NCBI RefSeq assembly: GCF_031181385.1
Contig: NZ_JAPSKV010000001.1
Span: forward strand, 310,001-374,000
Direction: 5' to 3'
Length of the DNA: 64,000 bases
Source of the DNA: Fredinandcohnia onubensis
GTDB lineage: Bacteria; Bacillota; Bacilli; Bacillales; Bacillaceae_L
Within the stretch, counting starts at the first letter, position 1. Every line of letters starts with the position of its first letter. The translations under genes and the position numbers were made by a program. Positions 1-64,000 of this stretch are shown here, piece by piece. The notes under the pieces are model-generated. The model was given only the letters and a program-made list of their open reading frames with translations. It was not told where the DNA came from and did not search any database.

Positions 1-656
1 CAAGAAACAGTCGGTTTTTCAGATTGCTTGTTGATTCTGTTTTTTTTTCAAGGACTGATATTAAGTGCTTTTGGACCAACACATCACACATGTCCTGAAT
101 GGGGAAAACTTCCTTTGATTTTAAATCAAGTTTGTTAAATCGGTAACGAAGTTGGAAATCTAAAGTACGTATGCATATTGAATATAGTGACTATCTCATA
201 GGAAAGACGCCTCATATGGATGGTTTTATAGGTTAGTTGTATTCAAGTATCATCGTTATGAATATTTCACTCGAATAGAGCCATCTTCACGGATAAATTG
301 AACCAGCGTCATGGAAAAAGAAGCACTAGCATGAATATTGAATCATATAAAAGTTTGTCCACCACCATTGACTTTACATTTTGTCCGTGTAGTGGTACTA
401 ATGCAGATAAGCTTAAATAAAGCCTATTAGCTCACCTGCAATAAATAGTAACACGGATAAACCGATTCTAAATATTCGCTGGCGTGGCCCCGTCCACTAC
501 TAAGAATCGGGCGTTAAAGTCAATGGCAAGCAATTTCGCTATGGCTATTTCTAACACCGATATAGTCTGCTTTTCCGTGACAAGTGCTCATTTTGTCCAA
601 GAAAGTGGTTCTTTTCAAACGAAATATTCATTGTTAAGACTGGAGTTTGTAATAGT
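1..656. other. No intact gene; decayed sequence upstream of the sugar operon
   Basis: No reading frame here has a good start, ribosome site and recognisable product. Stops are frequent in all frames. The only protein-like stretch is the short minus-strand remnant at 474-592. The region may be the decayed edge of an accessory insertion. No convincing promoter for the downstream operon could be fixed, so the operon may also be transcribed from outside the window. Confidence 0.5.
474..592 (-). pseudogene. Possible GNAT acetyltransferase remnant
   Basis: A minus-strand frame of about 34 codons reads SVLEIAIAKLLAIDF then ARFLVVD, which resembles the stretch after the acetyl-CoA loop of GNAT acetyltransferases (helix, then a FLVVDA-type strand). 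It has no start codon in frame, is closed by stops on both sides and has no recognisable N- or C-terminal parts. This is a weak call based on one short resemblance. An unrelated chance frame remains possible. Confidence 0.2.
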
Positions 657-1940
657 ATGTATAAAATTAGAAATTTTTTCAAGACTTCATTATTTAAATC
701 ATCTTTCATTTATACCCTAACTAACGTTATTAATGCTGCTATTCCATTTCTAATGATGCCGGTACTTACTAGATATCTTAATCCAAGTGACTATGGCATT
801 TTAGCTATGTTTGGGATTTTATTAAGTTTGGTTACACCGTTTACAGGTTTAAGTACGACAGGAGCAATTGCAAGGCAGTATTATGATAAGGATAGAATAG
901 ACATACCAATATATGTTACTAATTCTTTATTTATACTAATTAGTAGCTCAACAATAGTAGGAATAATATTTTACTTTCTTGCTGAACCTATCAGCAATAT
1001 ATCATCATTTCCAGTACAGTGGATGTGGGCAATTATTATTGTTTCAGCAACAGGGTTTGTTCATCAAATAATTCTAACATTATGGCAAATTAGTGTAAAA
1101 CCTGTTTCCTATAGCATATTTCAGGTTTCTCGAACAGTTGTAAATGTGGGGCTAAGTATTTGGTTTGTGGTTGGATTAGGGCTAGCTTGGCAAGGGCAAA
1201 TTCAGGCTCAAATTATTGTATCAATATTATTTTCTTTAATTAGCGTTCTGATTTTATTAAAAAATAGATGGTTGAAGTTTAAATTTAATAAGTCCTATAT
1301 AAAGAGTGCTCTTAGCTTTGGCGTTCCCCTTCTACCACATTCATTAAGTGGTACTATGAAGACAATAGTCGATAGATTTTTCATTACTAATTTGGTTGGT
1401 TTGACAGATACTGGGATTTATTCGGTTGGCTTTCAGATAGGCAGTATAATTAGTATTCTAGGGGGATCTTTTAATCAAGCATTTGTACCTTGGTTATATG
1501 AAAGATTAGAGAGGGATAGCTATAATGATAAGGTGAAAATAGTAAAATTCACTTATATTTATTTTATTGCGATTATTACTATGGCATTAGGGGTAGGTAT
1601 TATTGCATCTTGGTTTTTTCCAGTTTTTTTGGGACCAAAATTTATAGGTGCTTCTACTTATGTTATTTGGATTTCTTTAGGTTTCGCTTTTGCGGGTATG
1701 TACATGATGGTAGTCAATTACATTTTCTTCGTTAAGAAAACTTATATATTGGCATGGGTTACCTTTTCGGTTGCTTTGGTTAGTATAATAGTAAATTACT
1801 TTTTAATAAAAAGTATAGGGACTATAGGGGCAGCATACACTTTCGCAGGTATGAATATAGTTCAATTTTTATTAGTATGGTTATTGTCTAATCGAGTGTA
1901 TCCAATGCCTTGGAATGTATTCAATAAAAAAACAACGTAA
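657..1940 (+). CDS. Polysaccharide flippase (Wzx-like, MOP superfamily)
   Basis: The 427-residue product is a polytopic membrane protein with about 12 to 14 hydrophobic segments along its whole length and basic inter-helix loops. Its N-terminus (SFIYTLTNVINAAIPFLMMP) has the typical opening of oligosaccharide flippases, followed by LTRYLNPSDYG, the conserved family loop. Such proteins move lipid-linked glycan units across the cytoplasmic membrane. It is the first gene of the legionaminic acid operon, 53 bases before legB, so it probably exports a glycan containing that sugar, for capsule, S-layer or cell-wall polymer. A GGAG ribosome site lies about 11 bases before the ATG. The family is secure; the substrate is inferred from context. 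Confidence 0.85.
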   Translation: MYKIRNFFKTSLFKSSFIYTLTNVINAAIPFLMMPVLTRYLNPSDYGILAMFGILLSLVTPFTGLSTTGAIARQYYDKDRIDIPIYVTNSLFILISSSTIVGIIFYFLAEPISNISSFPVQWMWAIIIVSATGFVHQIILTLWQISVKPVSYSIFQVSRTVVNVGLSIWFVVGLGLAWQGQIQAQIIVSILFSLISVLILLKNRWLKFKFNKSYIKSALSFGVPLLPHSLSGTMKTIVDRFFITNLVGLTDTGIYSVGFQIGSIISILGGSFNQAFVPWLYERLERDSYNDKVKIVKFTYIYFIAIITMALGVGIIASWFFPVFLGPKFIGASTYVIWISLGFAFAGMYMMVVNYIFFVKKTYILAWVTFSVALVSIIVNYFLIKSIGTIGAAYTFAGMNIVQFLLVWLLSNRVYPMPWNVFNKKTT

Positions 1941-1993
1941 TATATTAGTTGTTCATAAATTACTTATAAATTATAAAAGGAGTATGACTCTAT

Positions 1994-2974
1994 ATGAAAC
2001 GAGTACTTATTACAGGGGCCGATGGTTTCATCGGTAGCCATTTAACCGAAGAATTAGTGAAGAAAGGCCACAGTGTTAAAGCATTTGCATATTATAACTC
2101 ATTTAATTCTTGGGGTTGGTTAGATACAATCTCTAAAGAGATTATGAATGAGGTTGAAGTGTTTACTGGGGATATAAGAGACCCTAATGGTGTAAGAGAG
2201 GCGATGAAGGGAGTGGAAGAAGTATATCATCTAGCAGCTCTTATCGCTATTCCATTTAGCTACCATTCTCCAGATACTTATGTGGATACCAACATTAAGG
2301 GTACACTAAATGTTTTGCAGGGAGCGAGAGAATTAGAAATTTCTAGATTACTTATTACATCAACATCAGAAGTATATGGAACTGCGCAATATGTCCCAAT
2401 TGATGAAAATCATCCATATCAAGGACAATCACCATATTCTGCTACAAAAATAGGTGCAGATCGATTAGCAGAATCTTTTTATAGAAGCTTTAACATGCCG
2501 ATTACAATAGTAAGACCATTTAATACTTATGGACCACGTCAATCTGCACGAGCCGTGATACCAACTATTATTACCCAATTACTTGCAGGAAATAAAGAAA
2601 TTGAACTTGGCTCATTAACTCCAACTAGAGATTTTAACTTTGTAAAAGATACGGCTAATGGCTTTATTGAAATTGCAAAATCAGAAAAAACAATTGGTGA
2701 AGAAATTAATATAGCTACACAACAGGAGATATCAATAGGTCAACTTGCAGAAGAACTAATTAGACAAATTAATCCTAATGCAAAAATTGTATGTGATGAA
2801 CAACGCTTACGGCCAGAAAATAGTGAGGTAAACAGATTGTTAGGATCTAACGAGAAAATCAAACGCCTGACAAATTGGACACCACAATATACTTTTGAAC
2901 AAGGTCTTGCCAAAACGATTGAATTTTTTAAACATAATCTAGATAAATACAAAACAGATATTTATAACATATAG
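1994..2974 (+). CDS. legB: NAD-dependent NDP-HexNAc 4,6-dehydratase, LegB-type
   Basis: The 326-residue extended SDR enzyme has the nucleotide-binding motif GADGFIG at residues 8-14 and a catalytic YSATK motif (Tyr148, Lys152). The N-terminal stretch AYYNSFNSWGWLD is characteristic of LegB-type dehydratases, which convert an NDP-GlcNAc into the 4-keto-6-deoxy sugar, the first committed step towards legionaminic acid. It follows the flippase and precedes the matching aminotransferase by 12 bases. The ribosome site AAAGGAG lies before the ATG. The name rests on motif recognition plus the complete leg gene order downstream. Whether the carrier is UDP or GDP cannot be read from the sequence. Confidence 0.85.
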   Translation: MKRVLITGADGFIGSHLTEELVKKGHSVKAFAYYNSFNSWGWLDTISKEIMNEVEVFTGDIRDPNGVREAMKGVEEVYHLAALIAIPFSYHSPDTYVDTNIKGTLNVLQGARELEISRLLITSTSEVYGTAQYVPIDENHPYQGQSPYSATKIGADRLAESFYRSFNMPITIVRPFNTYGPRQSARAVIPTIITQLLAGNKEIELGSLTPTRDFNFVKDTANGFIEIAKSEKTIGEEINIATQQEISIGQLAEELIRQINPNAKIVCDEQRLRPENSEVNRLLGSNEKIKRLTNWTPQYTFEQGLAKTIEFFKHNLDKYKTDIYNI

Positions 2975-2986
2975 GAGCGGGAACAT

Positions 2987-4162
2987 ATGAGCCAAAAATT
3001 TATCCCTCTATCTGTACCAAATCTAAAGGGAAAAGAATTAGAGTATGTAACTCACGCTGTGGAGACAGAATGGGTATCAACAGGTGGACCCTATGTAAAT
3101 GAATTTGAAGAGAAAACTGCTAAATATGTGAAAGCTAATGGTGCTGTATCTGTTCAAAACGGTACTTCTGGCTTGCATATAGCACTAAAGGTTTGTGGTG
3201 TAACTAGGAATGACGAGGTGATTGTGCCAACTTTAACATTTATAGCGGCAGTGAATCCAGTCAAATATATTGGTGCAGAACCTATATTTATGGATTGTGA
3301 TGACTCTCTTTGCATGGATGCAGACAAACTTATAGAATTTTGTCAGGAACAATGCAGTTTTATTGATGGAAAGCTTATCAATAATATGACGAAAAAACAT
3401 ATTAAAGCAGTTATTGTAGTTCACGTATTTGGTAATATGGCTGATATGGAAAAAATAATGAAAACTGCAACTATATTTAATCTTAAAGTTATTGAAGATG
3501 CTACAGAGGCCATTGGAACATATTACACTGAAGGACAATATCAGAATAAATTTGCTGGGACGATAGGTACAGTGGGTGTTTATTCCTTCAATGGAAATAA
3601 GATCATGACCACCGGAGGCGGTGGGATGATTGTTTCTAATGATGAAGAGTTATTAAGAAGTGCAAAGCATCTTACAACCCAGGCTAAAAGCGATGAGCTG
3701 TATTATACACATGATGAAATTGGTTATAACTATCGTATGACAAATCTTCAGGCTGCACTTGGATTAGCACAGTTAGAGCAACTGGAGAAGTTCATTCAAA
3801 CAAAGGCAGATAATTATAAACAATACAAAGAAATGATAAAAGTAGTACCAGGACTTTCGATTCTGGATTTCAATAAAGATATAAGAAGTAATCATTGGTT
3901 CTACGCTTTATATGTTGACGAAAATTATCTGTTGAATAAAGACGAGATTATTACCTATTTAGCGACAAAGAAGGTTCAAGTAAGACCAATTTGGGGCTTA
4001 ATTAGTGAACAGAAACCTTATTTAGGCAGTCAGACATACAAAATAGAAAAAGCTAAGACCTACTTAAAACATGTTGTGAATATTCCATGCAGTTCTAATT
4101 TAAGCATTGATGAGGTTCGATATGTTGTAGATTGCTTAAAGAATCCAGAAATTAAACATTAA
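2987..4162 (+). CDS. legC: PLP-dependent sugar aminotransferase, LegC-type
   Basis: This 391-residue protein belongs to the DegT/DnrJ/EryC1 fold-type I aminotransferases. The PLP-binding lysine is Lys205 in SFNGNKIMTTGGGG, and the early motif VETEWVSTGGPYVNEFE is typical of the nonulosonate branch. It should aminate C4 of the 4-keto-6-deoxy sugar made by the preceding gene, giving the 4-amino-4,6-dideoxy intermediate. That amine would normally be acetylated by LegH, for which no gene is seen in the operon. The ribosome site GGAGCGGG precedes the ATG. Family and role are well supported by sequence and position. Confidence 0.87.
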   Translation: MSQKFIPLSVPNLKGKELEYVTHAVETEWVSTGGPYVNEFEEKTAKYVKANGAVSVQNGTSGLHIALKVCGVTRNDEVIVPTLTFIAAVNPVKYIGAEPIFMDCDDSLCMDADKLIEFCQEQCSFIDGKLINNMTKKHIKAVIVVHVFGNMADMEKIMKTATIFNLKVIEDATEAIGTYYTEGQYQNKFAGTIGTVGVYSFNGNKIMTTGGGGMIVSNDEELLRSAKHLTTQAKSDELYYTHDEIGYNYRMTNLQAALGLAQLEQLEKFIQTKADNYKQYKEMIKVVPGLSILDFNKDIRSNHWFYALYVDENYLLNKDEIITYLATKKVQVRPIWGLISEQKPYLGSQTYKIEKAKTYLKHVVNIPCSSNLSIDEVRYVVDCLKNPEIKH

Positions 4163-4186
4163 TAGTTTTGTTAAGAGGTGGATAGG

Positions 4187-5233
4187 TTGGATGTTAAGGA
4201 CTTTTTAATTGAGGAAGAAGCCACAATGTTAGAAGCAATGGAATTGCTAGATAGAGTAGCCAAGAAAGTTCTGTTTGTTGTGAGACAAGGACAATTTGTT
4301 GCAGCAATTACTGATGGAGATATAAGAAGATGGATCCTAAAAAAGGGTAATCTCGATGCAAAAGTAAAAGAAATTGCCAACTACAATCCTAAATTTATTA
4401 ATGAAAAAGATAAGATGTCTGCAAAAGAAATAATGCGTGAGCTTTCTATTGAGGCTTTACCTGTTCTTAACGAGGACAAAGATATTGTATCTGTAGTGTT
4501 TTGGAATGACGACGAAATTCAACAGTCCAAAGACCTTTATATTCCTGTTGTGATTATGGCGGGCGGATTAGGGACAAGATTATATCCTTACACAAAAATT
4601 CTCCCAAAACCGTTGATACCTATTGGGGAGTTACCAATTGTAGAACATATTATTAATCGGTTTAACGAATATGGAGCAGATCAATTCTTTCTAATTGTAA
4701 ATCATAAAAAGAATATGATTAAAGCATATTTCAACGAGATTGAGAAAAATTATGAGGTGAATTATGCTGATGAAGATCTGCCGTTAGGTACGGGTGGGGG
4801 GTTAAGCTTACTGAAAGGAAAGATTAATTCCACATTTATCTTAACAAATTGCGATATTCTTATTGAAGAAGATTATGAAAAGATTTATGACTACCATAAA
4901 AAAGAAAACAATCTAGTAACGATGGTATGTTCGCTTAAAAATGTAAGAATACCGTATGGTGTTATTGAAATAAGTGAAAATGGTGAAATAGAGTCAATGA
5001 AAGAAAAACCCGAGTTGTCTTTCTTTACTAATACTGGAATGTATATCGTTGAGTCAAGAGTGATTGAAGAGCTTGAGGAAAATAAGTCTGTAGGGTTCCC
5101 AGATATAATTGAGAAATATAAGCAAGTTGGTGAAAGAATAGGCGTCTATCCAATTAGTGAAAATTCATGGCATGATATGGGGCAGTTGGATGAAATGGAA
5201 AAAATGAGAAGAAAGATAGAAAAAGATCAATAA
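4187..5233 (+). CDS. CBS-domain nucleotidyltransferase, PtmE-like
   Basis: Residues 1 to about 120 form a pair of CBS domains (for example AAITDGDIRRWILKKG). The rest is a sugar-phosphate nucleotidyltransferase with the signature VIMAGGLGTRLYPYTK followed by LPKPLIPIG. The same architecture occurs in Campylobacter PtmE, which activates glucosamine phosphate as a GDP sugar for legionaminic acid. Here it probably supplies the nucleotide sugar used by LegB. The TTG at 4187 is preferred because AAGAGG lies 8 bases upstream; an upstream GTG at 4178 overlaps that site. The CBS domains suggest control by adenine nucleotides, but this is family knowledge only. Confidence 0.8.
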   Translation: MDVKDFLIEEEATMLEAMELLDRVAKKVLFVVRQGQFVAAITDGDIRRWILKKGNLDAKVKEIANYNPKFINEKDKMSAKEIMRELSIEALPVLNEDKDIVSVVFWNDDEIQQSKDLYIPVVIMAGGLGTRLYPYTKILPKPLIPIGELPIVEHIINRFNEYGADQFFLIVNHKKNMIKAYFNEIEKNYEVNYADEDLPLGTGGGLSLLKGKINSTFILTNCDILIEEDYEKIYDYHKKENNLVTMVCSLKNVRIPYGVIEISENGEIESMKEKPELSFFTNTGMYIVESRVIEELEENKSVGFPDIIEKYKQVGERIGVYPISENSWHDMGQLDEMEKMRRKIEKDQ

Positions 5234-5269
5234 AAAATCATCTCATGAATTAAAGGGGATAGAATCGAA

Positions 5270-6565
5270 ATGAAAAAAAAAGTATTAGTATATCCATGTG
5301 GAACAGAGATTGGATTGGAAATATATAGAGCTGTCAAGAACTCTATTCACTATGAATTAATTGGGGGTTCTTGTTCTTATGATCATGGTAGATTTGTGTA
5401 CGAAAAACATATTGATAATTTACCATTTATAACAGATAGCAGTGGTATAGAAGAGATAAAAGAGTTCAATAAAATGATAAAAGCTCATAATATTGATTAC
5501 ATTTTTCCGGCAATGGATGGAGTATTATTTAAGTTTGCTGAGTTAAGGGAATATTTTGATTGTAATATAATTGCTCCTTCGTTAGAAACTACTAAAATTA
5601 CACGATCTAAAAAGCTGACTTACAACTTGTTTCAAGGAGTACTCACAGTACCCAAAATGTATGATATGTATGATTCAAGTCTTGAATTTCCATTATTTAT
5701 TAAACCAGATGTAGGGCAAGGATCTAGGGGAGCAGTTAAGATAAATTCTAGAGAAGAATTGGACTACCATTTAGAAAAAGGTAAGAGTAAAGATCATCTT
5801 TTATTAGAGTATTTACCTGGAGAAGAATATACAATTGATTGCTTTACAAATAGCAATGGGGATTTAGTTTATGTTGGTGGAAGAGGAAGAAATCGCGTTA
5901 AGAATGGAATTAGTGTCAACGCAGTGAGAGAAGACGATCTAGAGTTTCAAAGGATAGCTGAAATTATAAACTCAAGATTAAATCAAAGAGGTGGATGGTT
6001 TTTCCAACTTAAAAAGAACTCAAATGGAGAGTATTCTTTGCTAGAAGTTGCATCAAGAATTGCAGGTACATCAGCTTATACTAGAAACTTAGGAGTAAAT
6101 TTACCTTTACTAACCCTTCATTTATATAATGGAAATAAAATTGACTCTATAATTATTAACGACTACAGCCTAGAGCTAGATCGAGCCTTATATAACAAAT
6201 TCACGAGCAATATAACATATAATCGTGTTTATTTAGATTACGACGATACATTAATTGTGAATGGTAAAGTTAATACACAATTAATTGCCTTTCTATATCA
6301 ATGCATTAATGAAGGAGTACCTATTACCTTACTTACGAGACATAAGGGAAGTTTAACTGAACACCTAAATGACAACCGATTGCTTAACATTTTTGATGAA
6401 ATTGTTCACTTAGAACCAGAAGAAGCAAAATCAAGTTATGTTAGAGAAAGAAGATCGATTTTTATAGACGATTCTTATGGTGAGAGGGCAGAGGTAAAAG
6501 AAAAGCTCGGTATTCATGTATTCGACACGCACATGATAGAGTGTTTGTTAAAAGAAGTAGGATAA
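5270..6565 (+). CDS. ATP-grasp ligase fused to HAD-like phosphatase domain
   Basis: Of 431 residues, roughly 1-310 form an ATP-grasp ligase: a glycine-rich loop PDVGQGSRGAVKI, LLLEYLPGEEYTIDCF and the metal-site segment LLEVASRIAGTS. Residues 320-431 look like a small HAD phosphohydrolase with DYDDT at 323-327, a motif II threonine in ITLLTRH and the acidic motif SIFIDDS. ATP-grasp enzymes join a carboxylate to an amine through an acyl phosphate. The gene lies between the activating enzyme and LegI, where a LegH acetyltransferase would be expected, so it may acylate the 4-amino sugar with an amino acid or other acid. Family calls are firm; substrate and HAD target are inference. Confidence 0.75.
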   Translation: MKKKVLVYPCGTEIGLEIYRAVKNSIHYELIGGSCSYDHGRFVYEKHIDNLPFITDSSGIEEIKEFNKMIKAHNIDYIFPAMDGVLFKFAELREYFDCNIIAPSLETTKITRSKKLTYNLFQGVLTVPKMYDMYDSSLEFPLFIKPDVGQGSRGAVKINSREELDYHLEKGKSKDHLLLEYLPGEEYTIDCFTNSNGDLVYVGGRGRNRVKNGISVNAVREDDLEFQRIAEIINSRLNQRGGWFFQLKKNSNGEYSLLEVASRIAGTSAYTRNLGVNLPLLTLHLYNGNKIDSIIINDYSLELDRALYNKFTSNITYNRVYLDYDDTLIVNGKVNTQLIAFLYQCINEGVPITLLTRHKGSLTEHLNDNRLLNIFDEIVHLEPEEAKSSYVRERRSIFIDDSYGERAEVKEKLGIHVFDTHMIECLLKEVG

Positions 6566-6579
6566 GGAGTTAAGAAAAT

Positions 6580-7581
6580 ATGAAAAAACGAGTATTTATT
6601 ATAGCTGAAGCAGGAGTTAATCATAATGGGAGCATGGATAATGCTAGAAAATTAATTATTGAAGCTAAAAAGGCTGGGGCGGATGCAGTAAAGTTCCAAA
6701 CGTTTAAGTCAAATAAGGTTATATCCAAATTTGCTCAAAAGGCTGATTATCAAAAAGAAACAACAGGTAATAATGAAAGTCAGTTAGACATGGTGCGAAA
6801 GTTTGAACTTTCATATGAGGATTTTATTGAACTTAAAAAGTACTGCGAAGAATTAGGTATTATGTTTCTATCTACTCCGTTTGATTTAGAGAGCATTGAT
6901 TTCCTGAATAGTCTAGATATGCCACTATTTAAAATTCCATCAGGAGAAATCACAAATCTACCTTATTTGATAAAAATTGCTAAACTTAAAAAGAAAGTAA
7001 TTATGTCTACAGGAATGAGTACTACAAATGAGATAGAATTTGCAGTTGTAGTTTTAAGAAAACATGGGGTGGAAGACATTACAATTCTTCACTGTAACAC
7101 AGAGTATCCAACACCTTATGAAGATGTGAACCTTAAAGCAATGAACACACTAAAGGAAAAATTTAATGTAACAATTGGATATTCAGACCATACTTTAGGG
7201 ATTGAAGTGCCCATTGCTGCGACAGCCATGGGGGCAGAAGTAATTGAAAAACATTTTACATTAGATATCAATATGGAAGGGCCGGACCATAAAGCAAGTT
7301 TAGAGCCTAATCAATTAAAGCAGATGGTCGATTCTATAAGAAATATAGAAGCTGCTTTAGGTGATGGGCAGAAACAGCCGTCTAAATCTGAAATGAAAAA
7401 TATGGAAATTGCTCGCAAAAGTATAGTAGCTGCAACTGATATAAAAAAAGGTGAAATTTTTACTGAAGATAACCTCACTGTAAAAAGACCTGGAAATGGT
7501 GTTAGTCCAACAAAGTGGTTTGAAGTTATTGGTAAAACAGCTAACCGAGACTTTATAGAGGATGAACTGATAGAAATATGA
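6580..7581 (+). CDS. legI: N,N'-diacetyllegionaminate synthase (NeuB family)
   Basis: The 333-residue protein opens with IAEAGVNHNGSMDNA, the NeuB barrel signature. It continues with KFQTFK, STPFDLESIDFL and GYSDHTLG, and ends in a SAF/antifreeze-like domain (from about residue 275, starting near RKSIVAATDIKKG). The enzyme condenses phosphoenolpyruvate with a 2,4-diamido-2,4,6-trideoxyhexose to form the nine-carbon acid. The legionaminate rather than sialate assignment comes from legB and legC in the same operon. It overlaps the next gene by four bases (ATGA), implying translational coupling. Confidence 0.88.
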   Translation: MKKRVFIIAEAGVNHNGSMDNARKLIIEAKKAGADAVKFQTFKSNKVISKFAQKADYQKETTGNNESQLDMVRKFELSYEDFIELKKYCEELGIMFLSTPFDLESIDFLNSLDMPLFKIPSGEITNLPYLIKIAKLKKKVIMSTGMSTTNEIEFAVVVLRKHGVEDITILHCNTEYPTPYEDVNLKAMNTLKEKFNVTIGYSDHTLGIEVPIAATAMGAEVIEKHFTLDINMEGPDHKASLEPNQLKQMVDSIRNIEAALGDGQKQPSKSEMKNMEIARKSIVAATDIKKGEIFTEDNLTVKRPGNGVSPTKWFEVIGKTANRDFIEDELIEI

Positions 7582-8744
7582 AAAGGATAAGTATATTGAC
7601 TGCTACTAGGGCTGAATATGGTCTATTAAAACCAATAATAGAAAAATTAAATATTGTACCGGAATTCGATATACGCATAGTTGTTACAGGTGCACACTTA
7701 TCACCAGAATTTGGTTTAACTTATAAAGAAATTGAGCAGGATGGTCTTGAGATTGATAAAAAGGTTGAAATGCTACTAAGTGCTGATACACCTGGAGCAA
7801 TTTCTAAATCAATGGGTTTAGCAATGATCAGTTTTGCAGATTATTTTGAAGAATTGAAACCAGATTTGCTAATGGTACTTGGAGATAGATATGAGACTTT
7901 AGCTGTCTGCACAGTTGCAATGAATCTGAGAATTCCGATTGCTCATTTGTATGGTGGTGAAACCACAGAAGGTGCAGTTGATGAATCTATTCGTCATGCC
8001 ATTACAAAACTAAGTTATCTACACTTTACAAGTACAGAAGAATATCGGAAGCGTGTTATTCAATTGGGAGAACAACCAGATAGGGTATTGTGTGTTGGGG
8101 CTGTGGGTATAGAGAATATTCTTAATCAGGATTTAATGAGTAAGAGTGAGTTGGGGGAATCGATTGATTTCAACTTAAATCGGCCTTACGCCATTGTGAC
8201 TTTTCATCCAGTAACATTAGAAGATAATAGTTCAGCAGTTCAGTTCCAATCTTTACTAGAGGTATGTAAAAAATATCAAGATATAAATTTTATTTTTACA
8301 AAAGCAAATGCCGATGCAAATGGTCGAATAATTAATAAAATGATTGATGATTATGTATCGGAAAATGATAATGCTATAGCATTTACTTCTTTAGGCATGA
8401 AAAGATACTTAAGTGGACTAAAGCATTGTGCGATGGTTATTGGAAATTCATCAAGCGGCTTAGTAGAAGCGCCTAGTTTTGGTATTCCTACAATTAACAT
8501 AGGAGATCGTCAAAAAGGCAGACTTCAAGCAGATAGTGTGATTAATTGTGAGCCTTCATTTCAAGATATTGCAAGAGCAATGGTACTTGCTTTATCGGAT
8601 GAGTTTAAAAATAAAGCTAAGAATACAATAAATCCGTATGGTGATGGGAACACATCAGAGAAAATAGTAGCAGCAGTCATGGATTACCTATTAGTCGACA
8701 AAATTGAATTGAAGAAAAAATTCTACGATTTAGAGGTGAGGTAA
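7578..8744 (+). CDS. legG: Hydrolysing NDP-HexNAc 2-epimerase (NeuC/LegG family)
   Basis: This 388-residue GT-B fold epimerase begins ISILTATRAEYGLLKPII and contains LMVLGDRYETLA and the C-terminal nucleotide-binding segment VIGNSSSGLVEAPSFGIPTINIG, all typical of NeuC-type enzymes. It hydrolyses the NDP-2,4-diamido sugar and inverts C2, giving the free manno-configured substrate for LegI. It starts inside the legI stop codon (four-base overlap) and abuts legF, so the three are probably translated together. The legionaminate assignment is contextual; the family call is firm. Confidence 0.87.
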   Translation: MKRISILTATRAEYGLLKPIIEKLNIVPEFDIRIVVTGAHLSPEFGLTYKEIEQDGLEIDKKVEMLLSADTPGAISKSMGLAMISFADYFEELKPDLLMVLGDRYETLAVCTVAMNLRIPIAHLYGGETTEGAVDESIRHAITKLSYLHFTSTEEYRKRVIQLGEQPDRVLCVGAVGIENILNQDLMSKSELGESIDFNLNRPYAIVTFHPVTLEDNSSAVQFQSLLEVCKKYQDINFIFTKANADANGRIINKMIDDYVSENDNAIAFTSLGMKRYLSGLKHCAMVIGNSSSGLVEAPSFGIPTINIGDRQKGRLQADSVINCEPSFQDIARAMVLALSDEFKNKAKNTINPYGDGNTSEKIVAAVMDYLLVDKIELKKKFYDLEVR

Positions 8745-9440
8745 GTGCGTAATATAGCCATTATCCCAGCAAGAAGTGGATCTAAGGGTTTGAAGGATAA
8801 AAATATAAAACCTTTGAATGGGAAACCACTTATCGCCTATACAATCGAAGCTGCAAGAAACTCAAATTTATTTGATGAAATATTTGTATCAACTGATTAT
8901 AGTGAGTATGCGAGGATTGCAAGAGAATTTGGGGCTAGCGTTCCGTTTTTAAGGAGTGGAGAATTATCCACTGATACAGCATCATCTTGGGATGTTGTTA
9001 GAGATGCGTTATTAAATTTCAAGAAAATAGGAAAAGAATTTGACACAGTAGCTTTACTACAGCCTACTTCCCCACTTCGGAAATCACAGGATATTATTAA
9101 TGGGTATGATATGATGCAAAAGAAAAATGCAAAGGCTATTGTTTCTGTTTGTGAAGTTGACCATTCACCCTTGTGGTGTAATACATTACCTGAAGATAAT
9201 TCACTCGGAAACTTCCTAAACCAGGACTTGATAAATGTCCCTCGTCAAAGTTTACCCACGTATTATCGTATAAATGGTGCACTGTATATAGTAAATAGAG
9301 AATACTTAATGTCTACAGATAATATATATAATGAAAGTTGCTATGCTGTTGTTATGCCTAAAGAGAATTCTATTGATATTGATGATATAATAGACTTTAA
9401 AATATCAGAAGTATTAATTATGAATAGAGATAGTAAATAA
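8745..9440 (+). CDS. legF: CMP-legionaminate synthetase (NeuA family)
   Basis: The 231-residue cytidylyltransferase starts NIAIIPARSGSKGLKDKNIK, the CTP-binding P-loop-like motif of CMP-nonulosonate synthetases, and contains LLQPTSPLR and RINGALYIV. It activates the free nonulosonic acid as the CMP sugar for transfer. The GTG start directly follows the legG stop with no gap, and the ribosome site GAGGTGAGG lies in the end of legG. It is the last nonulosonate gene of the operon. No glycosyltransferase is present in the window, so the acceptor remains unknown. Confidence 0.87.
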   Translation: MRNIAIIPARSGSKGLKDKNIKPLNGKPLIAYTIEAARNSNLFDEIFVSTDYSEYARIAREFGASVPFLRSGELSTDTASSWDVVRDALLNFKKIGKEFDTVALLQPTSPLRKSQDIINGYDMMQKKNAKAIVSVCEVDHSPLWCNTLPEDNSLGNFLNQDLINVPRQSLPTYYRINGALYIVNREYLMSTDNIYNESCYAVVMPKENSIDIDDIIDFKISEVLIMNRDSK

Positions 9441-9493
9441 ATTTAAACATATCATTTTAATCAGTGGCTATGTGAAGCGAGGTGATAAATCCT

Positions 9494-10489
9494 ATGAACA
9501 TACTAGTTACAGGCGGTGCAGGATATATTGGCTCACACACCTGTGTTGCCCTTCTGGAAGCAGGCCATTCAGTCATTATTGCTGATAATCTTTCTAACAG
9601 TAAGAGTGACACTGTTATGAAAATCATGGATATAGTTGATAAAGAGGTTAATTTTTACGAGATTGATGTAACAGAAGCAGAAGCTGTTGATATTATTTTC
9701 AGGAATTATAAAATTGATGGAGTTATTCATTTTGCCGGTCTTAAAGCGGTTGGCGAATCAGTAGAAAAACCACTAGAGTATTATTACAATAACGTCGTAA
9801 GTACAATGGTTCTAACCAAAGCTTGTCAGAAATATGGTGTCAATCGATTTGTCTTTAGCTCATCGGCAACAGTGTATGGAGATAATAAAGTTCCTTTCGT
9901 AGAGACAATGGATCTCCTACCAACGACTAATCCCTATGGTGAAACAAAAGCTATGAGTGAGCGAATTTTAACTGATATATCAAATGCAAATAATGCTTTC
10001 TCAGTGTCACTCTTAAGATATTTTAATCCGGTAGGAGCTCACGAGAGTGGATTAATTGGTGAAGCTCCTAATGGAATTCCTAATAATCTAATGCCATATG
10101 TCACACAAGTAGCTAAAGGTAAACTTGAGAAATTACGTGTATTCGGAAATGACTACTCAACAGTGGATGGCACGGGGGTACGAGATTATATTCATGTAGT
10201 GGATCTTGCTGAGGGCCATGTTGCTGCACTGGAAAATCTAACTGAAGGTGTACATGTTTATAACTTGGGAACCGGAAAAGGTACTAGTGTACTAGAATTA
10301 GTAAAAGCTTTTGAAGAAGCTAATGATATTGAAGTTCCTTATGAAATCGTGGAACGGAGACCCGGGGATATTGCTGAGTGCTATGCAGATGCTTCAAAAG
10401 CAAAGAAGGAACTAGGCTGGACTGCTAAACGAGATCTCGTAGCAATGTGCCGGGATTCATGGCGGTTCGAGAAAAATTATAAGGAATAG
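9494..10489 (+). CDS. galE: UDP-glucose 4-epimerase
   Basis: This 331-residue extended SDR has the NAD-binding motif VTGGAGYIGSHTCVALLEAG, the catalytic motif NPYGETKAMSE and the family signature LRYFNPVGAHESGLIGE. It interconverts UDP-glucose and UDP-galactose (possibly also the N-acetyl forms), supplying another glycan precursor. The ATG at 9494 is chosen because GAGGTG lies about 9 bases upstream; an in-frame GTG at 9482 lies within that ribosome site. It closes the operon and is followed by a strong terminator. Confidence 0.93.
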   Translation: MNILVTGGAGYIGSHTCVALLEAGHSVIIADNLSNSKSDTVMKIMDIVDKEVNFYEIDVTEAEAVDIIFRNYKIDGVIHFAGLKAVGESVEKPLEYYYNNVVSTMVLTKACQKYGVNRFVFSSSATVYGDNKVPFVETMDLLPTTNPYGETKAMSERILTDISNANNAFSVSLLRYFNPVGAHESGLIGEAPNGIPNNLMPYVTQVAKGKLEKLRVFGNDYSTVDGTGVRDYIHVVDLAEGHVAALENLTEGVHVYNLGTGKGTSVLELVKAFEEANDIEVPYEIVERRPGDIAECYADASKAKKELGWTAKRDLVAMCRDSWRFEKNYKE

Positions 10490-10507
10490 ATCTATTAAAA
10501 AGATTTT

Positions 10508-10550
10508 CCCCCACTGACTTAAATTTGGTTCAGTGGGAGGGTTTTTTCTT
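10508..10550 (+). terminator. Rho-independent terminator after galE
   Basis: An 8-base-pair GC-rich stem (CCCACTGA with TCAGTGGG, arms at 10510-10517 and 10530-10537) is followed by a run of T. It sits about 20 bases after the galE stop and ends the legionaminic acid operon. Confidence 0.9.
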
Positions 10551-10569
10551 TTAAACAGAATGTATATTC

Positions 10570-10950
10570 TTATTTCTTAAGCCATTTTTCAAACTCAGTA
10601 ACATCAAGCTCTCCAGTTCTTGCTTGTTCCAATTTATCCTTCGCTTCTAAATACCATTTGTTAAAACCTTCCTTGGACATTTTGCCGTTTCGAACCCTAG
10701 CGTAATGTGTTTTATATGCACGATTATATATTTTTAGGGGATAATCTTCTTCTAACTTTTTTTGAAAAGCTCGTTTTGGGCCAATTTCAGAACAAGGCTT
10801 TTCCTCGCCCTCAATTACCCTATCACAGTATTCCACATTTAAATTGTGAACCACAAAATACAATCCACATTGCCTACACTTTTTCACGGCAGTATTGCTC
10901 AAAATCATATGATAGACTTCAAGGAAAAGGACCTCAAATAAATCATTCAC
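10570..10950 (-). pseudogene. C-terminal part of DUF6076-like gene, split by a stop codon
   Basis: The 126-codon frame encodes a zinc-ribbon-like segment (CRQCGLYFVVHN then EYCDR) followed by a basic helical tail (YKTHYARVRNGKMSKEGF). It is in the same frame as the larger piece at 10954-11838: the sequence runs GIYEE, stop, KVNDLFEVLFLE, so a single TAA separates the two. The apparent GTG start at 10950 has no clear ribosome site. The two pieces together resemble proteins annotated DUF6076, which is an identification from memory. Function is unknown. A sequencing error or stop readthrough are alternatives to real inactivation. Confidence 0.6.
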
Positions 10951-10953
10951 TTT

Positions 10954-11838
10954 TTATTCCTCATAAATTCCTTCTGTGTACCCCTTCTCAGCATAGTCGA
11001 TAAGACTATCTAATTTCCGTAATGCCTCAGGATGAACATTTTTCTGGTTTTCATGAAAATCCTTTAAATCCCCGTAAAGCGTAAAGTGATGATCAATGCC
11101 ATCAAAATATTCCAACCATCGATAATTTGAAGCAAATCCATTTCTATGTGGATCTTTAAACGATATTTGTTTTGTAACAACCATATGCGGAAGGTCTGCC
11201 ATTGGACTGTGAACATTTCCGTAAACCCATGTTCGTTGAGGAATAGTGAGTTTATTTAATCGAGGAGTTGAAGCATCTAATATCCAAAAAAATATGCTTT
11301 TTAACTCATTCTGCAGGCCAATAAGGTGTTGAAAACCTTCAGGTGGCAATAATGGTAGATATTCCTCTTGCTTAACAATATTAAAGTATTTTTCATAAAA
11401 TTTTTCAGCTAATCCCTCTTCATTGAAGGTAATATCCGGAAATAAGGAATTAAAGCATTCGACATACCATTCTTTATCATATGTGGGTGAAAATGAATAG
11501 TATTCTTCATTATAGCTGGAATGGATTAACAAACCATTGAAGTAATCTCCAACCGCATAGTCAAAAACTTCACTGGATGTAAACTCAAAATAAGGATGAA
11601 CTTCATCTAATATAAAAATTACTTCACGTTGGTCGTCGTAAGTTGGTTTGTAATTTTTTGATTTGAAAGTTGTTGTGTCGATAATTTTTGAAAAATAACG
11701 TTCTAATTGATCAGGTAATTTAGATAAATCTGCTGCTAAAAATTTGAAAAGTCCCTCGTGTTCATTCGTTTCTTCATAGAAAATAGACCCATCCACGTCA
11801 GTATATTGATAGCCTTCGCTTGTAAATTTCAATAGCAA
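10954..11838 (-). pseudogene. N-terminal part of DUF6076-like gene, split by a stop codon
   Basis: The 294-residue product begins MLLKFTSEGYQYTDVDGSIF, is rich in aromatic and acidic residues and has no transmembrane segment or signal peptide. It ends at a TAA whose frame continues directly into the zinc-ribbon piece at 10570-10950, so the ancestral protein was about 420 residues. No catalytic motif was recognised. It is the most downstream member of a minus-strand group with the EVE-like gene at 12662-13318, but a 115-base gap at 11855-11969 suggests it may be a separate unit. Confidence 0.6.
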
Positions 11839-11969
11839 AACATAACACCTTCTTTATAGTTTTCTCAAAAAAAAATAGAAAGTTCATTTAGATAAGATAT
11901 ATATTACAAAATAAAGCAGGACAGACCTTTTATAGCTACCAAATGGAAACTAAAGATCTGTCCACTGAA

Positions 11970-12254
11970 TTATCTCCAGTTAAATTGTGAACGCCCTTGA
12001 TTGTAATCCATCTGAAGTTCATCTAGAAGGGCATCTTCGTATTGATAGCATCTTTTCGTTGAGGAATCTCCTGAGACTTTATTTTTAATCGTGATGGTTT
12101 TATGAGAGAGCATGTCTTGGTCTTCTGGAGAGAATACCTCATTGTTTGAGGTTCGGAAGCTGTATTGAACCTTGTGTGGTATACGAATTTCATATTCTCC
12201 AATTTCATAGATATCTGCATTTCTTGACTCTTTTACATAATTCATCTCAGCCAT
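11970..12254 (-). CDS. Small protein of unknown function
   Basis: This 94-residue soluble protein (starting MAEMNYVKESRNADIYEIG) is charged and has no recognised motif. A GAAGGGAT ribosome site lies about 8 bases before the ATG, which supports translation. It starts 18 bases after the end of the 113-residue gene upstream and so probably belongs to one minus-strand transcript with it and with the EVE-like gene. A second overlapping frame on the same strand has no ribosome site and was dismissed. Confidence 0.55.
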   Translation of the reverse strand: MAEMNYVKESRNADIYEIGEYEIRIPHKVQYSFRTSNNEVFSPEDQDMLSHKTITIKNKVSGDSSTKRCYQYEDALLDELQMDYNQGRSQFNWR

Positions 12255-12272
12255 TCAAGAACAATCCCTTCA

Positions 12273-12614
12273 TTAGTTGATTTTAAAATATGTTTTTCCT
12301 TTTGCGTGAGGGTAATCTCCGAAGCACGATTTCTCTGGATGATCAATCATCACCTGATAAAGAATTTGACCATAGAATTTAGCCGCGACTTCATCATTCT
12401 TTCTACATGCAATCCAAATAGGTTCATACAATGTACCTCTCCAGTCACTCCCTGGAATCCAGCTTGAGGTATGTACATCTCCACTATTAATAACTCGATT
12501 CAACTCATCTACAATTGCTTGATAGTCCTCATTTGAAAGGTTTTTCATTCTTTGATGAAATTCTCGCTTGTGTGCAACTTCCGTTATTGGATTACGTTCA
12601 ACAGAAAATAACAT
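12273..12614 (-). CDS. Small protein of unknown function
   Basis: The 113-residue product begins MLFSVERNPITEVAHKREF and contains a tryptophan-rich middle (SSWIPGSDWRGTLYEPIW). No family was recognised. An AGGGGG ribosome site precedes the ATG. It lies 47 bases downstream of the EVE-like gene and 18 bases upstream of the 94-residue gene, consistent with a three-gene operon. No signal peptide or membrane segment is visible. Confidence 0.6.
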   Translation of the reverse strand: MLFSVERNPITEVAHKREFHQRMKNLSNEDYQAIVDELNRVINSGDVHTSSWIPGSDWRGTLYEPIWIACRKNDEVAAKFYGQILYQVMIDHPEKSCFGDYPHAKGKTYFKIN

Positions 12615-12661
12615 CCTGATTCCCCCTAAAAGAACGATTAGAATTCTAGAATTAATAGCTT

Positions 12662-13318
12662 TTATTGTTTTGATAATTTGAGAATTTCTGCTGCTGCCTT
12701 AATTTGTATTTCTGGGTCACTTGAATTAAGGGCGTCCTCCAATACTGCTCTTGCCTGTTGAATCGTGTCCTCACTAAATAAGGAGTCATTTCTACTGTTT
12801 TGGTTTGGACCTTCAACCAAGGCAAATGGACTTCTTTCATTATCATCATCTACCGTTAGAAAAGGCTCTAATTCCGTTTCATTGAATGTTCCATGAAATT
12901 TGGTAATAATCCCACGATTTCGTACAAATTCAAGCATCTTATGATTTAAACTTGATTTGGCAATGGTTGCAGTCCAACGTACATTCCTCCGATGGCACAT
13001 GCCTTCCTCATTATCATAGGCAGGGTCATAATAGTAGGGGCCAACAATCCCAACATGTACAATAACTCCATCTGGAACCAAGACAACATCCTCATCCTCA
13101 ATTGCATTAACGAAGGTGTTAATAGCCCCAGTATAAGCTCCTAATTGCTGACCTGTATAACCATACTTTTCTTCCAATCTTAGACGGATCTCATCACGGT
13201 CTGAATTAGACAAGTCGCCAATACCTGGCCAACCAATACAAACAAACCCCTCGTCGAGAAATAATTTTCCGCGGTTAATTCCATGGGGGCGATTTTTTAA
13301 TTGAAATACCTGGTTCAA
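12662..13318 (-). CDS. EVE/PUA-like domain protein, possibly defence related
   Basis: The first about 140 residues resemble the EVE/PUA-like module found at the N-terminus of Mrr-type and other modification-dependent restriction proteins: CIGWPGIGDLS, then INTFVNAIEDEDVVLVPDG, VHVGIVGPYYYDP and HRRNVRWTAT. The remaining about 75 residues are acidic and helical with no nuclease motif, so this would be a reader without its own cutter. The TTG at 13318 is preferred because GGAGAG lies 8 bases before it. It heads the minus-strand group of small genes. The domain assignment is by motif pattern and is moderately sure; a base-modification sensing role is inference. Confidence 0.5.
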   Translation of the reverse strand: MNQVFQLKNRPHGINRGKLFLDEGFVCIGWPGIGDLSNSDRDEIRLRLEEKYGYTGQQLGAYTGAINTFVNAIEDEDVVLVPDGVIVHVGIVGPYYYDPAYDNEEGMCHRRNVRWTATIAKSSLNHKMLEFVRNRGIITKFHGTFNETELEPFLTVDDDNERSPFALVEGPNQNSRNDSLFSEDTIQQARAVLEDALNSSDPEIQIKAAAEILKLSKQ

Positions 13319-13584
13319 CGAAAACACTCTCCAGTCTATTGGGTCTCTATGGGTTGTGATAATTATAATATAACAGGTATTGTAAGACTCTTCAAGTCTT
13401 TGGGTCTGAAAGTTTTGGGTAGTGTTTCGTTCGTAGTTATTTGATGAAGTAACTATGGGATCTGACAGAGCGACCTAGTTGTGGGGGTGATTCCTGTATT
13501 TAAGGGTAGATAGCTAGAAAAAGGACTGGTCACAGGTTTAACACCATTCTAATAGTAGTGTAAAGCATTAATGAAATAAATTAA

Positions 13585-13613
13585 TCTTCAAAAAAGTTCT
13601 AAAATGGTATAAT
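13585..13613 (+). promoter_or_regulatory. Extended -10 promoter for the 13740 gene pair
   Basis: TGGTATAAT (TATAAT at 13608-13613) is a perfect extended -10 element. A weak -35 (TCTTCA at 13585-13590) lies 17 bases upstream. It would start transcription about 120 bases before the gene at 13740. The rest of 13319-13739 holds no gene. Confidence 0.6.
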
Positions 13614-13739
13614 CATATATTATTAGTACTTTTTTACTAGTGGGGCAGAGGCATAGGTCCTTGTTCTAATTTTAAAACAACCATTTCAAATTTTTCTAAA
13701 ACAGCAATTTGTGTGAGTTAATGAATATGGAGGGTTGAA

Positions 13740-14894
13740 ATGAGTCTTGAGGAATTGAGAAGGAGAAGAAGTGAACTAAGCGCACGGTCTGAGAAAACGC
13801 TTAGTAATATGAATATCATTACAGAAGAATCAAGAAGAGTGGCTGATGTTGCACATAATTCTCAGAAAATCCTAGATAACCTAGATAAAGAGTTTGAGGT
13901 ACAGACGGGGCTAAATGGTACTGATATAAGTTTTCTGTTTTTTGCAACGGCCTTACAGTGTTTGAGACAGTATCTATTAACAAGTTTTGAGGAAAGGCTA
14001 CCTGACCAAAAGGCAGCTAGTAAGGTGAAAGGTAACGGAATTAAAGAAGCTAGTAATCGAGCACATAAATGGTACTGGCCCTCTTTAGAAGAAATTAGCA
14101 CGAATCCAGTCCCTTACGATGCTCTGTTTGGAAGTCCAGACTTTGGACTTAATCTTAATGGCAAATCTCACAGATTTAAAACACTGGGACATGATCCTCT
14201 TCTAGGGTGGCTATTTGGTACATCCAATATTGTAACAAGTACCTTAACCACGTGGGATTTGCATTCTTATCATATTAAGACGGGTCAAACATTAAGGGGA
14301 GATTCCCGTGATAAAATCACCAATAGGGCGGACACGTTCAAAGTGTTTCATTATACAAAAGAGCGAATGCTTAATGGTGGAATAGATGGGAAAATAGCGG
14401 TTGGAAGAGCGTTATTAAAACAAGCTGAACATCTTAAATCAGATGAGTATTCAAAGGCTGGGCTGCCACTTCCAATTATTAGTGCAGTATCACCTTCAGA
14501 TGCACAGAAGTTAGCTGAATATGGAATCGATATTGGCAATATCAAGACGGTTGGAAAGCAGGCCTCTATGTCCATTTTAATCAATACAATGATTGCTATG
14601 ATTCATGGCTTATTTTACAATCCGGAAAAGTATCATTCATGGTCCATGTATGAGGTGAAGACTCGAAAAATTTTAAGCTATTCCAATGCACTCGCCTCCG
14701 CAAGTAATGTGATTTATGTAGCCTTAAGCTCTTATGCAGGGAATGCAGATGCAGTAAGAAAGTTAGATGTCGGTGGATTAATGGTGACAATCTATAGATT
14801 AATCTCAGACAGTCAATTTATTAACCAAGTCAAGGAAGAGTTTGTCTTTGGTGGCTTTAACAAATTAATTCAAGGTGAAGAATATCAATTTTAA
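13740..14894 (+). CDS. Unrecognised 384-residue protein, first gene of a pair
   Basis: The product has an N-terminal basic/charged helix (residues 1-55), then a hydrophobic stretch ISFLFFATALQCLRQYLLT (about 61-79), a central soluble region and further apolar helices near SILINTMIAMIHGLFY and ASNVIYVALSSYAG. No catalytic signature or known family was recognised. A GGAGGG ribosome site precedes the ATG, and an extended -10 promoter lies upstream. It is followed 14 bases later by a coiled-coil protein gene, so the pair is probably one operon. The neighbouring EVE-like gene suggests an accessory, perhaps defence, locus. That is inference only. Confidence 0.65.
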   Translation: MSLEELRRRRSELSARSEKTLSNMNIITEESRRVADVAHNSQKILDNLDKEFEVQTGLNGTDISFLFFATALQCLRQYLLTSFEERLPDQKAASKVKGNGIKEASNRAHKWYWPSLEEISTNPVPYDALFGSPDFGLNLNGKSHRFKTLGHDPLLGWLFGTSNIVTSTLTTWDLHSYHIKTGQTLRGDSRDKITNRADTFKVFHYTKERMLNGGIDGKIAVGRALLKQAEHLKSDEYSKAGLPLPIISAVSPSDAQKLAEYGIDIGNIKTVGKQASMSILINTMIAMIHGLFYNPEKYHSWSMYEVKTRKILSYSNALASASNVIYVALSSYAGNADAVRKLDVGGLMVTIYRLISDSQFINQVKEEFVFGGFNKLIQGEEYQF

Positions 14895-14908
14895 GGGGGA
14901 TCACACAA

Positions 14909-15322
14909 ATGGGTTTTGGTCGATTTTTAAAAAAGGCGGTAATCCCAGGTTATAACGCTTTTGATATGGCGAAAAAGGTGAAGGATAATGGGCTTGTTGG
15001 GGGAATCAAAGAAAGAATAAGAGAAGATGTGGAAGATACCCCCGGTGTAAGCCAAATCTATCAAGCTGGCAAGCATGAAGGAAAGAAAGAAGGCTACGCA
15101 GAAGCCTCTTATGAATATGAGCAAAAGCTTTTGCGACAGGCCGAAGCATTACTAACACAGAAAAATCATTTCGAATTCCAAAAGCAAGAATACGAGAACC
15201 TCATTGACGATTACGAAAAATACATAGACGAAATGACCCAAAAAGAAAACCTAAACGCCGAACAAAACAACTACCTTCAACAGATTATGGTTATGGAGCG
15301 GAAGTTGAAGAAGGCAATGTAG
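14909..15322 (+). CDS. Coiled-coil partner protein of unknown function
   Basis: The 137-residue product starts MGFGRFLKKAVIPGYNAFDM, contains KHEGKKEGYAEASYEYEQKL and then a long charged helix (about residues 75-137) predicted by eye to form a coiled coil. A strong AAGGGGG ribosome site lies 14 bases after the stop of the 384-residue gene, so the two are co-transcribed. No family was recognised. A paired membrane-associated protein plus coiled-coil partner could be a two-component accessory system, but nothing in the sequence fixes the function. Confidence 0.65.
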   Translation: MGFGRFLKKAVIPGYNAFDMAKKVKDNGLVGGIKERIREDVEDTPGVSQIYQAGKHEGKKEGYAEASYEYEQKLLRQAEALLTQKNHFEFQKQEYENLIDDYEKYIDEMTQKENLNAEQNNYLQQIMVMERKLKKAM

Positions 15323-15329
15323 GGGGGAT

Positions 15330-15600
15330 GGAAGGGACGGAGGGACAGGGGGACAGACGGAATGTCACAGTGACGCCCCGCAGTTTGTCGAAAGCGGGTC
15401 TGTTCGTCCAACTCCAAAGGTTTCAAAGGATAAACTGAATATTAGGGTACTATTAATTTACTTTTAGCTGTACTAATCGCGAAATTTTATTTCAAACAAA
15501 CGTTTGATTGGTGGTTTAACTCTTTAGTAACTAGGTTTTTGAATTTCAAACGCTTGATTGGATGACTTTTTGTGTGAGTAAGAACTGCTGTTATAGTGGT
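15330..15600. repeat. Intergenic mosaic of three repeat families
   Basis: This gap holds a GGGACAGGGGGACAG unit (about 15338-15358), a GTGACGCCCCGCAGTTTGTCG unit shortened by one base from others in the window (from 15369) and a pair of CAAACAAACGTTTGATT / CAAACGCTTGATTG elements (15494-15560). All three recur in other gaps. No gene is present. Confidence 0.7.
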
Positions 15601-15616
15601 GGAATCGGCTGAATAA

Positions 15617-16762
15617 CTATTCTAGAATAACTGGGACAGAAGGGGCAGTATAGTGTGCCGACCTAGATTTACCGCTGTCTTCCTTGGCTTTCTTCAGGCG
15701 TTCCTCGAACAGTCTTTTTTTCTCTTCGAAGCTAGTGATTTGCATGGGGACCTGTGGAAAAGAGGTTGCCTCTTCTCTAAGCTTTTTCAATTGTTCCTCA
15801 ATCGCCTTTTTTTCTTCTTCAAAGTTAGGGTTATGTTCAGGTTCATAGCCTTGATTGTGATTATGAAGCCAATCTGGAATGTATTCCTGTCTAGTTGGCT
15901 TTTTCCTAGATTGATGATTCGTTTGATGTTTATAGGCAAGACGTGCAGCATTAACATCATCCAGAGTTTGATAGCCTTTATCTACCCAGTCTCTTAGGAC
16001 AGCTTCTACATAGTTCCAACGCTTTGATGAATTTTCTACGGCTAGTTTCATTGCTTCGATCAAAAGCTCGTCTGATAGGTCAGTGCACCACGCCTTGATT
16101 TTATCAGCTAGGAAGCTTCCGATTGTTCCAAATCCATTTTGCTCGAAGAATCGGTACGGGTCTTCTTTTTCTTTGTTTTGTTGTAAGTCTGTTGAAGAAG
16201 AAGAAGTCTTTGATGTAATCTCTGTAGTAATCTTTGTAGTAATCTCTGGTATTGGTGTGTTCAGATTGAACTCCTCTACGTGCCAAGTTGAGCCGCTCGA
16301 CTGCTCAATTTGAACACATGGGCTGTCCAGGTTGAGCACACCGTCTGCTCCATCTGAACATACCACTTGTTCAGGTTGGTCTGAAGGGATAAGTTCTTCC
16401 TCCATGAAAGTAAAGTCCTCGCAAATACCCTCATCCTTTAGTTCGTTCAAATTCTCATAATTTATCGTGTACCATTTCGTTTTGTCTAGTTTTAGTTTAT
16501 TGAAGTTTTGTGAGGTTAGATAGCCTTTGTTTTCAAGTTTAACAATTGTTCTTCGAATTGTGCTTTTAGAGATGAAAGGAATTTGTTCAACTAATTGATC
16601 ATAGGTGAGATACACCCATTTTTGATCTAGTTTAATATGTTTGCTACGTTGGAGCCAGTAGTGAATCTGTTGAAGAATAATACTTTCATTTGTACCGAGC
16701 AATACGGCAAGAGTTGGTACAACAATTATTGGTCTATCATTCAGTAGTATATTTCCAGTCAT
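15617..16762 (-). CDS. DnaD-domain replication/primosome-type protein
   Basis: The protein (381 residues from the chosen start) has an N-terminal winged-helix region with LGTNESIILQQIHYWL and IPFISKSTIRRTIVKLENKG, as in phage and plasmid replication initiators. A DnaD domain follows at about 205-270 (FFEQNGFGTIGSFLADKIKAW ending NYVEAVLRDWVDKG). The ATG at 16762 is chosen because AAAAAGG lies about 12 bases upstream; the ATG at 16774 touches that site. DnaD proteins help load the helicase at origins. No other phage or plasmid genes flank it, so this may be a relic of an integrated element or a solitary chromosomal copy. Confidence 0.8.
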   Translation of the reverse strand: MTGNILLNDRPIIVVPTLAVLLGTNESIILQQIHYWLQRSKHIKLDQKWVYLTYDQLVEQIPFISKSTIRRTIVKLENKGYLTSQNFNKLKLDKTKWYTINYENLNELKDEGICEDFTFMEEELIPSDQPEQVVCSDGADGVLNLDSPCVQIEQSSGSTWHVEEFNLNTPIPEITTKITTEITSKTSSSSTDLQQNKEKEDPYRFFEQNGFGTIGSFLADKIKAWCTDLSDELLIEAMKLAVENSSKRWNYVEAVLRDWVDKGYQTLDDVNAARLAYKHQTNHQSRKKPTRQEYIPDWLHNHNQGYEPEHNPNFEEEKKAIEEQLKKLREEATSFPQVPMQITSFEEKKRLFEERLKKAKEDSGKSRSAHYTAPSVPVILE

Positions 16763-16864
16763 GTTTGTTTTCATCCTTTTTGTTTTAATTTGGGGGAGCG
16801 GGAAAGTGATTTCGCATCCCACGTGCTTTGTTGGTCGGAGGGACAGGTCCCGCGCCGATTACAT

Positions 16865-17359
16865 TCATAATAATGTATACGTTTGCATTTTATCTTGTGT
16901 TGCATATTGTAAGATGCACATTCCGGTACGTGTGTATTGCTTTTCTAGTAGATAATGAGATTCGTTCATGTGCAGTTCTTGTTGATTTTTAAATTGAATA
17001 ATTGATTGGATTGTGCTGCTTTGTTGGGATGGTACGATTGCTTTTATATGGTGGTAGAAGATCCAATTGCACTCAAACGCGGTAGGAGAGTGAGTAGGAA
17101 ACGCGAAGATATTTCTTCGAGGGTTGATTGGAATAGGTACCTTTTGAATCGCTCTGGTCAAGTGGGTGACAGCCTTGCGCCTGCCATCATATGTTGAGCC
17201 GCCTTCGAGGCAAGCTGCTCTAATGATTTGGAGTGGTGTTTGTCTTATGTAGAGGGTTTGATGTTCCTCGGTGACAATCGAAGAATACTCGATTTCCCTT
17301 GCGGGAAGGATTGCCTGTGTTTGAGGGTTCACTTCGTAAGTGAGTTGAATGTTTTTCAT
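16865..17359 (-). CDS. comK: ComK-family competence transcription factor
   Basis: The 164-residue product matches the ComK pattern: TPLQIIRAACLEGGSTYDGRR, VPIPINPRRNIFAFPTHSP and CNWIFYHHIKAI correspond to the PLQI-SSYAGR and PP-FLFPT-CGWI-H core of Bacillus subtilis ComK. ComK binds AT-rich paired boxes and switches on DNA uptake genes. The protein is shorter than the 192 residues of B. subtilis ComK, mainly at the C-terminus. A strong AAGGAG ribosome site lies 7 bases before the ATG. Its stop lies about 100 bases upstream of the DnaD-domain gene on the same strand. Some Bacillaceae carry two ComK paralogues, and which one this is cannot be told. Confidence 0.85.
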   Translation of the reverse strand: MKNIQLTYEVNPQTQAILPAREIEYSSIVTEEHQTLYIRQTPLQIIRAACLEGGSTYDGRRKAVTHLTRAIQKVPIPINPRRNIFAFPTHSPTAFECNWIFYHHIKAIVPSQQSSTIQSIIQFKNQQELHMNESHYLLEKQYTRTGMCILQYATQDKMQTYTLL

Positions 17360-17479
17360 GTGGTTTGCTCCTTTTTTGTGGTGGTGGTACGGGGGATTTT
17401 AATCAAGAGAAATACGTTATTGGTCGGTTGAGAGGTGGATCAACAATATTGAAGAAAAGTCTGATAAGATTTCTAATTA

Positions 17480-17833
17480 CTATTTCATCTTAGGATCAGA
17501 AATAATAAATTTTGCCATTTTTTTATTCATGGTTACTATATCTTCGTGGTATTTCTTTGGGATGTCTTGATATATCTCATCTAGTTTAAGCATTAGTTCA
17601 GGTTGATTGATTTGGCTCATTAGCTCATAATCTCCAAATAATTCTCCAGGATGTACATCAAGTTCAACCGCGATTCTCAATAACAAATCTACTGAAGGTG
17701 TTCCAACGCCACGTTCTATATCGCTTAAGTATTTATCGGTTATTTCTAGTGTTTTTGCTAGCTCTACTTGACTTAGCTTTTTCTTTTTACGAGACCTTTG
17801 AATACTTTGACCAATAACTGCAACATCTATCAT
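17480..17833 (-). CDS. XRE-family transcriptional regulator
   Basis: The 117-residue protein has an N-terminal Cro/C1-type helix-turn-helix (about residues 6-62: SQVELAKTLEITDKYLSDIE then PSVDLLLRIAVELDV) and a short acidic helical C-terminus, perhaps for dimerisation. The ATG at 17833 is chosen because GAGGTG lies 8 bases upstream; an in-frame GTG 9 bases earlier overlaps that site. It lies upstream of comK on the same strand, 120 bases away, so it could act on comK or on the accessory genes. Its target is unknown. Confidence 0.85.
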   Translation of the reverse strand: MIDVAVIGQSIQRSRKKKKLSQVELAKTLEITDKYLSDIERGVGTPSVDLLLRIAVELDVHPGELFGDYELMSQINQPELMLKLDEIYQDIPKKYHEDIVTMNKKMAKFIISDPKMK

Positions 17834-18382
17834 AAAGATCACCTCTAGGACTAGTAAATCCTAGAAAAAACAAAATAGAAACACGCTGATTACTGGAGTA
17901 ACTCAATAATCAAGCTGGCAGTTTGATTTTTGGAAAATTTCTTTTCTGTTTGGGCGGGCAGATCCCTGCCAAGATAAAGTTTTATAGTGTTAAAGTACTA
18001 ATTACTTGAGTTGGATAATGAATAGATTATCTTTTAAGCTACGCTTGTGGGCTTTTTCAAAAAGGGTGTAGGAAGGCCAGCTATTCTAGTTTTAGTTCTC
18101 TATTGTAAAATATTTACTATTTGTATAAAGGAATTTTTAGGAAAGTGTTGAATAAGATTTAGTAATGCTAGTTCCTCTAGCTCTGACTATATTAAAATTC
18201 TAGTAATTTACCGGTTAAGGTGCTAGGGCATATGACTTTGAGTTTTTGAGGAAGAGATAGTCGCAGTAAATGATATGGACAAGCCCATGGAAAGATAGAA
18301 AATTACAAGAAGGACTACTATGGATAAGGCAGGACTTTGTTTGTAATTTTTATAAACGTTATCTATGAGAGGAGAATGATCT
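17834..18382. other. Gene-free gap before formamidase
   Basis: No supported gene lies here. At 17965-18000 a stretch (AAAGTTTTATAGTGTTAAAG) resembles the middle part of the repeat units at 23519 and 27911. A ribosome site GAGAGGAG precedes the amiF start. No convincing terminator or operator was found. Confidence 0.5.
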
Positions 18383-19381
18383 ATGAGTGGATTAGGTGGA
18401 CTAAATAAATCACCTGATGGAGTCGTACTTGGATTGGTACAATTACAGCTACCGAATGTAGTAACTAAGGAAGATTTGGCAAAACAAACGGAAAGGGTAT
18501 GCGATTTGGTTGCAAAGGCACGTCGGAACATGGCGACTATGGATCTCGTGGTTTTCCCTGAATATTGTCTGCATGGTCTATCGATGGATATGAATCCTGA
18601 AATCATGTGTTCTATTGATGGCCCTGAAGTGAAGGCATTCCAAAAGGCCTGCAAAGACAATAAGATTTGGGGCTGTTTTTCAATCATGGAGTATAATCCT
18701 GAAGGGAATCCTTATAATACAGGCCTTATTATTGATGATACAGGTGAAATCAAACTGAACTATCGAAAGCTTCATCCTTGGGTCCCAGTAGAACCATGGG
18801 AGCCGGGAGACTATGGTATTCCAGTATGCGATGGCCCGAATGGCAGTAAATTGGCCTTAATTATTTGTCATGATGGGATGTTCCCGGAGATGGCTCGTGA
18901 ATGTGCATACAAAGGTGCCGACATTCTGATTCGTACTGCCGGTTATACAGCTCCAATTCGTCACTCTTGGCAGATCACCAATCAAGCAAATGCCTTTTGT
19001 AACTTAATCTATACAGCCTCTGTTTGTATGAGTGGCAGCGATGGTACGTTCGATTCCATGGGTGAAGGAATGATCGTGAACTTTGATGGAGTCCCACTCG
19101 TTACTGGAGGAGGCAGACCTGATGAGATTATTACGGGTGAAGTACGTCCACAACTCGTACGTGAAGCACGACGTCTATGGGGTGTAGAGAATAATATGTA
19201 CCAATTTGGCCATCGTGGGTATGTCGCTGTAAAGGGGGGCGCCAATGACTGCCCTTATACCTATATGCATGATATGGTAAACGGGGAATACCGATTACCT
19301 TGGGAAGACGAGGTTGTGCATAAAGATGGAACCTCGTGCGGGTTTGCGGGGCCGACGAGGGGATATAAAAGTACTAAGTAG
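18383..19381 (+). CDS. amiF: Formamidase
   Basis: This 332-residue nitrilase-superfamily amidase matches the formamidase subtype almost end to end (GYVAVKGGANDCPYTYMHD and the YKLPWED-like YRLPWEDEVV tail). The catalytic triad is visible: Glu60 in VVFPEY, Lys129 in NYRKLHPW and Cys162 in IICHDGM. It hydrolyses formamide to formate and ammonia in the cytoplasm, usually as a nitrogen source. The GAGAGGAG ribosome site supports the ATG. It stands alone, with no amide transporter or nitrogen regulator next to it, and is closed by a terminator. Confidence 0.92.
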   Translation: MSGLGGLNKSPDGVVLGLVQLQLPNVVTKEDLAKQTERVCDLVAKARRNMATMDLVVFPEYCLHGLSMDMNPEIMCSIDGPEVKAFQKACKDNKIWGCFSIMEYNPEGNPYNTGLIIDDTGEIKLNYRKLHPWVPVEPWEPGDYGIPVCDGPNGSKLALIICHDGMFPEMARECAYKGADILIRTAGYTAPIRHSWQITNQANAFCNLIYTASVCMSGSDGTFDSMGEGMIVNFDGVPLVTGGGRPDEIITGEVRPQLVREARRLWGVENNMYQFGHRGYVAVKGGANDCPYTYMHDMVNGEYRLPWEDEVVHKDGTSCGFAGPTRGYKSTK

Positions 19382-19450
19382 TAAGGTATAAGATGTTACA
19401 CAATAAAGAACAACTCAAGGGGCTGGTGACATATGCCCCTTCAAACGAAA

Positions 19451-19496
19451 AAGAAGATGAATCTCTACGAAATGTAGGGTTCATCTTCTTTTATTT
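19451..19496. terminator. Terminator between amiF and the SRPBCC gene
   Basis: An 11-base-pair stem (AAGAAGATGAA with TTCATCTTCTT, arms 19451-19461 and 19480-19490) is followed by TTTTATTTT and preceded by an A run on the other strand. It can therefore serve both converging genes. Confidence 0.88.
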
Positions 19497-19536
19497 TCTA
19501 TATTCTGCTTATGAAGAGTCTTTCAATCTTCGAAAT

Positions 19537-19976
19537 CTATGAGAATACTGGAATTTTAAGTGCAATTGATTCTGTTAAGCGAGTTGCTACTTTTGGAACA
19601 GCCCATTTAATAATGGGGTTTAGCACCGCACCAGATAATCCGCCTGCATGGACTTCCACGGTACAAGTCATTGTTGTTTTCCCATTACCCTCTTTTGCAG
19701 TAAAGTGGCCGCTTCCTGTAAAGTTATCTGATAACCCTTTTAGTTCAAACTTAATATTGGAAGGCTCATTCCATTCGGTAATATCTACCTGAGCTCGTAC
19801 TGTTTTTTTAATCCCTTTCACACTACCCTCAAATGTCCAAATCGATTGTTTGTCATTTATAATTTCATGTTCTTTATAAGCTGGTACTGTCGTTGCCCAC
19901 TTTTCAAGATCACGACATAATCCCAAACTGCTTGTACATCTACTGGAATTTCTACTGTATGAGTTCCCGTCGCCAT
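19537..19976 (-). pseudogene. SRPBCC (CoxG/START-like) gene with a one-base frameshift
   Basis: The gene begins at 19976 with MATGTHTVEIPVDVQAVWDY, the classic opening of SRPBCC lipid/ligand-binding proteins. The reading then leaves frame near 19912-19916. In the neighbouring frame it continues RDLEKWATTVPAYKEHEII through to KIPVFS, a normal C-terminus. One base is missing between the two parts. The longer 129-codon piece alone would start at a TTG without a ribosome site, so it is not an independent gene. The intact protein would be about 146 residues. A sequencing error cannot be excluded. Confidence 0.75.
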
Positions 19977-20073
19977 TCTGATTCCTACTTTCACTACTGA
20001 TATGTAATTTTAGATTTCTACCAAAATATTATCACATAAAACACATATACTTACATCACTAATCTGGGACAGA

Positions 20074-20084
20074 GGGACAGGTCC
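20074..20084 (+). repeat. Left 11-base target duplication of the IS element
   Basis: GGGACAGGTCC at 20074-20084 is repeated at 21576-21586, directly outside the two IS ends. It is also the core of the GGGACAGGTCCC repeat family found across the window, so the insertion went into a pre-existing repeat copy. Confidence 0.85.
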
Positions 20085-20152
20085 ACTAGCTTTGCATAAG
20101 TTCCAAAAAAAGTAAAATATTAATATGAGATTATGTAGACAAACACAAAAAA

Positions 20153-20214
20153 AGCTCCTATTGTAGAAATGTTAGATGTTTGTTCCCATAAACAAACTTT
20201 CTACAAAAGGAGCT
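20153..20214 (+). promoter_or_regulatory. Hairpin sequestering the transposase ribosome site
   Basis: Arms 20153-20169 and 20198-20214 pair at 16 of 17 positions, and the 3' arm contains AAAGGAGC, the ribosome site for the transposase at 20231. A transcript entering from outside the IS would fold this stem and block translation, a known way insertion sequences avoid activation by neighbouring promoters. Confidence 0.75.
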
Positions 20215-20230
20215 CAAAACAAGTAAGACT

Positions 20231-21445
20231 ATGATAACTAATAATACTGTAATTCGTCAATGTTTATCTTTATTACCTACAGAAAATCTAGCTTGTCCAT
20301 TATTAAACTATGATACGAAAAAACTTTCAATTGAAGGACTTGTTAAAATTTTCGTAGCTGCACAATTAGGAAATTGGGAATCCTACCCTGAATTTGATAT
20401 CAAGATGCGCGCACATAAAGACTTAATGGAATGTATCGGTGTAGATAGCATTAGTGCCTCCCAGTTAAGTCGAAGGATCAATGAGTTAGATACCGAAATT
20501 GTTCAGAATCTTTTCTTTAAAGTTGTAAAAGAACTTAAAAAGTATACGAAAGGGACCGTTGGTATACCTCGAGGTATAGGGAAACTTCGCATCGTAGATG
20601 CGACTCACATTAAACTTCCAGCTATTCTATCAGAATGGGCCCATGTTACTAAAGGCTGGACAGTTGTAAAGATGCATACACGTTTGATTGTTGCCTCCCC
20701 AGATGTACACTATCCTGATAAAATTGTTCCTTCTAATGGTAAGGTACAGGATCACGAAGGTGGAGATTTACTAATTGAAGAATCCGATGCAACATATGTG
20801 ATGGACCGAGGCTATATGAACCTCTATCGTATGAATGAATGGATAAAGAAAGATATAAACTTTGTCGTTCGGTTAAGAGGGAAACTCGTTGAAAGAGTTG
20901 TAGAGGAATACGAAGTACCCGAAGGGTCAAATATCCAAAGAGATGTTAAGGTGATTTTGGGAGAAACAGGTAAGATGAGACCACTTAGACTTGTCGAGTT
21001 TCTCGATGAAGATGGTAAAGTATATAGACTAGCTACTACAAGATGGGATTTAGATCCAACTGTGATAGCAGAAATATATAAGAACCGTTGGATCATCGAG
21101 CTATTCTTTAAATGGATCAAGCAGTCTCTTCGATTCGTTAAGGTCTGGAGTACAAAGCCACAAGGAATATGGAACCAGATGTTTATAGCGGTTATTGCCT
21201 ATATTTTAACACTTATTGTTAAGCTAAAGACCCAATCAAATAAAAGTCAGAAGACAATTCTTACAAGTATCAGATCCTACTTCGATAAATCATGGGAAAT
21301 GTTTATCTGTGAGTTAGAATATAAAACCAAAAAGACATCAAAAGGGAGACAAAAGGTCCCAGATAAACCGAAGAAAGAAATATTCTATGGTAGTGTTGCG
21401 CTAATTGGTGAGAAAAAGAAACGTACTAAGAGGAAAATTAAGTAA
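20231..21445 (+). CDS. IS4-family DDE transposase
   Basis: This 404-residue transposase has the three acidic catalytic residues of the IS4 group: Asp123 in IVDATHIK, Asp192 in YVMDRGYMN and Glu290 in NRWIIELFFKWIKQ (the Y-1-R-E-2-6-K signature region). The N-terminal part contains the DUF4372-like helical region (LSIEGLVKIFVAAQLGNWES). The C-terminus is lysine rich. It cuts and rejoins the IS ends at 20085 and 21575. No frameshift or stop is seen, so it is probably functional. Confidence 0.93.
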   Translation: MITNNTVIRQCLSLLPTENLACPLLNYDTKKLSIEGLVKIFVAAQLGNWESYPEFDIKMRAHKDLMECIGVDSISASQLSRRINELDTEIVQNLFFKVVKELKKYTKGTVGIPRGIGKLRIVDATHIKLPAILSEWAHVTKGWTVVKMHTRLIVASPDVHYPDKIVPSNGKVQDHEGGDLLIEESDATYVMDRGYMNLYRMNEWIKKDINFVVRLRGKLVERVVEEYEVPEGSNIQRDVKVILGETGKMRPLRLVEFLDEDGKVYRLATTRWDLDPTVIAEIYKNRWIIELFFKWIKQSLRFVKVWSTKPQGIWNQMFIAVIAYILTLIVKLKTQSNKSQKTILTSIRSYFDKSWEMFICELEYKTKKTSKGRQKVPDKPKKEIFYGSVALIGEKKKRTKRKIK

Positions 21446-21689
21446 ATAATTTACAGTAAATGGTAATAAACAACAATTCTTATTTAAGATTGTCGTTTTT
21501 GCTCCCATACGAAAAAACGTGCTGTAAATATATTACTTTTTATCAAAATAATAAATACAAGTTTGCAAAGCTAGTGGGACAGGTCCCTCGTCCCAGATCG
21601 AAAGGTCATGGGGACGTTCCGAAGTTTGTCAAAAATGGAACAGCTTGTAACATTTCTTATCCTGTTGCTATCCTAATTCCTTTTGGTAA

Positions 21690-21910
21690 ACGATAAACTT
21701 GCATGGGACAGCCAGTATCTCCGCCAACCTTGGGAACGAAGCATCTATTGTTTCTGTATGAATTGGTTGATAGCCGATACGAAAATACCAGTCTCCCAAA
21801 ATGTACTCTCGTTACGAGGCAACATTTGTATCTCGATTGACTGAATCATAAGGGATACCTCCTTGTCGCTGTACAACATTTGGAGTTGCAAGAAGCTTGA
21901 CGTCATAAAT
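21690..21910 (-). pseudogene. Decayed minus-strand reading frame, unidentified
   Basis: One minus-strand frame reads LLATPNVVQRQGGIPYDSV, then after one stop codon continues REYILGDWYFRIGYQPIHTE and FPRLAEILAVPCKF before another stop. Codon choice looks protein-like, but I do not recognise the family. It lacks a start and ribosome site. The rest of the gap from 21587 to 22324 contains GGGACAGG and GTGACGCC repeat pieces (21576 and 22035) and no intact gene. Confidence 0.3.
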
Positions 21911-22324
21911 CCCCTACTTCTTAACATGATCCATGGTTGTTTGTCTTATATTCCTATACTACGATTATTTCAAATTCTTATAACTTGTACAATGATTTAC
22001 TCCACGGTTTTAAAGTGAAAGTAACTAGATCATAGTGACGCCTCGAAGTATGTCGAAGGTTTATACTGCATAACCATATCATATTCCCATAAAACCCCAT
22101 CCTCCAAAAGTTATAACCCACATGAAACACTAGGTATTTCCTCATTTTTAAATGATAGGACCAACTATTCATTTTTAATGATTCCTTCGGATTTCGAAGT
22201 AATACGATAGAAATAGCCAAAACTAGCAAAGTTTCGACAGCAGAAATCTACAAATCTAAATCTATTAAAACCATACAATCAAGTTGTATTCATAGAAAAA
22301 CTAGTAGAGAGTGGAGTGGTGGTA

Positions 22325-23509
22325 GTGAAGAAGAAAAAGGTTATTTCGACGTTAGGGGTTATTGCACTATCGGCAAGTTTGGTTACACCGGTTTTTGCGC
22401 AACAAGATACATCGCCAGGGACACCTGAGCAACAAGTTTTATCAGTAGAGGGGTTTACTAATCATGAGCAACTAGGGAAAAGACTACAGCAAATTGCAAA
22501 AAGCAGCCAAGGTAAGGTTCAGGTTGAGGTAGCGGGTTACTCAAACCGTGGTAGAGAAATCTACAAGGCGACTGTTGGCCAAGGAGATAAGGTCATTTTA
22601 ATGGAAAGTGAAATTCACGGAAATGAACCGACTGGAACGGAGGCATTACTGAACATTTTACAATTCTTAGGTTCAAATTCTCCTGAAGCACAAAAGATTC
22701 GTGAGGAGGTTACGTTTGTAGCGTTACCTAAAATGAACCCAGACTCTTCTGAGTTAAATCGTCGTGGAAATGATTTAACTTGGGCAGAGGTAGTAGAGGA
22801 TTTTCCGCAATTAGCAGACGCATCACCAACATGGAACTACTATACATATCAGAATCGCTATTTCGATTATTCATCACAGCCAGGTTTTGATGTAAACCGT
22901 GACTTTAATCCAAATCTTGATTATGTACCACAGCCTGAGGACTTCCCAGGGAATTCATCCCAACCAGGATGGTTTATTACACCTGAATCCCAGGTCGTTC
23001 GTGACGTGTATAAGGACCTTCAAGCTGAGTTTGGCAAGGTGGAAGTATTTGTAGACTTACACCATCAAGCACCATATTATGAAGTGGATGGCACAGATGA
23101 TCTAGTAACATTCTCAATCAGCGGCCAATTCGTTCCACATCCAGCTACACCTGAAGGCCAAAAGTATGCGGAATATGCTGATACATATGACTATGACTTT
23201 GCACGCCAACTAAATGTTGCGGTATATGATGCATTACAAGAAAAAGGGAATTCAAACATTACCCTATATCCACAAGGCCTTAACTTACCTGGTACAGCGT
23301 TAGGAACATTTGCGTTAAATGGAAGTGGGTCCGTGTTGTTTGAAGTAAGAGGCCAAACACACAGCATGGGTCAAAAGAAAAAGGGTGAATTAGTTAAGGC
23401 AGTGGAAAGAGGTCTATACGGGATTATTAATGGCGTAGCTGATGGTACTGTGTACGATATTGATCCTGAAAAATATGAATCTATTCCGTTGACGGAGGGA
23501 AGACAATAG
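22325..23509 (+). CDS. Secreted M14-family zinc carboxypeptidase
   Basis: The product (394 residues from the chosen GTG) has a signal peptide (VKKKKVISTLGVIALSASL ending near VFAQQ), then a metallocarboxypeptidase domain. The zinc motif HGNEPTGTEA, KMNPDSSELNRRGNDL, a later zinc histidine in VDLHHQAPYY and the catalytic-glutamate region LFEVRGQTHS are visible. It probably trims peptides outside the cell or at the wall. The GTG at 22325 is favoured by GGAG 8 bases upstream; the ORF opens at a GTG 9 bases earlier. It stands alone and is followed by a repeat unit that also provides a terminator. Confidence 0.85.
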   Translation: MKKKKVISTLGVIALSASLVTPVFAQQDTSPGTPEQQVLSVEGFTNHEQLGKRLQQIAKSSQGKVQVEVAGYSNRGREIYKATVGQGDKVILMESEIHGNEPTGTEALLNILQFLGSNSPEAQKIREEVTFVALPKMNPDSSELNRRGNDLTWAEVVEDFPQLADASPTWNYYTYQNRYFDYSSQPGFDVNRDFNPNLDYVPQPEDFPGNSSQPGWFITPESQVVRDVYKDLQAEFGKVEVFVDLHHQAPYYEVDGTDDLVTFSISGQFVPHPATPEGQKYAEYADTYDYDFARQLNVAVYDALQEKGNSNITLYPQGLNLPGTALGTFALNGSGSVLFEVRGQTHSMGQKKKGELVKAVERGLYGIINGVADGTVYDIDPEKYESIPLTEGRQ

Positions 23510-23518
23510 GCGGAGATT

Positions 23519-23646
23519 ACAGTGACGCCCCGAAATTTGTCGAAGGGCCAGGTGCTTGAACACTGCAGATATAAAGTTTTGCAGTGTTAGAGTAAGAGAT
23601 ATTGATTTTCTGAGATGCTTGTAATTACAGGCATCTCTTATTATTT
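23519..23646. repeat. GTGACGCC...TTTGTCGAA repeat unit with terminator
   Basis: The unit starts CAGTGACGCCCCGAAATTTG, continues through AAAGTTTTGCAGTGTTAGAG and ends in a GAGATGC / GCATCTC stem (arms 23612-23618 and 23631-23637) followed by T-rich sequence. A second full unit lies at 27911-28045. It terminates the M14 gene and faces vanY. Confidence 0.75.
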
Positions 23647-23671
23647 GTTAGATCGGAATTCTTTTTAAATA

Positions 23672-24559
23672 CTACCGATACCTCATCACAATAACTCCAT
23701 CCACGTTATTCCCAGAAATCTCATATTGAGAAAAGATGGGTTCTACGATTTCGAGTGTTTCCGAAACAGGGTGGTAGGAGATGAAGTAGTCTGTTTCGTC
23801 AACCGTCGCCTTCACGGTCTTTTCTTTTTTCAAATAGTCTATGTATTCCTCCAACACAAAGTTGTTTTCTCTCATAAGCGCACTATGTGGAAAACCCACA
23901 TAGCGAAAGTGCCAAGGCTCATATTGAATTCCGGTAATATCCGTTTTGTCCTTTGGATACCGCAGAATAAACCCGTATTTCCAGGCGTTTTCTTCCATCC
24001 ATTTTCCTTCAGGTGCACTCTCCATTTTCATCAGGGTGGAACCAACATCGATTGATAATCCTAGATTATGTTCACTATAGCCCGGTGGCAACGCGTAACT
24101 AGACCCCATCTCTTTATAGAGTTTTGCTTGTTCTTCAAAGTCACGAAACCCACTATTCACAGAAAAGTTAACCAGCCCGTCCTTTTTAGCAGCGTCTATC
24201 AACTTTGAGAATTCGAGTCCTGCCTCTTTTGATAGAGAAATAGAATCAACGCTTTTCCCAAATTGTTTCCCCAGTTCCGCTATTGACGATAAGGATACAA
24301 TATCATCTTTTATACTCGTTTGTTGAGTCGGATAGGTATTGTTGGCTAACAGCAAGTCTCCTTGAAAAATCTGATTCTTGTTGATATTAATGGTTTTGAT
24401 TTTCATCACTGGAGGCTCTCTTTTACTAAAATTGTAAACGATTATTGATTCAGACTTTGTTTCTTCATGTTGCAGAAGGGATGGAATCGAAATCACAAAA
24501 GCAGCAGTAATGATTATCATTAAGACCGTCAGCCATATCCACTTTTTCATCCGTCGCAA
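23672..24559 (-). CDS. D-Ala-D-Ala carboxypeptidase, VanY family (M15B)
   Basis: This 295-residue membrane-anchored peptidase has an N-terminal transmembrane segment (KWIWLTVLMIIITAAFVISI) and a VanY domain in the C-terminal half. The zinc motif is SEHNLGLSIDVGS, and the second half-site is EPWHFRYVG, with FRDFEEQAKLYKEMG before them. It should cleave the terminal D-alanine of cell-wall stem peptides outside the membrane. The TTG start is supported by AAAGGAGG 9 bases upstream; the ATG three codons later is too far away. No vancomycin resistance genes are nearby, so a housekeeping wall role is likely. Confidence 0.87.
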   Translation of the reverse strand: MRRMKKWIWLTVLMIIITAAFVISIPSLLQHEETKSESIIVYNFSKREPPVMKIKTININKNQIFQGDLLLANNTYPTQQTSIKDDIVSLSSIAELGKQFGKSVDSISLSKEAGLEFSKLIDAAKKDGLVNFSVNSGFRDFEEQAKLYKEMGSSYALPPGYSEHNLGLSIDVGSTLMKMESAPEGKWMEENAWKYGFILRYPKDKTDITGIQYEPWHFRYVGFPHSALMRENNFVLEEYIDYLKKEKTVKATVDETDYFISYHPVSETLEIVEPIFSQYEISGNNVDGVIVMRYR

Positions 24560-24776
24560 TTTTTTTCGCCTCCTTTACTTGATCCAATTGTATTATTTTA
24601 AAACTAAAGATGTTACTAGTATATGAGTTGTTAAAAACGATAAATCACAATAAGAAAACGCTATCTGTAGTGGTGCAAAATAAAGTATAATCTAAAACAG
24701 ATATCAGATATACTATTTTATAAAATGCACATAATTAGTAGATGAAGAAATTCCTAATAGGAAAGGTAACTCTAAG

Positions 24777-26051
24777 ATGAGTATAATAAAGGATTTTTTG
24801 TTACAGGTAACACTCTTGGTTATACCAATATTTGTTTTCTTTACGTTTATAACGGAAAAGGTAAAGAGTGAGAAGAATCAACATTTGGTTATGTGTGTCT
24901 TATGGGGACTTTCTATTGTTCTATGTATGCTCTTTCCCATAGATATTGGGGAAACCGCTCGGATAGATTTCCGAATTATTCCTCTCCTACTTGGGAGCTT
25001 ATTCGGTGGATTTTGGCCATCTGTCTTTTTGTCACTTTTGATTGTACTTGTCCGTTTTTATTTAGGTATTGATCTAGGATTTTATAATACGGTGCTTGTC
25101 TTATTGATATTCCTTCCTGTCCTATTCTTCGTTCAAAAAACATTTGCAAGTTCGAAGAAAGAAAAAAGAATTTTAATTGCAGTGATTCTCTCCGTTATCT
25201 ATTGCGCATTCGGTACTATAATTTCTATGATATTACGGGGTTTTTCCTTAGATATTATCACCGTACAACTTATTTTTCTTATGTTTGTAGCAGTTGTTAC
25301 ATTTTCCCTTGTTACGTTATATGAAACAATCAGGGATATTCATCGATTGCGTTCCGAAATGCAAGAAACAGAAAGATTCCGGCTGATTGGTCAGCTATCA
25401 ACGGTCTTTGCTCATGAAATCAGAAATCCTATGCAAGTTACCCGTGGCTTTTTGCAACTTCTGGATGAACCTGAATTACCCATTAATAAGAAGGAGTACA
25501 TCCGAATATCGATTGAAGAGTTAGATCGTGCTAATCAAATCATACATGAGTTTTTATCGTTTGGTAATCCATCTACAAATATGGAAAAGGTTGATGTAGC
25601 GGATCAATTGGAACGTGTTGCAAATATCATTACAGGTTATTCATTTAATCAAAATGTTGACATTAAAACAAATCTACAAAAAAACTGTTGGATCTATGCG
25701 AATCCACAAAAACTAAACCAGTCCCTTATTAACATCTTAAAAAACGCAGTTGAATCAATGCCAAATGGTGGAAATGTATGGATGACATGTACCGCTACCG
25801 ACGAAGGATTCATCGAAATCATCATTAAAGATGAAGGGGTTGGCATGACCCAAAAACAAATTAATCGGCTCGGTTCACCCTTCTACTCATTAAAAGAAAA
25901 AGGAACAGGACTTGGCATGATGGTCAGCATGCAAATTATCCACTCACTTCAAGGCAAAATAAAAGTTACCAGCCAAAAAAACATTGGCACCCAAATTTCC
26001 ATCCTTATCCCAAAATGGGACAAGTTTCAGGGTAAGACCCAGCAGAGTTAA
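24777..26051 (+). CDS. Sporulation-type sensor histidine kinase, KinB-like
   Basis: The 424-residue protein has five to six membrane helices in residues 1-180 with the 5TMR-LYT pattern (IDFRIIPLLLGSLFGGFWPS). A cytoplasmic kinase core follows, with phosphorylated His213 in FAHEIRNPMQVTRGFLQLL, the N box LINILKNAVESMPNG and G boxes DEGVGMT and GTGLGMMVS. This layout is that of KinB-type kinases that feed the Spo0A phosphorelay. No response regulator is adjacent, as expected for an orphan phosphorelay kinase. GGAAAGG precedes the ATG. Confidence 0.85.
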   Translation: MSIIKDFLLQVTLLVIPIFVFFTFITEKVKSEKNQHLVMCVLWGLSIVLCMLFPIDIGETARIDFRIIPLLLGSLFGGFWPSVFLSLLIVLVRFYLGIDLGFYNTVLVLLIFLPVLFFVQKTFASSKKEKRILIAVILSVIYCAFGTIISMILRGFSLDIITVQLIFLMFVAVVTFSLVTLYETIRDIHRLRSEMQETERFRLIGQLSTVFAHEIRNPMQVTRGFLQLLDEPELPINKKEYIRISIEELDRANQIIHEFLSFGNPSTNMEKVDVADQLERVANIITGYSFNQNVDIKTNLQKNCWIYANPQKLNQSLINILKNAVESMPNGGNVWMTCTATDEGFIEIIIKDEGVGMTQKQINRLGSPFYSLKEKGTGLGMMVSMQIIHSLQGKIKVTSQKNIGTQISILIPKWDKFQGKTQQS

Positions 26052-26474
26052 AGTTTTAATGATTTAAAATGATAATAATAGAAATTCGATTTTTTGGAGG
26101 GGTTTTTTACAGGCCTCTTCTTTTTTTGTTCAATAAATTTTTGTTCTAAAATTTGCTATCCTCAAATAGCTATTGATAATCCTTTTTTTGTTACGTACGT
26201 GTTTGTTGCAAGATATTTCAGACATTGCTAGCATCCTTACTACATCCTTGACACTATTAATATATTGGGACCTTGGGGTACTGGATTGTTTTTTTTATGT
26301 ACGTATTAAATAGTGCAGGACTCTGTATTTTACTTGCAAAGCTCTAAACATTTATATTGCAATAAAAAAATGTTAATTAATGTAATTTATTTGTAGAATA
26401 TTGTTGGAATTTGTTGAAAAAATAGTTCTTTTATCATATCCTAGATAAAGAAAAAGTATTAATTTGATTAGCTA
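26052..26474. other. Gap upstream of the c-di-GMP riboswitch
   Basis: Near 26096-26125 a short GAGG/CCTC stem followed by a T run may weakly terminate the kinase gene. The rest is AT-rich without a supported gene. A promoter for the riboswitch transcript must lie around 26380-26460, but no confident -35/-10 pair was found. Confidence 0.4.
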
Positions 26475-26560
26475 TATCGATAAAGGCAAACTTACTGAAA
26501 AGTAAGGACGCAAAGCTACGAACCTAAAGCGAAAGCGCTATGGTAGTCGAGCTACCGAAA
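26475..26560 (+). promoter_or_regulatory. Cyclic-di-GMP-I (GEMM-I) riboswitch
   Basis: The stretch has the class I c-di-GMP aptamer pattern: AAAGGCAAAC, then GGACGCAAAGCTACG, then CCTAAAGCGAAAGCGCTATGG with a GNRA tetraloop hairpin, and GTCGAGCTACCG. These are the conserved P2/P3 junction and tetraloop-receptor elements. It lies 80 bases before an EAL-domain gene with a terminator between, so it senses the very nucleotide the downstream protein should degrade. Confidence 0.93.
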
Positions 26561-26570
26561 TTAGTGGAGC

Positions 26571-26613
26571 AAAGATGACTCCCGTTTGTTTCGGTGTAGT
26601 CATCTTTTTTCTG
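26571..26613 (+). terminator. Riboswitch expression-platform terminator
   Basis: AAAGATGACT and AGTCATCTTT flank a loop and are followed by TTTTCT, forming an intrinsic terminator right after the aptamer. c-di-GMP binding probably decides between this stem and an antiterminator. Whether ligand turns expression on or off cannot be fixed by eye. Confidence 0.85.
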
Positions 26614-26638
26614 TATTTTAAGAAGGAGGTGATTACAA

Positions 26639-27349
26639 ATGCTTAAAAATTTGATAGAAAAAGAACTTTTTTCACACAGTTTCCAACCGATTGTTGATAT
26701 CCAGGCATGGACAAGGATAGGCGTTGAAGGACTTCTAAGAACCTCACATTTCGTAAATGCCGAAGAAACTTTTTACCATGCAAGAACAGAAAAACAGCTT
26801 TATGAATTAGATTCGCGGTCTATTCACAAAGCTGTTTATACCTACCATTCGGCAGGGCTTACGAAAAAGGACGGATATTTGTTTTTGAATGTATTTCCAT
26901 CTACCCTTACAAATCCAAATTTTCTGCCCTTTATAAAGAAAATTATGACCGAAAACATCTATTTCCGTCAACAAGTCATCTTTGAAATTAGTGAAATGGA
27001 AACAATTACCGACTATCTAGGTTTGAAAGAGAATATTTCTAAGTTAAAATCAGAGGGAATTCTATTCGCAATTGATGATGTGGGAAAAGGGAACTCACAT
27101 TTCAAATCAGTTATCGAGTTAGAGCCTGATTTTATTAAATTGGATAAATATTATTCTGTTAACTTGTGGAAGGATGCTAAAAAACAAGAAATGATTAAAG
27201 CGATTCTTCATTACACAGATCATTATGATATTAAGTTAGTTTTAGAAGGGATTCAAACCGATATGGACTTAGCTATTGCGAAAGCCATTGGTGTTAAATA
27301 TGGTCAAGGCTATGTATTAGGAAAACCTAAAGCTCTATTAGTTGTTTAA
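26639..27349 (+). CDS. EAL-domain c-di-GMP phosphodiesterase
   Basis: The 236-residue protein is a stand-alone EAL domain. The signature is EGLLR (Glu30) rather than EALLR. The other metal- and substrate-site residues look conserved: Asn in FLNVFPS, Glu in FEISEME, the acidic pair in AIDDVGKG, Lys in IKLDK, Glu in LEGIQTD and Gln in GQGYVLGKP. It should linearise c-di-GMP in the cytoplasm. Its leader carries a c-di-GMP riboswitch, giving a feedback loop. AAGGAGGTG precedes the ATG by 8 bases. A PilZ-type gene follows 15 bases later. Confidence 0.88.
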   Translation: MLKNLIEKELFSHSFQPIVDIQAWTRIGVEGLLRTSHFVNAEETFYHARTEKQLYELDSRSIHKAVYTYHSAGLTKKDGYLFLNVFPSTLTNPNFLPFIKKIMTENIYFRQQVIFEISEMETITDYLGLKENISKLKSEGILFAIDDVGKGNSHFKSVIELEPDFIKLDKYYSVNLWKDAKKQEMIKAILHYTDHYDIKLVLEGIQTDMDLAIAKAIGVKYGQGYVLGKPKALLVV

Positions 27350-27364
27350 ATGAGGTGGAAATAG

Positions 27365-27908
27365 TTGAACTATATCGTTTTATCACAAACTATAATATTA
27401 GTTTTTTTGTTAATTCTGTTTATTCGAGATGAACGAAGATTAGTAAAGCAAAGCCAACTAATTGAGTCTTTAAACAAAAATAATAAAACATTAAAAAATC
27501 GATTAGTGACAGTTAATAAGATCAAACCAGTTGAAAAGAGAAATTCTTTTAGAATTGATCTCCCTGGGAATAGAAAGTACATTTACTTTGTTGGATTTTG
27601 GTAATAACTCTTTAGGAACTTTAAAAAACAGGTCTTTTCATGGAAGGATAAATGACATTAGTATTGGGGGATTGAAATTTCTTTCTTCTTATGAATTTCC
27701 CATTAAATTCAATATTATCATGAAAATGAATTTTACTTTCCATGGAGAAGAATTCGAATTAAAAGGTAAAATTATCAGAAGAGAAGATCATATTAAAGGT
27801 AAGTCTGTTGTATACGGCGTTCAGTTTGTAGACTTATCTATAAATGAAATCAAAAGACTCAACATAGCACTACACAATTATCAAGTAGCAAATCGAAACA
27901 AATTCTAG
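27365..27908 (+). pseudogene. Membrane-anchored PilZ-domain gene with a one-base frameshift
   Basis: The first frame (TTG at 27365) encodes one transmembrane helix (VLSQTIILVFLLILFI), a short coiled region and the start of a PilZ domain, KRNSFRIDLPG. It then runs out of frame and stops at 27604. The next frame continues IESTFTLLDFGNNSLGTLKN and NDISIGGLKF to a natural end at 27908. RNSFR and DISIGG are the two c-di-GMP-binding motifs of PilZ, so both parts belong to one protein of about 180 residues. The shift lies near 27560-27570, around the CCCTGGG run, and equals one extra base. A sequencing error is possible. Confidence 0.8.
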
Positions 27909-27910
27909 GT

Positions 27911-28045
27911 CATAGTGACGCCCAAAGTTTGTCGAAAAATAGGGGGGACACCCCGTTGGGATAAAAAAATTTTTCAGTGCTAAAGAAATAATAGGAATTA
28001 TTTCTACGGAGATGTTTGTAAAATACAGACATCTCTTTTTTTCAG
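27911..28045. repeat. Second GTGACGCC...TTTGTCGAA repeat unit with terminator
   Basis: The order of blocks matches the unit at 23519: GTGACGCCCAAAGTTTGTCG, then TTTTTCAGTGCTAAAGAAAT, then a GAGATGT / ACATCTC stem (28009-28015 and 28029-28035) with a run of seven T. It terminates the PilZ gene. Another partial unit starts at 28063. Confidence 0.75.
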
Positions 28046-28084
28046 ACATTTGAGGTAAGGTTACAGTGACGCCTCAAAATTCTT

Positions 28085-28466
28085 TCTCTAGCATCAGAGG
28101 CTGGGCAATTCGAATTAAATGTGATGGAACCTGTTCTAGTTTTTAATTTAATTGCAGTCTATTACAATTATGAACAATGGATTTAAAGTATTTACTGATT
28201 ATTGTATTTCAGGAATAAAAGCAAATGAACAGATTTTAAAACAATATGTTGAACAAAGTGTAGGATTATTGACTGCAGTTAATCCGCACATAGGATATAA
28301 TGTCGCTTCTAAAATTGCTAGGGAGTCTATTGTTGATTGAAAACCAATACGGGAAATCTGTCTAAAATATGATGTGCTAAGTGAGGAAGAATTAGACATT
28401 ATACTGGATCCATACGAAATGACCAAACCAGAAAATGCAGGATTATCCATGTTTGAAAGGGCATGA
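28085..28466 (+). pseudogene. aspA: C-terminal fragment of aspartate ammonia-lyase
   Basis: The fragment reads EAGQFELNVMEPVLVFNL, shifts frame near 28140, continues MQSITIMNNGFKVFTDYCIS and LLTAVNPHIGYNVASKIARE to a stop at 28338-28340, and then in the same frame KPIREICLKYDVLSEEELD to 28466. This is the last third of the aspartase/fumarase fold, including the tail ILDPYEMTKPE. The first two thirds, with the active-site residues, are absent. It begins right after a GTGACGCC repeat, which may mark the deletion boundary. The fragment is dead beyond doubt. Confidence 0.85.
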
Positions 28467-28487
28467 TGGGATAGAGGGATAGGACCT

Positions 28488-28760
28488 GTGTTCCAAATCA
28501 TAGGGGTTAAGTGATTATATTATAATAGAATACCAATGGTCCGATTATACAGTAACCTGTACTAATCGTGCCATTTTTGAATTTGTCGATTTCAAACAAA
28601 CGTTAGTTTAACGATCTAGCACAGCGATACCTTGAAACCTTCCATTTAATCAATCGTTTGTTTGAATTGAATTTATTGGGGATAGGTGATTACGAATGAA
28701 ACTTTTATACTTTTAATTTAGTATTCTATTATATGTTCGGAAGGACAGGTCAGTTGTCCT
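28488..28760. repeat. About 270-base repeat with CAAACAAACGTTTGTTT-type arms
   Basis: This gap matches the sequence at 33138-33415 block by block: CATAGGGGTTAAGTGA, a GTCCGAT/ATCGTG stem, TTTCAAACAAACGTTAGTTT, then AATCAATCGTTTGTTTGAATTG in the opposite sense, and a closing GGACAGGTC piece. No gene lies within. It separates the aspA remnant from the DUF5317 gene. Confidence 0.75.
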
Positions 28761-28951
28761 AGGAGAAAAAAGGTGAGATGGTGGACCTTTCCCCCGGCCC
28801 AATTTCGTCAAATTTTTCCGGTAAAAGTTGAAACTTTCTGATATAATTTGTAGTATATTGTTGAAATATGTACATGCTCTGCTTTTAAGTAGTAGGAAAG
28901 TATAACATATGTATGAAATCTTAATTCTAATAAAATGGTGGGTTAAAAAAG

Positions 28952-29545
28952 ATGGTTTTTGATGGTATTCTCATTGCGATTATTGTGGGTTTTTTTCGAA
29001 AAGGTAGTTTGCGAGGATTAGCTGATTTACAATTGAAATACGGATGGATTTTTCCTATTCTTGTTCTTCTTCAGCTTTCGGTCTATTTTCTGCAGAATAA
29101 GTATGAAATGCTAGGGTTTCTTAGTGGCTATATTTTTATGTTTGTCTATGTGATTGGGATGGCGTTTCTTTGGGTGAACCGACATAATTCTGGTTTTACT
29201 CTTATTTTAATCGGGACATTCTTAAACTTCATTGTCATGGCATTGAATGGTGGTAGAATGCCAGTATTAGAGTCTGCTGCAACTATGCTAGATCCACATT
29301 ACTTAGATACATTAAAAAATGAACTTTATGCGAAACATACACTCCTTACAGAGAGTAGTAGATTAGGATTTTTAGGTGATATAATACCTTTAACAGACCC
29401 GTATCCTCGTTCTCAAGTCATTAGTATTGGAGATGTTGTGATGAACATTGGTGTCTTCCAATTTATTCAATATTTAATGGTGCATAAAAATAAAAACACA
29501 TCACTAGAAGATGAAACCTCTTCATTGAAGGAGGTGAAATCATGA
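28952..29545 (+). CDS. DUF5317-family membrane protein
   Basis: The 197-residue protein has five or so hydrophobic segments in residues 1-100, the conserved loop FLNFIVMALNGGRMPV, a soluble hairpin with TLLTESSRLGFLGDIIPL and a last helix near GDVVMNIGVFQFIQYL. These match proteins annotated DUF5317, whose function is unknown. A GGTGGG ribosome site precedes the ATG. Its stop overlaps the start of a 29-residue peptide gene by four bases. A GGDEF/HD-GYP gene follows, so a link to c-di-GMP signalling or membrane sensing is possible. Confidence 0.8.
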   Translation: MVFDGILIAIIVGFFRKGSLRGLADLQLKYGWIFPILVLLQLSVYFLQNKYEMLGFLSGYIFMFVYVIGMAFLWVNRHNSGFTLILIGTFLNFIVMALNGGRMPVLESAATMLDPHYLDTLKNELYAKHTLLTESSRLGFLGDIIPLTDPYPRSQVISIGDVVMNIGVFQFIQYLMVHKNKNTSLEDETSSLKEVKS

Positions 29546-29631
29546 AAACAAAAGTAACTCGTATTTTACTAAATGCAGTTATCCTTGGATCTGTAGTACT
29601 TGCCTTTACTTCTGGTTGGAAACTAGTATAA
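29542..29631 (+). CDS. 29-residue hydrophobic peptide, translationally coupled
   Basis: The short frame encodes a basic N-terminus (MKTKVTR) and one hydrophobic helix (ILLNAVILGSVVLAFTSGW) ending in KLV. The start overlaps the DUF5317 stop (ATGA) and has an excellent GAAGGAGGTG ribosome site 5 to 8 bases upstream, so translation is likely despite the size. It is probably a single-pass membrane peptide acting with the DUF5317 protein. No family was recognised. Confidence 0.6.
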   Translation: MKTKVTRILLNAVILGSVVLAFTSGWKLV

Positions 29632-29641
29632 TCGACTAATC

Positions 29642-29684
29642 TAGGAGGAGGATGTTGAATATCCAACGTATTCCTCCTCTACCT
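29642..29684 (+). terminator. Stem-loop after the DUF5317 operon
   Basis: AGGAGGA (about 29642) pairs with TCCTCCT, with an inner GTTG/CAAC stem, followed by a modest T-rich stretch (TCTACCTTTT). It probably ends the DUF5317/peptide transcript before the next gene. Confidence 0.65.
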
Positions 29685-29707
29685 TTTAACCTGAGGGATG
29701 ATAAAAT

Positions 29708-31546
29708 ATGAAAACAAATTTTAAACCATTACATGTATACACGGGCATTACCGTTCTAGTAGGGGTCTTTTCATTCCTCTATTTTTATGATTATAAAAAT
29801 ATTACTCTATCAGATTGGGTAATCATATTTGTATTAATCGGCTCTATTACTCTATTAAATTATCACGTTATCCATATCCCACCAAAGGATAATTCACTTT
29901 CACTAGATTCTTCTATTTATCTCGCTAGTTTGTTTATGTATGGTCTAGACATAACCCTTTTTGTACTGGCTTTATCAAGTATTATCTATGTTTTTGTTCA
30001 ACGAAAAATTGCTTGGTGGAAGCAATTATTTAATTTTTCGATGTACACGATTATGATTATTGCCTCCTATTTTTCACTTATTTTTGTTGGAGGATCATTT
30101 GGAGAAATAGATACACACAATTTACTACCATATATTTTATCTCTATGTACCTATTTTATTTGCAATATGCTCTTTATTATTTCTTATTTTTTCCTTTATG
30201 GTAGCGGTAGTATTGAGAACGTCATTAAAGGGGTAACCTCTGATAAAACATTTGTGATTAGTTATTTTACGACGCTGTTACTACCCTTGATTCTCGGAAT
30301 TTTGCTGAAAGCAGAGGGTATATTTGGGCTCTTTTTATTCGTATGTATTGCTTTACTGTTATCAGGTGCATTTGACCAGCACTTTAAGCTATATCAAGAG
30401 ATTTCAGATAAGGCGAATAAGGATTTCCTAACAGGTTTAAATAATCATGGCTATTTTAAAGAATTATTTGATGCTGAAATATCAAGTGCTAGGGAAAATG
30501 GAACGCCTGTAAGCTTAGCGCTTTTAGATATAGATGATTTTAAAAAATATAATGATTTGTATGGTCACATTCAGGGCGACCATTTACTAACATTCTTCGG
30601 TTCAATCTTAGAAAATGAAGCAAATTCACATGACTATATCGTTGGGCGATACGGTGGAGAAGAATTTTCAATTGTCATGCCGAACACAACGGTGGACGAA
30701 GGGTTGGCTTTCATTAATTCTTTGCGAAAGAAAGTCAATAACAGTTACTTCAAAGGTGTAGAAGCACTTCCATATAGCTGCCTATCATTTTCGGCAGGCG
30801 TTGTCGAATGGGAAAAAGGGATGTATGACGCATCCGAATTATTGAATAAAGCCGATCAAGCCATGTATTATGCAAAAGCACAAGGAAAAAACATTGTCCA
30901 GGTATTCGATGAGAACTCTGAATACTTTGCTAAAAATGCCATTAATCTTGATCAAGAGTTAAACGAAGCTGAACAACAGCTGAAAATCTTCTTATCGAAA
31001 GATGTGTATACCTATAGACATAGTAAACGCGTTTTCCAATATGCGGTTGATTTCAGTAGTAGGCTAGATTTAAGTGAATCTGAAAAGAAGACGTTAATAT
31101 TAGGTGCCCTTATTCATGACATTGGTAAACTTGAAATTCCTCGTGATATTATCAATAAAAAAGGTAAACTCGAACCTCATGAATGGGAAATGATGAAGAA
31201 ACACGTAACTTGGGGGAAAGAAATTATCTCTACCAATAAAAAACTTGAGCCTTTGATTCCACTAGTCGAGCTGCATCATGAACGTTTCGATGGAAAAGGA
31301 TATCCGCATGGTTTACAAGGTGAAAAAATTCCGAAACTGGCTCGCATACTATGTGTCTGCGATTCCTTTGACGCGATGACAACAGAACGCCCATACCAAA
31401 AGACAAAAACTTTCACCGAAGCCATCGAAGAACTAAGGAAATGCTCTGGAACTCAATTTGACCCAACACTCGTCGAGCCCTTTATCGTCATGATCGAAGA
31501 GAAATACGCAAACCAAATAAAAGAAGAACTCGTGTTGGGTTCATGA
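29708..31546 (+). CDS. Membrane GGDEF plus HD-GYP c-di-GMP enzyme
   Basis: The 612-residue protein has about seven membrane helices (residues 10-220). A diguanylate cyclase domain follows with the active motif GGEEF at 316-320, preceded by DFLTGLNNHGYF. The C-terminal HD-GYP phosphodiesterase has His470-Asp471 in ALIHDIGKLEIP, HHERFDGKGYP (GYP at 531-533) and DSFDAMTTERPYQ. Both opposing activities therefore look intact, so the membrane region or a partner must set the balance. No RxxD inhibitory site was identified with certainty. The gene has its own terminator. Confidence 0.92.
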   Translation: MKTNFKPLHVYTGITVLVGVFSFLYFYDYKNITLSDWVIIFVLIGSITLLNYHVIHIPPKDNSLSLDSSIYLASLFMYGLDITLFVLALSSIIYVFVQRKIAWWKQLFNFSMYTIMIIASYFSLIFVGGSFGEIDTHNLLPYILSLCTYFICNMLFIISYFFLYGSGSIENVIKGVTSDKTFVISYFTTLLLPLILGILLKAEGIFGLFLFVCIALLLSGAFDQHFKLYQEISDKANKDFLTGLNNHGYFKELFDAEISSARENGTPVSLALLDIDDFKKYNDLYGHIQGDHLLTFFGSILENEANSHDYIVGRYGGEEFSIVMPNTTVDEGLAFINSLRKKVNNSYFKGVEALPYSCLSFSAGVVEWEKGMYDASELLNKADQAMYYAKAQGKNIVQVFDENSEYFAKNAINLDQELNEAEQQLKIFLSKDVYTYRHSKRVFQYAVDFSSRLDLSESEKKTLILGALIHDIGKLEIPRDIINKKGKLEPHEWEMMKKHVTWGKEIISTNKKLEPLIPLVELHHERFDGKGYPHGLQGEKIPKLARILCVCDSFDAMTTERPYQKTKTFTEAIEELRKCSGTQFDPTLVEPFIVMIEEKYANQIKEELVLGS

Positions 31547-31583
31547 AAACCAGTGGTCGGATGCCGCTGGTTTTCTTTTTGGG
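31547..31583 (+). terminator. Terminator after the GGDEF/HD-GYP gene
   Basis: AAAACCAG and CTGGTTTT flank a GC-containing loop and are followed by CTTTTT immediately after the stop codon: a strong intrinsic terminator. Confidence 0.88.
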
Positions 31584-31601
31584 GCAGAGGGACGCTGGTT
31601 A

Positions 31602-31753
31602 AGCGGGATTACACTCCGTATGGTCATATCACCACTTTTTGCCTGAGCTATAATTACGGTCATGCCAGTGAGAGAACTATTCTATTAGACGCAATGCCAG
31701 TTGCAGCAAACAAAACCATGTTAGCTGTGCAATTTGACTGCAAATCAGATGCG
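31602..31753 (+). pseudogene. C-terminal fragment of an AEC-family transporter
   Basis: Read in frame from 31602 the sequence gives GITLRMVISPLFA, stop, AIITVMPVRELF, stop, and after a shift AMPVAANKTMLAVQFDCKSD. The intact AEC transporter at 41090-41992 reads TLLRMAVSPLLALALVQIMP and AMPVAANTTMLAVQFDCKPD at the same place. The fragment is thus a decayed paralogue with only the last quarter left. About 28 residues between the two blocks are deleted. Confidence 0.75.
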
Positions 31754-31917
31754 TTTTTTGAAACTGATTAATTTGGCAAATTATGAAACCTTATGCAGGA
31801 AATTAGCCTTTTTTCTAGAATATTCTAATTTATCACACAACCATTTAGTTGGAAATGTTATAAGTCTAAAAGACTAAAATTGATTTATAATATTCGAAAA
31901 AAGGATAGGGAAGAGAA

Positions 31918-32190
31918 ATGGAAAAAATACTAACTTTGAGTGTCGATAATAAGTCAGACTTATTAAATCTAGTAAATGAAAAATTGGAAATAAAAAATAG
32001 ACTATTAAAGTTAATCCTGATGAACCCGGATAAAAATATGAATGTTTTGGAAAGGCGGAAAAAGCAGTCTCGATTTGAGGAACAAATTTATCTACTAGAA
32101 GATTTAAAAGGTATGATTATCTCCAGTACAAGTAATGAAGACATTCAAAGGATTAACAATTTGATTGGTTACTATAAATCAATAGATTGA
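31918..32190 (+). CDS. Small helical protein of unknown function
   Basis: The 90-residue product is charged and helical (DLLNLVNEKLEIKNRLLKLI, then RRKKQSRFEEQIYLLEDLK), with no cysteine, signal peptide or membrane span. GGATAGGGAAGAG precedes the ATG. It stands alone between an AEC fragment and a gene-poor gap. A small regulatory or flagellar-chaperone-like fold is conceivable, but no family was recognised. Confidence 0.55.
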   Translation: MEKILTLSVDNKSDLLNLVNEKLEIKNRLLKLILMNPDKNMNVLERRKKQSRFEEQIYLLEDLKGMIISSTSNEDIQRINNLIGYYKSID

Positions 32191-32603
32191 GTAAATGGAA
32201 CACGGGGACAGGTCCCTCATCCTTTGGGGCAAGATTAAGGCCATACTAAAAAATCCAGTTTATTTACTGGATTCAGGGTTCGTTAATTCCGAGTTGTTTT
32301 TTTTCAATGTATTTCTGAAAAGCATAATTCAATAGAGATAGTGAGTAGGAAATAAAAAAGATTGTTTTAGAATTAAACTTTTTTAGTTTATAATGACCGA
32401 TTTTTTAAAAGAGTGCACTTAAGGGGAAGGCAAAAATGAAATCCATGATTAAATTGCATAATGCATATAATGAGAACTTACCATAAGTAAATCCAAATTT
32501 AGTTACTAAATGACATAAGGACCTATATTTAAACAAACAATTGTTTTAAGAATACTTTTGGAAATGTTACTATTAATGAAACTGAATGAAAGGTTGGTAT
32601 GTA
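32191..32603. other. Gap with GGGACAGG repeat, hairpin and tiny frame
   Basis: It contains a GGGGACAGGTCCCTCATCC repeat (about 32203-32222), a hairpin AATCCAGT...ACTGGATT (32250-32273) that may end the upstream gene, and a 16-codon frame at 32436-32486 with a plausible AAGGGGAAGG ribosome site. The frame is too short to support as a gene. Confidence 0.45.
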
Positions 32604-33128
32604 ATGCGATTAAGAGGAAAAAAAATTATCGGTCTTGTTCACCACGACTTTGAAGATCTAGAACTATGGTACCCCGTTTTGAGACTTAGAGAAGAAGGGG
32701 CGATTGTTGATTTTGTTGGTGAAGAAGCAAATCAGAAATACATAGGAAAGTACGGTGTGCCTGCCGTTTCCGATTTTGCGTATGGTGATATCAAAGCAGA
32801 AGATTACGATGCTATTTTAGTGCCGGGAGGATGGGCACCAGATAAAATCCGTAGGTTTCCTGAAGTTTTATCTATGCTTCAGCAAATGAACGATGCCGAA
32901 AAGCCAATTGGGCAGATTTGTCATGCAGGTTGGGTATTAATCTCAGCTAAGATTTTGGAAGGGAAAAAAGTTACAAGTACTCCAGGAATTAAGGACGATA
33001 TGGAAAATGCAGGTGCAATTTGGTATGACGAACCTGTTGTGACCGATGGACATCTTGTTTCAAGCCGCCGTCCACCAGACCTGCCAGACTATATGAGAGA
33101 ATTTATTAAAGTCTTGGAACAAAAATAA
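32604..33128 (+). CDS. DJ-1/PfpI-family protein
   Basis: The product (174 residues from the chosen ATG) has the DJ-1/PfpI fold: KIIGLVHHDFEDLELWYPV at the N-terminus, AILVPGGWAPDKIRR, the nucleophile elbow IGQICHAGWVLISA with the reactive cysteine, and TSTPGIKDDMENAGA. Members act as glyoxalase III-type or protein deglycase enzymes or as proteases. The two-residue extension of the elbow resembles YhbO/YfkM-like proteins. The ATG at 32604 has AAAGG about 11 bases upstream, whereas the one at 32586 has no ribosome site. It probably helps detoxify reactive carbonyls. Confidence 0.85.
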   Translation: MRLRGKKIIGLVHHDFEDLELWYPVLRLREEGAIVDFVGEEANQKYIGKYGVPAVSDFAYGDIKAEDYDAILVPGGWAPDKIRRFPEVLSMLQQMNDAEKPIGQICHAGWVLISAKILEGKKVTSTPGIKDDMENAGAIWYDEPVVTDGHLVSSRRPPDLPDYMREFIKVLEQK

Positions 33129-33137
33129 TGAGAAATA

Positions 33138-33415
33138 GGTCCCTCGTCTCAGAACATAGGGGTTAAATGACATATTATAATAGTATATCAATGGCCCGAT
33201 TAGTAGGAATCTGTACTAATCGGTCATTTTTTGAATTTTCCGTTTTCAAACAAACGTTTGTTTAATGATTTAAATTAGCTGTGGCGTGAAACTATTAATT
33301 CAATCAATCGTTTGTTTGAATTGATTTAGATGGTCAAGGGGTTTTGCAAGTTGACCTGTTATACTATGAAATTAGTATCCTAGAATAGGGCTGGAGGGAC
33401 AGGTCCCCTTGACCC
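33138..33415. repeat. About 275-base repeat with paired AAACAAACGTTTGTTT arms
   Basis: It contains TTTCAAACAAACGTTTGTTTA (shortened here) at 33244-33264 and an inverted AATCAATCGTTTGTTTGAATT at 33302-33322, about 40 bases apart, after a GGCCCGATTAG/CTAATCGGTC stem-loop with a T run. The two ends carry GGTCCCTCGTC and GGGACAGGTCCCC. It corresponds to 28488-28760 and partly to 40895-41010 and 15440-15560. Confidence 0.78.
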
Positions 33416-33431
33416 GAAGAACCTTGACCCA

Positions 33432-34268
33432 CTATTTCACCAAACCAGATACCTCAGCATAAGAAAGAACATTGTCTGTCATGTTGTTAAATGTGTGTTG
33501 GTTAACGATTTCGTCGCCTATTTGTTTCAGGAGGGATACACTGGCGCGGAATGGACTTGAGCCAGTACTTACTCTTTCAATTCCTATTTCCGATAACTCT
33601 TCTATGGATGGGAGTCCAGGGACTGCTAGTAAATTGATTGGACAATTGACTGCGTTACGAAGTTTTTGAATTTCCTCCTTATCTTTCAGAGCGGGGACGA
33701 AGACACAATCTGCACCAGCTTTTTCATATTGTTTTACGCGATGAATAGCTTCGTCAATGCGAGATTCTGGTTCGCCTAAATTGAGCCAAAAAATATCCGT
33801 GCGTGCATTGATAAACAACGGAAACCCAATTGAATTACAGTACTCTCTAATGGCTGAAATCTTTTCCTGCTGCAGTAAAGGATCATAAATTGGGGAGTTT
33901 ATATCACCAGTCCCATCCTCAAGATTAATACCAACTACCCCTGCAGATATAACTTGATCTATTGTATGTAAAATTTCTTCCGTCGTTTTTCCATAACCTG
34001 ATTCAATGTCAGCACTCACAGGTACGTCAACCGCATTAACCATATTTTTGATCACACTTAACATCGTCTCAAATGGCAACGTTTGTCCATCAGGAAACCC
34101 CAGTGACATCGCAATTCCTGCGCTCGTTGTGCCAATTGCTTTACATCCACATTCCTCGAACATTTTTGCGCTAATTACATCCCATGCATTCGGCAAAATC
34201 ATGGTATTTGGCCTCTTATGAAGAGCGCGAAAACGCTCTGCGTTAACTATAAACTGTTCACTTATCAT
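33432..34268 (-). CDS. Isocitrate lyase/PEP mutase superfamily enzyme
   Basis: This 278-residue barrel protein has the superfamily landmarks ILPNAWDVISAKMFEECG, VPVSADIESGYG (metal-binding aspartate), GINLEDGTGD and FINARTDIFWLNLG. It lacks the KKCGH loop of true isocitrate lyases. Enzymes of this subgroup cleave or decarboxylate small 2-oxo or 2-hydroxy acids, often releasing pyruvate. It is transcribed divergently from the IclR/keto-deoxy acid operon, so it may handle a related acid, but the exact reaction is unknown. Confidence 0.8.
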   Translation of the reverse strand: MISEQFIVNAERFRALHKRPNTMILPNAWDVISAKMFEECGCKAIGTTSAGIAMSLGFPDGQTLPFETMLSVIKNMVNAVDVPVSADIESGYGKTTEEILHTIDQVISAGVVGINLEDGTGDINSPIYDPLLQQEKISAIREYCNSIGFPLFINARTDIFWLNLGEPESRIDEAIHRVKQYEKAGADCVFVPALKDKEEIQKLRNAVNCPINLLAVPGLPSIEELSEIGIERVSTGSSPFRASVSLLKQIGDEIVNQHTFNNMTDNVLSYAEVSGLVK

Positions 34269-34440
34269 TGATAATCCCCTTTCTACTTTGGTACCAATTC
34301 ATATATTTAATTTTAACTTATTTATGGGGTGGAGAGACAGGCCTAAAAGGGAAAAATTGGTGGGACAAGGGACTTGTACCTGCGACCCAATCAGTTGCAA
34401 ACAAAGAACAGATTATAATTGTCTAAAATAAAAGAAATTA

Positions 34441-34506
34441 TTGACTATTTCAAATAATAATGATAAATTGGTTTTGGATACAAAATCAGGTTTATTATAA
34501 TAAACC
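34441..34506 (+). promoter_or_regulatory. Promoter and palindromic operator before the iclR gene
   Basis: TTGACT (34441-34446) and an extended -10 TGATAAATT (TAAATT at 34464-34469) are 17 bases apart. Just downstream, near the expected start point, lies the perfect 18-base palindrome GGTTTATTATAATAAACC (34489-34506). Its position fits a repressor site, probably for the IclR protein encoded next. No sequence data here prove binding. Confidence 0.6.
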
Positions 34507-34525
34507 AACAAGAGGGGGGACTAGA

Positions 34526-35299
34526 TTGGAAAAGAAATATTGGGTTCCGGCTATAGAGCGAGCAGATAAAGTTCTCGACCTGATTGCGTATCGTCCAAAC
34601 AAGTATAGATTAATAGATTTGTCCAAGGAATTGGATATGAACAAGAGCTCACTTTTTTCTATGTTGAACACCTTGGAGACCCTGGGGTGGGTCAAAAAGG
34701 ATAGGGATGATACCTATTCGTTGGGAATGAGATTCGGCTTATTTAGTACGTTGTATGTAAGCCAGTTTGATTTTGTTGATACATTTTTAATTGAGTCAGA
34801 GATTACAGTATCAAACCTAGGTGAAACTGTGCAGCTTTCAGTTCTTGACGGAACAGATATTCTCTACGTGGCCAAAAAAGAAGGGTCCTCACCAATTCGA
34901 GTTGTATCAGGTCCGGGTATGAGATATCCTGCCCATGCAACCGCAATGGGAAAGGTACTGCTTTCCAAGTATGAGTATCATGAACTTGAGGAGTTATATG
35001 CTGGGAAGAAGATGGAAGCTAAGACTCCATATACAATCCAGACCTTGGATGAGCTTTGGAAACAAATCCAATCCCTCAAGGAAAACGGATATATTAGGGA
35101 ATATCAAGAGGCTGTTGAAGGTTTCACTTGTATCAGCGTTCCAATCAGAAACGATAAGGGAGAAATAATTGCAGCTATTAGCGTCACGATGCTGCCGGTG
35201 AACTGGGAACGGAAGCAAAAGCAGGTGGAGAAGGAAATTCTGGATCTAGCCCGCAGGATTTCACTAAAGGCAGGATACAGTATAACTCAAAATACTTAA
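34526..35299 (+). CDS. IclR-family transcriptional regulator
   Basis: The product (257 residues from the chosen start) has an N-terminal winged helix (VLDLIAYRPNKYRLIDLSKE then KSSLFSMLNTLETLGWV) and an IclR ligand-binding domain (RVVSGPGMRYPAHATAMGKV, CISVPIRNDKGEIIAAISVT). The TTG at 34526 is favoured by AGAGGGGGG just upstream. It is the first gene of the keto-deoxy acid operon and resembles KdgR-type regulators, which sense 2-keto-3-deoxygluconate. A palindrome sits at its promoter. Ligand identity is inferred from context. Confidence 0.88.
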   Translation: MEKKYWVPAIERADKVLDLIAYRPNKYRLIDLSKELDMNKSSLFSMLNTLETLGWVKKDRDDTYSLGMRFGLFSTLYVSQFDFVDTFLIESEITVSNLGETVQLSVLDGTDILYVAKKEGSSPIRVVSGPGMRYPAHATAMGKVLLSKYEYHELEELYAGKKMEAKTPYTIQTLDELWKQIQSLKENGYIREYQEAVEGFTCISVPIRNDKGEIIAAISVTMLPVNWERKQKQVEKEILDLARRISLKAGYSITQNT

Positions 35300-35314
35300 A
35301 AAAGGAGTGGTTAG

Positions 35315-36088
35315 ATGAGACTTCAAGGAAAAGTAGCGCTGATTACTGGAGCAGGTTCAGGTATTGGAAGAGAAACTGCTCAACTTTTCGCAAAGGAAGG
35401 TGCTTTGGTAGTTGTTAATGATTATTCCGAAGAAGGCGGATTGGAAACACTAGAACTTATTAAGAATAATGGTGGGGAAGCCATCTTCATTCAAGCTGAT
35501 GTGACAAAAGCTGATGAGGTTCAGCGAATGGTTGAGGAAATTATCAGCCGAACAGGGAAGATTGATGTTCTCTTCAATAACGCTGGAATCTCAGGAGTTG
35601 GCATGTTACATGAAACGAGTGAAGAACTCTGGGACAAAGTTGTAAACGTTAACATTAAGGGAGTCTACATGACGAGCAAGTATGTCATTCCGCACATGAT
35701 CGAGAGAAATGAAGGTGCAATCATTAACATGTCTTCTTGTATCGCGGAAATTGGATTGAAGCTCAGAGCTGTTTATGCAACAACTAAAGGAGCTGTCTTG
35801 TCCTTGACCAAATCTATGCAGGTCGACTACGCTCCTTACAATATTAGAGTAAACGCTCTACTTCCAGGTACTATCCTAACACCTTTTGTGGAGAACTACC
35901 TTAAAAACTCCTACGATGATCCAGAAGAGGCGATTGAAGGGATTAAAAAGAGGCAGCTAAGTGGTAATCTAGGGCGTCCAGATGATGTTGCAAAAGCAGC
36001 ACTGTTTCTAGCTTCCGATGAATCCTCGTTTATGATGGGCTCACCGCTATACATCGATGGTGGAGTCGTATTTGGAAAAAATGCTTAA
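35315..36088 (+). CDS. SDR dehydrogenase, likely for a 2-keto-3-deoxy sugar acid
   Basis: This 257-residue classical SDR has GAGSGIG at the cofactor site, NNAGISG, Ser in NMSSC, and the active-site YATTK motif with Tyr154 and Lys158. The cofactor is probably NAD(H), because Asp in NDYSEE follows the second strand. Generic annotation would be 3-oxoacyl-ACP reductase or glucose 1-dehydrogenase. The next gene encodes a fumarylacetoacetase-like hydrolase, the partner seen in L-fuconate/L-rhamnonate pathways, where an SDR oxidises 2-keto-3-deoxy acids at C4. That pairing is the basis for the role given. Confidence 0.82.
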   Translation: MRLQGKVALITGAGSGIGRETAQLFAKEGALVVVNDYSEEGGLETLELIKNNGGEAIFIQADVTKADEVQRMVEEIISRTGKIDVLFNNAGISGVGMLHETSEELWDKVVNVNIKGVYMTSKYVIPHMIERNEGAIINMSSCIAEIGLKLRAVYATTKGAVLSLTKSMQVDYAPYNIRVNALLPGTILTPFVENYLKNSYDDPEEAIEGIKKRQLSGNLGRPDDVAKAALFLASDESSFMMGSPLYIDGGVVFGKNA

Positions 36089-36102
36089 CTGGAGGGCTTA
36101 AA

Positions 36103-37005
36103 ATGAAATTAGGAACGTATTTATACAACGAGCAAGAACGACTGGCAGTTAAATTTAATAAATCTTTAATTGATGTGGAAAAGACAGCTGAACAGAATAA
36201 CTGGAATGAAGTACCTGATGATGTTATGAGTGTTATTAACATGCAATCGGACGAGCTCAAACAATTCGAAGAACAGATTAAACAAGCTGTACATACTGGG
36301 CAGGCCACTGTGGTCAACGAAGATGAAGTAACCTGGGGCCCATGTGTCACTCGACCACACAAAATTATCTGTGTTGGTTTGAATTACAAGAAACATGCTG
36401 ATGAGACAAATGCCCCATACCCTGAAGTTCCAATTCTATTTAACAAATTCGACAACACACTGACCGGTCATAATGCCGAAATCGAAATACCGGGTGTTAC
36501 CAATGAATTAGATTATGAAGTTGAACTTGGTATTGTCATTGGCAAGGAAACGAAAAACGTGTCAGAGGAAGAAGCTCTTTCACATGTATTCGGATATTGC
36601 GCGGTCAATGACTTATCCGCTCGCGACTTACAAATGAGAACGCCGCAATGGCTACTCGGGAAATCTTGTGATGGCTTTAGCCCAGTGGGTCCCTACCTAG
36701 TCACATCGGATGAAGTTGGAAATCCAAACGATCTTTCACTTAAAACTTATGTGAATGGTGAACTTAGACAAAATTCAAACACATCGGATATGATTTTCTC
36801 ATGTGCAGAAATTGTGAGCTACATCTCTAAACATATGACTCTAGTGCCAGGGGATTTGATTTTAACAGGAACACCAGAAGGCGTCGTTCTCGGACTTCCG
36901 CAAGACGAGAGAGTATACATCCAACCTGGTGACGTAGTCACAGTTGAAATCGAGAAGCTTGGAACACTAACCAATAAGTTTGTCGAAGAAAAAGTTCTTG
37001 TTTAA
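36103..37005 (+). CDS. Fumarylacetoacetate hydrolase family protein (2,4-diketo acid hydrolase type)
   Basis: The 300-residue protein has an N-terminal cap and a FAH domain: KIICVGLNYKKHADET, LDYEVELGIVIG (metal-binding Glu residues), VNDLSARDLQ and LTGTPEGVVLG. This subgroup includes 2,4-diketo-3-deoxy-L-fuconate hydrolase and similar enzymes that cut a C-C bond to give pyruvate plus a hydroxy acid. It starts 14 bases after the SDR gene with GGAGGG upstream. With the SDR it forms a plausible oxidise-then-hydrolyse route. Exact substrate unknown. Confidence 0.83.
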   Translation: MKLGTYLYNEQERLAVKFNKSLIDVEKTAEQNNWNEVPDDVMSVINMQSDELKQFEEQIKQAVHTGQATVVNEDEVTWGPCVTRPHKIICVGLNYKKHADETNAPYPEVPILFNKFDNTLTGHNAEIEIPGVTNELDYEVELGIVIGKETKNVSEEEALSHVFGYCAVNDLSARDLQMRTPQWLLGKSCDGFSPVGPYLVTSDEVGNPNDLSLKTYVNGELRQNSNTSDMIFSCAEIVSYISKHMTLVPGDLILTGTPEGVVLGLPQDERVYIQPGDVVTVEIEKLGTLTNKFVEEKVLV

Positions 37006-37203
37006 TTGAAAACCCTTACTTAAAAATGTAATCAGTAAGAGTAGTTTAGTATGTTTATTGAAATGAGAATACGAACCACAGGAAAAGCAAAGTTTGAAAA
37101 GACCAACTAGAGTGAAACAGCTAAGAAGGCTTACGAGCCTATCGTGTAAAGTATGTGTCCGAAACAAAAAAATATTATTCGCTGTTTTAAAGGAGGTCAA
37201 TAT

Positions 37204-38199
37204 ATGAAAATTAAAAAAACGATTGATAGAATTCCTGGTGGCTTGATGGTAGTTCCGCTCTTTATAGGAGCATTGCTGAATACGTTCTTCCCTAACTTAA
37301 GTAAATCTTTGGGATCCTTTACGTTTGGTCTTACATCTGGAACGGTTCCAATCTTAGCTGTCTGGTTCGTCTGTCTAGGAGCATCAATTCGCCTAAAGTC
37401 TACTGGCGTTGTCCTCAGAAAATCCGGGGTACTCTTGGTGACAAAATTAGGAGTTGCATGGGTTGTCGGCTTTGTAGCTTCTCATTATCTCGGTAACGGG
37501 ATGATTGAATCAGGATTCTTCGCGGGTGTTTCGGCTCTAGCCCTAGTGGCAGCGATGGACATGACGAATACAGGTCTTTACGCTTCTTTAATGGATCAAT
37601 ATGGAACAAAAGAAGAAGCTGGCGCATTCGTCCTCATGAACCTTGAATCTGGTCCACTGATGACTATGATCATTCTTGGTACTGCAGGAGTTGCAACATT
37701 CGAACCTCAAGTGCTTGTTGGTTTGATCTTACCGTTCATCGTCGGTTATATCCTTGGGAATCTCGATGAGGACATACGTGATTTCCTCAGTCGTGCAATT
37801 CCAGTTCTGATACCTTTTTTCGCATTCTCGCTCGGTAACGGTATTAAATTGACGGTGCTCGCGGAAACAGGATTGTTTGGAATTATTCTCGGACTTTTGG
37901 TGATTGTTGTAACAGGTATACCTCTGATCTTAGCAGATATCTTCGTTGGCAAGGGTAATGGTACTGCAGGGATTGCGGCTTCAAGTACAGCAGGTGCAGC
38001 AGTCGCAACACCACTATTGGTAGCTGAAATGGTTCCAGAAATGGCACCAGTAGCGCCTGCGGCGACAGCATTGGTTGCAACTTCGCTGATTGTAACATCA
38101 ATTGTAGTTCCAATCGTGACGGGTGTGTATCACAAGATTGCTAACAAGAATCCAATTCTTAACAAACGAATGGATGATATTTCAAAAAAGGCAGTGTGA
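37204..38199 (+). CDS. kdgT: 2-keto-3-deoxygluconate permease (KdgT family)
   Basis: The product (331 residues from the chosen ATG) starts [20 protein letters not shown], the KdgT signature, and has about ten membrane helices. The conserved features [21 protein letters not shown] and [19 protein letters not shown] are clear. It imports 2-keto-3-deoxygluconate or a related keto-deoxy acid by proton symport. The ATG at 37204 has AAAGGAGG upstream; a longer in-frame extension to 37153 has no such site. Its presence defines the operon as keto-deoxy acid catabolism. No kdgK or kdgA is present in the window. Confidence 0.92.
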
Positions 38200-38470
38200 A
38201 GAAATTGAATAATTGTTTTTTAATATACACAAAAAAAGGCATCAACAGAGGTCAGTAATCGTTTTGTAGGGCAAAGCGATTAATTGAATGACATCTATTG
38301 ATACCAATACACACACATCTATTATACTATCACACAGCTAAAAATAAACAAAAGTAACTTGAAGAGGTTAATTGAGATGGATTTGATTCCTCATTTCAAT
38401 CGGCCCCTTATTTTATAAAAATAGAAAAAATTTTTTTCTGATAAAAAACATTCCGATAGGGGTATTGTTG
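38200..38470. other. Gap with long imperfect hairpin inside the keto-deoxy acid operon
   Basis: Between kdgT and the dehydratase gene lies an imperfect stem: TCAACAGAGGTCAGTAATCG (near 38241) can pair with CGATTAATTGAATGACATCT (near 38277). No T run follows directly, so it may be a processing or attenuation element. A new promoter for the last two genes may also lie here. No gene was found. Confidence 0.45.
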
Positions 38471-39373
38471 ATGAAAATTATTCGTTACCGAAAAGAAGAA
38501 GAGCAGATTCTTGCGGCGGTCACATCAGACGGTGTGATTTATCCGCTTCCTTATGAAGGTTTTATCGACATCACTCGTGATGCAAAAGCTCGCCAAACAT
38601 CTATCCTAGCTTTTGTGGAGGAAAAAGTGTCAACTCTTCGACCAGTAGACTATGCAATGGAAGAAGTTGAACTGCTAGTGCCAATCGAAGCTCCTGAAGT
38701 ATGGGCAGCAGGGGTGACATACGAAAAGAGTAAAGAAGCGAGAAACTATGAAGCAACGAACGGAAAGCTGGATGCGCAAACATTTTACGATAAAGTGTAC
38801 GATGCGCAACGTCCGGAAATCTTTTTGAAGTCAACCATTAATCGTACGGTAGGTCCAAATCAAGATGTATATATTAGAAGTGATTCGAACTGGCAAATAC
38901 CAGAGCCTGAACTCGGATTAGTAGTCAATGGAGATGGAGAAATCCTCGCTTACACCATCGGAAATGATATGAGTTGCCGTGACATTGAGGGCGAAAATCC
39001 GCTGTATCTACCACAAGCAAAGATTTGGAAGCAATCCTGCTCAATTGGACCAGCCTTGCTATTAGCGGAATCCGTTGAGGATGCCTACCAATTGGATATT
39101 ATTTGCAGAATCTATAGAGATAATCAGTTAGTTTTTGAAGGCACTGCTAATACCCGCCAGTTAAAGCGTAAGTATGATGAGTTGGTTTCTTATCTAACTA
39201 GGGAAAATATCATTTTTGATGGAACAGTTCTGTTGACTGGCACATGTATCGTTCCGCCGAATGAGTTTACCTTACAGGACGGAGACAAAGTTGAAATTGA
39301 GATTCCTGAAATCGGAATCCTAAGAAACCCAGTGAAAAAGCAGCAACCGAGCAAAGTTCTCGTGGCTGAATAA
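38471..39373 (+). CDS. FAH-type 2-keto-3-deoxy-pentonate dehydratase
   Basis: The 300-residue protein matches the 2-keto-3-deoxy-D-arabinonate/xylonate dehydratase branch of the FAH superfamily: WAAGVTYEKSKEARNYE, FYDKVYDAQRPEIFLKST, IPEPELGLVVN, IGNDMSCRDIEGENPLYLPQ and LTGTCIVPP. Such enzymes dehydrate the keto-deoxy acid to 2-oxoglutarate semialdehyde. The following dehydrogenase gene encodes the next step, so the pair forms the lower Weimberg pathway. The ATG at 38471 has GGGG about 9 bases upstream. The stereochemistry of the substrate cannot be read. Confidence 0.82.
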   Translation: MKIIRYRKEEEQILAAVTSDGVIYPLPYEGFIDITRDAKARQTSILAFVEEKVSTLRPVDYAMEEVELLVPIEAPEVWAAGVTYEKSKEARNYEATNGKLDAQTFYDKVYDAQRPEIFLKSTINRTVGPNQDVYIRSDSNWQIPEPELGLVVNGDGEILAYTIGNDMSCRDIEGENPLYLPQAKIWKQSCSIGPALLLAESVEDAYQLDIICRIYRDNQLVFEGTANTRQLKRKYDELVSYLTRENIIFDGTVLLTGTCIVPPNEFTLQDGDKVEIEIPEIGILRNPVKKQQPSKVLVAE

Positions 39374-39406
39374 ATAAAAACACGAATTGATCAGGAGGTA
39401 ATGAAA

Positions 39407-40876
39407 GTGAAAGTGGAAACAGAAACAATTACGTACAGCAATTTCATTAACAATGAATGGGTCAAATCGGATTCAAATGAATTGATCAAAAGTATTAATC
39501 CAGCAAACAAGTACGAAACTGTAGGGAATGTTCAAAAGTCTACGGTTGAGGATCTTGAAAAAGCGGTGCAAGCAGCTCACGAAGCTAAGAAAGCATGGCG
39601 CCGGATTGGCCAGGCAGCACGAGGTCAATTCCTCTATACAGTTGCAAATATTCTCGAAGAAAACATCGAAGAAATTGCCGAAATGATGACTCGGGAAATG
39701 GGTAAAACACTTCCGGAAGCAAAGGGTGAAACAGCGCGTGGAGTCGCTATTCTTCGCTATTATGCGGGTGAAGGTATGCGAAAAGAAGGAGATGTCATTC
39801 CTTCCTCCGATAGTGAAGCACTTATGTTCACGAAGAGAACACCACTTGGTGTCGTAGGAGTTATTACTCCTTGGAACTTTCCGGTTGCCATTCCAATTTG
39901 GAAGATTGCTCCTGCCCTAGTTTATGGCAATACAATTGTATTTAAGCCGGCATCAGAAGCTGCAGTGACGGCTGCTAAAGTGGTGGAGTGCTTTGAAAAA
40001 GCTGGACTTCCTGCAGGTGTTCTGAACTTTATTACAGGTTCCGGTTCGGTTGTAGGGCAGGCCCTCATTGATCATCCTTTGCTGAACGGAATTACGTTTA
40101 CTGGCTCCGAAGCCATTGGCAGAGGTGTAGCTAAGTCGGCATCTGCAAGAGGCATCAAGTTTCAGACTGAGATGGGCGGTAAGAACCCAGTTATCGTGAC
40201 GAAGGACGCAAACCTCGACCAAGCGGTGGAAGCCGTGATCAGTGGTGGATTCCGTTCCTCCGGCCAAAAATGTACAGCATCCAGCCGAGTGATCGTGGAA
40301 GCACCGGTATATGAGGCATTCAAAGCAAAACTCATTCAGGAGACTGAGAAAATTAAAGTGGGCAACGGCTTACAGGAAGGCATTTGGATGGGTCCATCTG
40401 CTAGCGAAAGCCAATTAAATACCGTAAAAAGTTATATCGAAAAAGGCCAAGAGGAAGGTGCGTCTCTCATATTTGGAGGCAATGTTCCTGAAGGTGAAGA
40501 GTTCGAAAATGGATTCTACATTACTCCTGCAATCTTCGACGAAGTGACTCCGGAAATGGCAATTGCGCAAGATGAAATCTTTGGACCTGTTATTGCCTTA
40601 ATCAAAGTTGAGGATATAGAGGAAGCGATTGATGTTGCGAACAACACGAAGTACGGCTTGAGTGCATCAATCTTTACGTCGAATATTAGTAATATCCTAG
40701 AATTTGTTGAAGAAATCGAAGCTGGTCTTGTCAGAATCAATGCTGAGAGTGCTGGTGTTGAGCTACAAGCACCATTCGGTGGAATGAAATCGTCTAGTTC
40801 CGGTTCCCGTGAGCAGGGAGAAGCTGCAAAAGAATTCTACACAGCAATCAAAACAGTCTTCGTCAAAGGTTGCTAA
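39407..40876 (+). CDS. Aldehyde dehydrogenase, probable 2-oxoglutarate semialdehyde dehydrogenase
   Basis: This NAD(P)-dependent aldehyde dehydrogenase (489 residues from the GTG) carries the catalytic Cys291 (numbered from 39401) in [11 protein letters not shown] and the general base Glu257 in [10 protein letters not shown], plus [19 protein letters not shown]. The closest functional type is 2-oxoglutarate semialdehyde (2,5-dioxopentanoate) dehydrogenase, which fits the preceding dehydratase gene. AGGAGG ends two bases before the ATG at 39401 but eight before the GTG at 39407, so the GTG is preferred. The product 2-oxoglutarate enters the TCA cycle. Confidence 0.87.
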
Positions 40877-40894
40877 GGACAATCTATTAGATAC

Positions 40895-41010
40895 AGAGTG
40901 GAGGTCCCTCGTTTCAAAACATGGGTTTGAACAATATACTATAGTAGAATATCAATGGCCCGATTATGGAGTTATCTCTAGGTATCGGGCCTTTTTTTAA
41001 TATGTAGGTC
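40895..41010 (+). terminator. Repeat-derived terminator after the keto-deoxy acid operon
   Basis: A short copy of the 28488/33138 repeat family ends in a stem of GGCCCGAT (40957-40964) with ATCGGGCC (40984-40991) and seven T. It is the best-formed terminator of that family and closes the operon. Confidence 0.85.
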
Positions 41011-41089
41011 ACGGGACCTGTCCCCAAGACCCATCTTGACTCATTATGATAGAATGAGATATTAGCATGTATATGGAAGGAAATCTCAA

Positions 41090-41992
41090 ATGGAGTTATT
41101 ATTAATTGTCTTACCTGCATTCCTAATATTCACTACCGGATTTATTGGGCAAAAGGCCCTCAAATTTGATATTAAATCGATTTCAAAGTTATCTTTATAT
41201 TTGTTATTACCTTTTTTAACATTTGATACATTTTATACGAATCAACTAAACATGGATTATTTTTATATGTTTGTTTTTACAGTAATACTTACTATTATGT
41301 TAGTAGGTTTTACCTTCTTGACTGGAAAGTTACTAAAGGTAGATCGACCACATATGTCTGCCTTGCAACTTGGTAGTATTTTTCCGAATAGCGGGAATTA
41401 CGGAGCGCCGGTTGCCTTATTTGCATTTGGTAGTATGGCCTTTGATTATGCCATCATAATTATGGTGATTCATGCATTTTTAATCAATTCAATTGGTATC
41501 TTTCTTGCATCCCTTGGTGGGGCAACCTCAACTGGAATGAAAGGGGCACTAATTCGGTTGATTCGTATGCCTGTCATGTACGGGGCCATATTAGGGACAA
41601 TCTTTCAGATTGCTAATATACCATTACCTTCCACGATTAAAGACGGAATAAGTATGGTAGGGAGTGCATCTATTCCAGTTGTAATGTTAATTTTGGGAAT
41701 GCAATTGGCTGAAATCAAACCGCAAAAATTCAATATAAAATATGTGAGTAGCATCACATTATTACGTATGGCCGTATCGCCGCTTCTCGCTCTAGCTTTA
41801 GTTCAGATCATGCCAGTGAGCGAGCTAATTAAGCAAGTTTTTATTCTCTTAGCTGCAATGCCAGTCGCAGCGAACACAACCATGCTAGCCGTCCAATTCG
41901 ACTGTAAGCCAGACCTGATATCATTTGCAACGCTAGTTACAACTCTACTTAGCTTGATTTCAATTCCATTTGTACTCTTCATACTCGGGTGA
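41090..41992 (+). CDS. AEC-family transporter
   Basis: The 300-residue protein has about ten hydrophobic helices and the auxin-efflux-carrier family pattern: an N-terminal FLIFTTGFIGQKAL, IFPNSGNYGAPVALFAFG in the middle and LAAMPVAANTTMLAVQF near the end. Members export or import organic acids such as malate, malonate or amino acid derivatives. A GGAAGG ribosome site precedes the ATG. It stands between the keto-deoxy acid operon and a lipoprotein gene on the other strand. A decayed paralogue lies at 31602-31753. Substrate unknown. Confidence 0.87.
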   Translation: MELLLIVLPAFLIFTTGFIGQKALKFDIKSISKLSLYLLLPFLTFDTFYTNQLNMDYFYMFVFTVILTIMLVGFTFLTGKLLKVDRPHMSALQLGSIFPNSGNYGAPVALFAFGSMAFDYAIIIMVIHAFLINSIGIFLASLGGATSTGMKGALIRLIRMPVMYGAILGTIFQIANIPLPSTIKDGISMVGSASIPVVMLILGMQLAEIKPQKFNIKYVSSITLLRMAVSPLLALALVQIMPVSELIKQVFILLAAMPVAANTTMLAVQFDCKPDLISFATLVTTLLSLISIPFVLFILG

Positions 41993-42049
41993 TGTGGGAC
42001 AATCCGTCCCACACCATAAGAACAGCAAAAAGACCAGATAATCCTGGTC

Positions 42050-43201
42050 TTATTTTTGGGTTGCTTTTAATTGATTCGGTTCGTTTTTTTCTGGAAGTGG
42101 AATAAAGTCTGAAGTTAATGTGTCTCCAAGGTTAATTTCTTGTTCCGAATATCCCCTAAAGTTTATTTCATAGAAACTCGGATTCTTTTCCCAGGCGTCC
42201 TTTGGTAATGTTATGACAAAGGTACCGTCTCGTTGTGGAACTGTAATGGAATAGTTTACGTTATCGGGAGCGTTCAAACCAATTAATACGCCTTTATAGA
42301 GAGCTCCCTTTGCATCTGTCGCAACAAGAGTAGGCATTTCATCCTTAATAATGGTCCCTTCTTCAGGGAGTACTATATCAAGCTTTATTCCAAAATCGTC
42401 AGGAAAAAGAAATGCTTTTCCCTCAGGTAAGGTGTATGTAATATTCTTACTAGGCACATACACGTTTAAATAATGGTTTTCATCGTCTTCAGGTATGTAG
42501 TACATGGCGTATTCTCCATTATCGTTACTAGGGTCAGACATTGAAAATCCTTCCACCCCGTCACGACGGATGTTAACCGTGGCTCCCTCAACAGGTTTTC
42601 CGTTTGCATCTTTAATGGTTCCAATAATCGGGAATTTCTCTACTCCGAACTTTGGAAACTCTTCACTTTCATTTAAAACCGCACGAGCAAATACATCTAC
42701 TAAACTATTATCCTCTTTATTTTCCTCCACTTTATCGATTTCAATTGGAAAATAAACCATTAATTCCTGTTCTAATGCTAATAAGTCCTTTTTCAGTTCT
42801 TCAGATAGAGCTTTACCATCAACAGTTGCCTCATCAAGTGAAGAAACATGAACGATATCTCTTTCAATAATGTTAGTGTCTAATAGAATCGAGAACTCGC
42901 CATTGGCATCTGTAGTCGTTTTTCTTTTATTTGACACTTGGATGATAGCACCCACTACAGGTTTGTCATTTACTGAAAGTTTCCCCTTTGTAAGCTTTTG
43001 ATGAGAACTATCCATTTTCCAACTTTCATATGGGAACATGTTTTTTTCCAATTCTAAAGAGACTTTGGGAGTTTGGGAATGTCCCTTTTTTGAACCTGGA
43101 TCATGACCACCCGTTTTTTCACCACTATTCATACAAGCCGAAAGAACTAAAGTTAAAATGATTACAAAAAGTAAATGCAGGTATTTAGATCCTCTTTTCA
43201 T
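42050..43201 (-). CDS. Lipoprotein with carboxypeptidase-regulatory-like (CnaB-type) repeats
   Basis: The 383-residue product has a lipoprotein signal (HLLFVIILTLVLSAC, cysteine about position 23). At least two transthyretin/CnaB-like beta domains follow, recognised by KPVVGAIIQVSN with TTTDANGEFSI and by DANGKPVEGATVNIRRDG with DNGEYAMYYIPE. A third, less clear copy is near residues 270-350. Such domains bind or present ligands at the cell surface. No enzymatic motif was seen. AGGAGG precedes the ATG. It is divergent from the quinoprotein lipoprotein gene and may share its export site or trigger. Confidence 0.8.
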   Translation of the reverse strand: MKRGSKYLHLLFVIILTLVLSACMNSGEKTGGHDPGSKKGHSQTPKVSLELEKNMFPYESWKMDSSHQKLTKGKLSVNDKPVVGAIIQVSNKRKTTTDANGEFSILLDTNIIERDIVHVSSLDEATVDGKALSEELKKDLLALEQELMVYFPIEIDKVEENKEDNSLVDVFARAVLNESEEFPKFGVEKFPIIGTIKDANGKPVEGATVNIRRDGVEGFSMSDPSNDNGEYAMYYIPEDDENHYLNVYVPSKNITYTLPEGKAFLFPDDFGIKLDIVLPEEGTIIKDEMPTLVATDAKGALYKGVLIGLNAPDNVNYSITVPQRDGTFVITLPKDAWEKNPSFYEINFRGYSEQEINLGDTLTSDFIPLPEKNEPNQLKATQK

Positions 43202-43418
43202 GTTAATTCCTCCTAATTACATAGTCTGAAGGTAAAACGTTATGCCAAAAGAACTATTTCATCCTATGAAACGCCTATATCCCTACATCTATACACATTT
43301 AATAAAGAAAAAGAACTATTTTGAAAAAACTAAATATTGAATAATTTAAAACGATACCTAATATACATATTTTTGAAATGTAATTGTTAGAAAATTTTAA
43401 TAATAGGAGGGATTTAGA

Positions 43419-45467
43419 ATGGGAAAAAAGTTAAGGTTTAGTACTGCTATTATAGCCTCTGCCATGTTGATGTTAGCTGCATGTCAGTCACAGCCTGAAG
43501 TAAAAGAGCCTGAAGAAAAGGAGCCTCCGAAAAAAATAGAAGAAAAAGTTGAGGAAAAAGAAGTGAATGGGGACTTTCCTTCATTTGGTTACGACTTAGG
43601 ACTAACTCGACATGTTCCATTTGATGAAATTACGAAAGAAAACGTGAAGGAACTAGGTCTTATTTGGAGTAAAAAATTTAAAGAAATCAATCCAGATATT
43701 CCGAATGGTAACCAAAATTACCCGGTTGTCGTTGATGGGGTTGCTTACGTGACAACAAGCATGAACTTTGTGTATGCCTTTGATGCATTAACTGGTGATG
43801 TCATTTGGGAATGGGTTCCTCCTAAAGAAATCATCGAAAATGCGGAACGCACAGGTATGCCGAACTCTAACCGTGGTGTTGCTGTAGCAGAAGGTAAAGT
43901 TTTTATGATTACAAATAATGTTGGGGTAGTATCCATTGATCAAAAAACAGGCGAAACCATTAATTATGTGAAAATTAGTGAATTCTACCCTGATGTCACA
44001 CCTGAAAATGGGTATTATGAAACAACAGCACCAACTTACTTTGACGGGAAAATTTTTGTGGGTTCATCAGGTGGTGATAACGGTGTTCGTGGTTTTGAAA
44101 TGGCATTTAATGCGAGTGATTTAACACCAGCATGGGATGAACCATTCTGGACTGTGCCGCCTAAAGGTGAAGATTGGTTAGCAGACGGGTTATTTGGTGG
44201 TGGTGGTGCTGTTTGGATGGCACCAAGTGTTGACGAAGAAACAGGAACACTTTATTTCTCTGCGGGAAATCCAGCACCTGACTTTTATGGTGAAAAACGA
44301 CCTGGCGCAAACCCGCATACAAACTCCGTACTGGCCGTCGACGTGGATACAGGAAAATTAAAATGGGCGCAGCAACAAATATCTCATGATCTTTGGGACT
44401 ATGATACAGCCGATAGCCCAACTGTTTATACTGCAACCATAAATGGTGAAAAACGCCGTGTTGTTGCTGTTGGTACAAAAGGTGGAGAATGGTTCGTCTA
44501 TGATGCCAAATCAGGAGATCCAATTTACAAAAATGTCCCATTTGCTAAAATTGACCACCCCGAACCTACACCAGAGGGTACATTGGTTTACCCAGGAATT
44601 TTAGGTGGCCAAAACTATGCACCGAATACGTATGATCCGGTATTAAATTTAGATTTAATTCCTTCTATTGAACAAGGTGCCATTCTTAAAGTTGCTAAAA
44701 ATGAAGAAGAAGCATCCGAAGTTGGAAAAGGCGGAGCTCAAGCCATGGGTACATCTTACGCACCTCCTGCCGATGAAGACGCATATGGTACGATTACTGC
44801 TTTTGACTTGAACACAGGGAAACAAGTATGGCAAATCGAAACGCCGGATGCGCAGCGTGGAGGTTTAACAAGTACAGCTACTGGCCTTACTTTCTATGGA
44901 GAATTAGATGGTAAAGTAAATGCCTTAGATACGGCAACAGGTGAGATTCTGTGGACATATCAAACAACAGGCCAAACGATTTCCGCTGCACCAACTATTT
45001 TCGTCGTAGATGGTAAACAATACATCATGATTACGTCAGCGGGTAGCGATCCTCAAGTGTTTGTATTTGCTTTAGGAGGAGAGCCATCACAAGCTGAAGC
45101 AGGGGAAACTGAAGAAACTGGTGACCCACATGCTGCTCATGAATCAGAGGAAAAAGAAGAACCTAAAACATTAGAACCTGCTACGACTGAAGCAAATGGT
45201 AATGTCATCGAAATCAATCTAACTGCAAAAAACTTCGAATTTGATCCTCAAGAAGTTCAAGCAAAAGTAGGAGATACCATTCGCTTCACAATGAGCAATG
45301 ATTCTGGACTACACGGTATCGCTCTTGATGAATTTGGCATGAACCTAAAAGAAGGCGAAACCTTTGAATTTGTAGTCACCAAAGCCGGAGAATTCCAATA
45401 CTACTGTAGCATCCCATGTGGCCCAGGCCACGACAACATGACCGGAACCCTGATCGTAACTGAATAG
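43419..45467 (+). CDS. Lipoprotein quinoprotein (PQQ-type propeller) fused to CuA cupredoxin
   Basis: The 682-residue protein starts with a lipobox (MLMLAAC). Residues about 50-560 form an eight-bladed propeller of the PQQ alcohol dehydrogenase type. GNPAP (Asn284) and HDLWDYD (Asp327) correspond to the substrate/catalytic Asn and Asp of methanol dehydrogenase, while the calcium-ligand position reads SGGDNGVRG, an Asp where Glu is usual. Residues about 590-682 are a cupredoxin with a full CuA signature: Cys663, Cys667, His671, Met674 and an upstream His in LHGIALDEFG. It could oxidise a substrate outside the membrane and pass electrons through copper. Cofactor occupancy is unproven. Confidence 0.8.
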   Translation: MGKKLRFSTAIIASAMLMLAACQSQPEVKEPEEKEPPKKIEEKVEEKEVNGDFPSFGYDLGLTRHVPFDEITKENVKELGLIWSKKFKEINPDIPNGNQNYPVVVDGVAYVTTSMNFVYAFDALTGDVIWEWVPPKEIIENAERTGMPNSNRGVAVAEGKVFMITNNVGVVSIDQKTGETINYVKISEFYPDVTPENGYYETTAPTYFDGKIFVGSSGGDNGVRGFEMAFNASDLTPAWDEPFWTVPPKGEDWLADGLFGGGGAVWMAPSVDEETGTLYFSAGNPAPDFYGEKRPGANPHTNSVLAVDVDTGKLKWAQQQISHDLWDYDTADSPTVYTATINGEKRRVVAVGTKGGEWFVYDAKSGDPIYKNVPFAKIDHPEPTPEGTLVYPGILGGQNYAPNTYDPVLNLDLIPSIEQGAILKVAKNEEEASEVGKGGAQAMGTSYAPPADEDAYGTITAFDLNTGKQVWQIETPDAQRGGLTSTATGLTFYGELDGKVNALDTATGEILWTYQTTGQTISAAPTIFVVDGKQYIMITSAGSDPQVFVFALGGEPSQAEAGETEETGDPHAAHESEEKEEPKTLEPATTEANGNVIEINLTAKNFEFDPQEVQAKVGDTIRFTMSNDSGLHGIALDEFGMNLKEGETFEFVVTKAGEFQYYCSIPCGPGHDNMTGTLIVTE

Positions 45468-45475
45468 GGAGGCTT

Positions 45476-45563
45476 GTCGTCCTAAGACAAGGGGATAGGA
45501 TTGTGTCCCAGCTTAGGGCTAGGTAGGGAAAGAAAAAATTAGGTGGGACACTGACGTGTCCCA
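45476..45563. repeat. GGGACAG-type repeat with stem after the quinoprotein gene
   Basis: It contains TCGTCCTAAGACAAGGGGAT and ends in AGGTGGGACACTGACGTGTCCCACCT (20-base core GGTGGGACAC...GTGTCCCACC), which folds into a strong stem with a tiny loop between two converging genes. It probably terminates both. Confidence 0.7.
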
Positions 45564-45564
45564 C

Positions 45565-47418
45565 CTATTTATGCAAGAATATACGCTCTGTTGGCAGTTT
45601 GATTTCAACAAGTGTAGTTTCTTTTTTACTATCAAATGTTATTTGACCTTGGAATTCGCTTGTCACGATTCCTTGGATGATGGATAAGCCTAATGAACTT
45701 GACTTGGACATGTCAAAACTCTCTGGAAAACCACGGCCATTGTCTTCCACGGATAAATAGATTGTATTTTCAAGCCTCTTGCATTTTATCACAATCATTC
45801 CGATATCATCGTCAGCAAAAGCATGTTTAAAGCAGTTAATGACTAATTCGTTAATGATTAGTGCAATAGATGTAGCTTTATTATAAGGAATGAAAATATC
45901 ATCAAGGTCTAGTTCAATTGTTACTTTCGGATTGTTATTGATAATGCTAATGATTGACTCGATAATTAGTTTCACGTTAATGATACTTCTGCCTAGTTTA
46001 TCCTTTGAAAGGAGGTTATGAACAGAAGCAATACTTTTGATCCGTAAAATAATGCTATCTAATATTTCATCAACGGATTGCTCTGGGTTATTTTGCACAA
46101 ACATTTTCTGCAATGAAATAAGCCCAACGATGGATTGAAGATTGTTTTTAATTCGATGGTGGCTTTCTTGGAGGAGAGCCGATCTTCCCATTAATCTTGT
46201 ATCTTCAATTGCAATTGCTGCATGTCGAGCTAACGCTGATAAAAATTTCGTCTCCTCTTTTGAATGAACATACAGATTCTCATAAGAAACCTGAATAATC
46301 CCTGTTACTTGTGAACGAATTAGTACGGGGATACAGATAATCGTTTTCACATTCTCAATTTTTTCAAACAAAGAGGGAAAAACGGTATCATTTTTATTGG
46401 CGTAATAGACATCATTTCCCTTCGCGATTCTTAAAATGGCCTCATTCGTTAATTGAGCGCTTACTGTTTGTTTGTTTTTATATTCAAAATCATCAATAAT
46501 ACTCCACGTGAACTCATCGATTAATTTAATCGAACTACTGTCAGCGTTCATCACTCTTGTAACTTCTTTCGCTAAAAGTAACAAAACATCTTTCAACTCA
46601 TATTCAGACGTCAAAAATTCTGCTGCCTTAAAGACAGCGTCAAGAACTGTTTGCGTTTCTTCGTCTTTATACTCATCATTATCGTTAAAATTGTAATTCT
46701 CAATTTTCTTTAGTAATTTTTGAGGGTCAGCTTTTGCTTCATCAGCTGCCATTTCAGCAGTAAGATTCCCATTGGAAATGATTGTGATTCGATCCGCAAG
46801 TTTTAAAGCATCCTCCCATTGTTTGGTTATATAGAGAATGCTTCCGCCAGTATCTTTAAATTGTTTCATGATGTTATATAACTTTGAAGCATTTATATCA
46901 GAAAGTCCTTCCATTGGTTCTTGAAGTATGATGATTTCAGGGCTTTGCATAAAGCCTCTTGCAATATAAACGATTCTTCTTTCTTCATCAGTGAGGTTTT
47001 TTACCTTCCTTTTATAATCAAATTGAAAATCAAGCTGAGTTAAAACTTTTTCTGCATTTTTATTCACTTTTTTCCAATCCACAAAAGGTGAAAATCTACG
47101 TGTTGGTATGGATAGCAAATTGAGATTTTCAGCGATAGAAAAGTTTTTTATTAACAAAGGTTTTTGTTGTAAAATTTCAATTCTATTTTTTACATGCTTA
47201 TGGCTCTTTAACATTTTGTCTTTGAATCTAACTTCACCACTCAAACCATGGTTTTCAAATAAATTTTTTAATGCCTGTATGAATACCTTTTGTTCAGAAC
47301 TATTCTTTATAATAAAAGCATGTATTTCAGAATATTTCAGATTAAAGTTAAGATTATTGATATCTCCATCTGGACTTGAAAAAGTTATATTATTACACTC
47401 CAATATAAACTCACTCAA
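45565..47418 (-). CDS. Histidine kinase with degenerate ABC-ATPase and GAF domains
   Basis: The 617-residue soluble protein has three parts. Residues 1-225 follow an ABC ATPase of the sugar-importer type, but the Walker A loop is lost (IIKNSSEQKVF), the signature motif reads LTDEERRIVYIARG and Walker B ends LQEP. Residues about 255-405 form a GAF domain. Residues 410-617 form a HisKA_2-type kinase with phosphorylatable His420/His421 in ESHHRIKNNLQS, an N box INELVINCFKHA and the G box VEDNGRGFP. It is divergent from an ANTAR response regulator and sits next to a sugar ABC importer. The dead ABC part may sense or dock to that importer; this is inference. Confidence 0.82.
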   Translation of the reverse strand: MSEFILECNNITFSSPDGDINNLNFNLKYSEIHAFIIKNSSEQKVFIQALKNLFENHGLSGEVRFKDKMLKSHKHVKNRIEILQQKPLLIKNFSIAENLNLLSIPTRRFSPFVDWKKVNKNAEKVLTQLDFQFDYKRKVKNLTDEERRIVYIARGFMQSPEIIILQEPMEGLSDINASKLYNIMKQFKDTGGSILYITKQWEDALKLADRITIISNGNLTAEMAADEAKADPQKLLKKIENYNFNDNDEYKDEETQTVLDAVFKAAEFLTSEYELKDVLLLLAKEVTRVMNADSSSIKLIDEFTWSIIDDFEYKNKQTVSAQLTNEAILRIAKGNDVYYANKNDTVFPSLFEKIENVKTIICIPVLIRSQVTGIIQVSYENLYVHSKEETKFLSALARHAAIAIEDTRLMGRSALLQESHHRIKNNLQSIVGLISLQKMFVQNNPEQSVDEILDSIILRIKSIASVHNLLSKDKLGRSIINVKLIIESIISIINNNPKVTIELDLDDIFIPYNKATSIALIINELVINCFKHAFADDDIGMIVIKCKRLENTIYLSVEDNGRGFPESFDMSKSSSLGLSIIQGIVTSEFQGQITFDSKKETTLVEIKLPTERIFLHK

Positions 47419-47694
47419 GCGAATACCCCCGTTCGAAAGAAAACTTGTGATTTTTATATAAACGAAATAATTCTATTTCAAAATAATTCAATTGCCTTTC
47501 TATGATGATAAATCATTTTCAAGATAACGACAAATCAAACTATCTACTTCAACTAGTAATCTTATGAATTTTTATAATAGCAGACAAATTTCGACTGTTT
47601 TCGCTTTCATTTTCAGATAAACTTATATATAATTTGGGTAGAAGAAATGGACCTCTTCTTTGAAGATGTAACAATAAATAGGGTGGTGATAACC

Positions 47695-48288
47695 ATGTCT
47701 CAGTCCTTACGAATTTTAATTGCCGAGGATGAATTTCTAGTATTAATGGCTACAAAATCCTATGTAGAAAGGCTAGGTCATGAAGTGGTTGGCGTTGCTA
47801 CAGATGGTGAAAATGCAGTTGAACTTGCATTGGAAAAAAAGCCTGATCTCGTCATTATGGACATTAACATGCCTAACCTGGATGGAATTGACGCCATTAG
47901 GAAGATTAATGAAACCCTTTTTATTCCGAGTATAATTGTAAGCGGTTATCATGATGAACAATTAATTAATAGAGCAACTGAAGAAGGTGTACTCTATTAT
48001 TTACTAAAACCTATTGATATAGAAGAACTAAAAATTGCGATCAATATTAGCCAGGCCAAATTTGAGGAGTTTAAGAAATTACAGGATGAGTTACAAAGTA
48101 CGAAGAATGCATTAGAAGCACGAAAGCATATTGAAAAAGCAAAAGGGATTATCATGGATCGGATGAATTTGAAGGAACCAGAAGCGATGAAGCGATTACA
48201 GAAAATGAGTCGTGATAAAAATAAGAAGTTAGTTGTAATCGCGAAAGAGCTCATTGAAGCAGATTCTTTATTTCGTTCAAATGGGTAA
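47695..48288 (+). CDS. Response regulator with ANTAR RNA-binding domain
   Basis: The 197-residue protein has a receiver domain with Asp56 in VIMDINMP, acidic residues in IAEDEF and Lys in YLLKPID. A linker coiled coil and a C-terminal ANTAR domain (HIEKAKGIIMDRMNLKEPEAM and MSRDKNKKL) follow. ANTAR proteins bind paired hexaloop hairpins in nascent RNA and prevent termination, as EutV does. The ATG at 47695 is preferred because GGTGGTGAT precedes it. The divergent gene encodes a HisKA_2 kinase, the usual partner type. The probable RNA target is the leader at 48445-48571. Confidence 0.9.
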   Translation: MSQSLRILIAEDEFLVLMATKSYVERLGHEVVGVATDGENAVELALEKKPDLVIMDINMPNLDGIDAIRKINETLFIPSIIVSGYHDEQLINRATEEGVLYYLLKPIDIEELKIAINISQAKFEEFKKLQDELQSTKNALEARKHIEKAKGIIMDRMNLKEPEAMKRLQKMSRDKNKKLVVIAKELIEADSLFRSNG

Positions 48289-48444
48289 AATTGTTAGTTT
48301 AAAATAGTACTTGACTATTAGAAAACGTCACAATATACTATAAATATAGTTACAAAGACATTACAAATGTATAAATTAGTTGATAACTATACTCATGTGT
48401 GGTATAGCGAATTACAACCGTTTTCAATGAACTTAATATAATGT

Positions 48445-48571
48445 AAATTTTATACTTATGGCTGGTGTAAAATTTATGATGGCTATGGGTGCCTTATATA
48501 CGTAATCTTTTATTCTCTCTTTTTGTAGAGTGTAAAAAGTATTACGTGTTTAAGGCACCCTTTTGTTTTTT
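48445..48571 (+). promoter_or_regulatory. Candidate ANTAR-controlled leader with terminator
   Basis: A first hairpin (arms 48445-48457 and 48464-48475) presents ATGGCT (48458-48463) in its loop. A second ATGGCT lies at 48479-48484, just before a strong terminator (GGGTGCCTTA...TAAGGCACCC, outer arms from 48487 and to 48560, then TTTTGTTTTTT). A and G at loop positions 1 and 4 match the ANTAR target rule. The pairing around the second copy is not clear by eye. The leader lies between the ANTAR gene and the sugar ABC operon. The remaining gap to 48786 has no gene. Confidence 0.65.
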
Positions 48572-48786
48572 GTTAGTAATGAAAGCGATTTTATCGGATG
48601 ACCATTGAAAGGGGTGATGTGGCAAGAAATAGTAGTTACAACAACTGGTTGTGATGGGGATGAAATATGAAGGTAATCGTTTATCTGATCTGACATCAGT
48701 GAACATGTAACCGCTTTATATTCATTCTGTTTACAATATTCTATTAACAAATTTTATTTCTAATAAAAAACAGGGGGTATACACCA

Positions 48787-49743
48787 ATGAAAAGTTTGAA
48801 AAAGTTAGTTGTACTTGCACTAGCATTACTTTTATTCGTTGCAGCAGGTTGTTCTAACCAAAGCAATGCAAGTGGTGGCGAAGGTGACGGAGAAGCGAAG
48901 AAAGAAAAGATTAAAATCGGTATGTCTTTCCAAGAGATGAACAATCCTTACTTCATTTCAATGAAAGAAGCATTTGAAGAGGCAGCTGCGCAAATTGGTG
49001 CTGAAACTGTTATTGCAGACGCTCAACATGACGTATCAAAACAAATTAACGATATTTCTGACATGCTTCAGAAAGATATTGATATTCTATTAATCAACCC
49101 TACTGACAGTGAAGGTGTTGAAGGTGCAGTAGAAGCTGCGAAAGAAGCAGGCGTGATCGTTGTAGCTATTGATGCTCAAGCTAAAGGTCCTATCGATTCT
49201 TTCGTAGGTTCAAGAAACTATGATGCTGGTTATTTAGCTGGTAAACAAATGGTTGAAGATTTAGGTGGACAAGGTAAAGTTGCAATCCTTGACGGTATTC
49301 CAGTTGTACCGATCCTAGAGCGTGTACGTGGTTTTGAAGATGCTGTTAAAGAGGCTCCAGGAATCGAAATTGTTGACAAACAAAATGGTAAACAAGATAG
49401 AGCTGAAGCAATGAAGGTTACAGAAAACATGTTACAAGCAAATCCAGATTTAAAAGCAATTTTTAGTGTTAACGATGAAGGTGCACTAGGTACTCTAGGT
49501 GCAATTGAAGCATCTGGTAAAGATGTATCAATCTACAGTGTTGACGGACACCCAGAAGCGATCGAAGCAATCACAAAAGGCGGACCGTTTAAAGCAACTA
49601 CTGCTCAATTCCCAAGAGACCAAGTAAGAATCGGACTTGGTATGGCATTGGCTAAGCTTTGGGGTGCAGAGGTAGTTCCTACTGAAGTTCCAATCGATGT
49701 AGAACTACAAACGAAAGAAAACGCTGCAGACTTTAGCTGGTAA
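48787..49743 (+). CDS. Sugar-binding lipoprotein of a ribose-type ABC importer
   Basis: The 318-residue protein has a lipobox (LFVAAGC, Cys22) and a type I periplasmic-binding fold of the RbsB/YtfQ group: KIGMSFQEMNNPYFISMKEA, DILLINPTDSEGVEGAVEAA and FSVNDEGALGTLGAIEASG. It captures a sugar or polyol outside the membrane and passes it to the permease encoded downstream. AGGGGGT precedes the ATG. It is the first gene of the transport and catabolic operon behind the putative ANTAR leader. Ligand unknown; a pentose or pentitol is suggested by the downstream enzymes. Confidence 0.9.
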   Translation: MKSLKKLVVLALALLLFVAAGCSNQSNASGGEGDGEAKKEKIKIGMSFQEMNNPYFISMKEAFEEAAAQIGAETVIADAQHDVSKQINDISDMLQKDIDILLINPTDSEGVEGAVEAAKEAGVIVVAIDAQAKGPIDSFVGSRNYDAGYLAGKQMVEDLGGQGKVAILDGIPVVPILERVRGFEDAVKEAPGIEIVDKQNGKQDRAEAMKVTENMLQANPDLKAIFSVNDEGALGTLGAIEASGKDVSIYSVDGHPEAIEAITKGGPFKATTAQFPRDQVRIGLGMALAKLWGAEVVPTEVPIDVELQTKENAADFSW

Positions 49744-49754
49744 TTTTTAAAAAT

Positions 49755-49782
49755 GGGCGCTTTTGCAAAATTGCATGGCGCC
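49755..49782 (+). promoter_or_regulatory. Intercistronic hairpin after the binding-protein gene
   Basis: GGCGC (49756-49760) pairs with GCGCC (49778-49782), and an inner TGCAA/TTGCA stem extends it. No T run follows, so it is more likely to protect the upstream message from decay, giving excess binding protein over ATPase, as is common in ABC operons. Confidence 0.6.
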
Positions 49783-49817
49783 TCTCCTAAATATGTGTAA
49801 GAAGGAAGGTGATTGCT

Positions 49818-51317
49818 GTGGATAACATACTAGAGATTGAGAATATTACCAAGGAATTTCCTGGGGTAAAAGCGTTAAAAGGAGTTAGTTTTAATATTAG
49901 ACGCGGTGAGGTTCATGCATTAGTTGGAGAAAATGGCGCTGGAAAATCGACACTGATGAAAATCCTTTCTGGTGTGTATACTCCTACTGCAGGAAAAATT
50001 CGTTTAGATGGAAATGAAGTAACATTCAAAGATCCTAAGCAAGCACAGCAATTAGGGGTTAGTATTATTCACCAGGAGTTCAGTTTAATTCCTTATTTAA
50101 GCGGTGTAGATAATATTTTCTTAGGTCGTGAGAAAAAGCAAGCGAATGGATTATTAAACAGAAAAAAGATGCGTAAGGAAGCAGAAGAAGTATTACAAAG
50201 ATTAAATGCAGATATTGACTTAAACAAGCCTGTCGCACATTTAAGTGTGGCCAACCAACAATTTATAGAAATTGCAAAAGCAATTGCAATCGATACGAAA
50301 GTATTAATTTTTGACGAACCAACAGCTAGTTTAACTGGTAAAGAAATCGACAAGTTATTTGAATTAATTAATAAATTGAAAGCTGATGGTGTAACCATTA
50401 TATATATATCGCACCACTTAGAGGAAATTCTAGCAATGTGCGACCGCTTCACCTGTTTACGTGATGGTGAGTTTGTTGGAACAAGAGATGTAAAGGATTC
50501 TACCAAACAAGATATTGTAAAAATGATGGTAGGCCGTGAAATAGTCAATGCGTTTCCTGAAAAACCAGCAAAGACTGGGAATGAAGAAGTATTATTAGAA
50601 GTTAAGAAAATGGCTAATAAACAAATTCATGATATTCAATTTAAGCTGAAAAAGGGAGAAATCATTGGAATTGCTGGCCTAGTAGGTTCCGGACGAACAG
50701 AGGTTGTAAGGGCATTAATAGGGGCTGATGATTCACAAGTAAAAGATGTTCACATCAGTGGGCAAAAGGTATCTATTAAGAACCCAACTGATGCACTTGC
50801 ACATGGCATCGCACTAATTCCGGAGAGTCGAAAAACACAAGGTCTCGTACTCAGTCAATCCATAAAAAATAATATTAGTATTCCAATTTTGAAAGATTTG
50901 TCAAACTTCTTAAGAATTATTAATAAGAAAAAAGAAAACGAAATTGTTGAGAAATCCATTCAAGACCTCTTAATCAAAACACCAAGCAGCACACAGTTGG
51001 TAAAAAATCTGAGTGGGGGAAATCAACAAAAGGTTGTTCTAGCCAAATGGTTAAATACAGATTGTAAAATATTAATCTTTGATGAACCTACCCGTGGAAT
51101 TGATATCGGGGCTAAGGAAGAAATTTATAAACTAATGAGAAGATTAGCAGATGAAGGACTTTCTATCATCATGATTTCCTCAGAATTACCTGAAATTTTA
51201 GGGATGAGTGACCGAGTGCTTGTTATGCACAAAGGAAGAATAAAGGGAGAACTTCCAGGAAATGAAGCAACTTCAGAAAAAGTAATGTATTTTGCAACGG
51301 GTGGTGCGGATGAATGA
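49818..51317 (+). CDS. Sugar ABC importer ATPase (RbsA/AraG/XylG type)
   Basis: The protein is a tandem ABC ATPase. The first half has Walker A GENGAGKSTLMK, signature LSVANQQFIEIAKAI and Walker B LIFDEPTAS. The second half has the usual degenerate Walker A (GLVGSGRTEV), signature LSGGNQQKVVLAKWL and LIFDEPTRGID. This double layout is that of monosaccharide importers. The GTG at 49818 is chosen because AAGGTG lies about 8 bases upstream; the upstream GTG at 49809 is within that site. It overlaps the permease start by four bases. Confidence 0.92.
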   Translation: MDNILEIENITKEFPGVKALKGVSFNIRRGEVHALVGENGAGKSTLMKILSGVYTPTAGKIRLDGNEVTFKDPKQAQQLGVSIIHQEFSLIPYLSGVDNIFLGREKKQANGLLNRKKMRKEAEEVLQRLNADIDLNKPVAHLSVANQQFIEIAKAIAIDTKVLIFDEPTASLTGKEIDKLFELINKLKADGVTIIYISHHLEEILAMCDRFTCLRDGEFVGTRDVKDSTKQDIVKMMVGREIVNAFPEKPAKTGNEEVLLEVKKMANKQIHDIQFKLKKGEIIGIAGLVGSGRTEVVRALIGADDSQVKDVHISGQKVSIKNPTDALAHGIALIPESRKTQGLVLSQSIKNNISIPILKDLSNFLRIINKKKENEIVEKSIQDLLIKTPSSTQLVKNLSGGNQQKVVLAKWLNTDCKILIFDEPTRGIDIGAKEEIYKLMRRLADEGLSIIMISSELPEILGMSDRVLVMHKGRIKGELPGNEATSEKVMYFATGGADE

Positions 51318-52285
51318 GTGAACTAGATTATAAGAGAAGAGGATCTAGCGTTAAGGACTTGTTAAAGTATCCAGAAATGTTAACGCTGATTGGATTTTTA
51401 GTATTATGTATATTCTTTTCCATTACAGCAGAAAGCTTTTTAACGGCAGATAATATCTCAAATATTATCAGACAAGTTTCGATAAACGGGATATTAGCAG
51501 TTGGGATGACTTTTGTTATCTTAACAGGTGGTATTGATTTATCAGTTGGTTCAGTAATGGCACTTACGGGAACTATTATAGCGGGTATGATGATTAATAC
51601 TGGATTACCTCCAGTTGTAGCCGTATTAATTGGTATCGTTTTAGGTGCAGTTCTTGGATATATCAACGGTTTATTTACAGCTTATGCAAAAATACCGGCG
51701 ATTATTGTTACATTAGCCATGATGGAGGCTGCACGTGGTTTAGCGCTTCTATATACAGGTGGTTATCCACTTTCAGGACTACCAAGTTCATATAATTTTA
51801 TCGGTAGAGGATATTTATTTGGGGTTATTCCAATGCCTGCCGTTATTATGATTCTGGTCTTTATCGCAGCTTATATCATTTTAAACCATTTACCAATCGG
51901 CCGTTATATTTACGCGCTTGGCGGTAATGAGGAAGCAGTTAGATTATCTGGTGTCAAGGTAAAACGTATCAAAACTTTTGTATATATAGTTAGTGGTGTT
52001 ACAGCTGCTATTAGTGGAATGATCATGACTTCAAGACTTTCTTCAGGGCAACCAATGGCAGGGGAAGGTTATGAGTTAGATGCCATCGCTGCAGTTGTAT
52101 TAGGTGGAACAAGCATCGCGGGTGGCCGTGGACATATTTTTGGAACATTACTAGGTGCTCTATTATTAGGTGTTTTAAGTAATGGATTAAACCTAATGGG
52201 TGTATCTCCATATGTACAACGTGTACTTAAAGGTGTGATTATCGTTGGTGCTATCTACTATAGTAGTACTCGTCAAAAAGACTAA
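51314..52285 (+). CDS. Sugar ABC importer permease (RbsC type)
   Basis: This 323-residue membrane protein has eight to ten helices and the RbsC/AraH landmarks: NGILAVGMTFVILTGGIDLS near the start, YINGLFTAYAKIPAIIVTLA, and the coupling EAA-like segment GGNEEAVRLSGVKVKRIK. It forms the channel with the ATPase encoded by the overlapping upstream gene (ATGA overlap). Together with the lipoprotein it completes one importer. Substrate is inferred from the catabolic genes that follow. Confidence 0.92.
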   Translation: MSELDYKRRGSSVKDLLKYPEMLTLIGFLVLCIFFSITAESFLTADNISNIIRQVSINGILAVGMTFVILTGGIDLSVGSVMALTGTIIAGMMINTGLPPVVAVLIGIVLGAVLGYINGLFTAYAKIPAIIVTLAMMEAARGLALLYTGGYPLSGLPSSYNFIGRGYLFGVIPMPAVIMILVFIAAYIILNHLPIGRYIYALGGNEEAVRLSGVKVKRIKTFVYIVSGVTAAISGMIMTSRLSSGQPMAGEGYELDAIAAVVLGGTSIAGGRGHIFGTLLGALLLGVLSNGLNLMGVSPYVQRVLKGVIIVGAIYYSSTRQKD

Positions 52286-52370
52286 TATACTAGAATAACA
52301 TGCATGCGTTAACAATATGTAAGTTTTTATATTCTATTAAAATTCTAAACATACAGGGAGATGTAGAACA

Positions 52371-53447
52371 ATGTCAGTATTACCAGAAACAATGAAAGCT
52401 GTAGTAGCACATGGTCCAGAGGATTACCGAGTTGAGGAAGTTGCAGTTCCAAAGGCTGGACCAGGGGAAGTTATCATCAAAGTCGAAGCTTGTGGTATTT
52501 GTGGTAGTGATTTAAAGGCATATCATGGTTCTGCAATGTATTGGGGTGGAGAAGACCCTTGGATGAAAGCACCAGTTATTCCAGGACATGAATTCTATGG
52601 AATTGTGGCTGAATTAGGAGTAGGTGCTGCAGAAAAACACGGATTGGCGGTTGGTGATCGCGTAACAACTGACCAAATTAATCCATGTGGAAAATGTAAG
52701 TTCTGTAAAACAGGTAAGTACTGGATGTGTGATGTTCACAACATTTATGGTTTCCAAAAAGACATTGCCGAAGGAGCTTGGGCTGAATATATGAAATTCA
52801 GCGACACAGCAACTATTTATAAAATTACGGATGGAGTTACTCCTGAAGAGGCTGCATTAGTTGAGCCAATGGCTTGTGCCGTTCATACCATCCAAAGAGC
52901 AACAATCGAGTTTGAAGATGTAGTTGTACTAGCAGGTGCTGGGACACTTGGTTTATGTATGCTTCAACTCATTAAATTAAAAACACCTAAGAAATTAATC
53001 GTACTCGATGGTAATGAAAACCGCCTAGCTGTTGCGAAAAAATTAGGTGCTGACCTTGTCATCAACCCATTAAAAGAGGACGCAATCAAAATCGTTAAAG
53101 ATTTAACAGACGGTTACGGTTGTGATGTATATATTGAAGCAACTGGTCATCCAAGCGGTGTTACACAAGGCCTAGAAATGGTTAGAAGACTTGGAAGATT
53201 TATCGAATTTAGCGTATTTGGTTCAGAAGTAACGACTGACTGGAGCGTTATCGGGGACAGAAAAGAATTGGATATTAGAGGATCTCACTTAGGACCTTAC
53301 ACATATCCAATTGCAATCGACCTATTTGAACGTGGCTTATTAACAGCTGAAGGAATTGTTACACATAGCTACAAAGTAGAAGACTTTGTAGAAGCTATGG
53401 ATATGGCACATAATCCAGAAGCGATTAAAGTATTATTAAAACCTTAA
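52371..53447 (+). CDS. Zinc-dependent polyol dehydrogenase (MDR family)
   Basis: The 358-residue medium-chain dehydrogenase has catalytic zinc ligands in CGICGSDLKAYHG and GHEFYGIV, structural zinc cysteines in NPCGKCKFCKTGKYWMC and the Rossmann motif GAGTLGLCMLQ. Asp in VLDGNEN indicates NAD preference. It is close to erythritol/threitol and sorbitol-type dehydrogenases and should oxidise a polyol to a ketose. In this operon, upstream of araD and an AraB-like kinase, a plausible substrate is a pentitol whose ketose enters those steps. GGGAG precedes the ATG. Confidence 0.85.
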   Translation: MSVLPETMKAVVAHGPEDYRVEEVAVPKAGPGEVIIKVEACGICGSDLKAYHGSAMYWGGEDPWMKAPVIPGHEFYGIVAELGVGAAEKHGLAVGDRVTTDQINPCGKCKFCKTGKYWMCDVHNIYGFQKDIAEGAWAEYMKFSDTATIYKITDGVTPEEAALVEPMACAVHTIQRATIEFEDVVVLAGAGTLGLCMLQLIKLKTPKKLIVLDGNENRLAVAKKLGADLVINPLKEDAIKIVKDLTDGYGCDVYIEATGHPSGVTQGLEMVRRLGRFIEFSVFGSEVTTDWSVIGDRKELDIRGSHLGPYTYPIAIDLFERGLLTAEGIVTHSYKVEDFVEAMDMAHNPEAIKVLLKP

Positions 53448-53612
53448 TTAGGGTGTAAAGAAGATCAGATTAATGAAGAGATTTTTGATGTGAGCAAGGG
53501 GCGGTGACTTCAGCGGAATAAAACGTGTCAGAGTAGGCTATACAAAGCTAAACAACACGCAAGATTCGCAAAAAGGAGTCCGCCCTTTTTTTAAGGGGAA
53601 ATCAGAAATAAT

Positions 53613-53640
53613 AAGGCTCGGCTTTTGCCGAGTTTTCTTT
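53613..53640 (+). terminator. Intrinsic terminator between the dehydrogenase and araD
   Basis: GCTCGGC and GCCGAGT around TTTT, followed by TTTCTTT, form a compact stem and T run just before araD. It may attenuate expression of the two downstream enzyme genes relative to the transporter. The preceding 53450-53600 stretch has no gene. Confidence 0.82.
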
Positions 53641-53659
53641 ATAGAACGGAGTGAAAATT

Positions 53660-54364
53660 ATGTTAGAAGAATTAAAACAGAAAGTATTAGAAGCGAATCT
53701 AGAGCTACCAAAAAGGAACTTAGTCATATTCACTTGGGGGAATGTAAGTGGCATTGACCGCGAAAAGGGCCTTGTTGTTATTAAACCAAGTGGAGTTGCA
53801 TATGAGGATTTGAAAGCTGAAGATTTACCGGTACTCGACTTAGAAGGAAACATCATTGAAGGTAAACTAAATCCTTCGTCAGACACAGCAACACACTTAG
53901 TCTTATATAAGGCATTTCCAGAAATAGGAGGGGTGGTACATACCCACTCACCATGGTGTACAAAATGGGCGCAATCAGGAAGAGCGATTCCTGCATATGG
54001 AACAACACATGCTGATTATTTTTATGGAGACATTCCTTGTACTCGGCACATGACTCCGTTTGAAATTGACAATGATTATGAGCACAATACTGGTGAAGTA
54101 ATTGTAGAGACATTTAAAAATATCGACCCATCTTCTATTCCAGGTGTCATTGTGAATAACCACGGTCCTTTTAACTGGGGCAAAGATCCAATGAAAGCTG
54201 TAGAAAATGCGGTTGTCATGGAAGAAGTTGCGAAATTTGCTTACTATACTCAAAGTCTATCACCTGAGATTGATGCAATTGACCAACATTTACTAGATAA
54301 ACACTTTTTACGTAAGCATGGGAAAGATGCATATTACGGTCAACAAAAGAAGGTAAATAGCTAA
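53660..54364 (+). CDS. araD: L-ribulose-5-phosphate 4-epimerase
   Basis: This 234-residue class II aldolase-fold protein has [18 protein letters not shown], the metal-site motif [14 protein letters not shown], a third histidine in NNHGPFNWG and the family-specific tail [18 protein letters not shown]. It interconverts L-ribulose 5-phosphate and D-xylulose 5-phosphate. The ATG at 53660 has GGAGTG upstream; a GTG three codons earlier lies in that site. A second, broken araD tail occurs at 58190-58335, about 3.8 kb downstream. Confidence 0.92.
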
Positions 54365-54442
54365 ATGGGACAGAGGGACAGGTCACTTGTCCCAGGAAAA
54401 ATACGGTGGGACAGGGGACCTGTCCCCTTGTCCCGCGCCAAT
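54365..54442. repeat. GGGACAGGTCC / GGGACCTGTCCC inverted repeat block
   Basis: The block reads GGGACAGAGGGACAGGTCAC, TTGTCCC, a short spacer, then GGTGGGACAGGGGACCTGTC and CCCTTGTCCCGCG. It is an inverted pair of the window-wide repeat family in the gap between araD and the kinase. An artificial N-terminal extension of the kinase frame runs through it. Confidence 0.8.
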
Positions 54443-54461
54443 TACTAGAGGGGGTCGTAAC

Positions 54462-56099
54462 GTGAAGGCGAATATAGAAGATATTAAGAAGGCAATTATA
54501 AATGGAGAAACTTCACTTGGGATTGAGTTGGGATCGACACGAATCAAAGCAGTTCTAATTGATAGACAATTTGAAACAATTGCATCCGGAGGTTATGATT
54601 GGGAAAACCGTCTAGAAAACGGTTTTTGGACATACGACCTAGAGGATATAAAGACTGGTCTACAAGCAGCTTACCGTGAAATGAAAAGTGAAGTAGAACG
54701 TAAATTTGGAATAACGATTCAAACAATTGGATCTATTGGATTTTCTGCCATGATGCACGGATATATGGCGTTTGACAAGACGGGTGAGCTACTCGTTCCT
54801 TTTCGGACGTGGCGGAATACAAATGCTGGTCGAGCAGCAAAAGAATTAACAAATCTTTTTCAATATAATATCCCCGAAAGATGGAGTATCGCTCATCTAT
54901 ACCAAGCGATTTTAAATGAAGAGGAACATGTTCCGAAACTTGATTACATTACAACATTATCTGGTTACATTCATTGGTTACTAACTGGCAACAAAGCCAT
55001 TGGAATTGGTGATGCTTCTGGTATGTTCCCGATTAATGATGCAACAAAGAATTATAATGAAGCAATGGTCGAGCAATTTGATGAACTTGTTGCCGCGAAA
55101 AATTATCCTTGGAAGCTTAGAGACATTTTTCCACCAGTTTATATCTCTGGTGAATATGCAGGGAAATTAACGGATGTAGGGGCCGACATTTTAGATCCCT
55201 CACAAAAATTACAACCTGGTATTCCGATTTGTCCACCAGAAGGTGATGCTGGAACAGGAATGGTTGCGACAAATAGCGTAAGAAAACGTACAGGAAACGT
55301 CTCTGTCGGAACTTCTGTTTTTGCCATGATTGTATTAGAAAAAGAACTTTCAAAAGTATACCCGGAAATTGACATGGTTACGACGCCGAACGGAAGTCCT
55401 GTTGCAATGGTTCATGCGAATAACTGCTCAAGTGATATTAACGCCTGGATTGGATTGTTCCGTGAATTCTCGGAAGCGATGGGGTATAAAGTGGATACCA
55501 ATCAGTTATTCAGTGTCATGTTCAACAAAGCGTTGGAAGCGGACCCAGATGGTGGCGGATTGCTAAGCTATGGTTATTTTTCAGGTGAATTTATCACTGG
55601 ATTAGAACACGGCAGACCATTGTTTGTTCGTTCACCAGAGAGCAACTTCAATCTAGCAAACTTTATGCGCACACATCTATTTTCAGCATTTGGTGCATTA
55701 AAAATTGGAATGGATATTTTGACTAAGCAAGAAGATGTTGCAATAGATAGCATTCTAGCCCATGGTGGATTATTTAAAACACCGGTAGTGGGACAAAGAA
55801 TGATGGCAGCTGCAATGAATACACCGGTTTCTGTCATGGCAACAGCGGGAGAAGGCGGAGCGTGGGGAATGGCTATTCTTGCTTCATATATGATGAATGA
55901 AAACAAGAATGAAAGTTTAGGAGACTTCCTCGACAGAACAGTCTTCAACGATGTTGTTGGGGAGGAAATCGATCCTGATCCTGAAGACGTAAAAGGGTTT
56001 GAAGTATTTATTGAACGCTATAAAAAAGGCATAGAAATTGAGAAGGCTGCGGTTGACAATTTGCTTCTAACAAAAGAAGAGAAAACTGTAAAATTGTAG
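54462..56099 (+). CDS. FGGY-family carbohydrate kinase, ribulokinase-like
   Basis: The product (545 residues) has the FGGY kinase layout: phosphate-1 loop [27 protein letters not shown], the adenosine region [15 protein letters not shown] and the C-terminal [18 protein letters not shown]. Its size and the MHGYMAFD motif resemble the AraB-type ribulokinases of Firmicutes and Bacteroidetes more than xylulokinase. It should phosphorylate the ketose to the 5-phosphate used by AraD. The GTG at 54462 has AGAGGGGG upstream; a longer frame from 54387 is repeat-derived. An L-ribulose role is likely but not proven. Confidence 0.85.
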
Positions 56100-56462
56100 G
56101 GACAGAGGGACAGCGTATAATGGGAAATAGGTCAAGTGGGAAATTTCATTAAAAAAGAGTAACCTTAAGTAAACCTACCGTTTTCCATTTTTTTGAAGGT
56201 TCAACTATCACAGAATATTATGATAGGCCTCCTCTAGAACGTGAAAGGATCTTGCGTTTTCATCCATCAGTGATACCGCCTAGCGAATATAAACTTAGAT
56301 TTTCACGTATTATTCGTATTTGAAGGACAAGATCCATAACGCTGTCCCACGAGGTCTAAAGCCTCAGGTACCGAAAACAATGTGATCTAACGTCCTAGAG
56401 GAGGTCCATTTTTTTCAATATACTTTGTTAATCCCTATAAACTTAATCTATAAACTGTTCCT
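56100..56462. other. Gap with repeat pieces beside the IS110 remnant
   Basis: A GGGACAGAGGGACAG piece follows the kinase stop, a CTATCACAGAATATTATGATAGG hairpin (core CTATCA/TGATAG) lies near 56204-56226, and CGCTGTCCCACGAGG occurs at 56339. No gene was found. Part of it may be the flank or end of the IS110 element. Confidence 0.5.
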
Positions 56463-57654
56463 TTAAGCTGTTTTTTGGAGTTCAGGTAAGACATGTTTTT
56501 CATAAAAGCGTTTGACATAAGCAGATCGAAGCTTGCTGGTTAGCACATTCTTAAGTACATAGTTTTCGTGGTCTGTCCGATATAGTGTATGGTTGCGAAT
56601 CATTGAAAAGGCTAGACGAATCATTCGATTTCCTATAGCTATATAGGCCTGATTGGCTGTCTTTCCGCGTTCCTTTAGGGCATTGTATCTTTGTTTCATT
56701 TCGGGGTTATTCGCGGCTAAGGATCTTTCTACATGAAAGACCACATTCCGGAAGGATTTCCTACCTTGTTTGGAAATTCCGTAATAGGTAGGTCTTCTTC
56801 CACGATTGTTTTACAATCGGATTCGTCCCCGCCATTTTAATCAATTGCCCCGCATGATCGAAATCAGAGATATCCCCCATTTCTGCGTATAATTCAGCTC
56901 CTGTTATGACGCCAATCCCAGGAAGACTTAGAATTACTGCCCCATCCATTTCAACGAATAAATCCTCAATTTTATGTTCTAAAGATCGGATTTGTTGATT
57001 AAAGATTTCGATTCTATCAAGTTTTTGTGCCAAAAGAAAGAGATCTGCTTCCAAACATTCTTTTGGTTGTGATATGGAGTGTTTGGCGAAGTCCAACATG
57101 ATTTGAATTGAATCATCTCACAACTTTAAATTCTCACGGATCGATAGATCCCTTAATCCCTTTTCTCCCAAGACCAAGATATCACTAGGATGTGGATATT
57201 GCCTCATTAAATAAAGAGAAGATTTCCCAAAGAGATCACTGAAGGGCTTTACGGTTTCACGCCTTCCATTCACCCATACACTCTTACCTTGGAACTCACG
57301 AAAGATATGATCCATATGCATACGAATGTGATTTTGTGTTTGTGTTCGTTCATTAACCAATTCTCGACGAGCCCTGGTAAGCTTCCTCAGCGTTAAGATA
57401 TCCCCCGAAGGCAATTCATTAGAAGTTCCACGACCATGAATGATTGACTGAAGGATAGCCATAAGGTCTAAATTATCCGTTTTAGACGAGTTCAAAAGAG
57501 TTTCCCTTTGCCGAGCTGTCGTAGCTGCATTGATTGTTCGAACAACGTAGCCAACTGAATGACTTTGTAACACAAGACTTTCATAATAGTGACCAGTGGT
57601 TTCAACCCCAAACACAATTTCCTTATAATCATATTGTTGTTTAACCATATTCAA
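56463..57654 (-). pseudogene. Decayed IS110-family transposase
   Basis: Three pieces of one transposase lie in order. The first (57118-57654) has the RuvC-like part with GVETTGHYYESLV and ends at an in-frame TGA. The second (56761-57099, same frame) has SLPGIGVITGAELYAEMGD and MAGTNPIVK. The third (56463-56744, reached by a frameshift) has NRMIRLAFSMIRNHTLY. The N-terminal catalytic aspartate region is missing. IS110 elements insert without terminal inverted repeats, so the exact ends cannot be read. The element separates the kinase from the araD/araA debris. Confidence 0.87.
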
Positions 57655-57737
57655 GGGAAAAAAGGAAGTCGGTGTGCAGTTCCATTTTACAATGAAAACG
57701 GTGGCCTTTTGTATTTCTTTAACCTATTTCCTATACT

Positions 57738-57786
57738 AGGTCCCTCGTCCCAAAAGGAAATTATGGTGGGACACGGGACCTGTGTC
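57738..57786. repeat. GGTCCCTCGTCCC / GGGACACGGGACC inverted repeat
   Basis: AGGTCCCTCGTCCC and GGTGGGACACGGGACCTGTG face each other across about 15 bases, another copy of the window-wide family, here next to the amidase fragment. Confidence 0.75.
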
Positions 57787-57793
57787 CTACCTT

Positions 57794-58186
57794 TTATTTC
57801 GGATTAATCGGTGTTTCGATTTGTGCGTTTGCTTCAATTACTTCCGCAGCATCAAATAGGGTATCTTCTCGGAAACGTCTTCCGAGGAGTTGAACCCCTA
57901 CTGGGAGACCATCGGCAACAGAAGTTGGAACAGAAATTGCCGGGAATCCGAGCACTGGAATTGCCATCATGGACCATTGTGCATCCATAACACGCCTCAT
58001 GCTTTCTACCCTTTTGATATCCTAATCTTGTTCAAATGCCTGTTCAGCGGGGACTGGCATGAGTAATAGAGGATACTTTTGTAAAAATTCCTGAAGTTGA
58101 ACAATTAGCGTTCCACGACGTGCTTAGCCCTTAATATAATCGGTTAGTCCAGGGTTTTCTCCCCACCACTCTTTAAACTTTTCCAG
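57794..58186 (-). pseudogene. C-terminal fragment of an amidase-signature enzyme
   Basis: The minus strand reads EWWGENPGLTDYIKG, stop, ARRGTLIVQLQEFLQKYP, stop, and then MRRVMDAQWSMMAIPVLGFP through AISVPTSVADGLPVGVQLLG and FREDTLFDAAEVIE to a natural stop. These are the last about 130 residues of an amidase-signature (GatA-like) enzyme. The Ser-Ser-Lys catalytic part is gone, and two nonsense codons are present. It abuts the araD tail at about 58190. Confidence 0.8.
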
Positions 58187-58189
58187 GTG

Positions 58190-58335
58190 TTAAGGCACTA
58201 GACATGGATGAAGTTTCGAAAATGAACCTGTTTGCAAGTGGACTAAATGACCTCGCATCAGAACTACCACAACGTATTTTAGATAAACACTATCTTCGAA
58301 AGCACAGGAAAAACGCATATTACGGCCAAAAGTGA
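58190..58335 (+). pseudogene. araD: Second araD C-terminal fragment
   Basis: About 48 codons end LASELPQRILDKHYLRKHRK and AYYGQK, the characteristic L-ribulose-5-phosphate 4-epimerase tail. It is clearly different in sequence from the intact copy at 53660-54364. It lies 16 bases before the araA start, an order typical of an ancestral araD-araA operon. Everything upstream has been replaced by the amidase and IS110 debris. Confidence 0.8.
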
Positions 58336-58351
58336 TTGAAAGGGGATTAGG

Positions 58352-59646
58352 ATGGAGAAAAAGGAATTCTGGTTTATCGTAGGCTCACAACATCTATATG
58401 GGGAAGAAGCGTTAGCAGAAGTAAAAGCGCATGCTCAAGAGATGACGGATGCCTTAAATGAAAGTGGTGTACTACCTTATCCACTCATTTTACAAGAATT
58501 AGAAGTTAGTGCAGATAAAATTACAAAGCTTATGAAAGAAGTAAACTACCGGGATGAAGTTGCCCGTGTGATCACATGGATGCATACATTTTCACCTGCA
58601 AAGATGTGGATTCGAGGAACAAAATTATTGCAAAAGCCACTCCTACATTTGCCAACCCAATTTAATGAAAGTATTCCTTGGGCATCTATCGATATGGATT
58701 TTATGAATTTAAATCAATCGGCTCACGGTGACCGGGATCTCCCTTGGTAACTCCCACATTTCGCATGTTGTCACCAAATCGAGCAACTTTTATGTTGAAA
58801 CTTTCATTATATGCAACCGCTACATCCATCCAATCTGCAATCTGCTTTTGCACTTCGGGGCGTTTCCAGTAACCGACTCCCACCTTATCTTGCTTTTTCA
58901 AGCGAGCATTGATAATACCATATTAGCTTTATGAAAGTGATTATGGAAGTTACGAGAGAGAGGTCTGGGAAGCAAAGTGTAAAAGTGCAAGCAAGCTATG
59001 AAATCGCGATTAAGCGTTTCCTTGATGACGGTGGCTACAATGCTTTTACCACGAACTTTGAAGATTTATATGGCATGAAACAATTACCTGGTCTTGCAGT
59101 TCACGATTAATGGCACAAGGATATGGGTTTGCGGGTGAAGGAGATTGGAAGACGGCGGCACTTGATCGCTTACTCAAGGTAATGAGCCATAATCAATCAA
59201 CTGGGTTTATGGAGGATTACACATATGAATTGGCTGCTGGTCGTGAAGCAGTCCTTCAGTCACATATGCTTGAGGTAGACCCAACGTTGGCAAGCAATAG
59301 ACCGAAAATTGTTGTATCTTTATTAGGTATCGGTGGTCGAGAAGATCCTGCACGCCTAGTATTTGACGGGAAGGCAGGAGACGGTGTCGTCGTCTCAATG
59401 GCCGACTTTGGTTCCAATTACAAACTATTAATCAATGAGGTTGTCGCATTTGAACCAACCGTCTCAGCCCCAAATCTTCCTGTCGCACGTGTCCTTTGGG
59501 AGGTAAAGCCAAACTTCCAAGATGGCGTCAAAGCGTGGATTGAAAACGGCGGCGGTCACCATACTGTTGTTTCATTGAATATAACAACAGACCAAATCAT
59601 AACTTACGCCAAACTAGTCGACGTCGAATACGTAATAATTAAATAG
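58352..59646 (+). pseudogene. araA: L-arabinose isomerase gene with internal inversion and deletions
   Basis: The first 128 codons are a good AraA N-terminus ([43 protein letters not shown]). The next about 185 bases (58738-58922) encode the following AraA segment on the opposite strand. After that the plus strand resumes with [20 protein letters not shown] and [19 protein letters not shown], shifts frame near 59104, and finishes with GYGFAGEGDWKTAALDRLL to NITTDQIITYAKLVDVEYVI. About 40 codons before the resumption are missing. The gene cannot make an isomerase. Confidence 0.9.
58738..58922 (-). other. Inverted internal segment of araA
   Basis: On the minus strand this stretch reads [39 protein letters not shown] and [20 protein letters not shown] without a stop, exactly the AraA region expected between HGDR and the later part. 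Its left edge joins the plus-strand GACCGGGA of HGDR, and its right edge joins a region that lies further along in AraA. Confidence 0.9.
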
Positions 59647-59786
59647 GAGAAGATCGCGGCCAAGTTTGTTATAGAAGTGTTCAGGCACTTCTCCTTTTGT
59701 TCCTTTCTGATTATACTTGAATTTGGATTATTACTTAGACTTCCACCCATATTTTTTCGGAAATTAATAGAGTGAGGATGGTTACT

Positions 59787-60173
59787 ATGAAAATCAACCG
59801 TATTCATCATATTGCAATTATCTGTTCGGACTACAAGAAGTCAAAAGACTTTTATGTAAATAAACTAGGTTTTACGATAGTAAATGAAACGTTTCGTGCT
59901 GAACGTGATTCGTATAAACTAGATTTAGCTGTCGGGGATACCTATCAAATTGAGTTGTTCTCATTTCCGGACTCTCCCAAAAGAGCAAGTTATCCGGAGG
60001 CAGCAGGACTACGTCATGTAGCCTTTGAGGTAGACGATATAGAAGAAGCGGTGAAGGAGCTAACAGCAAAAAAGATCAAAGTAGAAGAAATACGAATTGA
60101 CGAAATATCCGGTAAAAGATTTACCTTCTTCAAGGATCCTGATGACCTACCATTAGAAATTTATGAAGTATAG
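59787..60173 (+). CDS. VOC-family (glyoxalase-like) protein, GloA2/YaeR type
   Basis: The product (128 residues) has the two beta-alpha-beta-beta-beta modules of the VOC fold: INRIHHIAIICSDYKKSKDF with the first metal histidine, and LRHVAFEVDDIEEAVKELTA with the second, followed by FFKDPDDLPLEIYEV with the final glutamate. This pattern matches SMU1112c/YaeR-like proteins of uncertain substrate rather than true glyoxalase I. The ATG at 59787 has GTGAGG about 9 bases upstream; earlier in-frame starts overlap that site. Confidence 0.87.
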   Translation: MKINRIHHIAIICSDYKKSKDFYVNKLGFTIVNETFRAERDSYKLDLAVGDTYQIELFSFPDSPKRASYPEAAGLRHVAFEVDDIEEAVKELTAKKIKVEEIRIDEISGKRFTFFKDPDDLPLEIYEV

Positions 60174-60243
60174 TGGTGGGTCACGGGATCTGTCCCTGTT
60201 ATACACCAGGACAACGAACCCATGAGCCACCACTTGCGACCAC

Positions 60244-61641
60244 CTACAACAATGCCATCGCAATCACAATACCGACAGTGCTCATGAGAATGGAGAAGAG
60301 AAAGTTCTTTTTGGTTATGTGATAGGGATTGATACCAAGCTGTTGGGAGGTTAGTGTCGCGTTTATTCCGTATGGGGCGGATGCGGATGAGGCTAACCCA
60401 GACACAATAAGAACAATTCCTATACTTAGTGGATTCAAAATTCCAAATAATGGCCTTAGAATTTCAATCAGAATCGCTAATGTTGCAATCGGATGAACGC
60501 CAACCATGGCGAATGTGAAATAGACGACTGTTATAAAAATGAAGATAAGAATGGAATAGCCTGAGATTTGGTTGAGTACCGATTGTAAGACATTAGGGAG
60601 ATTTGTTTGATTAAACCCATTTGAAAAAAAAGCGAGAGAAAGAAATAGTACAACCAGATTTTGCATTCGATTGTTATAGAATTGCCAGCTTTGCCAACCG
60701 CCCTTTAAGAACATAGCTGTGCTCCGCATAAACATTGACCAAATGAAGGCGAATGGAAAAATAATGAGTGAAACTGTTAAAATAAAATTCAATTGATACA
60801 ACTCATTGATGATAACGATAGTTGATAAGAATAAAAAGAGGACAATAAATAACCTCGACAACGCAATCCATAGTGTCTTTTTATCAATGTGTAGCTCTTT
60901 GGTATCGACCTGGATTCCTGTAAATTGTTTTTTGCTGATGAGTACATCGATCATGGCGATTAGAAATGAACAAAGAATAAGCCAGGGCAAATAAGTTAGG
61001 AAGCTAATATTCGTTGCATCAACTGTCATCCCAACAACAATCTCCATTGGACTCCAAATCACAGCTAGTGAAAAGGCACGTAACGTTGTTTGAATAATAA
61101 AATCATTACGTTTTCCAATTTCCACATTTTTAAGTTTCTCCATTAAGATTTGCTGTGCCACGTAAATGGCAGAAATATTAATGAAGATTAATAGACTATA
61201 GGTCGTATATAACCCCTTGCCATACAAATCGGATAACTGATTCGTCTTTGATTGGATGATGCTGCCAAGTTTTTGGTCATACTCTCCAACACTAAATGCA
61301 GCCGACATCCAGGGTAGGACACTCAGAAATACCAACATAGGAAGTGTTGAAGAGGTTTGCCCCGGAATTTCATACCATGGCGTTTTTGACCAAAGACTCA
61401 TGAATGCCCCGGTCACAATAAAAAAAGTACTGATTCCTTTAAATAGGTTACTCGCCCAAAACCATGAGAGTAATAATATCAAGACGGCACACCAACTAAT
61501 CAGTTGATGCAGAATAAAGGAATCAATAAAAACATTACTAATAAATAATAGAAATAATAGACCGTAAACGATAAAAAAGTGGCTGCTTATGAAATGAAGC
61601 TGTTTAATTTTGTTCAACTTTCGATTGTTCCTTTCTGTCAT
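60244..61641 (-). CDS. Polytopic membrane protein, putative transporter
   Basis: The 465-residue protein has about 12 to 13 hydrophobic helices. Its C-terminal half contains FAMVGVHPIATLAILIEILR and VSGLASSASAPYGINATL, which recall ion-transporter superfamily permeases (anion or C4-dicarboxylate type), but no family could be fixed. A hairpin terminating the upstream operon sits right before the ATG, and no good ribosome site is visible. That makes the translation start uncertain. The adjacent nucleoside genes may or may not be related. Confidence 0.6.
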   Translation of the reverse strand: MTERNNRKLNKIKQLHFISSHFFIVYGLLFLLFISNVFIDSFILHQLISWCAVLILLLSWFWASNLFKGISTFFIVTGAFMSLWSKTPWYEIPGQTSSTLPMLVFLSVLPWMSAAFSVGEYDQKLGSIIQSKTNQLSDLYGKGLYTTYSLLIFINISAIYVAQQILMEKLKNVEIGKRNDFIIQTTLRAFSLAVIWSPMEIVVGMTVDATNISFLTYLPWLILCSFLIAMIDVLISKKQFTGIQVDTKELHIDKKTLWIALSRLFIVLFLFLSTIVIINELYQLNFILTVSLIIFPFAFIWSMFMRSTAMFLKGGWQSWQFYNNRMQNLVVLFLSLAFFSNGFNQTNLPNVLQSVLNQISGYSILIFIFITVVYFTFAMVGVHPIATLAILIEILRPLFGILNPLSIGIVLIVSGLASSASAPYGINATLTSQQLGINPYHITKKNFLFSILMSTVGIVIAMALL

Positions 61642-61650
61642 ATAAGAAAC

Positions 61651-61682
61651 AAGAGGCTAAGTAACGTGACTTAACCTCTTAA
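61651..61682 (-). terminator. Terminator of the nucleoside operon
   Basis: AAGAGGTTAAGT and ACTTAGCCTCTT (minus-strand sense) pair around a short loop and are followed by GTTTCTT, directly after the nucleoside hydrolase stop. It is only about 10 bases from the start of the next gene. Confidence 0.7.
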
Positions 61683-61688
61683 AATCTA

Positions 61689-62624
61689 TTACTGTGCTTG
61701 TTTTAATGTATTGATAAATAAATCTAAGAATCTCTCAGCATCTACATCTAAGCAAATATTTACATTCGGTTCCTTTTTCCAAAGGTTTCTGAAGTCACAG
61801 ATGGTTTGTCCGTATCCTAATGGACTTACTGTTTCAACATCTACATAGTATTTTTCAGTCTTTAGAAGAGAAGGATCTAACACATAACCCACGGTTAATG
61901 GATCATGTAGTGCACATCCATTTATCCCCATACGTTTTTGACTGAACCCTCTAAATACTTCCGTGCTTTTTAACACAAACTCATAGTATTTTGTCCCTTT
62001 TAATGCTTCGATGTGTTCCATTGTCATAAATGTTTGATGTGTCACATCTAAACTTACTAACGTAATGTCAGAACCAGAGTGGAATACGATGGAAGCAGCT
62101 TCCGCATCTGCAAAAATATTGAATTCTGAGTTTGGTAGTTTATTTCCTTTTCCAGCATTGGATACAAGTCCACCCATGATAACAACTTTGTCTAGCCATT
62201 TAGCTAAGCGTGGTTCTTTTCGTAGTGCCAATGCAAAGTTTGTTACAGGGCCAACCAAGATGAGGGTGATTTCACCCTTGTGTTTTTTTGCTTGCTCAAT
62301 AATAAAATCTGGTGCAAACATTTCTTCGTTTACTTCCGGAACCTCGTAGTGATCCAGGGCATTCCCAATTCCGTCGGTACCATGAACAACATATTCATGC
62401 TCAGGTTCACGAAGGATTGGGCGGTCAGCACCTGCATAAACCTTTATATCTTCACGACCGAGTAGACGAAGTACTTTTTTTGTATTTTTCGTAACCATGT
62501 GAAGCGGAACATTCCCACTTACAGCTGTAATACCTAAAAGATCTAATTGTTTACTTTCAATTCCATAAATAATCGCTAACGCATCATCAATACCCGTATC
62601 CACATCAAGAATAACCTTTTTCAT
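61689..62624 (-). CDS. Inosine/uridine-preferring nucleoside hydrolase
   Basis: The 311-residue enzyme has the calcium-binding N-terminal motif DVDTGIDDALAI, the substrate region VIMGGLVSNAGKGNKLPNSE and NIFADAEAAS, and the late Asp in HDPLTVGYVL. Nucleoside hydrolases split ribonucleosides into base and ribose. It follows nupC on the same strand by about 65 bases, so uptake and cleavage of nucleosides are coupled. The Asn-Ser-Glu-Phe-Asn segment is typical of the pyrimidine/inosine group. Substrate range cannot be told from sequence. Confidence 0.92.
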   Translation of the reverse strand: MKKVILDVDTGIDDALAIIYGIESKQLDLLGITAVSGNVPLHMVTKNTKKVLRLLGREDIKVYAGADRPILREPEHEYVVHGTDGIGNALDHYEVPEVNEEMFAPDFIIEQAKKHKGEITLILVGPVTNFALALRKEPRLAKWLDKVVIMGGLVSNAGKGNKLPNSEFNIFADAEAASIVFHSGSDITLVSLDVTHQTFMTMEHIEALKGTKYYEFVLKSTEVFRGFSQKRMGINGCALHDPLTVGYVLDPSLLKTEKYYVDVETVSPLGYGQTICDFRNLWKKEPNVNICLDVDAERFLDLFINTLKQAQ

Positions 62625-62689
62625 TTAAATCACCCTTTTATTAATATTTTTGGAGACAATCGTTTCTTGTACCACGATTAATTTTTATG

Positions 62690-63928
62690 TTAGAAGAAGA
62701 ACATCCCAACAATTGCACCGTTTAATAGATTCGCAAGTGTTGCAGCAATCAATGATTTAATCGCCATTCCTTGAATTTCATGTTTTCTTTTCGGAGCAAT
62801 CCCAATCATGATTCCTAAAATAATCCCGATTGACCCAATGTTCGCAAAACCTGCTAATGCAAATGATAGAATCGCTACTGACTTATCGGAAAACTGACCG
62901 ATCATTTCTGAGAAAGAAGCAAATGCAACAAACTCATTTAGGATTAATTTTTCACCTAATAAGGTTCCAGCCATAATAGCTTCATTCCATGGAATACCGA
63001 TAATGAAAGCGACTGGAGCAAATAAGTAACCGAAAATTAATTTAAGTGACAAAGCATCAAACCCAACTAGTGAACCGACACTTCCTAAAATAATATCGAC
63101 AAGTGCAACTAAACCAATAATGGAAATTAACACCATTGCGGCATTTACCGTTAAATTAACTCCATCACGTGAACCTTCGATAATCGCATCCATAAACGTT
63201 GATTTTTCACCTTCTACTGTAGGGGTGAAAGTATCGATGTCTTTCCATTCACTATCTTTCAGTTCATCTGTTTCTGGAATCATTAATTTTGCCATCATCA
63301 GTCCAGCAGGTGCAGACATGATTGCAGCAGATAGAAGATACTCAACTGGAATCCCCATCGCAACTAATCCAAAAAGAACTGCTCCGGATACAGAGGCTAG
63401 TCCACCAACCATAATCGCGAAGATTTGTGAACGTGAAATTTGATTAATATACGGTTTTACGGAGATCGCTGACTGTGTCATCCCTAAAAACATATTTGTA
63501 ACAGCATTTGTTGATTCTACATAACCAGTCTTCATGAACTTTGTAATAAATCCACCAACAACTCGTACAAATAATTGCATAATGCCAAAATGATATAAGA
63601 TTGCGATTAACGCGGTTAAGAAGACCATAATCGTTAAAACGTTAATCACGAATACAGATCCAACAGGACCGCTAGAATTCGCAAGTTCACCAAATACAAA
63701 TTTTAAACCTTCCTTACCTGCTGCCATTACAGCGTTTACACCATTAGAAATGGTTTCAATGAATGCGATTCCAATACTCCATTTAAAAACAATAAATCCT
63801 AAAACAACTTGAAGACCAAAACCAATTCCGGCAGTTTGAAGATTTATTGCCTTTTTATTTTCAGATAATAAATAGGTAATGCCGACTAGAACGGCACAAC
63901 CAAGAAGCCCCCATAAAATAGCTAGCAT
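62690..63928 (-). CDS. nupC: Concentrative nucleoside transporter, NupC family
   Basis: The 412-residue membrane protein has the CNT family layout: an N-terminal three-helix region, the gate region FVINVLTIMVFLTALIAILY, the substrate-binding NMFLGMTQSAISVKPYI and ALAGFANIGSIGIILG near the end. It imports nucleosides with protons or sodium. AAGGGGG precedes the ATG. It lies between a truncated gene upstream and the nucleoside hydrolase downstream, forming a salvage operon on the minus strand. Confidence 0.95.
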   Translation of the reverse strand: MLAILWGLLGCAVLVGITYLLSENKKAINLQTAGIGFGLQVVLGFIVFKWSIGIAFIETISNGVNAVMAAGKEGLKFVFGELANSSGPVGSVFVINVLTIMVFLTALIAILYHFGIMQLFVRVVGGFITKFMKTGYVESTNAVTNMFLGMTQSAISVKPYINQISRSQIFAIMVGGLASVSGAVLFGLVAMGIPVEYLLSAAIMSAPAGLMMAKLMIPETDELKDSEWKDIDTFTPTVEGEKSTFMDAIIEGSRDGVNLTVNAAMVLISIIGLVALVDIILGSVGSLVGFDALSLKLIFGYLFAPVAFIIGIPWNEAIMAGTLLGEKLILNEFVAFASFSEMIGQFSDKSVAILSFALAGFANIGSIGIILGIMIGIAPKRKHEIQGMAIKSLIAATLANLLNGAIVGMFFF

Positions 63929-63952
63929 ACTTGTTCCCCCTTAAAACATGTT

Positions 63953-64000
63953 TTATATTGAAAGTACTTTTTCTACTTCAGCTTTTGTCGGCATCCCGTC
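63953..64000 (-). CDS. C-terminal end of a gene running off the window, possibly a PfkB sugar kinase
   Basis: The last 15 codons before a TAA at 63953-63955 read DGMPTKAEVEKVLSI. Endings of the form MPT-x-EEVE are usual in ribokinase-type PfkB kinases, which would use the ribose released by the nucleoside hydrolase, so this is a reasonable guess. Too little is present for certainty. It is 24 bases upstream of nupC and so probably the previous gene of that operon. Confidence 0.45.
   Translation of the reverse strand, partial: DGMPTKAEVEKVLSI

Follow-up and report, generated by a model that had tools for sequence, protein, structure and literature searches.

A sensor kinase with a degenerate CUT2-type ABC cassette and an ANTAR regulator lie beside a sugar-importer operon with a candidate antitermination leader

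Results

Genes at the locus

The window, by which we mean the whole 64,000-nucleotide stretch of DNA analyzed here, carries a sensor kinase of 617 amino acids on the minus strand (45565..47418) and, divergent from it, an ANTAR response regulator on the plus strand (47695..48288). The kinase is made up of a degenerate CUT2-type ABC cassette (about residues 1-240), a GAF domain (275-405), a HisKA_2 domain (418-491, containing SHHRIKNNL) and a HATPase_c domain (515-611). An earlier note on this DNA had read the two genes in this way, and Pfam agrees, with ABC_tran at 21-169 (E 2.5e-12), GAF at 275-404, HisKA_2 at 418-491 (1.1e-13) and HATPase_c at 515-611 (1.6e-11) in the kinase, and Response_reg at 23-132 and ANTAR at 152-203 in the regulator. 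No 19-residue stretch of the kinase is strongly hydrophobic (Kyte-Doolittle maximum 1.59), so the protein looks soluble. The regulator frame opens at 47647, and the start is more likely at 47695 because a ribosome-binding-like GGTGGTG precedes that position; counted from there the phospho-acceptor is Asp56, the residue that the earlier note had named (Asp72 in the longer form). The receiver phospho-acceptor Asp and the Lys are kept in 39/39 regulators of the family, as is characteristic of ANTAR response regulators, and the regulator is the sole ANTAR match in its genome.

On the same strand as the regulator follow an RbsB-like substrate-binding lipoprotein (48787..49743), an RbsA-like ATPase (49809..51317), an RbsC-like permease (51314..52285) and, at 52371..56099, catabolic genes for a Zn alcohol dehydrogenase, an AraD-like epimerase and an FGGY sugar kinase. 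The ATPase has two cassettes, the first with intact motifs, and is thus the real ATPase of the same type that had been claimed for the neighboring operon. The substrate of the operon is probably a pentitol or a pentose.

The closest curated relatives of the kinase cassette are the CUT2 sugar ATPases AlsA, MglA, XylG, GguA and RbsA. Set against the neighboring RbsA, it reads IKNSSEQK for GENGAGKS, LTDEERR for LSVANQQ, IIILQEP for VLIFDEP and YITKQWED for YISHHLEE. It has none of the four features by which a functional ABC ATPase is recognized: the H-loop His and the Lys and Asp of Walker A and Walker B are missing, and its signature is abnormal. The Walker B Glu and the Q-loop Gln are retained.

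Distribution and gene neighborhood

The cassette-kinase system is rare and patchy. In the draw of relatives one of the 59 other genomes has it, at 92% (E 1e-40). The class draw, for which three candidates were scored per genome, gave no full-length match in 397 others (E 1e-30) and one match to the kinase part; in the phylum draw the system is found in 7 of 397 others, with matches to the kinase part alone in four more. Plasmids gave no match at 1e-25. We also scanned an 84,980-species genome collection with two short peptide patterns, around EYEL and HHRIK, a search that is not exhaustive and that makes the conservation of both patterns partly a matter of construction. The scan returned 74 loci: 37 cassette kinases, two that are cut or fragmented (L052 and L062) and 35 without a cassette. 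Adding the window and two loci from the phylum draw (L023 and L024) to the 37, with L052 and L062 excluded, gives 40 cassette kinases, whose hosts are Bacillales, Halanaerobiales, gut Clostridia and a Fusobacteriales metagenome-assembled genome (MAG). The kinase of L037, which has an internal stop, was dropped from the motif table, the tree and the correlations, and the near copy L031 was dropped from the correlations. The host of L031 is Fredinandcohnia onubensis, the nearest named host. L053 and L063 lie on one contig. We considered whether the in-frame TAG of L037 is a recoded codon and rejected this, since TAG also terminates genes there and the permease is frameshifted too.

An ANTAR regulator lies beside the kinase in 39/40, the exception being L057, where the contig ends inside the kinase. 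An RbsA/RbsC-type importer, or part of one, is nearby in 37/40, and in 32 of the 40 both an RbsA-like ATPase and an RbsC-like permease are present (the L037 permease in two frames). The RbsA-like ATPase of L036 is in two frames, and L038, L039, L047 and L054 have a partial importer before the contig ends. The three loci without an importer are L041 and L057, where the contig ends, and L063, where RbsC-type genes occur only about 7 kb upstream. By comparison, none of the 35 cassette-less control loci has an RbsA or RbsC match in flanks of up to 10 kb; 4 of these 35 are without a kinase score above threshold, and an ANTAR regulator match occurs in just 7. Homologues lying next to unrelated genes, with no importer, would have spoken against the earlier note's proposal, and this is not the pattern that we observed. 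Gene order varies: kinase and regulator are divergent in many Bacillales, the order is kinase-regulator-importer in Halanaerobiales, and regulator precedes kinase in the gut group. In L027, a close relative of the window kinase (65%) adjoins a different CUT2 importer.

The cassette family

Of Walker A, 12 of 39 kinase cassettes retain the Lys and 8 the whole motif; of Walker B, 6 retain the Asp and 35 the Glu. The Q-loop Gln is present in 17 and the H-loop His in 1. Walker A and Walker B are both intact in four (L050, L057, L023 and L024), and no row of the 39 has an LSGGQ- or RbsA-like signature. The description of the cassette as dead, given by the earlier note, thus holds for the window lineage and for most members, and does not extend to these four relatives. 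The cassette could in principle be a nucleotide sensor that reports the energy state of the cell, and the intact Walker motifs of the four and the full Walker A in 8/39 are what such a sensor would show; however, the Walker A Lys is absent in 27/39, the window included, the signature is missing throughout, and energy sensing gives no reason for a link to one importer class, so we regard this as very improbable.

We built a tree of 113 cassettes: 39 from kinases, RbsA halves (34 N-terminal and 34 C-terminal) and 6 from other ATPases. The kinase cassettes all fall into a single clade (support 98/95), nearer in the tree to the N-terminal than to the C-terminal RbsA halves; several branches are long and the detail within the clade is unsure. 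The four cassettes that keep Walker A and B group together (98/79, slightly under the level at which the tree program stars a branch) and are sister to the other 35 (100/99), so the decay of the ATPase motifs is most simply placed after a single fusion. ATP binding was likely ancestral to the kinase cassettes and lost in most of them. RbsA, MglA and XylG are the nearest curated families, as noted for the window, and the kinase cassettes differ from these in forming a separate clade, in being single and fused to a kinase, and in the decay of most of their motifs.

The decay is uneven. When the identity of decayed cassettes to RbsA is taken relative to RbsA's own identity, Walker A stands at 0.29 and the helical part at 0.65, the highest relative retention of 11 cassette regions, with the H-loop stretch close behind at 0.64; in absolute terms the helical part is ordinary, its identity to RbsA of 0.24 being no higher than elsewhere. 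In 10 of 12 kinase rows compared, AEN directly follows the Q-loop (FSIAEN in the window), and across 32 kinases the Asn of this motif is conserved at 90% or above. In ABC importers the stretch after the Q-loop lines the permease groove. We read the kept AEN and helical surface as a permease-facing surface on a lost ATP site.

The kinase domains are well preserved: HisKA_2 and HATPase_c are matched in 32/32 kinases, as befits HisKA_2 histidine kinases, and N528, D559, G561 and G563 of the N, D and G boxes are invariant in all 32. H420 and H421 are likewise invariant in the 32 kinases, a conservation that is partly by construction given that HHRIK is one of the search patterns. GAF_3 is matched in 28/32 and ABC_tran still in 30/32. 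Near-universal retention of the GAF domain would suit an alternative in which GAF is a cytoplasmic sensor of the sugar or of a metabolite, and the cassette is a structural or dimerizing relic of a fusion that happened beside an importer; the far-decayed motifs of the gut-group cassettes also fit. A relic would be expected to be deleted, whereas 40 members keep the cassette, and Bacillaceae cassettes have conserved Walker A replacements such as [NSD]SSEQ. The absence of a CUT2 importer from the 35 cassette-less loci also argues against a relic, albeit with an ANTAR regulator match in only 7 of them. We consider this alternative unlikely, though it is the one among the rivals that we take most seriously.

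The leader RNA of the importer operon

Between the regulator and the binding protein, 48420-48590 folds far better than shuffled sequences (z -8.0). A putative promoter (TTGACT-17-TATACT, 48311..48339, plus strand, as are all features of the leader) precedes this region; promoter-type matches are no commoner than chance (7 against 7.2 in shuffles), and most of the 11 leaders compared share aligned boxes that resemble TTGAC...TATAAT. The first predicted hairpin, P0 (CTATAC-TCATGTGTG-GTATAG, 48387..48407), is an extra P1-like hairpin with similar ones in several relatives, and matches our covariance model weakly (15.8 bits). P1 (48449..48471) has 8 inner pairs below the loop UAUGGCU, which is closed by U.G, and its stem extends outward. 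P2 (ATGGC-TATGGGT-GCCTT, 48479..48495) closes with GCC at 48491-48493. Its 3' arm lies within the 5' arm of a putative intrinsic terminator (48487..48571) that runs from GGGTGCCTTA at 48487 to TAAGGCACCC at 48560 and then through a T-rich tract to 48571. Because this arm is shared, P2 and the terminator cannot coexist. A simple terminator scan with a loop limit of 8 missed the window terminator, and a search of 45400-48900 against Rfam gave only matches far below gathering scores.

The leaders of 11 Bacillaceae align, with promoter-like boxes, P1, a short linker, P2 and a terminator, and we found the same element in Halanaerobiales, Orenia, a Fusobacteriales MAG and gut Clostridia. In P1, 8 pairs stand under a U.G-closed loop that is mostly N-A-Y-G-R-N-N, and in P2 the same type of loop sits on a GG(C/U)...GCC stem. 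Overall the loops are of 6-8 nt, mostly 7, with the form N-A-[YW]-G-R. They are not the ANTAR-target hexaloop with A at position 1 and G at position 4; they do have an A and, three positions on, a purine, in a different loop frame. A direct search of the leaders for textbook ANTAR hexaloops gave no consistent pair, and it was comparative alignment that revealed the element. In its architecture the element has what is expected of an ANTAR-target RNA, two stem-loops of which the second overlaps an intrinsic terminator, with P2 pairing covarying weakly.

In an alignment of 25 sequences, 91.1% of the cells are paired against a shuffled mean of 73.7%, with 60 double changes against 18.9 and a score of 0.614 against 0.265, and versions slid out of register pair at 48% or less. 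The rows were picked by script with at least 4 P1 pairs, which favors P1 pairing by construction, and all 25 rows were in view when the consensus structure was drawn. Counted by pairs, double changes are not in excess: 9 pairs have one, against 7.6 in shuffles, and 9 is reached in 107/500. The two outer P2 pairs are broken in 9 and 12 of the 25 rows, so the covariation is that of P1, and what supports P2 is a near-constant GG/CC core together with its overlap with the terminator. With Bacillales left out, the 13 remaining sequences, to which the same row selection applies, are 89.6% paired against 68.0% when shuffled. A terminator of at least 6 pairs with a T run overlaps 35 of the 36 elements tested against 3.5 expected from simple base shuffles of the downstream bases, and in these 35 it begins 4-9 bases before the end of the element, taking in the 3' arm of P2. 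The 36 come from 48 matches of the R1 model described below; those omitted were two of L031, the three matches L094, L032:12324 and L049:9192, and seven second-hairpin matches (L026, L027, L030, L032, L034, L052 and the window).

Specificity of the element within genomes

We searched with two covariance models, R1, whose training set includes the window, and R2, built from 13 of the 25 rows with the Bacillales rows and L039 left out. R2 gives the fairer test of the window, although its structure, too, was derived while every row was visible. In the window's genome R1 gives one strong match, at 57.5 bits, with the next at 16.8. With R2 the window element is again the best match in the 4.26 Mb genome (40.0 bits, next 22.2), and all 12 Bacillales leaders searched score 32.7-43.3 bits. 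At 14 of the 35 cassette-less loci, which were searched with both models, R2 found nothing at E 1 and R1 a single match, L094, of 15.0 bits at E 5. An R1 match lies ahead of the importer genes in 33 of 37 loci, 25 of these being training rows, and 29 score at least 27.4 bits; L038, L053, L058 and L060, where importer genes are present, have no R1 match at E 5. The noise level of R1 is about 27 bits, and a 27.2-bit match in a same-genus genome without the kinase was taken as noise as it lies inside a 336-aa open frame. An R1 match in L059 (7448-7497, minus strand) and an R2 match in L053 (9135-9188, minus strand) each precede a divergent gene and are possible extra targets.

Of 15 whole genomes searched, 5 of the 8 with the kinase have an R1 match below 1e-3, in each case at the kinase locus (all 5 being training rows or a near copy of one), and none of the 7 without the kinase has one. 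Among the other kinase-bearing genomes, G708 reaches 26.5 bits and G734 16.0 bits, and the contig of G522 is 3.9 kb. The Halanaerobiales genome G638 has one ANTAR match and one strong RNA element. In the window's genome there is one ANTAR regulator and one clear predicted RNA target, and the two adjoin. The earlier note's suggestion that the ANTAR output is aimed at the importer operon gains a candidate target in this leader, with its terminator overlap and its standing as the sole clear match in the genome. Going beyond that note, we can place the control of the importer in a leader RNA that lies within 48387-48571.

Discussion

Kinases of the HisKA_2/HATPase_c type phosphorylate a receiver Asp. 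ANTAR proteins, once phosphorylated, bind pairs of stem-loops and block terminators. Based on the gene linkage, the cassette and the leader, we lean towards a transport-coupled two-component system with an RNA output, in which the cassette is docked on the RbsC permease. The dead CUT2 cassettes, two per kinase dimer, would dock on the permease as RbsA does, and the docked kinase would sense what state the permease is in as binding protein loaded with substrate engages it. The signal would be relayed by GAF and HisKA_2, and GAF may add a cytoplasmic one. The kinase would then phosphorylate the receiver Asp of the regulator, which would bind the paired stem-loops and block the terminator. With sugar present, transcription would read through into the importer and catabolic genes in a positive feedback, and with sugar absent it would stop near 48571.

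Judging from the sequences, the dead cassette probably docks on the permease. Being unable to drive transport, it should be of use through contact, and we favor the permease as the partner because the CUT2 link persists where the importer differs (L027) and because a kinase dimer has two cassettes, as does RbsA. The importer swap of L027 can also be read against tight co-adaptation. Distances among cassettes track those of RbsC (r 0.42, given GAF) and track the regulator too (r 0.53); given the regulator, the correlation with RbsC is 0.48 for the cassette, 0.36 for GAF and 0.34 for the histidine kinase part. We ran these co-evolution tests to see whether the cassette stands out as the transporter-facing part, and they do not discriminate. 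Cassette distances follow RbsA (0.55) at least as well as RbsC (0.48), given the regulator, and the cassette shares its fold and source with RbsA, as would be expected if it paired with RbsA and not RbsC and reported where the live ATPase is in its nucleotide or transport cycle. However, RbsA holds both cassettes of the transporter in one chain, and the assembled form would have no free cassette face; we find a pairing with RbsA doubtful, more so than the relic explanation.

Docking on RbsC admits a more specific form, which we put forward tentatively as a possibility. Here the permease would be the transmembrane receptor of a soluble kinase, and two dead cassettes would replace RbsA on the RbsC dimer to form a non-transporting complex that signals to RNA antitermination.

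EutW is a HisKA_2-type kinase that is not known to carry an ABC cassette, and the window kinase differs from it in having one. We mapped the EutV positions through PDB entry 6wsh, titled 'Response regulator', which we take to be EutV, since its residues match the published numbers with an offset of two. The locus resembles EutW-EutV and the eut leaders of Enterococcus faecalis in having a two-component kinase, a receiver-ANTAR regulator, and paired stem-loops, the second of them overlapping a terminator; binding of the EutV ANTAR domain to the stem-loops prevents the terminator, as described in parts of PMC3369931 and PMC8934654. Unlike the hexaloops with A1 and G4 of the eut leaders, the loops here have the longer range and the N-A-[YW]-G-R form given above. 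The regulator side differs as well: among the RNA-contact residues listed for EutV in part of PMC8934654 are Tyr164, Arg168, Met172, Arg175 and Arg177, and at these positions our family has Met, Gln, a residue other than Met, Asn and Lys, each in 38/39. The seven ANTAR regulators of the control loci share several of the family's contact residues but have Phe or Tyr at 164 in 7/7, and compared with these seven the family is distinguished only by Met at 164 and, for the most part, Lys at 177. We infer that the changed contact set and the changed loop fit a distinct RNA recognition class. ANTAR RNAs near sugar transporters have been described in actinobacteria (PMC8164766, in part).

BceS is a membrane kinase not known to carry a cassette, and in MalK-MalT an importer conveys its state to a regulator. 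In BceRS-BceAB of Bacillus a kinase reads the activity of an ABC transporter and raises its expression, and in PstSCAB-PhoU-PhoR an importer likewise conveys its state to a regulator (both from parts of PMC6978683). As in BceRS-BceAB, our kinase is proposed, here on its gene linkage, to read an ABC transporter and raise its expression; there an antibiotic-resistance exporter is read and the output is DNA-binding. In contrast to MalK-MalT and PstSCAB-PhoU-PhoR, where live transporter subunits signal, a dead ATPase copy is here fused to the kinase. Our searches of open-licence papers turned up no histidine kinase that has an ABC cassette for its sensor, nor any cassette-kinase fusion; the earlier note likewise knew of no well-characterised system with such a layout. 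The parts are of known kinds, transport-coupled kinases (BceS, PhoR) and ANTAR antitermination, and the cassette sensor would be a new class if docking were proved.

The locus offers a compact, defined circuit, found in soil, salt-loving and gut bacteria, in which the motor domain of a transporter appears to have been turned into a sensor. With it comes a variant class of ANTAR RNA that in this genome has a single regulator and a single clear target, and the questions of how soluble kinases learn of sugars outside the cell and of how transporters signal become testable. If the permease does serve as receptor, this would be a new sensor class that arose when a CUT2 cassette became fused to a kinase a single time, its ATPase motifs decaying later. 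The cell may thus use its own importer as the sensor for switching on sugar uptake.

Operon content and possible control beyond the importer

The identity of the first gene in the operons behind the element, the leader RNA stem-loops P1 and P2, varies among loci: it encodes an anhydro-MurNAc kinase (L055:12081-13313), a PfkB kinase (L048:12667-13578) or an FMN dehydrogenase (L061:17018-18169), so the importers probably differ widely in substrate. In the window, TGAAAGCGATTTTA (48581-48594, + strand) lies directly 3' of the leader terminator and resembles a CcpA cre site; catabolite repression may be a second layer of control.

The gene adjoining the cassette kinase gene in this Bacillaceae genome (window 43419-45467, + strand) encodes a propeller of the PQQ-type alcohol dehydrogenase family, whose N-terminus is lipoprotein-like and whose C-terminal stretch resembles a cupredoxin. 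At L037, from a Halanaerobiales MAG, an in-frame TAG interrupts the cassette of the kinase (L037:9992-11845), and the RbsC permease is frameshifted (L037:15350-16353); the two look to have been broken together, or else the assembly is faulty.

In the L040 genome, the kinase's own gene is preceded by an element (L040:9882-9925, + strand, covariance-model score 44.9 bits), an arrangement suggestive of autoregulation there; a simple scan found no terminator at this element. Additional candidate elements precede divergent genes at L059:7448-7497 and L053:9135-9188 (both - strand), those in L059 encoding SnoaL_4-like proteins, and some members of the system may thus control more than the importer.
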